Below are positions 1 through 33,559 of a stretch of DNA of 33,559 bases, in pieces. Every line of letters starts with the position of its first letter. Within the stretch, counting starts at the first letter, position 1. The DNA is taken from contig JAFZRH010000030.1 of assembly GCA_017619975.1 (NCBI GenBank), forward strand, positions 1-33,559, given 5' to 3'. The position numbers were made by a program, and so were the translations under genes. The notes under the pieces are model-generated. The model did not search any database and was not told where the DNA came from. It saw nothing but the letters and a program-made list of their open reading frames with translations. The stretch comes from Lachnospiraceae bacterium. GTDB lineage: Bacteria > Bacillota > Clostridia > Lachnospirales > Lachnospiraceae.

Positions 1-1
1 C

Positions 2-661
2 AAAACCATCCTTTTCGATATGGACGGCGTCCTGCTGGATACGGAAAAGCTTTTCATCGATATCTGGATGGATCTGGAGGAGAACCCTTCGCCGAAGCTG
101 GAACAGCTGCTCTGCGACGTCATCGGCTTAAACGAGACTTCCACCCGGCAGCATTTTGCCGAAGTGATGGGCGAGGCCTATCCTTTTAACGAGATGCGCG
201 CCCGCATGCGTCAGATTTTTGCCAGGATCCGTGAAGCCGGGAAGCTGCCGGTCAAAAAAGGCGCTAAGGACTGTCTGGAAGCGCTGCATGGGGCCGGCTA
301 TAAGCTGGGACTGGCGAGCTCCACGTACCGGGATATCGTGGAAGCGGAACTGAGATCGGTCGGTCTGTTCGAATATTTTGACGGGATCGTCTGCGGCGAC
401 GAGCTGTCACACGGCAAGCCGGATCCGGAGATCTTCCGGAAAGCGGCGGCTCTTCTGGAGAGCGATCCGCAAGACTGCATCGTCATTGAGGATTCTTTCA
501 ACGGCATCCGCGCCGCGCACGCTGCCGGCATGCGGCCGCTCATGGTGCCGGACATCAAGCAGCCGGATGAAGAGATCCGGTCTCTTTGCGAGTGGATCTG
601 CCCGGACCTTGCGGCCGCTGTTCAGTTCATCCGGGAAGCGGAAAAAGAACAGGCCGGATGA
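2..661 (+). CDS. HAD-superfamily phosphatase/beta-phosphoglucomutase-like hydrolase, 5' end cut by window
   Basis: This is a Mg-dependent phosphohydrolase or phosphoglucomutase of the HAD superfamily, probably acting on small sugar phosphates in the cytoplasm. The first ATG in the window (position 20) is not the true start. The same frame reads upstream as KTILFD joined to MDGVLLDTE, which completes HAD motif I (FDMDGVLLDTE), so the gene begins before base 1. Motif II is the Ser of GLASS, motif III the Lys of HGKPDPEIF, and motif IV is IEDSFNGIRAA with its acidic pair. A helical cap lies between motif I and motif II, as in the beta-phosphoglucomutase/GPP-type subfamily. The substrate cannot be read from sequence. 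The gene ends at TGA 659-661, about 75 bases before a hairpin terminator. Nothing links it to the sigma factor downstream. Confidence 0.9.
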   Translation, partial: KTILFDMDGVLLDTEKLFIDIWMDLEENPSPKLEQLLCDVIGLNETSTRQHFAEVMGEAYPFNEMRARMRQIFARIREAGKLPVKKGAKDCLEALHGAGYKLGLASSTYRDIVEAELRSVGLFEYFDGIVCGDELSHGKPDPEIFRKAAALLESDPQDCIVIEDSFNGIRAAHAAGMRPLMVPDIKQPDEEIRSLCEWICPDLAAAVQFIREAEKEQAG

Positions 662-688
662 CAGGGAGCCGGAGCCCGCTGCAAATCC

Positions 689-729
689 TTGACATACCCT
701 TGACAAAACTTAAAAACTGTGACTAATCT
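689..729 (+). promoter_or_regulatory. Possible sigma-A promoter with duplicated TTGACA
   Basis: CCTTGACA occurs twice, 11 bases apart, giving TTGACA at 689-694 and 700-705. An 18-base spacer from the second leads to TAATCT (724-729), a weak -10. Transcription from here would have to read through the hairpin at 736-766 to reach the sigma factor gene. It could serve as an attenuated basal promoter or be chance. Confidence 0.3.
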
Positions 730-735
730 TTTTTC

Positions 736-766
736 GGGTGGAAGGCAACCTTCCGCCTTCTTTTTT
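736..766 (+). terminator. Rho-independent terminator after the HAD gene
   Basis: A 10-bp stem (736-745 with 749-758, two G-T wobbles) around a CAA loop is followed by TCTTTTTT (759-766). Its position 75 bases after the HAD stop fits a terminator for that gene. The stem overlaps the proposed -35 of the ECF-type promoter at 745-774. Confidence 0.6.
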
Positions 767-774
767 CGTATAAT
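745..774 (+). promoter_or_regulatory. Candidate ECF-type autoregulatory promoter
   Basis: GCAACC (745-750) and CGTATAAT (767-774) are separated by 16 bases, so AAC-N17-CGT. This matches the general AAC...CGT form of promoters read by ECF sigma factors, and ECF sigma factors commonly drive their own genes. CGTATAAT also contains a perfect sigma-A -10 (TATAAT, 769-774), but no TTGACA-like -35 stands at the right distance from it. The promoter lies about 95 bases before the sigma factor start. Confidence 0.5.
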
Positions 775-776
775 GG

Positions 777-852
777 GGCAGGAGAGAGAAAAAACTTATC
801 TCCTGCCTGAGAAGGATAGCGGCTTTGAGGAAACTCCTTCTTCTTCAAAGCC
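777..852 (+). other. Structured 5' leader of the sigma factor mRNA
   Basis: Two hairpins lie between the promoter and the ribosome binding site. One is a perfect 9-bp stem (777-785 with 799-807) around a 13-base A-rich loop. The second pairs GGCTTTGA (821-828) with TTCAAAGCC (844-852). The second ends only three bases before GGAAGGAG, the ribosome binding site, so it might affect translation start. No known riboswitch family is recognised. Confidence 0.4.
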
Positions 853-869
853 GTCGGAAGGAGTCCTTT

Positions 870-1427
870 ATGAACCCGAAAGAAATGCTGGAAGCGCTGG
901 CCGGGCGGGATGAATCCGTCCTGACGCAGATCGCTTCGCGCTACGGTCCCTACGTCCGAAAGACCGCTTTTCGGATCCTCCGCGATGAAGAAGACGTACG
1001 TGAGGTGGAAAACGACGTCTGGCTGAAGCTGTGGCATGGCGAGGTCCCCGAAGATCCGGAAGAGCTGAAGGCACGGCTGGGACTGTACAGCCGTCAGCTG
1101 GCGATCGACCGCCTGCGGATAAATAGCGCCGCGCGCAGAGGCAGGGGCGAATACGCGCTTGCGCTGGAAGAGCTGGAGGATGCCCTTCCGGATCCCTCAC
1201 AGCAGGATCCGGCGGACCGGCTGGCCTTAAAGGAAGCCATGAGCCGTTTCCTGAAAGGCCTGCCAAAGCGCGACCGACAGCTGTTTGTCTGCCGCTACTG
1301 GTACGGCCTCAGCGTGAAAGAATGTGCCGAAGCGTTTTCCCTGGGAGAGAGCGCCGTCAAGGCCGCGCTGCTCCGGATCCGCAAGAAGCTGAAACAGCAG
1401 CTCGAAAAAGAGGAGATACCGATATGA
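870..1427 (+). CDS. RNA polymerase ECF-family sigma-70 factor
   Basis: This 185-residue alternative sigma factor carries the ECF layout of regions 2 and 4 only. Region 2 spans about residues 20-90 (RYGPYVRKTAFRIL, then DVWLKLW). Region 4 spans about 125-178 and ends in a helix-turn-helix (LSVKECAEAFSLGESAVKAAL). The start was set at 870 because GGAAGGAG lies seven bases upstream; an in-frame non-ATG start at 825 has no such site. The stop overlaps the next gene's start in an ATGA, so the two proteins are translationally coupled. The partner is a membrane protein with an anti-sigma-like N-terminus fused to a serpin. An ECF-like promoter upstream suggests self-activation. Target genes elsewhere are unknown. 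Confidence 0.92.
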   Translation: MNPKEMLEALAGRDESVLTQIASRYGPYVRKTAFRILRDEEDVREVENDVWLKLWHGEVPEDPEELKARLGLYSRQLAIDRLRINSAARRGRGEYALALEELEDALPDPSQQDPADRLALKEAMSRFLKGLPKRDRQLFVCRYWYGLSVKECAEAFSLGESAVKAALLRIRKKLKQQLEKEEIPI

Positions 1428-2956
1428 CGAAGGAAGATCTGAAAAAAGCGATCCTTGATACAGAAGACGAATGGATTGAAGAGGCTCTGCCGAAAGGTTT
1501 CGGAAAGACGAGAAAAGTTCGCTCCCGCTGGTTTCGTCCGGCGCTGGCTGCAGCTGCGTGTGTCCTGATTGCGGTTCTGGGCCTGCTGCTTTTGCCGAGA
1601 CGCCCGGATCCCAATACAGAAAGAGCAACAGACAAAAGCATTTTGGAGCAGCTGATTGAAAACATTACGCCTGTCGCGCATGCGTTTGCGCTGGCGGAGG
1701 CGGAATATCCGGATTCTGCGATAGACAGCAGCCTATATCCGAGAACCTGGAAGGAAATGACGGAAAAATATGCCGAAATAGAAGCAAAATATATGGAGGC
1801 GCACCAAAAGGATCAGCAGGAATTCGCTCAGGTGAGAGGAAACGGAGAAAGTCTGAAACCGTTTCTGCAGCAGGCGATCCGCCTCTCCCTTGAGAATGCG
1901 GACGGGAAAAACGCTCTTTCAGCACCTCTCAATCTGTATTTCGGACTCGCCATGCTGGCGGAAAGCACAGCCGGTGAAACAAGACAGGAGATCCTGGATG
2001 CGATCGGAGCCGGAAGCTTGGAAGCGCTTCGGGAGCAGGCCGGAAAGGTCTGGCGGGCCAATTACTACGACGACGGGAACGTCAAAAGCATTCTGGGCAG
2101 CTCTCTCTGGCTGTCAGATTCGCTTTCCTATAACAAAAACACGGTAAAGCAGATCAGCGAATCGTACTATGCCTCGGTTTTCCGGGGAGAGATGGGTACA
2201 GAAGAATATAATGAAGTGCTGCGGCAGTGGATTAACGCGCAGACGGGCTCTCTGTTGGAAGAACTCACCGCTCAGCTGTCCATGGTTCCGCAGACCGTGC
2301 TGGAACTCGTCAGCACGGTGTACTTCCAGGACCGGTGGGATGCCGAGTTTTCAAAAGAAAACAATCGGGACGGCATTTTTCACGGCGCGGCGCAGGAGAC
2401 TGCCGTGACGTTCATGAATCAGACGGACTGGTACGGTGTTTACTATTACGGGGAGCATTTCGGCGCATACGCCAAAAGGATGAGATCCTCCGATGCGGTG
2501 ATGTATTTCATCCTGCCGGATGAAGGCGTCAGCATGGAGGAACTGCTGACTGACGAAGATCTGCAGGCGTTCCTGACGTCAGACAAAGCGGTTCCGAACG
2601 TAACGATCAAGGTCAATTTTTCACTGCCGAAGTTCGATATCATGATGGATCAGGATCTCTCGAATGCAGTGAAAGCGCTCGGAATTCAGAAAGTTTTCGA
2701 CCCTCAGCTTGCGGATTTCAGCAGCGTGACCGGAAAGGCGGATGCTGCCGCCTGGCTCTCGGAAGTGAGGCAGGGCGCCCGGATCATGGTGGACGAGGAA
2801 GGCGTAAAGGCCGCGGCCTATTTGCGCATCGTTGCTCCCGGTGCTCCGATGCCGCCCGAGGAAGAGATCGACTTTGTCCTGGACCGGCCGTTCCTTTTCG
2901 TGCTGCGCAGCCGGGACGATCTGCCCCTGCTGGCCGGGATCGTGAACCAGCCGTAG
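1424..2956 (+). CDS. Membrane-anchored serpin with anti-sigma-like N-terminus
   Basis: This 510-residue protein has three parts. Residues 1-36 are cytoplasmic and resemble the short acidic N-terminus (ILDTEDEWIEEALP) followed by a basic stretch seen in many clostridial ECF-linked anti-sigma factors. Residues 37-58 form one membrane segment. Residues 60-135 are a hydrophilic linker, and about 135-510 form a full-length serpin domain outside the cell. The serpin hinge reads DEEGVKAAAY (457-466), followed by a Pro/Ala-rich reactive loop (APGAPMPP) and the conserved DRPFLF near the end. Serpins trap serine or cysteine proteases by loop insertion after cleavage. The hinge keeps E-E-G and three Ala but has Val at P14 and Tyr at P9, so true inhibition is uncertain. 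The ATGA overlap with the ECF sigma gene supports a sensor/anti-sigma role, which is inference. Confidence 0.88.
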   Translation: MTKEDLKKAILDTEDEWIEEALPKGFGKTRKVRSRWFRPALAAAACVLIAVLGLLLLPRRPDPNTERATDKSILEQLIENITPVAHAFALAEAEYPDSAIDSSLYPRTWKEMTEKYAEIEAKYMEAHQKDQQEFAQVRGNGESLKPFLQQAIRLSLENADGKNALSAPLNLYFGLAMLAESTAGETRQEILDAIGAGSLEALREQAGKVWRANYYDDGNVKSILGSSLWLSDSLSYNKNTVKQISESYYASVFRGEMGTEEYNEVLRQWINAQTGSLLEELTAQLSMVPQTVLELVSTVYFQDRWDAEFSKENNRDGIFHGAAQETAVTFMNQTDWYGVYYYGEHFGAYAKRMRSSDAVMYFILPDEGVSMEELLTDEDLQAFLTSDKAVPNVTIKVNFSLPKFDIMMDQDLSNAVKALGIQKVFDPQLADFSSVTGKADAAAWLSEVRQGARIMVDEEGVKAAAYLRIVAPGAPMPPEEEIDFVLDRPFLFVLRSRDDLPLLAGIVNQP

Positions 2957-2970
2957 ACTGAAGGCGAAGC

Positions 2971-3018
2971 GGAAGAGTTCCTTATTCTCCTGCATGAGGA
3001 GGGGAGCTCTTCCTTTTT
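2971..3018 (+). terminator. Rho-independent terminator after the serpin gene
   Basis: An outer 11-bp stem (2971-2981 with 3003-3013, one G-T wobble) encloses a second small stem (2987-2991 with 2997-3001) and is followed by TTTTT (3014-3018). It closes the sigma/serpin operon 15 bases after its stop codon. Confidence 0.8.
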
Positions 3019-3019
3019 A

Positions 3020-3048
3020 TTGACTTTTTCCAATTTTCATCGTAAGAT
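3020..3048 (+). promoter_or_regulatory. Sigma-A promoter for the DUF805/radical SAM pair
   Basis: TTGACT (3020-3025), a 17-base spacer and TAAGAT (3043-3048) form a good vegetative promoter just after the serpin terminator and about 100 bases before the DUF805 start. The pair downstream is therefore likely its own transcription unit. Confidence 0.65.
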
Positions 3049-3151
3049 GACCACAGCAAACAGCCTTCCTTGAATGAATTCTTTATAGTATTTGACGGAG
3101 AAGGCGGTTCGGTTTCTCGATGATTCCGATCATCCGCAAAGGAGGAACTGC

Positions 3152-3895
3152 ATGGAGAAAATAAGCTTCGGAAAAACATATATGGATTTCTGGAAGAGAT
3201 CCTTTGACTACAAAGGGACTTCTGATCGGCGTGAATTCTGGCTGCCGATCGGCCTGCATATCGCTCTGACGGCCGCGGCGATCGTTTTGTGGCTGATCTG
3301 CCGGGACAATGATGACCTGAACTGGCTCAGCATCCCTTTCTGGATCCTTCTTGTTTTTCTCTTTGTGACTCTTATTCCTTTTGTTGCCGTAACGGTCCGG
3401 CGTCTTCGCGATACGGGCCTCTCCGGGCTGTGGGCTTTCCTTCTTCTCTTTGTCGGGGCAGGCACCTTTGTCGTCCTGGCACTCTGTGCCGGCAGCAGCG
3501 GCTTTTATCCCGGAAACAACCGGCCTGTGAACGTCTATGGCCCGCCGCCCTGGTATGATGTGACAACGGTACCGGAGCCGCTGTACGGCACACCAGCCTG
3601 GGACGAAACGGATCCCGCCGAAAAGACGCCGGCTTTCGACCCGTCCCAGAACGAGCCGGTCGACGTGTACGGTCCGCCCGAATGGTTCGGCACGAAGGAT
3701 ACGGAAGATCCCGCCGTGGAGACGCCGGATTTTGATCCCGCCAACAACGAACCGGTTGCCGTGTACGGCCCGCCCGAATGGTTTGAAAACTCGAAAGAGG
3801 GTTCCGCGGAAGATACGGCACCCTTCGATCCGTCCCGCAATACCGATGCTCCGCTTTACGGTCCGCCCGAATGGTTTACTCAATCGGACAAATAA
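3152..3895 (+). CDS. DUF805 membrane protein with C-terminal YGPPEWF repeats
   Basis: This is a 247-residue protein. Residues 1-115 are a DUF805-type integral membrane domain: the early SFDYKGTSDRREFW, hydrophobic segments near 33-50, 61-82 and 92-113, and VRRLRDTGLSG before the last one. DUF805 has no established biochemical role. Residues 118-247 are a hydrophilic tail unlike ordinary DUF805 proteins. It carries copies of FDPxxNEPVxVYGPPEWF at 118-135, 162-179, 194-211 and 225-242, plus a short variant PLYGTPAW (143-150). The start at 3152 is chosen because AAAGGAGG lies just upstream; an in-frame start at 3092 lacks a ribosome site. A radical SAM/SPASM gene begins 15 bases downstream, so the tail may be that enzyme's substrate (inference). 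Confidence 0.88.
   Translation: MEKISFGKTYMDFWKRSFDYKGTSDRREFWLPIGLHIALTAAAIVLWLICRDNDDLNWLSIPFWILLVFLFVTLIPFVAVTVRRLRDTGLSGLWAFLLLFVGAGTFVVLALCAGSSGFYPGNNRPVNVYGPPPWYDVTTVPEPLYGTPAWDETDPAEKTPAFDPSQNEPVDVYGPPEWFGTKDTEDPAVETPDFDPANNEPVAVYGPPEWFENSKEGSAEDTAPFDPSRNTDAPLYGPPEWFTQSDK
3636..3880 (+). repeat. Tandem coding repeats for FDPxxNEPVxVYGPPEWF
   Basis: Three near-identical blocks encode this 18-residue unit. The shared CCGCCCGAATGGTT occurs at 3674, 3770 and 3863, a spacing of 96 and 93 bases (32 and 31 codons). A more diverged first copy lies about 3503-3556. The spacers between units are acidic and poorly conserved, while the aromatic and proline positions are kept. Confidence 0.85.
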
Positions 3896-3910
3896 GCGGA
3901 TTCCGAGAAG

Positions 3911-5020
3911 ATGAATAAAAAAACAGAAACAATCAGCAATTCCGGTCTGACGGAGCGGCAGAAGACCGTGCATCTCCGCCGGCTGGCCGAATACCGTGAT
4001 CTGGAGCTGCGGCCTTCGCCGCGGCTTCACACGCTGTTTATCGAAATGACGGAAAAGTGCAACGAGCACTGCCGTCACTGCGGGTCCTGGTGCGGGGACT
4101 ACAAAGAAAAGCACCCGACCACGACGGCGGAGATCAAGGGCTTTCTGGACCAGATCAAACAAGATTTTGACGTGAAGGAGATCCGACTGTGCATTACCGG
4201 CGGCGAACCGCTGCTACGGCCGGATTTTTTTGAAATCGTATATTACGCGAAATCGTTGGGCTTTGGCTGGGGCATGACCTCCAACGGCACGCTGATCACG
4301 CCGGAGGTCGCGAAAAAGCTTTATCTGGCCGGTATGCGCACAGTCTCGATCAGTGTGGACGGCTTAAAGGAAACGCACGAATGGTTTCGTCAGGCGCCGC
4401 GCTACGACGCGACCATTCAGGGCGTGAAAAACCTTCTGGCATATCCCTTCGATCACGTGCAGATCACGACGGTCGTGCACGGGCGGAACATCAACGAGCT
4501 GGAAGAGATGTATCAGCAGTTTTCCGCTCTGGGCATCCGTTCCTGGCGCGTGATCAATATCGAACCGATGGGCCGTGCGAAGGATCAGCCGGAGCTGCTC
4601 CTGACCCCCGACCAACTAAAACAGATGTTTTCTTTTATCCGCGAGAAGCGGAATGCCGGCCCGATGGAAGTCACCTACGGCTGCAGTCACTACCTGGGCA
4701 CGGAATTTGAGCGGGAGCTGCGTCCGTGGTATTTTATTTGCGGTGCGGGAGTCTATACGGCATCCATGACCGCGGGCGGTGACTTTGTCAGCTGCCTGGA
4801 CCTGGAGCGCCGGCCGGAGCTCGTGGAAGGGAACGTGCGCACGGATCGCTTTAAAGACGTCTGGGAGAAGAAGTACCGCATCTTCCGCACAGACTGGCGG
4901 AAGGTCGGAAAATGCGCCGAATGCGAGCATTACCGTTTCTGCGCGGGCGATTCCTTCCACAGCTGGGATTTCGATAAGATGGAGCCGATCCTTTGCTTAA
5001 AAGGGATCCTGTTCGAATAG
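3911..5020 (+). CDS. Radical SAM/SPASM-domain peptide-maturase-like enzyme
   Basis: This 369-residue enzyme has an N-terminal radical SAM core with CxxxCxxC at C50, C54 and C57 (an extra C61 follows), ITGGEPLLRPDFF as the SAM-binding GGE motif, and a C-terminal SPASM domain. The SPASM cysteines are C277, C295, C335, C338, C344 and C362 (CxxC-x5-C spacing), which should bind auxiliary iron-sulfur clusters. SPASM enzymes usually modify peptides, for example by crosslinking side chains. The motif around the cluster (RCHCGSWC-like) and the late HSWDF resemble, from memory, radical SAM proteins paired with YGxP-containing lipoproteins in Bacteroidetes. It follows the YGPPEWF-repeat DUF805 gene by 15 bases. 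The ribosome site is weak (CCGAGAAG), fitting translation coupled to the upstream gene. The substrate assignment is inference. Confidence 0.88.
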   Translation: MNKKTETISNSGLTERQKTVHLRRLAEYRDLELRPSPRLHTLFIEMTEKCNEHCRHCGSWCGDYKEKHPTTTAEIKGFLDQIKQDFDVKEIRLCITGGEPLLRPDFFEIVYYAKSLGFGWGMTSNGTLITPEVAKKLYLAGMRTVSISVDGLKETHEWFRQAPRYDATIQGVKNLLAYPFDHVQITTVVHGRNINELEEMYQQFSALGIRSWRVINIEPMGRAKDQPELLLTPDQLKQMFSFIREKRNAGPMEVTYGCSHYLGTEFERELRPWYFICGAGVYTASMTAGGDFVSCLDLERRPELVEGNVRTDRFKDVWEKKYRIFRTDWRKVGKCAECEHYRFCAGDSFHSWDFDKMEPILCLKGILFE

Positions 5021-5049
5021 TGCCAAAGGGGACGGTTCCTTTTGGCACT
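5019..5049. repeat. REP-like palindrome containing GGGGACGGTTCC
   Basis: A 31-base inverted repeat begins AGTGCCAAA and ends TTTGGCACT, and pairs along nearly its whole length with two G-T wobbles. Its first bases form the stop codon of the radical SAM gene. The core GGGGACGGTTCC flanked by TGCCAAA/TTTGGCA is, from memory, a palindrome scattered in many clostridial genomes and associated with REP-type (Y1-transposase-linked) elements. No transposase is in this window. As RNA it would form a hairpin but lacks a T-tract. Confidence 0.6.
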
Positions 5050-5098
5050 GTTTGGTGTAAAAACTGATGAAATAGAAACGCGAAAAGGATACAAAACG

Positions 5099-6934
5099 AT
5101 GCTGAACCTGAACAGTACACTCGGTGAACTCTACAAAACGCCGGTCGGAAAGGACCTGGCCGATAAAGTTCTGCTGCAGCTGGGCAAGCCGCGCAGTCTG
5201 CTGAGCAATCCGCTTGTTTCTCACATGAAGCTTTCAGCCCTGTCAAAGCTGACCGGCAGCAAGCTGGACGATTCGTTCTTCGAGACCATTCTGCGTCTGG
5301 CCAATCAGGAGCAGGAAACCGTCAAGGCTTCCAACGCTCCGGTCACGCCGGCCTGGTGGAAAGAAGCCGTTTTTTATCAGATCTATCCGAGAAGCTTCTG
5401 CGATTCCGACGGGGACGGCGTCGGCGACATTCCCGGCATTCTTTCGAAGCTGGATTACTTGAAGGAGCTTGGCGTGGATGCGCTCTGGCTTTCTCCCGTC
5501 TATGATTCTCCGAACGATGACAACGGCTACGATATCCGTGATTACAAGGCCATCATGAGGGAATTCGGTACAATGGAGGACTTCGACCGTCTGCTTTCGG
5601 AGGTCCATCGGCGCGGCATGCGGCTGATCATGGATCTGGTCGTCAATCATACTTCGGACGAGCATGCCTGGTTCCGGGAAGCGCTGGCGGATCCGGCTTC
5701 GCCAAAGCGGGACTACTATCTGCTTCGGGAAGGAGAGCCCGGAAAAACTCCCAACAACTGGAAAAGTTTCTTCTCGGGATCGGCCTGGCGTTATTTTCCG
5801 GAGCATAAGCTCTGGGGACTGCACCTTTTCTCCGCCAAGCAGATGGATCTGAACTGGGAGAACGAAGCGCTTCGGAAAGACGTGATCGGCATGATCCGCT
5901 GGTGGCTGGCAAAAGGGGTGGATGGCTTCCGTATGGACGTCATCAATTATATTTCAAAAGAGCCGGGACTGCCGGACGGAGATCCGGCGATCGGCGCGCT
6001 GGTCGGCTTTACCGGCATCGAGCAGTACATGTACGGGCCGCGCCTGCACGAATACTTAAGGCAGATCCGGAAGGAAGCCTTTGATGATTTCGGCGCGTTC
6101 TCCGTCGGCGAAGTTCCGGGGCTCGGCATGAACATGAGCCGGGCCGTAACTGCGGAAGAGCGCAGGGAACTGGACATGGTCTTTTCCTTCGATCATCTGG
6201 AAACGCCCGGACATACCCGGGCAGACGATTACGAATACGATCTGAACTATTACCGGGACTATATCCTCGACTGGATCGAGAACTACGGCAGCAACTGCCG
6301 GATCTCGCTCTTTTTCAACAACCACGACAATCCCCGCATGGTCAGCAAGGTCTGCCGGGATCCGAAGCACCACCGTGCCGTGAGCAAGCTGCTGGCCGTC
6401 CTGCAGCTGACGCTCCCCGGGACGCCGTTTATCTTCCAGGGAGATGAAATGGGGCTGAGCAATTACGAGTTCACGAAGCTTTCCCAGATCACGGACGTGG
6501 AGGCGAAAGGCTTCATTCGCGAGAACCGCGGAAAGCTGAGCGAAGCGGAACTGCTGCGGCGGCTGAATGCAATGACGCGCGAACATGCCAGAGTTCTGCT
6601 GCCCTGGAACGAAAAACTGCTGCCGGCCCATGAGGGACTGAACCGGCAGTCCGTGCGGGAGGACGTTCTTCGGGACTATAAGATGCTCCTGAAGCTGCGC
6701 CGTTCGGATCCGGTCTTTGCCTACGGCAGCTTTCAGCTGATCAGCGGAAAACGAAACTGCTTTGTATACCGCCGCTCCTTGAAAGGGATCAGCTATGTGA
6801 TGGAAGCGAATCTGGGAAAAGAGGAACGGAAGGCCGTCTATACGGGAAAAGGAGCGCGTCTGATCTACGACAGCCTGCCCCGCGAGAACGGGATCCTTGG
6901 CGCCTTTGCCGTCAGGATCTGGAGAGAAAACTGA
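5099..6934 (+). CDS. GH13 alpha-glucosidase (oligo-1,6-glucosidase-like) with extra N-terminal domain
   Basis: This 611-residue glycoside hydrolase should release glucose from short alpha-glucans in the cytoplasm; no signal peptide is seen. The GH13 barrel begins near residue 84 (WWKEAVFYQIYPRSF). The catalytic residues are D280 (nucleophile, GFRMDVI), E338 (acid/base, GEVPG) and D410 (NNHDNPRM). MDLVVNHTSDEH and QMDLNWEN match the oligo-1,6-glucosidase/trehalose-6-phosphate hydrolase branch (usual QPDLN). Residues 1-80 are a predicted helical domain that most family members lack. The start at 5099 has AAAAGG about ten bases upstream; an in-frame start at 5042 lies inside the upstream palindrome and is less likely. 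Substrate choice among isomaltose, sucrose or maltose cannot be settled. Confidence 0.88.
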   Translation: MLNLNSTLGELYKTPVGKDLADKVLLQLGKPRSLLSNPLVSHMKLSALSKLTGSKLDDSFFETILRLANQEQETVKASNAPVTPAWWKEAVFYQIYPRSFCDSDGDGVGDIPGILSKLDYLKELGVDALWLSPVYDSPNDDNGYDIRDYKAIMREFGTMEDFDRLLSEVHRRGMRLIMDLVVNHTSDEHAWFREALADPASPKRDYYLLREGEPGKTPNNWKSFFSGSAWRYFPEHKLWGLHLFSAKQMDLNWENEALRKDVIGMIRWWLAKGVDGFRMDVINYISKEPGLPDGDPAIGALVGFTGIEQYMYGPRLHEYLRQIRKEAFDDFGAFSVGEVPGLGMNMSRAVTAEERRELDMVFSFDHLETPGHTRADDYEYDLNYYRDYILDWIENYGSNCRISLFFNNHDNPRMVSKVCRDPKHHRAVSKLLAVLQLTLPGTPFIFQGDEMGLSNYEFTKLSQITDVEAKGFIRENRGKLSEAELLRRLNAMTREHARVLLPWNEKLLPAHEGLNRQSVREDVLRDYKMLLKLRRSDPVFAYGSFQLISGKRNCFVYRRSLKGISYVMEANLGKEERKAVYTGKGARLIYDSLPRENGILGAFAVRIWREN

Positions 6935-6956
6935 AACAGGTTTTTCGGCTGAATCG

Positions 6957-6995
6957 AAAAAGCCGTCTGATCCCTGCGGAATCAGGCGGCTTTTT
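6957..6995. terminator. Bidirectional terminator between the GH13 gene and HU
   Basis: A stem pairing AAAAGCCG (6957-6964) and TCTGAT (6965-6970) with ATCAGGCGGCTTTT (6981-6994) has T-runs on both strands. It lies between convergent genes, so it probably ends the GH13 transcript and the HU transcript alike. Confidence 0.85.
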
Positions 6996-7013
6996 GCTGC
7001 TCGGAAGAGAGGA

Positions 7014-7313
7014 TTATTTCTTCTTTTTTCCTTTCTTCTTCACGTTGACGTTTTCCTTCAGCACATGGCTGGGACGGAAAGCGGGAGCCTTGCAGGCGGC
7101 GATCTTAACGCTTTCGCCGGTGCGAGGGTTCTTGCCGGTGCGGGCTTTGCGCTCGCGGATCTCAAAAGTACCGAAACCGGTGATGCTTACTTTGTCGCCG
7201 GCAACCAGAGCCTTCTCAATGGTGACAAAGGTGGCTTTTAAGGCGGCTTCAGCATCTTTCTTGCTAAGACCGGCATTTTCTGCAATCGCTGCAACAAAAT
7301 CTTTCTTATTCAT
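7014..7313 (-). CDS. hup: HU-family nucleoid-associated DNA-binding protein with lysine tail
   Basis: This 99-residue histone-like protein begins MNKKDFVAAIAENAGLSKKDAE and carries the HU signature GFGTFEIRERKARTGKNPRTG on its DNA-binding arm. It dimerises and bends DNA without sequence preference. The start was set at 7313, the canonical HU N-terminus, preceded on the minus strand by GGGAGATC. The last twelve residues (NVNVKKKGKKKK) extend about nine residues beyond usual HU and add seven lysines. It has its own promoter upstream and a shared terminator downstream. The symbol refers to the family; no second copy is visible here. Confidence 0.95.
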   Translation of the reverse strand: MNKKDFVAAIAENAGLSKKDAEAALKATFVTIEKALVAGDKVSITGFGTFEIRERKARTGKNPRTGESVKIAACKAPAFRPSHVLKENVNVKKKGKKKK

Positions 7314-7346
7314 CTTTGTGATCTCCCACATTCTGAATTTTTTTTC

Positions 7347-7374
7347 ATCATAGCACATTCAGACAGAAATGCAA
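7347..7374 (-). promoter_or_regulatory. Promoter of the HU gene
   Basis: Read on the minus strand, TTGCAT (7374-7369), 16 bases, then TATGAT (7352-7347), preceded by TGC to make an extended -10. It is about 35 bases before the HU start. Confidence 0.65.
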
Positions 7375-7410
7375 GTGTTTTCAGGCTTTTTATTCATTTT
7401 ACCCGAATTT

Positions 7411-8391
7411 TTACAGGCGCAGAATGCCGGTCCCGTCGAAGGCGGGGATCGCGTCTTCTCCAGCGGCGTCCGGATCCTGCACATAGCCGTCCTCGAGGGA
7501 AGAAAAAGCCAGATAATCCCAGACGCGATCGAATTCCGCCGGAAGGAGAGGGCGTTTCAGGGAAGGAAAAACATCCAGCCGTCCGGCCTCACAGAGCGCT
7601 TTCACCGGTGTGTACTGTCCCAGCAGGCTGAACAGAAAGGCGCCTTTGGGCAGTTCGTCTTCCAGGAGATCTATCACGCGCAGGGAGTTTTCGATATATC
7701 CCGGAAGGATCAGATGCCGGATCAGAACGCCGCTTTTTAACAGACCGTCTTCTCCGAGCCGGTACGGCCCCGTCTGGCGCAGCATTTCTTTCACGGCGGC
7801 CAGCGCCGTTTCGGGATAGTGCGGTGCGAAAGAGAGCTTTCTGCCCAGCTCTTCCAACGCATATTTGAAGTCCGGAAGATAGATCTGCACCAGGCCTTCC
7901 AGCTCCTTTAAGGCTTCCGTGTCTTCATAGCCGGAACAGTTCCAGACGACGGGGACGGGCAGCGAGATCCGATTCAGGACGCCGGCGATCTGATGGGAAA
8001 AATGGCTGGCCGAGACGAAACTGATATTATGCACGCCCTGTTCCAGCAGCTGATCGATGATGCGAACCAGCTGATCATCGCCGACGGGATAGCCGGGAAT
8101 CTTTCTGCCTGAGATCTGATGGTTCTGACAGTAAACGCAGGCCAGATGACAGCCGGTAAAGAAGATGGTTCCGCTGCCTTTTGTTCCGCTGATGCAGGGC
8201 TCCTCTCCGAAATGGGCGGCAGCGCGGATCAGCTGAAGCGGATAAGGCGAGCGGCAAAAGCCCTCGCCGGCTGTTTCGTTTCTTTCAGCGCCGCATTTCC
8301 GGGGACACAGGCGGCAGATATATGCCGGCTGACCCGGAAAAGCCTCCGCCGGAGCGGAGGCTTTTGAAATGGTTTCGTTATACATAGGCAT
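7411..8391 (-). CDS. Radical SAM protein, COG1313 pyruvate formate-lyase-activating-enzyme-like family
   Basis: This 326-residue protein has an N-terminal CRLCPRKC cysteine cluster (about residues 26-33) and the radical SAM motif GCHLACVYCQNHQIS (CxxxCxxC). FTGCHLACVYCQN and the general layout match the COG1313 family, often labelled putative pyruvate formate-lyase activating enzyme although its real substrate is not established. Its start overlaps the last codons of the XRE-TPR regulator by 14 bases, so translation is probably coupled; a second Met lies at residue 3. No separate ribosome site is visible. A perfect 12-bp hairpin sits in codons 9-18. No glycyl radical enzyme gene is nearby. 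Confidence 0.85.
   Translation of the reverse strand: MPMYNETISKASAPAEAFPGQPAYICRLCPRKCGAERNETAGEGFCRSPYPLQLIRAAAHFGEEPCISGTKGSGTIFFTGCHLACVYCQNHQISGRKIPGYPVGDDQLVRIIDQLLEQGVHNISFVSASHFSHQIAGVLNRISLPVPVVWNCSGYEDTEALKELEGLVQIYLPDFKYALEELGRKLSFAPHYPETALAAVKEMLRQTGPYRLGEDGLLKSGVLIRHLILPGYIENSLRVIDLLEDELPKGAFLFSLLGQYTPVKALCEAGRLDVFPSLKRPLLPAEFDRVWDYLAFSSLEDGYVQDPDAAGEDAIPAFDGTGILRL
8338..8365 (-). other. Terminator-like hairpin inside the start of the COG1313 gene
   Basis: A perfect 12-bp stem (8338-8349 with 8354-8365) surrounds a 4-base loop. On the minus strand it begins 12 bases after the XRE-TPR stop codon and ends in TTTT. It looks like an intrinsic terminator for the regulator, yet it is in frame within the downstream coding sequence. 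It may reduce read-through into the radical SAM gene. Confidence 0.5.
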
Positions 8392-9589
8392 GTTCGGTCT
8401 GGATCGTAAGGGCGTCTTTGTATTTTCGCTGTGTCGTATAGAGACTGATCAGCCAGCCGGCCAGGAGACGGTGGTATCCCTCATGGATGGATTCTTCACT
8501 GCTCTGGTACAGTTCCTTGAGCACGCTTTCATATTCGGCGGAATTCCGGTCACCCAGCACGTAATGCAGATTGGTGAAATACAGCAGCTGATCGTAAATG
8601 GCGGGCATTTCCGCGCTGCGGAATCCGGAGGCGTCCTGAAGATACTTCAAGGCAGCGGAATCATAGCCGAGTTCAAAGTTGCATAAAGCAAGCTTCTGGG
8701 AAGCCAGCAGTTTCTGCTCGTCGGAAACAAGATCGTGAGGCCCCAGGGAGGAAAGAAGATAAGGAACCGCTTCTTCATACAGACCGTGCTCCACATAAGC
8801 GGTGCCGATATTGTAATCGATCAGACTGGCGATGGAAGCGTCGTAGCCCCGGGCGAGCTCTTTGGCGCGCTTGTAGTAGCGGAGCATGAAGGACAGGTCG
8901 TTGAAGTTGGCGTAGCAGGCGCCGAGCAGATAACTGCTCCACAGAAGGATGGGAAGACTCCCTTCCTCCGCCGCCGTCGCATAGGCACGGTCCGCCGCAT
9001 TGATGGCATCCATATAGTTCTTGCGGGTAAAATATACTTCCGCCATGCTCTGTCTGACAAAGCTGATCGGACGGATCGTTTCGGCCAGCCGCAGCATTTC
9101 CAGCTGATCGTCGGATTCGACGAGACCGGCGCCCACATAATAGAGGAAGAGCTGATCGGTCTCCATGTAATCGTAGAAGCGGGCCAGATAGGCGACTTCC
9201 TGATGACAGACCGGCGCGTTTTTCCCATGACGCTGGATCAGGCTGAACAGATTGAACAGATGCCAGCTTAAGTGAAGCTCGCTGTTTTCCATCTCACGCT
9301 GATGCAGTTTCAGATAGGTGGTTTCTTTTTCGGCCGTTTCGGAGTGGAAATATTTATCAAAGTAGCTGTCCAGCATGGCTTTGGCCTGGGCAAGCTGCTC
9401 TTCATTGCTGTTATAGCTGATCTGAAGCTTCTCAAGAAGCTGCTGCAGGATCGCGGGACTGGGATTGCCGATCCCCTGTTCGATCTTGCTTAAGTAAGAG
9501 ACGGCGCAGATCCCTTTGCAGAGCGCTTCCTGGCTTAAGCCGCGCTGCAGACGCTGCTGTCTGATCAAAAAACCGGTAAAATTTTTCAT
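8378..9589 (-). CDS. XRE-family regulator with TPR-like C-terminal domain
   Basis: This 403-residue cytoplasmic regulator has an N-terminal HTH (about residues 5-60: LRQQRLQRGLSQEAL-type helix, then VSYLSKIEQGIGNPSP). A long helical region follows with TPR-like pairs (for example YNIGTAYVEHGLYEEAVPYL). This layout is shared by peptide-responsive RNPP/Rgg-type regulators and by many uncharacterised clostridial XRE-TPR proteins, so peptide sensing is possible but unproven. No small peptide gene was recognised beside it. The start has GGGAGGAG upstream on the minus strand. It shares a 129-base intergenic region with a divergent PLP enzyme, which it may control. The COG1313 radical SAM gene overlaps its end. 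Confidence 0.85.
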   Translation of the reverse strand: MKNFTGFLIRQQRLQRGLSQEALCKGICAVSYLSKIEQGIGNPSPAILQQLLEKLQISYNSNEEQLAQAKAMLDSYFDKYFHSETAEKETTYLKLHQREMENSELHLSWHLFNLFSLIQRHGKNAPVCHQEVAYLARFYDYMETDQLFLYYVGAGLVESDDQLEMLRLAETIRPISFVRQSMAEVYFTRKNYMDAINAADRAYATAAEEGSLPILLWSSYLLGACYANFNDLSFMLRYYKRAKELARGYDASIASLIDYNIGTAYVEHGLYEEAVPYLLSSLGPHDLVSDEQKLLASQKLALCNFELGYDSAALKYLQDASGFRSAEMPAIYDQLLYFTNLHYVLGDRNSAEYESVLKELYQSSEESIHEGYHRLLAGWLISLYTTQRKYKDALTIQTEHAYV

Positions 9590-9629
9590 AACGGAAACTC
9601 CTCCCTGCCTTTAAGGGCAAGTAAAATAC

Positions 9630-9658
9630 ACTATACAAGGAAAGTCAAAAATAAGCAA
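9630..9658 (-). promoter_or_regulatory. Promoter of the XRE-TPR regulator
   Basis: On the minus strand TTGCTT (9658-9653), 17 bases, TATAGT (9635-9630). It lies about 40 bases before the regulator start. Confidence 0.6.
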
Positions 9659-9676
9659 GCTATTTTTTACATTTTA

Positions 9677-9685
9677 TGCTATACT
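9677..9685 (+). promoter_or_regulatory. Extended -10 promoter of the methionine gamma-lyase-like gene
   Basis: TGCTATACT gives an extended -10 (TG-N-TATACT). The -35 position (9657-9662, AAGCTA) is weak and overlaps the -35 of the divergent promoter, so the two may compete or share a regulator. Confidence 0.5.
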
Positions 9686-9718
9686 TTTCCGGAAAACTTC
9701 TGACAGGAGGCAGTTAAG

Positions 9719-10990
9719 GTGCAGAAAGCCTATGAAAGTTTCGGAATCAGCTCCGTCGTTTATCAGAGAGGCGAGCAGGTCCTGAAAAAACTGAAGGACA
9801 GATTCCGTGAAATAGATGAGATCGCAGAGTATAATCAGTTAAAAGTGCTGATGGCCATGCAGAAAAACGGCGTCGCCGATTACCATCTGACCGGATCCAC
9901 CGGTTACGGACACGACGATCAGGGCCGCGATACGCTGGAGCGGGTCTACGCGGATACGTTCCACACGGAAGACGCTCTGGTGCGGCCGCAGATCACCTGC
10001 GGCACCCATGCGCTCTACATCGCCCTGTCCGCAAATCTGAAGGCAGGAGAGGAACTGCTTTCTCCGGTCGGCCGCCCGTACGATACCCTGGAGGAGGTGA
10101 TCGGCATCCGGCCCTCTGTCGGTTCTCTGGCGGAAAACGGAATCCTATACCGGGAAGTGGATCTGAAGCCGGACGGCGGATTCGACTGGGACGGGATCCG
10201 GGCTGCGGTCGGCGATAAAACAAAGCTGGTGACGATCCAGCGCTCCAAAGGCTATTCCTCCCGCCGTACCTTTTCGCCCGCCGAGATCGGGGAACTGATC
10301 CGTTTTATCAAAGGAATCAGGCCTGACGTAAACGTGATGGTGGATAACTGCTACGGCGAATTCACGAGACGGGAGGAACCTTCGGATTACGGCGCGGATA
10401 TGATCGTCGGCTCTCTGATCAAGAATCCCGGCGGCGGTCTGGCACCGGTGGGCGGCTATATCGCCGGACGGGCGGATCTGATCGAGCGCTGCGCGAAGCG
10501 TCTGACAGCGCCCGGTCTCGGCAAGGACGTCGGCGCCAGTCTGGGACTCAACGCATCGATGTTCCAGGGGTTCTTCCTTGCTCCTGCCGTCACGGCGGGC
10601 GCGGAAAAAGGCGCTCTTTTTGCGGCGGCGCTTTACGAAAGCCTGGGATTTCAGGTCCATCCGTCTTCCGGTGAAACCCGTTACGATATCATTCAGGCTA
10701 TCGAACTGAAGACACCGGAAAACCTTTCCGCTTTCTGCGCCGGCATTCAGTCGGCGGCGCCGGTGGATTCCTTCGTCCGTCCGGTCGCTTCCGAAATGGC
10801 GGGATATCCGGATCCGGTCATCATGGCAGCCGGCTGCTTCGTACAGGGCTCTTCCATAGAACTGTCCGCGGACGGTCCGATGCGGGAACCGTACAATATC
10901 TATTTCCAGGGCGGTCTAACCTGGCAGCATGCCAAGATCGGCATCCTGAATTCCCTGCAGAAACTGGTGGACGCAGGTTTGCGGCTGTGA
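9719..10990 (+). CDS. PLP-dependent methionine gamma-lyase/aluminium-resistance family protein
   Basis: This 423-residue fold-type I PLP enzyme belongs to the COG4100 family, annotated as aluminium resistance protein or methionine gamma-lyase family. PLP should bind K235 in GSLIKNPGGG; D and N residues in VMVDNCYGEF and the glycine-rich ADYHLTGSTGYGHDDQGRD are family hallmarks. The true reaction in most bacteria is unproven; a carbon-sulfur lyase activity is the usual suggestion. It starts with GTG, preceded by AGGAGG at eight bases. It is divergent from the XRE-TPR regulator. Downstream, radC has its own promoter. Confidence 0.88.
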   Translation: MQKAYESFGISSVVYQRGEQVLKKLKDRFREIDEIAEYNQLKVLMAMQKNGVADYHLTGSTGYGHDDQGRDTLERVYADTFHTEDALVRPQITCGTHALYIALSANLKAGEELLSPVGRPYDTLEEVIGIRPSVGSLAENGILYREVDLKPDGGFDWDGIRAAVGDKTKLVTIQRSKGYSSRRTFSPAEIGELIRFIKGIRPDVNVMVDNCYGEFTRREEPSDYGADMIVGSLIKNPGGGLAPVGGYIAGRADLIERCAKRLTAPGLGKDVGASLGLNASMFQGFFLAPAVTAGAEKGALFAAALYESLGFQVHPSSGETRYDIIQAIELKTPENLSAFCAGIQSAAPVDSFVRPVASEMAGYPDPVIMAAGCFVQGSSIELSADGPMREPYNIYFQGGLTWQHAKIGILNSLQKLVDAGLRL

Positions 10991-10996
10991 TATAAT
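10968..10996 (+). promoter_or_regulatory. Promoter before the radC-mre operon
   Basis: TGGACG (10968-10973), a 17-base spacer and a perfect TATAAT (10991-10996). The -35 lies inside the last codons of the upstream PLP enzyme gene. It is 42 bases before the radC start and could drive radC-mreCD-PBP2-minD-rodA. Confidence 0.6.
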
Positions 10997-11037
10997 AAAA
11001 TCCTTCCCACGGGCTTCGGAGAGTTTGGGGAGGATAT

Positions 11038-11757
11038 TTGAGTACAAAAAAAACAATGAAATCGCTGCCGCCGTCTGAGCGGCCTTATGAGAAATGTCAG
11101 AAGAGCGGCCCCGCGGTGCTATCTGACGCGGAACTGCTGGCAGTCATTCTGCGGACCGGAACACGGGAAAAAACGTCAGTCGGCGTCGCTGCGAGTCTTC
11201 TGGAAGCGTACGGCAGCCGGGCGGGTCTTTCCTGTGTCATGACTCTGTCACGCCGGGAACTGGAAAAGATTCCCGGCATAGGACCGGTAAAAGCCGTTGA
11301 ATTGCTCGCCGTAGCTGAACTTTGCCGCAGAATCACGCGCAGCCGGAACAGACCGGGCGTTTCGCTCCGGGATCCTTCCTCCATTGCCGCCTATTTTATG
11401 GAGGATATGTGTTATCTTCCGCAGGAAGAGATGCGGGTCGCGATGTTTGATACCCGCAACAGACTGCTTCATGAGAAGACCTTGTCCATGGGAACGGTGA
11501 ATGCGTCCCTGGCTTCGCCCCGGGAACTGTTTCTGGAGGCGCTGCGTTACGGGGCCGTCTATCTGGTGCTTCTGCACAATCATCCCAGCGGAGACCCGAC
11601 CCCTTCCGAAGCAGATATCCGGATGACGGACCGCATGGCGCAGGCAGGAGATCTCCTGCATATTCCGCTGATGGATCACATCATTATCGGAGACCACAGT
11701 TATACCAGTATGCGTGAAGAGGGTCTGCTGACGAACGGCAGACGGGAGGTTTTATGA
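11038..11757 (+). CDS. radC: RadC family protein (JAB/MPN domain)
   Basis: This protein of up to 239 residues has a helix-hairpin-helix region (LEKIPGIGPVKAVELLA) and a C-terminal JAMM/MPN domain with HNHPSGDPTPSEAD (H180, H182, D193 region) for metal binding. Despite the name, RadC proteins have no settled role in DNA repair. The TTG start at 11038 has GGGGAGG four bases upstream. An ATG six codons later gives the more typical N-terminus MKSLPPSERPYEKC, so the start is uncertain by six residues. RadC often precedes mre genes in Firmicutes. Its stop overlaps the mreC start (ATGA). Confidence 0.93.
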   Translation: MSTKKTMKSLPPSERPYEKCQKSGPAVLSDAELLAVILRTGTREKTSVGVAASLLEAYGSRAGLSCVMTLSRRELEKIPGIGPVKAVELLAVAELCRRITRSRNRPGVSLRDPSSIAAYFMEDMCYLPQEEMRVAMFDTRNRLLHEKTLSMGTVNASLASPRELFLEALRYGAVYLVLLHNHPSGDPTPSEADIRMTDRMAQAGDLLHIPLMDHIIIGDHSYTSMREEGLLTNGRREVL

Positions 11758-12599
11758 ATACACAGCACAAAAAAAACAGACCTCGCGGCGGATTGCTGAT
11801 CCTCATCGGCGTCTGTTTGTTTTTGATGCTGGTAAGCTCCTTCAGCACCAGTTTTAACAGCGTGCTGAGAAACGGTGTCAACCGGGTCCTCATGCCGATG
11901 CAGCGCGGCATGAATAAAGTCGGCAGTTATGTTTTCAAACGGCTGGAAAAGCTGAGGGATCTGGAAGAAATACAGGAAAAAACACAGCAGCTGGAAGAAG
12001 AACTGGCATTGCTCCGCTCTCAGAACGCGCAGCTCAAGCTGAAGGAAAAAGAACTGAACGAGCTGCAGGTCCTTCTGAAAATGCAGGAACAGTATCCGGA
12101 CTACGAAAGCCTTGGCGCTCACGTCATAGGAAAAAGCTCCGGCAATTATTTTCAGTCTTTCATGATCGACCGAGGCTCCCGGGACGGCGTGCGTATCGGG
12201 ATGAACGTTCTGGCGCACGGAGGACTGGTCGGCCTTGTCACCGCGGTGGGAGATACGTATGCGACGGTAGAGACGATCATCAACAGCGGGAAGTATGTCA
12301 GTGCCATGAGCACCCGGGACGGCAGCCATTTCCTGGTATACGGCGATCTGCAGCTCTACAGCCAGGGACTTCTCGGATTGGAAAACGCTTCGATCTCGTC
12401 GGATCTCGGGACCGGCGATATGGTCGTTACTTCCAACATCAGCGATTTGTATCTGCCCGGTCTTCTGATCGGATATGTGGAAAGCATGAAAACGGACAGC
12501 AATCAGCTGACCAGAACCGGAACGGTCAGACCGGCCGCCGATTTTGATTCGCTGGATACGGTCCTTGTGATTCTGACCGTGAAGGAAAAAGGAGAGTAG
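11754..12599 (+). CDS. mreC: Rod shape-determining protein MreC
   Basis: This is a 281-residue bitopic membrane protein: cytoplasmic basic N-terminus, one membrane segment at about residues 13-31, a coiled coil at about 60-105 (rich in Glu, Leu, Gln), then the beta-rich MreC domain with MIDRGSRDGVRIGMNVL and GLVGLVTAVG. MreC scaffolds the elongation machinery and activates PBP2/RodA outside the membrane. It is translationally coupled to radC and lies four bases before mreD. The usual mreB between radC and mreC is missing. Confidence 0.95.
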   Translation: MNTQHKKNRPRGGLLILIGVCLFLMLVSSFSTSFNSVLRNGVNRVLMPMQRGMNKVGSYVFKRLEKLRDLEEIQEKTQQLEEELALLRSQNAQLKLKEKELNELQVLLKMQEQYPDYESLGAHVIGKSSGNYFQSFMIDRGSRDGVRIGMNVLAHGGLVGLVTAVGDTYATVETIINSGKYVSAMSTRDGSHFLVYGDLQLYSQGLLGLENASISSDLGTGDMVVTSNISDLYLPGLLIGYVESMKTDSNQLTRTGTVRPAADFDSLDTVLVILTVKEKGE

Positions 12600-12602
12600 C
12601 CG

Positions 12603-13121
12603 ATGAAAAGAGTTCTCGCCTATTTCCTGCTGATCCTGGTGTTCTTTCTTGTTCAGAACAACATTTTCGCAGCTTCCTCCCTGATCCTGACCGTCCCGAA
12701 TCTGCTGCTGATCCTGGTGTTCTCTGTCGGATTCATCCGGGGAACCTTTGAGGGGATGCTGATCGGTTTTGCCTGCGGTCTCCTGAATGATCTGTTCTTC
12801 GGCAGTACGATCGGTTTTTCGGCATTCATGTACACGATCCTCGGCTACGGCATGGGACTGATCGGGAATCTGTACTATACCGATTTTGTCAACATGCCGC
12901 TGATCCTGTGTCTGCTCAGCATGCTGATCTATCATATCGGAACCTATCTGTTTGCTTTTTTAATTCCCGGCTACGGAGGATTCGGCGCTTATCTGACGAC
13001 CGTCGCCATTCCGGAGCTTCTGTATACAGGGCTGATGACGCTGGTCCTGTACCCGCTGCTGCGGAAAGTGGAAGCTCTGATTGAAAGATGGGAGGTCAGA
13101 AAACCTAAGACTTATGTTTAA
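12603..13121 (+). CDS. mreD: Rod shape-determining protein MreD
   Basis: This 172-residue integral membrane protein has about five hydrophobic segments and the typical MreD features (GFIRGTFEGMLIGFACGLLNDLFFGSTIG). It partners MreC in the elongasome. AGGAGAG precedes the start at 12603. Its last bases overlap the start chosen for the PBP gene. Confidence 0.92.
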   Translation: MKRVLAYFLLILVFFLVQNNIFAASSLILTVPNLLLILVFSVGFIRGTFEGMLIGFACGLLNDLFFGSTIGFSAFMYTILGYGMGLIGNLYYTDFVNMPLILCLLSMLIYHIGTYLFAFLIPGYGGFGAYLTTVAIPELLYTGLMTLVLYPLLRKVEALIERWEVRKPKTYV

Positions 13122-15942
13122 AGAACTGCTGGATTTTCTGATCTATAAGCTGAAACAGATCGTCACCTCCCGGCTGTTCCCGGTGACGCTGTTTTTCCTT
13201 GCGCTTTTCGGGATCCTGTTTGGCCGGATGTACAGGCTGCAGATCGTGGAAGGCGCTTCTGCGCAGGAGAATGTGGAGGATATCACGACCCGTGTCGTGA
13301 TCCTTCCGCCGACAAGGGGAAAGATCTATGACAGAAACGGTGTCGTTCTGGCGTACAATCAGCTGATTCAGAATGTAATCGTAACAGATGACGGCAGTTA
13401 TAAAAACGGTTATGAAAGAAACCAGATGCTGCTTCGCCTGATCTCGATCCTGGACAGCTTCGGAGAGGAAGTCGACCGCAGTTTTGATATTTACTACGAT
13501 GAGGAAGGCGTGCTTCGGGAAGCATTCTCTTCCGAAAATGCCAGACTCCGTTTCCTGCGGGATATGTACGGCCGCAGCAGCATCAGCCAGCTGACGGAAC
13601 AGGAGATCCAGACCGCGCCGGAAGAAGTCGTAGCCTTTTACTCCGAAAAGTTCGGCATCGGCATGAATGCCGACGGCAGCCGTTATTCGATCGATCCCCG
13701 CACGGCACTGAAACTGCTTTATATCCGCTACAGCATGTACGCGAATTATTATACCCGCTATATTCCGAGTACGGTTGCCTCGGATATTAAAGAAGAGACG
13801 GCTGCCGCGATCCGGGAACATGCCGCCGAGCTGGGCGGTGTGGATATTGAACTGAGTTCCAAACGGGTCTATAACGAAGCCGTATACTTATGTCATATCC
13901 TCGGCTATACGGGCTATGCCAGCGCAGAAGAGATCGAGGCGTTAAATGCTGCCGGCGGAGAATACTATTCCGGTGACGTGATCGGCAAGACAGGTATCGA
14001 AGCCAGTCTGGAGCAGCTGCTTCACGGCAGCAGCGGGAAGAAAACGATCTATGTGAATAATCTCGGACAGGTCAAGCAGGTCGGAGAGATCATAGAGCCG
14101 GTCGCCGGAAACGACGTGTATCTTTCCATTGACGTACAGCTTCAGAAAGGCATCTATCATCTGCTGGAACAGAAGCTTGCCGGTATTCTGATCAACCATC
14201 TGGTCAACGAAGACGTGGATCCGGAAGATTCCGATCATCTGATCCCGGTCAAGCAGGCTTATTTTCAGATCATAAACAATAACGTTCTGAATCAGAGCCT
14301 GTTCGCAGAGGCAGCACCGGGCACGGCCCAGGCGAGAATCTATTATTTCTTTTCGCAGCGTCAGACCCGTGTCCTTTCGGCGATCCGGAAAGAGCTGCTG
14401 GAACCGAATGCCGTCAGCTACCGCGAACTGGATGAGAACATGCAGACGTATTTTACCGAGCTGTATAACGTGCTGCTCTCGGAAAAGATCCTGATCCGTT
14501 CAAAGATCGATACGGATGCCGCCCTTTACAAGTCCTACCGGCTGGACGGGAGCATCAGTCTGCAGACGTATCTGCGGGGAGCGGTCGACCGGGAATGGGT
14601 CGATATGACACTTCTGGAGCTGGATGAGAAATACAGCAGCTCGGAGGAGGTTTACCGAAGTCTGGTGGATTACATCATTGAAAAGCTACGGGATTCAGAC
14701 AGCTTTTCCAAAGAGCTTTACCGGAAGCTGATCTACTCGGGTTCCATCAACCGCTGCGATATCGGACTGGCCATGTTTGAGCAGAACGTGCTTGAACCGG
14801 ATCCCGTCTATGAAGACCGCCTGCTGCAGCGCTCCTCCCAGGTGGCGTTCGATTTTATGCGTGACAAGATCAAAAGCATCGAGATCACGCCGGCACAGCT
14901 GGCTCTGGATCCTTATTCGGCTTCCGCGACTGTCGTGGACGTGACCAGCGGCCGCGTGATCGCAATGGTATCCTATCCCGGCTATGACAATAACCGTATT
15001 TATGAGAGCGGATATTATGCCTCGCTGATGGAAGATCAGGCGACGCCGCTGTTCAACTCCGCGACCCAGGCCAGAACAGCTCCCGGTTCATCCTTTAAAA
15101 TGGTGACAGCCGCGGCCGTGCTGGAAAAAGGCATCATCGACGAAGAAACGATCATTCATACAGAGGGATCGTTTGAAGCCGCCGGCATGGTGGTCAACTG
15201 CCATATTTATCCGGACAATCACGGGGACATCAATGTGAGTGAAGCCCTGATGTTCTCGTGCAACGACTTCTTTGCTCAGATGGGCTACCGGCTCGCGCAG
15301 AAAAACGGAGAGTACAGTGACCCGGTCGGTATGGAGGCGCTCGGCACCTACGCGAGACTGCTGGGGCTCGGAGAAAAATCCGGGATCGAAATAACGGAAT
15401 ATGAGCCGGTGATCTCAGACGTTTCCTCCCTGACCAGTGCGATCGGACAGGGCACAAACCTCTTTGCCTGTTCCCATCTGGCCCGCTACGCCACTACGAT
15501 AGCGACCCGGGGAAACATCTATGACCTGACCCTGCTGGATCACATGTCGAGTGCGGAAGGGTCTCTGATTCAGACCTACCGGGGCGTGCTGAAGGAAAAA
15601 ACCGTATTCAGCGATGAGACCTGGGACGCGATCTGGAACGGGATGCATATGGCGGTCATGGGAGCCGAGCTGGACGACGGCGTCTGGAAAGTGGATGCGG
15701 CCGGCAAGACCGGTACGGCTGAAGAAAGCGAAAAACGGCCCGATAACGCCACTTTCGTCAGTTTTGCCCCTTTTGATAATCCCCGGATCAGTGTTTCTGT
15801 CATGATTCCGCACGGCTATACTTCGGGCAATGCATCGGAATTGGGACGGTTTATCTATAATTATTATTACGGTTTCCTCAGCTACGAGGAGATCCTGTCC
15901 GGCGAAGCAATTGACGAAGGCGGAAACGAAGTCAACGAATAA
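13114..15942 (+). CDS. mrdA: Class B penicillin-binding protein 2 (elongasome transpeptidase) with large insertion
   Basis: This 942-residue peptidoglycan transpeptidase has a single membrane anchor (about residues 20-40), a pedestal/dimerisation domain (PPTRGKIYDRNGVVLAYN), and a C-terminal transpeptidase domain with SxxK at S659 (GSSFK), SCN at 715-717 and KTG at 865-867. Most PBP2 proteins have 600-720 residues; here about 235 extra residues (about 355-590) lie between the pedestal and PYSASATVVDVTSGRVIAMVS. The insert is helical and acidic with no recognised motif. The ATG at 13114 overlaps the end of mreD. A GGGAGG is 18 bases upstream, longer than ideal, so an earlier TTG at 13081 is an alternative. 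Neighbours mreCD and rodA support the PBP2 role. Confidence 0.92.
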   Translation: MFKELLDFLIYKLKQIVTSRLFPVTLFFLALFGILFGRMYRLQIVEGASAQENVEDITTRVVILPPTRGKIYDRNGVVLAYNQLIQNVIVTDDGSYKNGYERNQMLLRLISILDSFGEEVDRSFDIYYDEEGVLREAFSSENARLRFLRDMYGRSSISQLTEQEIQTAPEEVVAFYSEKFGIGMNADGSRYSIDPRTALKLLYIRYSMYANYYTRYIPSTVASDIKEETAAAIREHAAELGGVDIELSSKRVYNEAVYLCHILGYTGYASAEEIEALNAAGGEYYSGDVIGKTGIEASLEQLLHGSSGKKTIYVNNLGQVKQVGEIIEPVAGNDVYLSIDVQLQKGIYHLLEQKLAGILINHLVNEDVDPEDSDHLIPVKQAYFQIINNNVLNQSLFAEAAPGTAQARIYYFFSQRQTRVLSAIRKELLEPNAVSYRELDENMQTYFTELYNVLLSEKILIRSKIDTDAALYKSYRLDGSISLQTYLRGAVDREWVDMTLLELDEKYSSSEEVYRSLVDYIIEKLRDSDSFSKELYRKLIYSGSINRCDIGLAMFEQNVLEPDPVYEDRLLQRSSQVAFDFMRDKIKSIEITPAQLALDPYSASATVVDVTSGRVIAMVSYPGYDNNRIYESGYYASLMEDQATPLFNSATQARTAPGSSFKMVTAAAVLEKGIIDEETIIHTEGSFEAAGMVVNCHIYPDNHGDINVSEALMFSCNDFFAQMGYRLAQKNGEYSDPVGMEALGTYARLLGLGEKSGIEITEYEPVISDVSSLTSAIGQGTNLFACSHLARYATTIATRGNIYDLTLLDHMSSAEGSLIQTYRGVLKEKTVFSDETWDAIWNGMHMAVMGAELDDGVWKVDAAGKTGTAEESEKRPDNATFVSFAPFDNPRISVSVMIPHGYTSGNASELGRFIYNYYYGFLSYEEILSGEAIDEGGNEVNE

Positions 15943-15951
15943 GGAGAGATC

Positions 15952-16722
15952 ATGGGTAGGGTCATTACGATCGCGTCAGGAAAAGGCGGTGTGGGAAAGA
16001 CCACGATGACAGCCAATCTAGGCGTCGCTCTGACAAAACAGGGAAAAAAGACAGTTCTGGTCGATCTGGATATGGGTCTCAGGAATATTGACGTCATTCT
16101 GGGAATGGAGAATCTCGTTCTGGATCATCTGGGAGACTATTTCGAGGGATCGTCGGATTGGCAGGACGTGCTGATCCGGGACGAACGCTATCCGGATCTG
16201 GCGCTGCTGGCGGCCGCGCAGAATCTGGATCCTTCCCTGATCACCGAAGAATCGTTCCTGGGGCTGATCCGGGAACTGAAAGCTGCCTTCGACCTGATCC
16301 TGATCGACGCGCCGGCCGGCATCGGACCGATGTTTCAGCTGGCCGCAGCTGCGGCGGATGAGGGGATCGTCGTGACACAGCCGACGGTACCGGCCGTGAG
16401 AGATGCGGATAAGGTCCTGCATCTGATGGAAGAAGCGGGGATCAGCCGCCGCTTTATTCTGGTCAACGAGCTGCGCCTTTCTCTGACCCGAAAAAAGATC
16501 ACAATGACGCCGCAGGATATCTCCGAGGTTCTGGGCAGTGATCTGGTCGGTGTCGTCCCGGAGGACATACAGGTGATCCTGGCCAGCAATGAAGGCAAAT
16601 CGCTGGTTGGGACCGCGTCTGCGGCCGGAAAGGCGATCGAAAGGATCGCCGGCCGGCTGTGCGGCAGAAATGTGCCGCTGCCGGCTTTTACCAGGCGGCG
16701 GGGCGGTTTGTTCCATGCTTAG
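15952..16722 (+). CDS. minD: Septum-site-determining ATPase MinD
   Basis: This 256-residue ParA/MinD ATPase has the deviant Walker A (GKGGVGKTT with K11 and K16), the switch VDLDMGLRNID that marks MinD, and Walker B (DLILIDAPAG). MinD normally recruits MinC to block polar division and cycles on the membrane through a C-terminal amphipathic helix. Here the tail (RRRGGLFHA) is short and basic, so membrane binding may be weaker. GGAGAG lies just upstream of the start. No minC or minE lies beside it, which is unusual within this gene order. Confidence 0.95.
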   Translation: MGRVITIASGKGGVGKTTMTANLGVALTKQGKKTVLVDLDMGLRNIDVILGMENLVLDHLGDYFEGSSDWQDVLIRDERYPDLALLAAAQNLDPSLITEESFLGLIRELKAAFDLILIDAPAGIGPMFQLAAAAADEGIVVTQPTVPAVRDADKVLHLMEEAGISRRFILVNELRLSLTRKKITMTPQDISEVLGSDLVGVVPEDIQVILASNEGKSLVGTASAAGKAIERIAGRLCGRNVPLPAFTRRRGGLFHA

Positions 16723-16731
16723 GGAGACGTT

Positions 16732-17886
16732 ATGTTTTCTTTCAAGAACTATAAACTGAAAAATTTCAGCATCGGTCTTCCCCTTTGCGTGATCGCTCTC
16801 TGTATCCTCGGATATATGGTGTTAAGCAGCGCACTGGTCAATTATGCCGACAGAGACGGCAATCTCAGAAGGCAGCTGACCGGCATGATCATCGGGGGAA
16901 GCGTCATGGTTTTTCTGGCTGTGACGGATTACCATTTCTGGCTGAAGTTTCACTGGCTGATCTACGGCTTTTTCCTGATTCTGCTGGGCCTTCTGTTTAC
17001 CCGTCTGGGGGTGAACGTCAAAGGCGCTACCCGCTGGCTGGATCTGCCCGTCGTCGGCCGTCTGCAGCCTTCGGAGTTTGCAAAAGCGGGTATGATCCTC
17101 TTTTTTTCCTGGTTCTTTCAGAAGTACCAGGAGAAAAAGAACCGTTTCGCGACGGTCGCGACAGCTTTGTTTTTGTTCCTGATTCCCGCCGTCATGATTT
17201 TTCTGGAACCGGATCTTTCCACGACTCTGACCTTTACACTGATCTTTCTGACGATTTTTTACGTCAGCGGCATCAGCTACAAATGGATCGGAGGCATGGC
17301 GCTCTGCGTTCTTCCGGTCGGCGGTTTTCTGCTGTGGGATTCCATGCGGGATGAGCCGCTGATCCTGAAACGCTATATGCTGAACCGGCTGCTCAGTTTC
17401 TTTAATCCGGACGAGTACTCGGCCAGCGGCCTGACGAACCAGCAGGACCGGGCCGTCATGGCGATCTCTTCGGGACGTCTGTCCGGGAAGGGACTGTTCA
17501 ACACCAGCATTGATTCGGTCAAGGCCGGCAATTTTCTTTCGGAAGAGAACAGTGACTTTATTTTCGCGGTGGTCGGGGAAGAACTGGGATTCTGGGGCAG
17601 CATCGCCGTGATCGGCTTGTTTGCGGTTCTTGTCTTTATCTGTTTCCGCATCGCCGCGCGCGCCGCCGATCAGGCCGGCCGTCTGCTGGCCGTCGGAACC
17701 GGCTGCTTTATCGGGCTGCAGGTTTTTATCAACATCGGCGTGACGAGCGGGATCCTGCCGAATACCGGCGTCGTTCTTCCTTTTTTCAGTCACGGCATCA
17801 GTTCGCTTCTCTGTACCTTTGCCTGTCTGGGGCTTGTGATGAACGTCGCGCTTCAGCGGCATGAAGCCGATATCGCGGAGCGATGA
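16732..17886 (+). CDS. rodA: RodA/FtsW-type SEDS peptidoglycan polymerase
   Basis: This 384-residue SEDS glycosyltransferase has about ten membrane segments and conserved family motifs: NVKGATRWLDL, QPSEFAKAGMILFFSW, LEPDLSTTLT, and SDFIFAVVGEELGFWG. RodA polymerises glycan strands for the elongasome with the class B PBP encoded two genes upstream. The order PBP2-minD-rodA and the MreCD context favour RodA over FtsW. GGGAGACGTT precedes its ATG. No clear terminator follows; the next gene has its own promoter. Confidence 0.92.
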   Translation: MFSFKNYKLKNFSIGLPLCVIALCILGYMVLSSALVNYADRDGNLRRQLTGMIIGGSVMVFLAVTDYHFWLKFHWLIYGFFLILLGLLFTRLGVNVKGATRWLDLPVVGRLQPSEFAKAGMILFFSWFFQKYQEKKNRFATVATALFLFLIPAVMIFLEPDLSTTLTFTLIFLTIFYVSGISYKWIGGMALCVLPVGGFLLWDSMRDEPLILKRYMLNRLLSFFNPDEYSASGLTNQQDRAVMAISSGRLSGKGLFNTSIDSVKAGNFLSEENSDFIFAVVGEELGFWGSIAVIGLFAVLVFICFRIAARAADQAGRLLAVGTGCFIGLQVFINIGVTSGILPNTGVVLPFFSHGISSLLCTFACLGLVMNVALQRHEADIAER

Positions 17887-17915
17887 AGAATCCGGGGAAA
17901 AAGCCTGTGAATATC

Positions 17916-17944
17916 TTGTGTTTTTTCGCCCGATAAATTATAAT
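17916..17944 (+). promoter_or_regulatory. Sigma-A promoter of the P-loop/HlyD-like pair
   Basis: TTGTGT (17916-17921), 17 bases, TATAAT (17939-17944), 36 bases before the start at 17980. AGGAGG follows as the ribosome site. Confidence 0.65.
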
Positions 17945-17979
17945 TAAACAGAAAATATCCTTTCAGGAGGTCAATTCGC

Positions 17980-18402
17980 ATGGTTCAGATCATCGCCGGG
18001 AATAAAGGCAAAGGAAAGACAAAGCATCTGCTGGCCATGGCCAACTCCGCCATGAATGAAGCGCACGGAACGGTCGTCTATCTTGATAAAAACAGCAAGC
18101 ACATGTTTGAACTCAACCGGAATATCCGTCTGATCAATGTATCGGAGTATCCGGTCAATTCCACGGAAGCTTTCCTGGGCTTTCTCTGCGGGATCCTGTC
18201 TCAGGATCATGATCTGGAGGTCGTCTTTCTGGACAGCTTCCTGACCCTGACGGATGTTCAGTCTGCGGAGGATCTGGCAGAGATCGTGAAGGATATTGAT
18301 ATTATCAGTGAAAAATTCGGCGTAAAAATGGTTATCAGCATTTCAATGGACGGCGAAAAGCTGCCCGAACAGCTGAAACCCATGGTGAGCCTTGCTTTAT
18401 AA
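17980..18402 (+). CDS. Small P-loop protein of unknown function
   Basis: This 140-residue protein begins with a Walker A motif, GNKGKGKT (G7-T14), and has a Walker B-like strand VVFLDSF near residues 80-86. The rest is an alternating alpha/beta pattern with no added domain, signal peptide or membrane segment. It may bind ATP or GTP in the cytoplasm. It is not long enough for a standard AAA+ or ParA domain. It precedes an HlyD-like membrane protein by 12 bases and sepF further on, suggesting a cell-envelope or division link. A function cannot be named. Confidence 0.8.
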   Translation: MVQIIAGNKGKGKTKHLLAMANSAMNEAHGTVVYLDKNSKHMFELNRNIRLINVSEYPVNSTEAFLGFLCGILSQDHDLEVVFLDSFLTLTDVQSAEDLAEIVKDIDIISEKFGVKMVISISMDGEKLPEQLKPMVSLAL

Positions 18403-18414
18403 GAGTATATAAAA

Positions 18415-19836
18415 GTGTCGGCGGCAGGAAACAGAAACAAAAGATCCGGTGCGGCAGGTCCGCAGAAGGAAGGAGCGAAGATCCTTCCTTTTCGTCGTGA
18501 AAATACGCTGCATCTCGGCCTGATCGTTTTTCTGTTTATCTTCCTGTATCTGGTGTTTTCTCTCGTTCGCTACGCGACAAGAGAAAGCTATTCGTCTTTC
18601 CCGGTCGGTCTTGAGGAAAGCCTCAGTCACTCCAGAAGCTATCATGCGCTGATCCTTCGTCAGGAAGAATCGGTCGTTTCTCACTGGTCCGGTTACGTGG
18701 ACTTTTTCGCGCCCGAGGCTTCGCATGTGAGTGTCGGCAGCATCGTCAACTCGGTCGATGAGCTGGGATCTTACAGTGAAACGATACGGAACGCTTCCGA
18801 TCTGCAGCGGCTGAGCAACGAAGAGCTTCTGAATCTGAAGAGCCGTCTCCGTTCGATTTCCGCTGCTTATACGGGAGACCGTTTCCCCAGCGTATATGAA
18901 GGAAAGGACAGTATCAACGCCTTCTTTATGTCGCATATCGGCAGCGCTTCACTGGCAGTGCTGGACCAGAATGCTTCCCTCAACGAATTCTTCCACGTCT
19001 ATAAATCGGATACCAGCGGTCTGGTCCTGTATTACTGGGACGGTTATGAAACGAAACAGGCCAAGGATTTGACGGCGGCCGATTTTAACGGAAAGCAGTA
19101 TAACCGAAAGAGGACAGAAAACCTGGTCATTGTAGGAGATTTTCTCTATAAGCTGGTAGATTCGGAAGACTGGAGCCTGGTTCTGCCGCTGACGGCGGAA
19201 GAAGCGGCTTACTATCATGATAAAACCTCACTGCGTTTTACCTTCCTGAAAAACGGACTGACGGCCGAAGCAGCCTGCCGTGTGCTGAACGGCGCAGACG
19301 GAAGCTATCTGATGGAACTCAGCCTGACGCGCTATCTGGTTCAGTTCGCAACAGAACGCTATGCGGAGATCCGGATCGACCAGACGGGGGAAAAGGGCTT
19401 TAAGATCCCGGTCAGCTGTCAGGTGGCGGAAACGGTCTATCTGATCCCGCGCGAGTATGAAGTAACAGATGAGAAGGGCGGGGGCAGCGGTTTTCTGCAG
19501 GAAGTCTACGCCGGGAGTATTCAGACGACCAAGTATATACAGCCGGTCGTCTATCAGCGGGATGAAGACTACTGTTATGTGAGCCGGGATTCGATACCGG
19601 CCGAGACCACGCTGGTGAAACTGGATTCGCAGGACCGATTCACGGTCCGTCTGACAACGGCGATCAGCGGCGTATACAGGATCAATACCGGCTATACGGT
19701 GTTTTGTCCCATCGAGATTCTGGAACGCAGCGGAGAGTATCTTCTGGTCAGGCGCGGCACACCGAACGGGATCGCAACGTACGATTCGCTTCTGCTGAAC
19801 GCATCAGCGTATTCGACAGGACAAATCTTACGCTGA
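18415..19836 (+). CDS. HlyD-like membrane-anchored protein, hypothetical
   Basis: This 473-residue protein has a cytoplasmic basic N-terminus, one membrane segment at about residues 32-51 and a large extracytoplasmic part. Beta-rich stretches near 75-110 (biotinyl/lipoyl-like: DFFAPEASHVSVGSIVN) and 270-470 resemble membrane-fusion/HlyD-family proteins seen just before sepF in Lachnospiraceae. No transporter gene is adjacent, so an export role is doubtful and a wall or division role is possible. It starts with GTG, with only a weak ribosome site (AAGAG). There is no clear terminator before the sepF promoter. Confidence 0.75.
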   Translation: MSAAGNRNKRSGAAGPQKEGAKILPFRRENTLHLGLIVFLFIFLYLVFSLVRYATRESYSSFPVGLEESLSHSRSYHALILRQEESVVSHWSGYVDFFAPEASHVSVGSIVNSVDELGSYSETIRNASDLQRLSNEELLNLKSRLRSISAAYTGDRFPSVYEGKDSINAFFMSHIGSASLAVLDQNASLNEFFHVYKSDTSGLVLYYWDGYETKQAKDLTAADFNGKQYNRKRTENLVIVGDFLYKLVDSEDWSLVLPLTAEEAAYYHDKTSLRFTFLKNGLTAEAACRVLNGADGSYLMELSLTRYLVQFATERYAEIRIDQTGEKGFKIPVSCQVAETVYLIPREYEVTDEKGGGSGFLQEVYAGSIQTTKYIQPVVYQRDEDYCYVSRDSIPAETTLVKLDSQDRFTVRLTTAISGVYRINTGYTVFCPIEILERSGEYLLVRRGTPNGIATYDSLLLNASAYSTGQILR

Positions 19837-19866
19837 TAAAAAGATTTTGTTTCTTTCCGGGGAGGC

Positions 19867-19894
19867 TTGACAAGCGTTTCCGAACTCATATAAT
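19867..19894 (+). promoter_or_regulatory. Consensus sigma-A promoter of sepF-lspA-rluD
   Basis: TTGACA (19867-19872), 16 bases, TATAAT (19889-19894): both boxes are perfect. The ribosome site AAGGGGAG and ATG 19926 follow 31 bases later. Strong constitutive expression is likely. Confidence 0.85.
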
Positions 19895-19925
19895 AAAGAC
19901 AGGATCGACGAAGGGGAGAAGGATC

Positions 19926-20453
19926 ATGGCAAATATATTTGATAAGTTTTTGAACTCGATGCGGCTCTACGATGATGATGAGCTGGATGAGGATTCCGAA
20001 TACACGGAAGAGACCGAAGCGGAGGAAGAGCTTCCTGCCCGTCCCGCCCGCAGACCGCAGCCGGTTTATGAAGAGTCGGAAACGCCGGTCCGTCCGGTAA
20101 AGACCTCGGCGGCCCGCAGGAACAACGTCACGGCTATGCGGCAGAGCAGCCGCGGAGGAAATACGATGATGGAAGTCAGTATGGTTCGCCCCACAGCCTT
20201 TGAAGATGCGCGGGATATCTGTGATATGCTTCTGACGGGAAGAGCCGTCGTGATCAATATGGAAGGCGTACAGGTGGAGCTGGCGCAGCGGATCATCGAT
20301 TTCGCGTCCGGCGCCTGCTATGCCATTGACGGCAACCTGCAGAAGATCTCCAGTTATATCTTCATCGTGACACCCAATAATATTGAACTGTCCGGTGATT
20401 TTCAGAACATGATCAATTCGGTAACGAACAATAATCTGCGTTTCGATGACTAA
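19926..20453 (+). CDS. sepF: Cell division protein SepF
   Basis: This 175-residue protein has an N-terminal membrane-binding helix (MANIFDKFLNSM), an acidic then basic linker, and a C-terminal SepF core from about residue 80 (VRPTAFEDARDICDMLLTG...VVINMEG...RIIDFASGACYAIDG). SepF tethers FtsZ filaments to the membrane in Gram-positives. The start at 19926 was preferred over an in-frame upstream one because it has a strong ribosome site and the canonical amphipathic N-terminus. It overlaps lspA by eight bases. The ylmH and divIVA genes often found next are absent. Confidence 0.95.
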   Translation: MANIFDKFLNSMRLYDDDELDEDSEYTEETEAEEELPARPARRPQPVYEESETPVRPVKTSAARRNNVTAMRQSSRGGNTMMEVSMVRPTAFEDARDICDMLLTGRAVVINMEGVQVELAQRIIDFASGACYAIDGNLQKISSYIFIVTPNNIELSGDFQNMINSVTNNNLRFDD

Positions 20454-20979
20454 AAAGCTGAACCTGCCGAGACATTCGGCATTATATTATTTGCTGGCAC
20501 CGCTGTGGGTCCTTGTTCTGGTCCTTCTGGATCAGAAGGTGAAAGCCCTGGCGGTGAAAGAGTTAAAAGGCACCGCCGGGAGTTCTCTGATTCCCGGCGT
20601 GCTTGGTTTGGAGTACATCGAGAACCACGGGATGGCTTTCGGTCTGCTGCAGGATGCGCGCTGGTTTTTTATTGCTGTCACCGTCGTGGTACTGGCTCTG
20701 TTTGCACTGTTTTATCTTGCCATTCCGGAGAAGAAGCGTTTCCTGCCTCTTTCGGCCGGACTCGTGTTTATGATGGCCGGTGCCGTCGGAAATTTCATAG
20801 ACCGGCTGAAGACCGGATATGTGGTGGATTATCTGAAACTGGAGTTTATCTCGTTTCCGGTCTTTAATCTGGCGGATTGTTTCCTGACCTGGACGGCGGT
20901 CCTGATGGCGATCCTGCTTGTTTTTGTCTACCGGAATGAAGATCTGGAACAGATTCGTTTATGGAAGAAATCAAACTGA
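20446..20979 (+). CDS. lspA: Lipoprotein signal peptidase (signal peptidase II)
   Basis: This 177-residue membrane aspartic protease removes signal peptides from prolipoproteins. Four hydrophobic segments and the family motifs are present: LDQKVKALA, IENHGMAFGLLQ, GNFIDRLKTGYVVDYL and FNLADCFLT, which hold the two catalytic Asp. It is translationally coupled to sepF and overlaps the next gene by 19 bases. Confidence 0.96.
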   Translation: MTKKLNLPRHSALYYLLAPLWVLVLVLLDQKVKALAVKELKGTAGSSLIPGVLGLEYIENHGMAFGLLQDARWFFIAVTVVVLALFALFYLAIPEKKRFLPLSAGLVFMMAGAVGNFIDRLKTGYVVDYLKLEFISFPVFNLADCFLTWTAVLMAILLVFVYRNEDLEQIRLWKKSN

Positions 20980-21926
20980 TCACTGATCTGGCGGATGCCG
21001 GCAAACGTCTGGACGTATACCTCTCCGAGTATTTGGAGGGGTATTCGCGCACCTATGCCCAAAGACTGATCGATCAGGAACTGGTCCGGGTGGACGGACG
21101 TCCGGTCAAACGCAGTTTCCGTCTGGAGGGAGAAGAAGAACTGTCTTTTCAGATCCCGGAAAATGAAGCGCTGAAGATCGAGGCGGAAGATATCCCGCTG
21201 GAGATCGTCTATGAGGACGACTGGCTGATGGTCGTCAACAAGCCGAAGGGCATGGTCGTTCATCCGGCGCCGGGACACCAGACGGGGACGCTGGTCAACG
21301 CGGTGATGTATCATGCCGGAAGCAGTCTTTCCGGTATTAACGGCGTGCTGCGTCCCGGAATCGTACACCGTATCGACCGGGATACGACGGGGCTTCTTCT
21401 GGTCTGCAAAAACGACAAAGCGCATGAATCGATCGCGGCGCAGCTGAAGGAACACAGCATCAAAAGACGGTATACCGCCCTTGCGGAGGGACGTTTTCCG
21501 GACAGGATCGGAACGGTGGACGCGCCGATCGGCCGTGACAGGAAGAACCGGCTGAGAATGGCTGTGGACCGCGAGAGCGGGAAAGAGGCCGTGACACATT
21601 ACGAAGTCCGGGAGCAATACCGGAAATACGCGCTTTTATACTGCCGCCTGGAGACCGGACGGACGCATCAGATCCGAGTCCATTTGGCTTCTCTGGGACA
21701 TCCGCTGGCCGGAGATCTGCTCTACGGCGGTCACAGTCTCGGTTCAGAGACAGGTCAGTACCTGCACGCGGGGCTGCTCGGCTTTCGCCATCCGCAAAGC
21801 GGAGCGTATCTGGAATTTGAAGCGCCGCTGCCGGCGTATTTTGCGGACCGGCTTACCCTGCTCCGCAAAGAAACGGAGAGTATGCATGCCGCGGCCGAAG
21901 ACGGCCGGAAAGGAGAAGCAAGATGA
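20961..21926 (+). CDS. rluD: RluD-family 23S rRNA pseudouridine synthase
   Basis: This 321-residue enzyme has an N-terminal S4 RNA-binding domain (about 15-75) and a RluA/RluD catalytic domain with the HRIDRDTTGLLLV motif, whose first Asp after HRI is catalytic. It isomerises uridines in 23S rRNA or tRNA. The lspA-rluD pairing is standard in Firmicutes. The symbol is by family; the exact uridines cannot be told. It overlaps lspA and the next gene. Confidence 0.93.
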   Translation: MEEIKLITDLADAGKRLDVYLSEYLEGYSRTYAQRLIDQELVRVDGRPVKRSFRLEGEEELSFQIPENEALKIEAEDIPLEIVYEDDWLMVVNKPKGMVVHPAPGHQTGTLVNAVMYHAGSSLSGINGVLRPGIVHRIDRDTTGLLLVCKNDKAHESIAAQLKEHSIKRRYTALAEGRFPDRIGTVDAPIGRDRKNRLRMAVDRESGKEAVTHYEVREQYRKYALLYCRLETGRTHQIRVHLASLGHPLAGDLLYGGHSLGSETGQYLHAGLLGFRHPQSGAYLEFEAPLPAYFADRLTLLRKETESMHAAAEDGRKGEAR

Positions 21927-22663
21927 AGCCGCTGATCGGTATCTCCTGTGGTATCGTTCATGAGAACGGTACGGAATACCATGTACTGAACAGCCGATAC
22001 GCCGAAGCGGTGGAAAAGGCGGGCGGCATCCCGCTGATCCTTCCGAATCCGCAGGATCCTTCCGTTATGGGAGAGCTGCTGGGACGCGTGGACGGCGTGA
22101 TCCTGTCCGGCGGTCCGGACCTGGATCCGAGACTGGTTGAGGCCCGCGCCGACAGATCCGTCAGCATGATATCCCCGAAGCGGGACGCGGCGGAGATCGA
22201 AATGGCCCGCCGGGTGGTCGAAGAGGGCGGCAAACCGCTGCTCGCGATCTGCCGCGGCATCCAGGTCCTGAACGTCGCTATGGGCGGCACGCTGTACGTG
22301 GACCTGAAAACAGCCGGTTTTCCGGAACATGCCTTCGGCGGCGTTTATCCGCGGGACGGAATCGCGCATACGGTTCGGGTGCGGGAAGATTCCCTTCTGC
22401 AGGAGCTGACCGGGCTTTCCGTGCTTCCGGTCAATTCCTTCCATCATCAGGGCATCGAAAAGACGGCGCCGGGCTTTGTGATCTCGGCACAGTCGGAACC
22501 GGACGGACTGGCGGAAGAGATCGAACTGCCCGGCAGCCGGATGGTCCTTGGCGTGCAGTGGCATCCCGAAGAACTGACGGCTTCGGAGGCACATTTTGCT
22601 CTGTTTCAGCGCCTGATCCGGGAAGCGGAAAAAGAAATGAAAAACTCCCTGAAAAAGCGTTGA
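21923..22663 (+). CDS. Class I glutamine amidotransferase-like hydrolase (gamma-glutamyl-GABA hydrolase family)
   Basis: This 246-residue enzyme has the GATase nucleophile C110 (AICRGIQ) and the partners H214 and E216 (QWHPEEL). SGGPDLDPR and FHHQGI match the PuuD/peptidase C26 group, which cleaves gamma-glutamyl amides. The physiological substrate here is unknown; no putrescine-pathway gene is nearby. It is translationally coupled to the pseudouridine synthase. Its TGA (22661-22663) overlaps the -35 of the glycine-cluster promoter. Confidence 0.88.
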   Translation: MKPLIGISCGIVHENGTEYHVLNSRYAEAVEKAGGIPLILPNPQDPSVMGELLGRVDGVILSGGPDLDPRLVEARADRSVSMISPKRDAAEIEMARRVVEEGGKPLLAICRGIQVLNVAMGGTLYVDLKTAGFPEHAFGGVYPRDGIAHTVRVREDSLLQELTGLSVLPVNSFHHQGIEKTAPGFVISAQSEPDGLAEEIELPGSRMVLGVQWHPEELTASEAHFALFQRLIREAEKEMKNSLKKR

Positions 22664-22688
22664 CAATTCTCTGATTGTCTGATAGAAA
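22660..22688 (+). promoter_or_regulatory. Promoter of the glycine-cleavage cluster
   Basis: TTGACA (22660-22665), 17 bases, TAGAAA (22683-22688). The -35 is perfect and the -10 moderate. It sits 30-40 bases before the riboswitch and overlaps the upstream stop codon. Confidence 0.65.
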
Positions 22689-22720
22689 GGATTTAAAGAA
22701 TTAAGCAGAATATGCCGGAT

Positions 22721-22872
22721 GACCGGTTCGAGAGAGACCGCGTGAAAGCGGAGCCGAAGGGGCAAAAACTCTCAGGCAAAAGTATCGGATCGCGACGGAA
22801 CTCCGAAAAGTGCTATTGGCACGCCGAAGGTGCAACCCGCGTAAAAGTCGGGGAATCTCTCAGGCCTATAAC
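22721..22872 (+). promoter_or_regulatory. Tandem glycine riboswitch
   Basis: Two glycine aptamers lie head to tail. The first has GAGAGACC (about 22731), GCCGAAGGGGCAA (22753-22765) and CTCTCAGGCAAA. The second has CGCCGAAGGTGCAA (22822-22835) and TCTCTCAGGCC (22856-22866). The CCGAAGG-GCAA and CTCTCAGG cores are hallmarks of the glycine class, and the gene downstream is glycine cleavage, the standard target. Glycine binding usually turns expression on. The 5' strand of the second aptamer reads GGAACTCC instead of the usual GGAGAG. Confidence 0.93.
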
Positions 22873-22875
22873 GGA

Positions 22876-22903
22876 GGCGCTTTCCCTTTTCGGGGAGAGC
22901 GCC
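22876..22903 (+). promoter_or_regulatory. Hairpin after the riboswitch, candidate expression platform
   Basis: An 11-bp stem (22876-22886 with 22893-22903, one G-T wobble) follows the second aptamer. Only TT, not a long T-run, follows it, so a terminator role is uncertain. Confidence 0.5.
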
Positions 22904-22926
22904 TTCTGTACGTTAAATACTTAAGA

Positions 22927-22943
22927 GGCGGCGGTCCGCCGCC
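22927..22943 (+). promoter_or_regulatory. GC-rich hairpin just before the gcvT ribosome site
   Basis: GGCGGCG (22927-22933) pairs with CGCCGCC (22937-22943) around GTC, ending seven bases before AGAGGTG. It may influence ribosome access or be part of the riboswitch response. Confidence 0.45.
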
Positions 22944-22960
22944 CGAAAAAGAGGTGAATC

Positions 22961-25609
22961 ATGAGCGAACTCAAAAGAACGCAGCTCTACGACGAGCATG
23001 TGAAGGCCGGCGCCACGATGGTGGATTTCGGCGGCTGGGACATGCCCGTCCAGTACCCCACGGGCATCGTGGCGGAACATCTGTATACCCGTCATGCCTG
23101 CGGAATCTTCGACGTCTCCCACATGGGCCGCATCCTGGTGGAAGGCCCGGACCGTTTCCGTTTCCTGCAGCATGTGGTGACCAGCAACGTAGAGGCGCTG
23201 GACCTGAACCGCAGTCAGTACACCATCATTCAGGCTCCGGACGGCAGCGCCGTGGACGACGCCTACCTGTACTGCTTTGAGGAGGAGAACATCTGGCTGG
23301 TCGTCAACGCGGCAAATATCGACAAGGACCTGGCTTATCTGATGCCGCTGCTTAACGGCTACGACTGCACGCTGACCAATATTTCCGATCTCTGGGCCTG
23401 CATCGCCGTACAGGGACCGAAGTCAAAAGAGATCCTGACCGTGCTTTCCGGCGGCGAGCCCGTGACCGTGGAACCGATCAAGAACCGTCTGAACACGCTT
23501 ACCTTTGAAGGTCATCCCGTCAAGATCGCGAAGACCGGCTATACCGGCGAACCGCTGGGCTATGAGGTGTTCTGCCTGAGTGAAGACGCCTCTTGGCTGT
23601 GGAACCGCCTGATCGAGCTCGGCTCGAAGCCGGCCGGTCTGGGAGCCCGCGATACGCTCCGCATGGAAGCCGGCCTGCCGCTGTACGGCCATGAGATGGG
23701 AATGGGACAGGATGGCAAGCCGATGCCGATCTATTCGGCCGGCGTCGCCCGCTTTGCCGTCAGCTTCGCTCCGCAGAAAGGTGATTTCGTGGCGAAGGAC
23801 GTGCTCTGGCAGCAGCGTCAGGCCTTCCTGCGCATCATGAACCGTGATTTCTCCGACTGCGAAGCCCTGCCGTACCGCGTGCTGCCGATCGCGCTCCTTG
23901 ACCGCGGCGTTATCCGCGCCGGCATGGAGATCTACAAGGGACAACGTCACGTCGGCTGGGTCACCAGCGGCACCATGGTTCCGTACTACGTGGCTGAGGG
24001 CGAAGGCCTGGAGAGCGTCATCACCGACGCGGTCGCCAAGCGTTCCATCGGTCTTTGCTATATCGCCTCCGATACGCTGGCGGACGATCCGGTGGAAGTC
24101 GACGTGCGCGGCAAGCGCTTAAAAGCCGTCATCCCTGAGCAGCATCTGTCCGTGGATGCGCCTCCTTTTGCCCGCCCTCTGATCTACGGCACGGAGCTTA
24201 AGGCGCTTGAAGCGCCCGAAGGCGACGGCCTGGCCAAGGCTCTGACCCTGATCGGCAAGGCGGAGCGCAACCATATCTGGCGTCAGCGCGAGTGTCTGAA
24301 CCTGATCCCTTCGGAGAACACGCCCAGCCGGGCCGTGCAGCTTTTATCCGGTTCCGATCCGGCTTTCCGCTATGCGGAGCACCGCAAGACAAAAGCTTTC
24401 TATGACAAGGACATTTTCTACTATCAGGGCACGAAGTTCATCGACGAGACCGAGCAGCTCCTGGTGGAAGAGATGAAGAAATATTTCGGCTGCGCCGAGG
24501 TCGAGACCCGCGTGACCAGCGGCCAGATGGCCAACACGACCGTGTTCTCCGCCCTGATGGATTTCAAGAACCGTCTGGACCGCAAGAACACGCCGAAGCG
24601 GCTGGGCTACGTGATGAACAACCATATCATCCGCGGCGGTCACCTGTCCGCGCAGCCCATGGGCGCTCTGCACGATTACATCGCGATCGATCCGAAGACC
24701 GAGCAGAATGCCATCGTGAACTTCCCGGTCTTAAAGGACAACATCTATAAGATCGACGTGGAAGAGACGAAGAAGCTCATCGACGAGTACCGTCCCGAGC
24801 TGATCATCTTCGGCAAGAGCATGGTGCTGCACAAAGAACCCGTCGCTGCCATCCGGAAATTCGTGGACGAGCAGAAGATCCCGACCACGATCATGTACGA
24901 CATGGCGCACGTTCTGGGTATTGTCGGTCCGTCCTTCCAGGATCCCTTCGCGGAAGGCGCCGAGATCGTCACCGGCTCCACGCACAAGACCTTCTTCGGG
25001 CCGCAGCGCGGCGTGATCGCGGTCAATTACAAGGAAGACGAGCTGAAATACGAACTGTGGGAGACCATCGAACGCCGGGCTTTCCCGGGCGCTGTCTCCA
25101 ACCATCACCTGGGCACGCAGCTCGGCATGCTGATGGCGGCCTACGAGATGAACACCTTCCGGAAGGAATACCAGCAGGCGGTCGTGGACAACGCGAAGTC
25201 CTTTGCGAAAGCCCTGGCGGCGGAAGGTTTAAAGGTCGAGGGCGATCCGTCTATCGGCTACACCGAAACGCACCAGGTCGTGGTTTCCGTCGGCTACGGC
25301 CAGGGACCGGAGATCGCGGAACGGCTGGAGAAGAACAACATCATCGTCAACTATCAGGCGACGCCGGACGAGGAAGGTTTTACGGCCAGTGGCGCGCTGC
25401 GCATGGGCGTCTCCGAGATGACCCGCTTCGGCTTCGGCGAGGCGGAGTTTAAGAAGGCGGCGGCGCTGATCGCGGCCTGCATCCGCGGCGAGAACGTGAA
25501 GGAAGACGTTGCGAAGTTCCGGGCGGAGTATCAGACGATGCACTACTGCTTCGACGATCAAACCTTCTTCGACGCGCTGGAGCACATGGCCGGCGTGATG
25601 GGACGGTAA
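22961..25609 (+). CDS. Fused aminomethyltransferase (T-protein)-serine hydroxymethyltransferase
   Basis: This is an 882-residue fusion. Residues 1-395 are the glycine-cleavage T-protein, which takes the aminomethyl group from lipoyl-H to make 5,10-methylene-THF and ammonia (DFGGWDMPVQYP at the N-terminus, GARDTLRMEAGLPLYGHEM, final barrel ending VDVRGKRLKAVI near 381-392). Residues about 415-882 are serine hydroxymethyltransferase, PLP-dependent, joining glycine with methylene-THF to give serine: LIPSEN (S451-N453), YYQGTKFIDETE, YDMAHVLGIVG, and the PLP lysine K676 in GSTHKTFFGP. The fusion is one frame without a stop and puts methylene-THF producer and user together. The SHMT half is divergent from the usual GlyA. 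The start has AGAGGTG upstream. Codon use looks optimised, suggesting high expression. Confidence 0.93.
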   Translation: MSELKRTQLYDEHVKAGATMVDFGGWDMPVQYPTGIVAEHLYTRHACGIFDVSHMGRILVEGPDRFRFLQHVVTSNVEALDLNRSQYTIIQAPDGSAVDDAYLYCFEEENIWLVVNAANIDKDLAYLMPLLNGYDCTLTNISDLWACIAVQGPKSKEILTVLSGGEPVTVEPIKNRLNTLTFEGHPVKIAKTGYTGEPLGYEVFCLSEDASWLWNRLIELGSKPAGLGARDTLRMEAGLPLYGHEMGMGQDGKPMPIYSAGVARFAVSFAPQKGDFVAKDVLWQQRQAFLRIMNRDFSDCEALPYRVLPIALLDRGVIRAGMEIYKGQRHVGWVTSGTMVPYYVAEGEGLESVITDAVAKRSIGLCYIASDTLADDPVEVDVRGKRLKAVIPEQHLSVDAPPFARPLIYGTELKALEAPEGDGLAKALTLIGKAERNHIWRQRECLNLIPSENTPSRAVQLLSGSDPAFRYAEHRKTKAFYDKDIFYYQGTKFIDETEQLLVEEMKKYFGCAEVETRVTSGQMANTTVFSALMDFKNRLDRKNTPKRLGYVMNNHIIRGGHLSAQPMGALHDYIAIDPKTEQNAIVNFPVLKDNIYKIDVEETKKLIDEYRPELIIFGKSMVLHKEPVAAIRKFVDEQKIPTTIMYDMAHVLGIVGPSFQDPFAEGAEIVTGSTHKTFFGPQRGVIAVNYKEDELKYELWETIERRAFPGAVSNHHLGTQLGMLMAAYEMNTFRKEYQQAVVDNAKSFAKALAAEGLKVEGDPSIGYTETHQVVVSVGYGQGPEIAERLEKNNIIVNYQATPDEEGFTASGALRMGVSEMTRFGFGEAEFKKAAALIAACIRGENVKEDVAKFRAEYQTMHYCFDDQTFFDALEHMAGVMGR

Positions 25610-25691
25610 AGAACTATGCCTTACCGGCTGAGCCGGAAGGATCCGATAAGAAAACAGCAATCAATAATCCTAATTATACGGAGGAAAAAAC

Positions 25692-26066
25692 ATGGAACAT
25701 CTGGATTATCAGTTTTCACGCTCTCATGAGTGGCTCAAGGAAGAAGACGGTCTGATGATCGTCGGGATCTCGGATTTTGCGCAGAACGCGCTGGGTGACG
25801 TGGTTTTCGTCAATCTGCCCGATGTAGGCGACGAAGTCACCGCCGGTGAAGCTTTCGGTGATGTGGAATCTGTCAAAGCGGTCTCCGATTTGATCTCTCC
25901 CGTGACCGGTGTCGTAGCGGAAGTGAACGAAGAACTGCTGGATTCCCCCGAATTGTTAAACAGCGATCCTTACGGCAGCTGGATCATTAAAGTGGAGAAC
26001 GTCACCGATACGGAGGAACTTTTATCCGCGGCTGCCTACGAGGCTTTCTGCGAAACGGAGGAATAA
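25692..26066 (+). CDS. gcvH: Glycine cleavage system H protein
   Basis: This 124-residue lipoyl carrier shuttles the aminomethyl group between P- and T-proteins. The lipoylated lysine is K62 in ESVKAVSDL. The start is preceded by GGAGGAA. The 82 bases after the fusion gene hold no terminator, so it is in the same operon, and the next gene begins two bases after its stop. Lipoylation could come from lplA further downstream. Confidence 0.97.
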   Translation: MEHLDYQFSRSHEWLKEEDGLMIVGISDFAQNALGDVVFVNLPDVGDEVTAGEAFGDVESVKAVSDLISPVTGVVAEVNEELLDSPELLNSDPYGSWIIKVENVTDTEELLSAAAYEAFCETEE

Positions 26067-26067
26067 C

Positions 26068-27384
26068 ATGGGTCACTATCTGCCCTCCACGGAAAAGGAA
26101 CGGGCAGAGATGCTGAAGGCTATCGGCCTGAACTCTGTCCGTGAACTTTACCGTGATGTTCCTGACTGTGTATATCGGGAACAGCCTCTGAATCTGCCGG
26201 AAGGCAAAAGCGAGATGGAAATCTCGGCCTGCCTGAAGCAGCTCGGGGAAATGAATAAGCAGTACCGTCTGATCCTTTGCGGTGCCGGGGCGTACGATCA
26301 TTATATCCCGAGCATTGTGAAATATATTCCCGCGAAGGAAGAATTCCTGACGGCGTATACGCCGTATCAGGCGGAGATCAGCCAGGGCATCCTGCAGTCG
26401 ATCTTTGAATACCAGACCATGATCTGTGAACTGACCGGCATGGACGTTTCCAATGCTTCCGTTTATGACGGCGCGACGGCCGCCGCGGAGGGCTGTACCA
26501 TGTGCCGCAGCAAAAAGCGCAGCGTGACCCTGGTCTCGGCCGCGGCGCATCCGGATGTGATCGCTACGATCCGCACTTACTGCTACGGCGTAAACGCGGA
26601 AATGAAGCTGGTGCCGGCCAAGGACGGCGCGACGGATCTGAACGCTTTAAAAGAAATGCTGACGCAGGACGTTGCTTCCGTCTATTTCGCGCAGCCGAAC
26701 TTTTTCGGTCTGTTCGAAGATGCGGAAGGCATCATCGCGGCGGCGCACGACGCCGGTGCGATGGTCGTGATGGGCTGCAACCCGATCGCGCTCGGCCTTA
26801 TGAAGACCCCGGGCGAACTCGGCGCGGACGTCGCGGTCGGCGAAGGCCAGCCGCTCGGCATGCCGCTTTCCTACGGAGGCCCGTATCTGGGCTTCATGGC
26901 AACCACCAAGAAGAACATGCGCTCGCTGCCGGGCCGCATTGTCGGAGAGACGAAGGATGCGGCGGGAAACAGGGCTTTTGTTCTTTCACTTCAGGCGAGA
27001 GAGCAGCATATCCGCCGCGAAAAAGCCAGTTCCAATATCTGCTCCAACGAAGCGCTCTGCGCGCTGACGGCGGGCCTTTATCTGACGGTCATGGGACCGA
27101 ACGGTTTACAGGAAACCGCGCAGCAGTGCCTCTCCAAGGCGCATTATCTGGCAGAAGAACTGGAAAAGACCGGCGGTGTAAAACTTCCTTATACGGGCGA
27201 GTTTTTCCATGAATTCGTGACCGTGCAGCCGCAGCGGGACGAGATCCTGAAAAAGCTGGAGGAAGCCGGTATTCTTGGCGGCCTGCCGCTGGGAGAGGAC
27301 CGGATCCTCTGGTGCGTCACCGAGAAAGCATCGAAAAAAGAGCTGGATGAAGTCGTCCGTCTGGTCAAGGAGGTGCTCGCATGA
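26068..27384 (+). CDS. gcvPA: Glycine dehydrogenase (decarboxylating) subunit 1
   Basis: This 438-residue protein is the N-terminal half of the P-protein, which decarboxylates glycine and passes the aminomethyl group to the H-protein. It lacks the PLP lysine, as expected for subunit 1. Family motifs include YLPSTEKERAEML, FLTAYTPYQAEISQG, YDGATAAAEG and LPGRIVG. Its last four bases overlap gcvPB (ATGA), so the two subunits are made together. Confidence 0.97.
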   Translation: MGHYLPSTEKERAEMLKAIGLNSVRELYRDVPDCVYREQPLNLPEGKSEMEISACLKQLGEMNKQYRLILCGAGAYDHYIPSIVKYIPAKEEFLTAYTPYQAEISQGILQSIFEYQTMICELTGMDVSNASVYDGATAAAEGCTMCRSKKRSVTLVSAAAHPDVIATIRTYCYGVNAEMKLVPAKDGATDLNALKEMLTQDVASVYFAQPNFFGLFEDAEGIIAAAHDAGAMVVMGCNPIALGLMKTPGELGADVAVGEGQPLGMPLSYGGPYLGFMATTKKNMRSLPGRIVGETKDAAGNRAFVLSLQAREQHIRREKASSNICSNEALCALTAGLYLTVMGPNGLQETAQQCLSKAHYLAEELEKTGGVKLPYTGEFFHEFVTVQPQRDEILKKLEEAGILGGLPLGEDRILWCVTEKASKKELDEVVRLVKEVLA

Positions 27385-28781
27385 AGCTTGTATTTGAAAA
27401 AAGCATGCCGGGACACGCTTCCGTGATCCTTCCGCCGCTGGATGTGGAAAAGAAGGCTTTGCCCGAGAACCTCTCCCGCGGCCGTTTGCCCCGTCTGCCG
27501 GAACTGAGCGAGACCGAGGTTTCCCGTCACTATACGGAGCTGGTCCATGAGGTCTACGGCGTCAACAGCGGTTTCTATCCGCTGGGCTCCTGCACCATGA
27601 AATACAATCCCCGCATCGACGAGGAGATCGCGGCGCTGCCGTCCTTTACAGGGATCCATCCGCTGGCACCGCAGGAAGCGACCGAAGGCTGCCGCAAAGT
27701 TCTGGAAGAAGCGGCCGACCTGCTGGAGGAGATCTCCGGCATGGACGCCATGACCTTCCAGCCGGCGGCCGGCGCGCACGGCGAATTTACCGGCGTCCTG
27801 CTGATCAAGCAGTATCACGATGCCCGCGGCGATGAAAAGCGCCGCAAGATCATCGTACCGGACTCCGCACACGGGACAAACCCCGCAACGGCGGCCATGT
27901 GCGGCTATGAAGTCGTCAACATCGCTTCCGCACCGGACGGCTGTGTGGATCTGGACGCTTTAAAGGCGGCACTCGGCGAGGATACCGCCGGCCTGATGCT
28001 GACGAACCCCAACACGGTCGGTCTGTTCGATCCGAATATCCTGGAAATCACCCGTCTGGTCCACGAAGCCGGCGGCCTGTGCTACTACGACGGTGCGAAC
28101 TTAAACGCGATCATGGGACACGTCAGACCCGGCGATATGGGCTTCGACTGTGTTCACATGAATCTGCACAAGACCTTCGCGACGCCTCACGGCGGCGGCG
28201 GTCCCGGAGCCGGAGCGGTCGGCTGCAAGGCCTTCCTGGCGCCGTATCTGCCGAAGTCCGCACTGATGGACGGCGGCGAGGGGATCCAGGTCCGCGGCTT
28301 TGCCGGGAACTTCCTGGTCGTCTTAAAAGCCCTGACCTATATTCTGACGCTGGGGAAAGAAGGCATTCCGCAGGCCTCCGAAACGGCTGTCCTGAATGCC
28401 AACTATCTGATGAAAGGCGTAAAAGAGGTCTTTACGCCCGCCTTCGATCGGATCTGCATGCATGAATTCGTGCTGGATCTGTCGGATTACAAAAAAGCGA
28501 CCGGTGTCAGCGCACTGGACGTGGCCAAGCGCCTGATCGATTACGGCATCCACCCGCCGACCATGTATTTCCCGCTTATCGTTCATGAAGCGCTTATGCT
28601 GGAACCGACGGAGACCGAGAGCCGCGAAACGCTGGATCAGGTTGCGGAGATCTTCCGGAAGGTGAAGGAAGACGGCATCCGTGAGCCGGAGCTTTTGCAT
28701 ACGGCGCCGCACAATGCCACGATCGGCCGGCCGGATGAAGTGGCGGCTGCCCGGAATCCGATCCTGAAAGCAGAACTGTAA
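27381..28781 (+). CDS. gcvPB: Glycine dehydrogenase (decarboxylating) subunit 2
   Basis: This 466-residue protein is the PLP-binding half of the P-protein. PLP should bind K264 in MNLHKTFATPHGGGGPGAG, and GSCTMKYNPR and HGTNPATAAM are family signatures. With GcvPA it forms the heterotetrameric decarboxylase typical of Firmicutes and archaea, rather than the single-chain P-protein of proteobacteria. It ends the cluster, followed by a strong terminator. Confidence 0.97.
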   Translation: MKLVFEKSMPGHASVILPPLDVEKKALPENLSRGRLPRLPELSETEVSRHYTELVHEVYGVNSGFYPLGSCTMKYNPRIDEEIAALPSFTGIHPLAPQEATEGCRKVLEEAADLLEEISGMDAMTFQPAAGAHGEFTGVLLIKQYHDARGDEKRRKIIVPDSAHGTNPATAAMCGYEVVNIASAPDGCVDLDALKAALGEDTAGLMLTNPNTVGLFDPNILEITRLVHEAGGLCYYDGANLNAIMGHVRPGDMGFDCVHMNLHKTFATPHGGGGPGAGAVGCKAFLAPYLPKSALMDGGEGIQVRGFAGNFLVVLKALTYILTLGKEGIPQASETAVLNANYLMKGVKEVFTPAFDRICMHEFVLDLSDYKKATGVSALDVAKRLIDYGIHPPTMYFPLIVHEALMLEPTETESRETLDQVAEIFRKVKEDGIREPELLHTAPHNATIGRPDEVAAARNPILKAEL

Positions 28782-28790
28782 GCGCATGGC

Positions 28791-28841
28791 AATCAGCCCG
28801 GCTTCCCTTAAAAGAGCCGGGCTGATTCTCTGCCTGTTTTT
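28791..28841 (+). terminator. Terminator of the glycine-cleavage cluster
   Basis: A perfect 13-bp stem (28791-28803 with 28815-28827) has an 11-base loop. The T-run (28837-28841) starts nine bases after the stem, later than usual, so efficiency is uncertain. It lies between convergent genes. Confidence 0.7.
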
Positions 28842-28849
28842 CCGAATGC

Positions 28850-29161
28850 TTATTTCCTGGCCAGATCTCTGACGATGGAACCTACGGCATCCAGCTGTTT
28901 GTCGTTCAGGCATTGCAGAGAACTGTTCAGTTCAGACAGACGGACAGGCATACGGTTTTCCTCATCAAAGAAAACAGACGGTGAGATCTCCAGATAATCA
29001 CAGATCTCATAGAAATTCTCCATGGAAGGAAGAGAACGGTGGTTTTCAATCCGGCTGATGTAACTTTCGTTCAGACCCATAGCGAGACTCATTTCACGCG
29101 CCGATACGTTTCTTTGAGTACGTAAAGAAGCCAAACGGTCGCCAAACGTTTTGTTTTCCAT
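28850..29161 (-). CDS. Small XRE-family helix-turn-helix regulator
   Basis: This 103-residue protein has an HTH of the Cro/cI type (LRTQRNVSAREMSLAMGLNESYISRIEN, about residues 13-41), followed by a short helical tail ending LARK. It lacks the longer C-terminal domain of the regulator at 8378. The ribosome site AGAGGT is on the minus strand. It lies between the glycine cluster and the divergent lplA gene. Regulation of either is possible but not shown. Its AT-rich upstream region is unlike its neighbours. Confidence 0.85.
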   Translation of the reverse strand: MENKTFGDRLASLRTQRNVSAREMSLAMGLNESYISRIENHRSLPSMENFYEICDYLEISPSVFFDEENRMPVRLSELNSSLQCLNDKQLDAVGSIVRDLARK

Positions 29162-29189
29162 ATGATTACCTCTTTTTATGATGGTTAAT

Positions 29190-29195
29190 ATTATA
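29190..29195 (-). promoter_or_regulatory. Likely -10 of the small XRE gene
   Basis: On the minus strand TATAAT (29195-29190) lies in an AT-rich stretch about 30 bases before the start. The -35 is unclear. The box sits in a palindrome (ATTATAAT), so an opposite-strand role is also possible. Confidence 0.4.
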
Positions 29196-29294
29196 ATTTA
29201 GCAACACAATATTTCAGGATAATCAAGTATTTATTTCCTGTTTTTTGCGGCTTTTAAAACGGAATTTCAAAAGAGAACGTGAGAAGGAGAAAAA

Positions 29295-30296
29295 ATGGAG
29301 CGATTCGGCTGTTTTGATCTGGATACGACGGATCCCGCCTGGAATCTGGCCGCGGAGCAGTACGTCTTCGACGAACTGCCCCGGGACCGGAGCTATCTGA
29401 TGCTCTGGCAGAACGACAATGCCGTCATCGTAGGAAAGTATCAGAATACGTCGGCGGAAATCAACGCGGCCTATATTGAGAAAAAACAAATCCGTGTCGT
29501 GCGCCGTCTGTCCGGCGGCGGAGCGGTATATCATGATCTGGGGAATCTGAATTTCACGATCATTACAGATGCGGCAGCTTCCGAGGCCGTCAATCTGCGC
29601 CTGTTCTGTGAACCGGTCGTACGGACCCTGGCCTCCTTCGGTGTAAAAGCGGAGATCGACGGCAGGAACGATATAACGGTCGATGGAAAAAAGTTTTCCG
29701 GGAATGCCCAGTACCGCAGGAACGGCAGAGTCATGCACCACGGGACCATTCTTTTCGATTCGGATCTCGAGACGGTCCGGAAGGCGCTGAAAGTCAGTGC
29801 CGAAAAGATCCGTTCCAAAGGCATCGCATCCGTCCGGTCACGTGTCACAAATCTGAAGCAGTTTCTGCCGCCGGAGACCACGCTGGCGGATTTTAAAGCG
29901 GCCCTGATTCGGGAAGTGAGCGGAAACGGCGGTGCGGAGAGACTTTATTTTTCAGACGTTGACAGGGCCCGTATCGAAGCCATCCGGGAAGCGCGCTATG
30001 CCCTCCGGGAATGGAATTACGGCGCTTCCCCTTCCTGCACGCTCTTAAAACAAGGCCGGATCGAGGGCTGCGGAAGTCTTCAGATCTATCTGACGACGGA
30101 AAAGGACCGGATCACGGACCTGCACCTGCTCGGAGATTTTTTCGCGGCGCAGGACCCGACGGTGCTGGAAAAAGCACTGATCGGGGTTTCCCCGGAAAGA
30201 GAAGCCTGCGAAAAAGCTTTGCAGGCGGCGGCGATCCGAACGGAAGATGTGATCCTGGGACTGCATCAGAAGGATTTTCTGGATCTGCTTTGCTGA
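29295..30296 (+). CDS. lplA: Lipoate-protein ligase A
   Basis: This 333-residue enzyme activates lipoate with ATP and attaches it to target lysines, here most likely K62 of GcvH. The lipoate-binding motif RRLSGGGAVYHDLGN (about 70-84) and the conserved FSGNAQYRRNGRVMHHGTIL with its lysine just before are present, and the C-terminal accessory domain is included. The start has GAGAAGGAG upstream. Its place beside the glycine-cleavage genes supports the GcvH role. It is separated from them by a convergent regulator and a terminator, so it is not in that operon. Confidence 0.94.
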   Translation: MERFGCFDLDTTDPAWNLAAEQYVFDELPRDRSYLMLWQNDNAVIVGKYQNTSAEINAAYIEKKQIRVVRRLSGGGAVYHDLGNLNFTIITDAAASEAVNLRLFCEPVVRTLASFGVKAEIDGRNDITVDGKKFSGNAQYRRNGRVMHHGTILFDSDLETVRKALKVSAEKIRSKGIASVRSRVTNLKQFLPPETTLADFKAALIREVSGNGGAERLYFSDVDRARIEAIREARYALREWNYGASPSCTLLKQGRIEGCGSLQIYLTTEKDRITDLHLLGDFFAAQDPTVLEKALIGVSPEREACEKALQAAAIRTEDVILGLHQKDFLDLLC

Positions 30297-30318
30297 AACG
30301 GCCCGGCTGTGTTATACT
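30290..30318 (+). promoter_or_regulatory. Promoter of the nudC-hslO-DUF3810 operon
   Basis: TTGCTG (30290-30295), 17 bases, TATACT (30313-30318), with TGT in front of TATACT as an extended -10. The -35 overlaps the last codon of lplA. GGGAGGAC precedes the next start. Confidence 0.65.
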
Positions 30319-30342
30319 ATATAAACAACAGGGAGGACTTTT

Positions 30343-31218
30343 ATGATACAGGATATTTTTCCCCATCGATATGACAACAGTTTTCTTCACCGCCGCGGAC
30401 CGCGTCCGGATGATTTTGTCCTGTATCAGAGAAATGAGAAAGAGCTGCTGATCCGGGAAGAGCTGGGGGCGTTTCGTTTTCCTACGGTCTCCGAGGTCGG
30501 TGCCGAAGGCTTATACTTTGCCTTTCTCATCGATGATACAGCCTTTTTTATCGGACCGGAGAAAGGAAGCCGGGATCCGGGACTGGAGGGCTTTGTTTAT
30601 ACGGACCAGAGCCGCTGCCGGACCTTACAGCCGAAACATCTGGCGTTCGCGGGAATCACCGGCATGCAGCTGATCCGCTGGCTCTTGACGCAGACTTACT
30701 GCGGCTGCTGCGGAACTAAGCTGGAAGAAAGCAGCTGGGAAAGGGCTTTTATCTGCCCCCGCTGCCGCAAGACCACTTATCCGAAACTGATGCCTGCTGT
30801 CATCGTAGCCGTTACGCACGAGGACAAAATCCTGGCGACCGCCTACGCGAACCGTCCGGCCAGAGGTCTCGCTCTGATCGCCGGTTTTACCGAGATCGGA
30901 GAAACCGTGGAAGAAACGGTTCACCGGGAAGTGATGGAAGAAGTGGGGATCCGGGTGAAAAACCTTCGTTACTATAAATCCCAGCCCTGGTCCTTTACGG
31001 ATACGCTTCTGATGGGCTTCTACTGTGAACTGGACGGAGAATGCGAGGATATTGTGCTGGATCGGGAGGAACTGAAGGAAGCCCGCTGGATCCGTCGGGA
31101 AGATCTGCCGGACAGAAGCGGCGAGCCGGCGCTGACAGCGGAAATGATGCAGCGTTTTAAAGAAGGCAAAGAACGTCTTTTGTCTTCTGTACCAAATGAT
31201 GGGAAGTGCAGTTTATGA
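30343..31218 (+). CDS. nudC: NudC-type NADH pyrophosphatase (NUDIX)
   Basis: This 291-residue NUDIX hydrolase splits NAD(H), or removes NAD caps from RNA. The zinc ribbon C120xxC123 and C138xxC141 and a complete Nudix box (G181...E187...R195E196...E199E200..G202) are seen. SQPWSFTDT follows and corresponds to the SQPWPFPxS NADH-diphosphatase signature. The N-terminal third is weakly conserved, as in other family members. Its TGA overlaps the hslO start. Confidence 0.93.
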   Translation: MIQDIFPHRYDNSFLHRRGPRPDDFVLYQRNEKELLIREELGAFRFPTVSEVGAEGLYFAFLIDDTAFFIGPEKGSRDPGLEGFVYTDQSRCRTLQPKHLAFAGITGMQLIRWLLTQTYCGCCGTKLEESSWERAFICPRCRKTTYPKLMPAVIVAVTHEDKILATAYANRPARGLALIAGFTEIGETVEETVHREVMEEVGIRVKNLRYYKSQPWSFTDTLLMGFYCELDGECEDIVLDREELKEARWIRREDLPDRSGEPALTAEMMQRFKEGKERLLSSVPNDGKCSL

Positions 31219-32117
31219 GTGATTATGTGATTCGTGCCACGGCGGCCGAAGGACAGATCCGCGCTTTTGCCGCTGTGACAAGAGAGCTTGTGGAAACGGC
31301 AAGAAAAAAACACGATACAAGCCCTGTCGTCACTGCGGCGCTGGGGCGCCTGCTGACGTCGGCGGCAATACTCGGTACGCAGCTGAAAGGGGAAGAGGAT
31401 AAGCTGACACTGAAGATAAAAGGCGACGGCCCCGCCGGTGCGATATATGCCGTCGCAAACAGTCACGGAGAGGTGAAAGGGTTTGCGGAAAATCCTCAGG
31501 TTCTGCTGCATGCCCGCCCGGACGGAAAGCTGGATGTCGGCGGCGCCATCGGGAAAGGCGAGCTGACGATTATCCGGGATCTCGGTTTAAAAGAACCTTA
31601 TGTAGGAACCTGCGAACTGGTCAGCGGAGAAATTGCGCAGGATCTGACGTATTACTTTGCCGTCTCGGAACAGACGCCCAGTTCCGTCTCTCTGGGCGTA
31701 TTGATGAACAAGAATAATACGGTCGCTCAGGCCGGCGGTTTTATGCTTCAGCTCATGCCCGGCACAACGGATGAGATTGCGGCAAAGCTGGAAGAACGGA
31801 TTCTGGCAGCTCCTTCCGTTACGGTCTGGCTGAACGAGGGACTGACTCCGGAAGAGATCCTGAACAGACTTCTGGAAGATATGGGACTGGAAATTCTGGA
31901 AAAGACCGAAGTGAGATTCCACTGCGGCTGCAGCCGGGAGAAGATGGAAGACGTTCTGATCGGCTTAGGCCGTCATGAACTTCTGGATCTGATGGTTTTG
32001 CAGGAAACGGTCGAAGTACACTGCGACTTCTGCAACAGCTATTACCGATTCTCCCGCTCGGAATTGAAGGAAATCTTTAAACGGCACTACCGCAGCGGTG
32101 ATAAAACAACGACATGA
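31215..32117 (+). CDS. hslO: Redox-regulated chaperone Hsp33
   Basis: This 300-residue chaperone is activated by oxidation, when its four zinc-binding cysteines form disulfides. They are C237, C239, C270 and C273 (CGC...CxxC). The start at 31215 gives MSDYVIRATAAEGQIRAFA, the typical N-terminus, and overlaps the nudC stop in an ATGA; an in-frame GTG nine bases earlier is less likely. The next gene overlaps its stop by four bases. Confidence 0.96.
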   Translation: MSDYVIRATAAEGQIRAFAAVTRELVETARKKHDTSPVVTAALGRLLTSAAILGTQLKGEEDKLTLKIKGDGPAGAIYAVANSHGEVKGFAENPQVLLHARPDGKLDVGGAIGKGELTIIRDLGLKEPYVGTCELVSGEIAQDLTYYFAVSEQTPSSVSLGVLMNKNNTVAQAGGFMLQLMPGTTDEIAAKLEERILAAPSVTVWLNEGLTPEEILNRLLEDMGLEILEKTEVRFHCGCSREKMEDVLIGLGRHELLDLMVLQETVEVHCDFCNSYYRFSRSELKEIFKRHYRSGDKTTT

Positions 32118-33235
32118 ATAAGAAACGCTTTTTGAATGCCCTCATGACGTGGCTGGCCGTACTGCTGCCGGCTTTGATTGCTGCGGCTTTATACTTTTTT
32201 TCCGGGGCTGATAAAGCGTTTTCGACCTGGTACGCCCGCAATCTGTATCCTGTCTGGGTTGGGATGCTCGGGCGGATCAACGGATGGATCCCGTTTTCCG
32301 TGAATGAGATCGGGAGCTATCTTTTTTTGCTGCTTTTTATATTTTTTATTGTCAGAGATATCACGCGCGCGGTCCGAAAGGCGGTTCCGCGCCGCTGGTT
32401 TTCCCGCTGGCTTCGTATCGTTATGGTCTGCGTCGGCGCCATGTCGCTCGTCTTTATGCTGGGGATGGGAATCAATTACAACCGCGCCACTTTTGCCGAA
32501 GAATATGCCATGGATCTGAGCGGCGGCACGAAAGAGGATCTTTATTATCTGTCGGAGATCATGACGGAAGAGGCCAATGCGCTGGCGGAATTTGTCGTAC
32601 GGAACGAAGAAGGCATTATGCAGCTTTCCGGCGATGTCCGCAGTCAGGCTGTTTCGGCAATGAGAGAACTGGGAGAGAAGTACCCGACTTTGTCAGGCTT
32701 TTATCCCCTTCCGAAACCGATCTGGTTTTCGGAATTTCTATCGCATGAGCATATCACGGGGATCCAGTCGCCGTATACTTCCGAAGCGCAGTATAACCGT
32801 CTGATCACACCTTATAACCTGCCGCACACGATCTGTCATGAACTGGCGCACTTGAAAGGGTATGCCAGAGAGGATGAAGCGAATTTTATCGGTTTTCTGG
32901 CCTGCATATTCTCCGAAGAAACGGATATGCGCTACGGCGGTTATGTCCTCGGCTATTTATATGCCAGCAATGCGCTGTACGGGGCGGATTACGATCTCTG
33001 GGCCAAGGTGCGCGGGAAACTGGAAGATATCATATCGGTGGATCTGGCTGAGAATTCCCGCTATTGGGCCCAGTATCAGACGAAGCTGGCAGAGATCAAG
33101 GATAAGGTCAATGATGCCCAGCTGAAGTTCAACCATCAGGAAGACGGCGTGAAAAGTTATGGACGTGTCGTCGATTTAATGTTGTCTTTTTACCGGGATG
33201 AGATCGAAATTCGAAAAGCGTCAAACGTAGATTGA
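32114..33235 (+). CDS. DUF3810 membrane protein with HExxH metallopeptidase motif
   Basis: This 373-residue protein has three N-terminal hydrophobic segments (about residues 10-30, 65-81 and 97-115) then a large domain outside or at the membrane. HELAH (242-246) followed by E255 in YAREDEANF forms a gluzincin-like zinc site. This matches DUF3810, whose substrate is unknown. The gene is translationally coupled to hslO. It could be an envelope protease. The C-terminal part is helical with no further motif. Confidence 0.85.
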   Translation: MNKKRFLNALMTWLAVLLPALIAAALYFFSGADKAFSTWYARNLYPVWVGMLGRINGWIPFSVNEIGSYLFLLLFIFFIVRDITRAVRKAVPRRWFSRWLRIVMVCVGAMSLVFMLGMGINYNRATFAEEYAMDLSGGTKEDLYYLSEIMTEEANALAEFVVRNEEGIMQLSGDVRSQAVSAMRELGEKYPTLSGFYPLPKPIWFSEFLSHEHITGIQSPYTSEAQYNRLITPYNLPHTICHELAHLKGYAREDEANFIGFLACIFSEETDMRYGGYVLGYLYASNALYGADYDLWAKVRGKLEDIISVDLAENSRYWAQYQTKLAEIKDKVNDAQLKFNHQEDGVKSYGRVVDLMLSFYRDEIEIRKASNVD

Positions 33236-33327
33236 ATTTTCAGTCATAAATCTGAATTGTTCGTATATTATACACAATAGTCCGACAATCCATTAAAAAA
33301 AACCTTAAAGTTGAACAATAAAAAGTA

Positions 33328-33356
33328 TTGACTTTTGTACCGGAGTTTGGTACTAT
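33328..33356 (+). promoter_or_regulatory. Sigma-A promoter facing out of the window
   Basis: TTGACT (33328-33333), 17 bases, TACTAT (33351-33356). A second TTGACA at 33388 lacks a good -10. The 324 bases after the DUF3810 gene hold no coding region I can support, so this promoter probably serves a gene or RNA beyond base 33559. Confidence 0.6.
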
Positions 33357-33464
33357 ACGGCTTGCGCCTCAAAAAGGCGGCAACACCTTGACAATTAAAT
33401 GATGCATTCCAACCCTGAAAATTCCTTTAAAACAGCGGTAAGAGGGAGTCCACTCACGGAGGAC

Positions 33465-33542
33465 CTCATCCGTCGCGGCATGTTAGCCGCGACACCTTCC
33501 CCAAAGGGGAAGGCAGACCGCGGCGCGCCACGTACAGGCGCG
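33465..33542. repeat. Hairpin-rich dispersed-repeat sequence
   Basis: Three inverted repeats lie in a row: an 8-bp stem 33472-33479/33486-33493, an 8-bp stem 33495-33502/33506-33513 (CCTTCCCC-AAA-GGGGAAGG) and a 6-bp stem 33524-33529/33537-33542. The phrase CTCATCCGTC...ACCTTCCCC...GGGGAAGGC is, from memory, common as an intergenic repeat in gut Clostridia and can be MITE-like. It is much more G+C-rich than the AT-rich sequence before it. Its right end is outside the window. Confidence 0.6.
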
Positions 33543-33559
33543 TGAGGAATTAACAGAGG

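Follow-up and report, generated by a model that had tools for sequence, protein, structure and literature searches.

The stretch of DNA analysed in this study, hereafter the window, is a contig of 33,559 nucleotides (C40) from the 2.1 Mb genome of a Lachnospiraceae bacterium. It was observed that a gene for a DUF805 membrane protein, whose tail carries repeated Tyr-Gly motifs, is followed by a gene for a radical SAM/SPASM enzyme, and that the two stand downstream of genes for an ECF sigma factor and a serpin, as listed here:

870..1427, + strand: ECF sigma factor, context gene (PF07638, E 1.9e-12)
1424..2956, + strand: serpin with an N-terminal hydrophobic segment, context gene (PF00079, E 4.4e-54)
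2996..3015, + strand: terminator-like site downstream of the serpin ORF (consensus match only)
3152..3895, + strand: DUF805 membrane protein, proposed substrate (ORF of 247 aa)
3203..3490, + strand: DUF805 domain (residues 18-113, PF05656)
3533..3541, + strand: X-Tyr-Gly site 1, VYG in VYGPPPWY, Tyr codon at 3536, degenerate
3581..3589, + strand: X-Tyr-Gly site 2, LYG in LYGTPAW, Tyr codon at 3584, degenerate
3665..3673, + strand: X-Tyr-Gly site 3, VYGPPEWF, Tyr codon at 3668, full repeat copy
3761..3769, + strand: X-Tyr-Gly site 4, VYGPPEWF, Tyr codon at 3764, full repeat copy
3854..3862, + strand: X-Tyr-Gly site 5, LYGPPEWF in FDPSRNTDAPLYGPPEWF, Tyr codon at 3857, divergent third copy
3911..5020, + strand: radical SAM/SPASM enzyme, proposed tail modifier (PF04055, PF13186, TIGR04133 at 283 bits)

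Terminator-like sites were more numerous in this region than in shuffled sequences (11 vs 5.0), and the promoter-like site at 3020-3048 was no more than chance would give (1 found against 1.9 expected). The ORF at 3152-3895 belongs to DUF805 (PF05656, 57.3 bits at E 2.6e-15, the cut-off being 25.7 bits) and has three hydrophobic segments (residues 31-49, 64-82 and 95-113), followed by a tail of 134 residues, of which 26 are acidic and 6 basic. By positive-inside reasoning, which puts the positive loops inside, this tail would lie outside the cell. The structural model of the protein is poor (pLDDT 56) and displays three long helices with a disordered tail after them. Five X-Tyr-Gly sites were found in the tail, three of them within YGPPEWF, and a DNA repeat finder detected a 77-nt repeat in three copies in the same region. 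The DUF805 domain with a repeat tail, as originally predicted, was therefore recovered, whereas the predicted four copies of FDPxxNEPVxVYGPPEWF resolve into two full copies, one divergent copy and two degenerate sites.

The coordinates also bear out that 15 bases separate the DUF805 gene from the SPASM radical SAM gene, which lies downstream on the same strand. A CxxxCxxC motif together with SPASM cysteines is the signature of the radical SAM/SPASM superfamily, and the enzyme at 3911-5020 belongs to it by its cysteines and by its Pfam domains (PF04055, E 6.8e-25; PF13186, E 6.1e-7; both above cut-off). The radical SAM cysteines C50, C54 and C57 are invariant among 23 sequences, as are C277-X12-G-X4-C295, C335-X2-C338-X5-C344 and C362; the enzyme has six of the seven SPASM cysteines, because the X3-Cys position is Ser348. 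The model of the enzyme reached a pLDDT of 90.3, and the nearest solved folds are those of the RiPP enzymes SkfB and SuiB. A perfect inverted repeat, GTGCCAAAGG...CCTTTTGGCAC (5020-5048), is situated at the enzyme's stop codon; it occurs once in the window and is perhaps a terminator or a REP-like element.

With reference to the curated families, TIGR04133 is the best NCBIfam model for the enzyme at 283.1 bits, under its cut-off of 425, and TIGR04103 gave 111.4 bits against a cut-off of 725. The closest named relative, from a congeneric Lachnospiraceae MAG (L004), has an enzyme 71% identical. A tree of 46 rows was built, excluding L032 and L015 (from the same genome as L004, with an identical enzyme) and with the L030 enzyme cut to 400 residues. 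The window enzyme falls inside a TIGR04133-like clade of 28 rows that holds accepted members (support 100/99), and the TIGR04133 cut-off is passed by L012 (607.9 bits) and L013 (451.4 bits). The sister of this clade is a TIGR04103/TIGR03913 group of seven rows (98/94), in which L084 and L086 are labelled by annotation, L085 by its DUF1843 neighbours, and L078, L014 and L052 by best matches of 221-245 bits, under the cut-off of 725; L087 has no label. Outside these joined groups are MftC, TIGR04053, TIGR04347, NirJ, AhbD-like, PqqE and two Paenibacillus rows, with long branches for PqqE and TIGR04053, and a 41-row tree agrees with the larger one.

The relatives carried by plasmids of Phocaeicola, Parabacteroides and Treponema adjoin TIGR04134 lipoproteins with CEYGTP, CEYGSP and CYGMP near the lipobox, so that the earlier remark on YGxP lipoproteins linked to radical SAM enzymes in Bacteroidetes is confirmed by partners reading EYGTP, EYGSP and CYGMP. 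The Bacteroidota and Treponema partners match TIGR04134, and the window partner gave no match to it at E 10. We class the gene pair as a variant form of the TIGR04133/TIGR04134 radical SAM/lipoprotein systems. It shares with those of Bacteroidota and Treponema the best-scoring family, the clade and an adjacent YGxP partner; in contrast to them, its enzyme scores under the curated cut-off, its partner is a DUF805 protein instead of a TIGR04134 lipoprotein, and it displays five repeated sites where they have one, just after the lipobox.

The enzyme was detected at E 1e-60 in 18 of the 299 genomes of the window's family. Together with L047-L050 and the partial L051 from a scan of the order, and with L005-L007, L011-L013 and L073, these gave 30 distinct loci; L008, L014, L052 and L074-L077 were left out of the family loci, L051 was entered as a miss, and the enzyme of L031 is cut by a contig end. 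L047-L050 come from four genomes of one genus and hence are not independent. A same-strand ORF with the XYG motif adjoins the enzyme in 26 of the 30 loci. These partners are lipoproteins in 18 loci (lipobox called by script or by eye), zinc-ribbon proteins in four (L024, L027, L031 and L073, of which L027 alone is above the Pfam cut-off and the others were recognised by cysteine pairs), DUF805 proteins in three (window, L004 and L006), and, in L007, a small membrane protein whose sole motif is KYGVYEP. Twenty-four partner ORFs, with 3,300 residues in all, contain 54 YGPP, and the remaining ORFs of the same loci (564 with 60 aa or more, all frames, 84,846 residues) contain none. This is a background rate and not a test, since the partners had been chosen by the motif.

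The 30 loci were also screened for loss of the repeats where the enzyme is kept, which would speak against the pairing, and four have no adjacent motif protein. In G120 the motif sits on a DUF805 protein of another contig, unlinked to the enzyme; in G041 and G189 the enzyme is damaged as well; and L051, which has one in-frame TGA, is a miss, with no YGxP protein seen beside its enzyme. The related enzyme fragment of L051 (1501-2130) comes from a different family of the same order. As originally predicted, and as comparative genomics supports, the adjacent enzyme very probably acts on the tail. The pair is a real, recurrent enzyme-substrate arrangement, present in the window in a derived form that has a membrane protein as its proposed substrate.

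Several side observations accompany these loci. The zinc-ribbon-like partners (L024 2588-2890, L027 2570-2959, L031 937-1305 and L073 1497-2477) carry the YG motif between cysteine pairs and have no evident signal peptide, and WXG100-like ORFs, recognised by eye, adjoin the enzyme/zinc-ribbon pair at L027 620-1257. At L030 (1333-3295) the enzyme has 525 aa with a C-terminal extension, and a small YYGCP lipoprotein lies on either side of it. A phylum-wide search with TIGR04133 at the strict limit of E 1e-70 detected 2 of 398 genomes, both from the window's family. In viral contigs the Bacteroidota enzyme profile found no match, and the window profile found L073 at 53% plus four weak matches; L073 is probably chromosomal, since it carries ORFs that resemble phenylalanyl-tRNA synthetase subunits by eye. 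Weak matches were also recorded in 15 phage records.

Regarding the scaffold, a DUF805-tail profile matched in 19 of the 299 family genomes, and the match in G007 is a YGPP lipoprotein. Repeat tails occur in three of the 18 DUF805 genomes (window, G120 and G238, the last being the same genome as that of L004, from the window's genus), and all three carry the enzyme. None of the other 15 has a repeat tail; 14 of these lack the enzyme, and G200 has the enzyme with a lipoprotein partner. The window protein therefore resembles the DUF805 family (PF05656) in its domain, above the Pfam cut-off, and departs from it in its tail, which 15 of 15 other DUF805 proteins of the family genomes do not have. 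The enzymes paired with DUF805 proteins group in a single clade (96/87) nested in a group with mostly lipoprotein partners, so that DUF805 appears to have come in later as a replacement scaffold. The earlier remark that a membrane protein would be an unusual substrate is apt, DUF805 being the unusual scaffold among the partners.

It could be argued that the tail is not modified at all, YGPP being a structural or binding repeat grown from a C-terminal motif of DUF805 while the enzyme acts elsewhere. Three of the 15 repeat-less DUF805 proteins end in NQYGPNP or NEYGPNP, so that the scaffold can own a YGP motif, possibly the seed of the repeat, and in G120 the gene for the DUF805 tail lies apart from that of the enzyme. 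We nevertheless consider this reading unlikely, as the same repeat is found on lipoproteins and zinc-ribbon proteins adjoining the enzyme, and in none of the 14 DUF805 proteins whose genomes do not encode the enzyme. A DUF805 expansion with an incidental enzyme was likewise disfavoured, the genomes with repeats all carrying the enzyme.

For detailed enquiry into the motif, we counted 69 sites in 27 partner proteins, where a site needed YG plus Pro at +2 or +3 and the partners of L073, L007, L023 and L032 were left aside. The residue before Tyr is Val in 47 sites, Leu in 6 and Ile in 5, and Pro stands at +2 in 62 of 69 and at +3 in 64 of 69. Because these sites had been selected by YG, a reverse check was made through GPP and Y-x-PP: in 24 partners, Tyr precedes 57 of 57 GPP, and Gly is held in 57 of 57 Y-x-PP. 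Comparatively, EWF is found in 14 of the 69 sites. Judged from the aligned motifs, the constrained element is Tyr-Gly and not the aromatic pair after it, and of the suggested targets in each repeat, Tyr, fixed with its Gly, is supported, and Trp and Phe are not. A cross-link among the three residues, with a change of -2 Da, agrees with the well kept YGPPEWF in three DUF805 partners (window, L004 and L006). It is nonetheless very improbable, since the G120 DUF805 protein reads YGPPEM and, of the 27 partner proteins, 22 lack a Trp close to any of their sites. Cross-linking at Trp and Phe was rejected as the main reading on this pattern of conservation.

Enzyme and motif have also decayed together in the two loci with damaged enzymes, L023 and L032. 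The L023 enzyme (1074-2532) is an apparent pseudo-enzyme that lacks the CxxxCxxC segment and is altered in IEPxGRA, with the seven invariant C-terminal cysteines retained. Its neighbour ends in NINQPRSGPPEMAG, so that the repeat is recognisable without its Tyr, SGPP standing in place of YGPP. In L032 the partner has GGLYAPPPDF and the enzyme frame is broken, a break that could stem from misassembly. Among the 18 family genomes, 16 have an intact enzyme and motif (15 adjacent, one unlinked) and two have both damaged (Fisher p 0.0065), a parallel that rests on two cases, which are few.

The small proteins of the sister group give a hint of the chemistry. One of three nif11 precursors of Nostoc (L084, TIGR04103 group) ends in ALYGLPPELF, to be compared with AVYGPPEWF in the window, and one of three small proteins beside the L078 enzyme has TAYGIARPG. 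Small proteins beside L014 and L052 carry VMYGTGVRM and PHYGVNDW, respectively, and no same-strand YG peptide was found beside the L087 enzyme. An N-terminal YG is displayed by two of three DUF1843 peptides of Azospirillum (L086 546-1246; MLYGGAM and KPYGVAI) and by one of three in L085 (2159-2872; QPYGAGI), so TIGR03913-type enzymes may also be X-Tyr-Gly related. The TIGR03913/DUF1843 systems, although in the sister group, are unlike the window in having small peptides without Pro-Pro and without a membrane scaffold.

We take IPR026482 to be TIGR04103, which would put PlpX in the TIGR04103 family. PlpX has been placed in IPR026482 and, helped by PlpY, cuts tyramine out of X-Tyr-Gly (PMC11002830). 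The natural sites of PlpXY are MYG and LYG, with no need for a leader and with action also inside proteins, and the system is choosy, with 2 of 16 listed FtsZ tag insertions modified; the authors count 27 characterised and 939 predicted systems (PMC10533398). Inhibition of proteases by spliced products is described in two further papers (PMC11117315; PMC10373908). The window shares with PlpXY of Pleurocapsa a SPASM radical SAM enzyme, an X-Tyr-Gly substrate with several sites (five in the window), and an aliphatic residue before Tyr. It differs from PlpXY in an enzyme far under the TIGR04103 cut-off, in the absence of a PlpY-like gene by eye among the ORFs neighbouring the enzyme and of a nif11/NHLP leader gene beside it, and in its predicted substrates, which are membrane proteins, lipoproteins or zinc-ribbon proteins. 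The lone PqqD-family protein of the window's genome (L088, G000:C62:21445-21651) is unlinked to the enzyme, and no radical SAM gene was seen in the 3.2 kb around it.

Because the repeat protein adjoins a relative of tyrosine-excising enzymes, its tail is probably rewritten chemically, and our preferred reading, at a probability of roughly 0.6, is that it would be modified by tyramine excision at X-Tyr-Gly, with a change of -135.07 Da per site. Even within a single clade, radical SAM enzymes may catalyse different reactions. The reading is weakened because only some sister-group peptides carry YG, because the enzyme misses the TIGR04103 and even the TIGR04133 cut-off, because neither a PlpY-like gene nor a nif11/NHLP leader adjoins and the PqqD-type protein is unlinked, and because PlpXY is choosy and the enzyme must get to a C-terminal tail outside the membrane before that tail is translocated. 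Another change at the motif Tyr, such as a cross-link to a neighbour, epimerisation or another bond within Tyr-Gly-Pro, is a tentative alternative. SPASM enzymes perform many peptide reactions, the nearest solved folds (SkfB and SuiB) belong to RiPP enzymes with a chemistry other than splicing, and known splice sites keep their prolines less strictly than the YGPP of these partners does. Speaking against this alternative, only Gly and the next Pro are constant enough to serve as the partner, EWF being so infrequent, and Pro at +3 is also found in PlpXY tags (LYGLP) and in the Nostoc precursor. Between the mass changes, -135 Da is likelier than -2 Da, and a mass test for -2 Da would miss it.

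For tyramine excision, the enzyme would recognise X-Tyr-Gly-(Pro/x)-Pro repeats along the partner's unfolded tail while this is still in the cytoplasm, binding the acidic repeat unit, and presumably without a leader or helper protein. The backbone would be rewritten at each Tyr-Gly, with tyramine lost and alpha-keto-beta-amino acids left, so that the window protein would bear up to five electrophilic ketoamides on a membrane-anchored tail. Lipoprotein partners could be modified before export, and the DUF805 tail would have to be reached before it crosses the membrane. We infer a modified tail outside the cell, with a role that might be, for example, surface-bound protease inhibition; this could not be the role of every member, since the zinc-ribbon partners have no evident signal peptide.

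The neighbourhood touches on the same theme. The ECF sigma and serpin genes overlap by 4 bases both in the window and in L004 (1141-1698 and 1695-3134, the sigma factor there identified by eye), and the serpin, which has a weak NCBIfam anti-sigma match (E 0.013), may be an anti-sigma factor or a protease sensor. Eight serpin matches were found in the window's genome. Serpins occur in 13 of 18 enzyme-bearing genomes against 24 of 62 others, the first ones in the list (p 0.016, uncorrected for relatedness), and among the loci examined a serpin adjoins the gene pair only in the window and its congener. This association fits a protease-defence theme as weak evidence. Speculatively, and doubtfully, the DUF805 protein spliced at five sites (seven in L006) would be a surface-anchored array of alpha-ketoamide warheads that traps proteases at the cell envelope, encoded next to an ECF sigma/membrane-serpin switch and built by a splicing module that moved between unrelated scaffolds.

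In the open-licence literature, nothing on TIGR04133 or YGPP partners was found among the matches listed. Scott et al. (Chem, 2022) reportedly described the splicing of proteins already. As peptide and protein splicing have been reported before, the novelty lies in the variant with a membrane-protein substrate. The X-Tyr-Gly substrate shared with the splicease group gives a precise mass prediction for all radical SAM/lipoprotein pairs. On the speculative reading above, backbone splicing would be a general way to arm proteins, beyond peptide natural products, because the module would have moved among lipoprotein, zinc-ribbon and DUF805 scaffolds. If the mass prediction is borne out, anaerobic bacteria bear reactive ketoamides on their envelope proteins, a change that lies outside routine proteomics.
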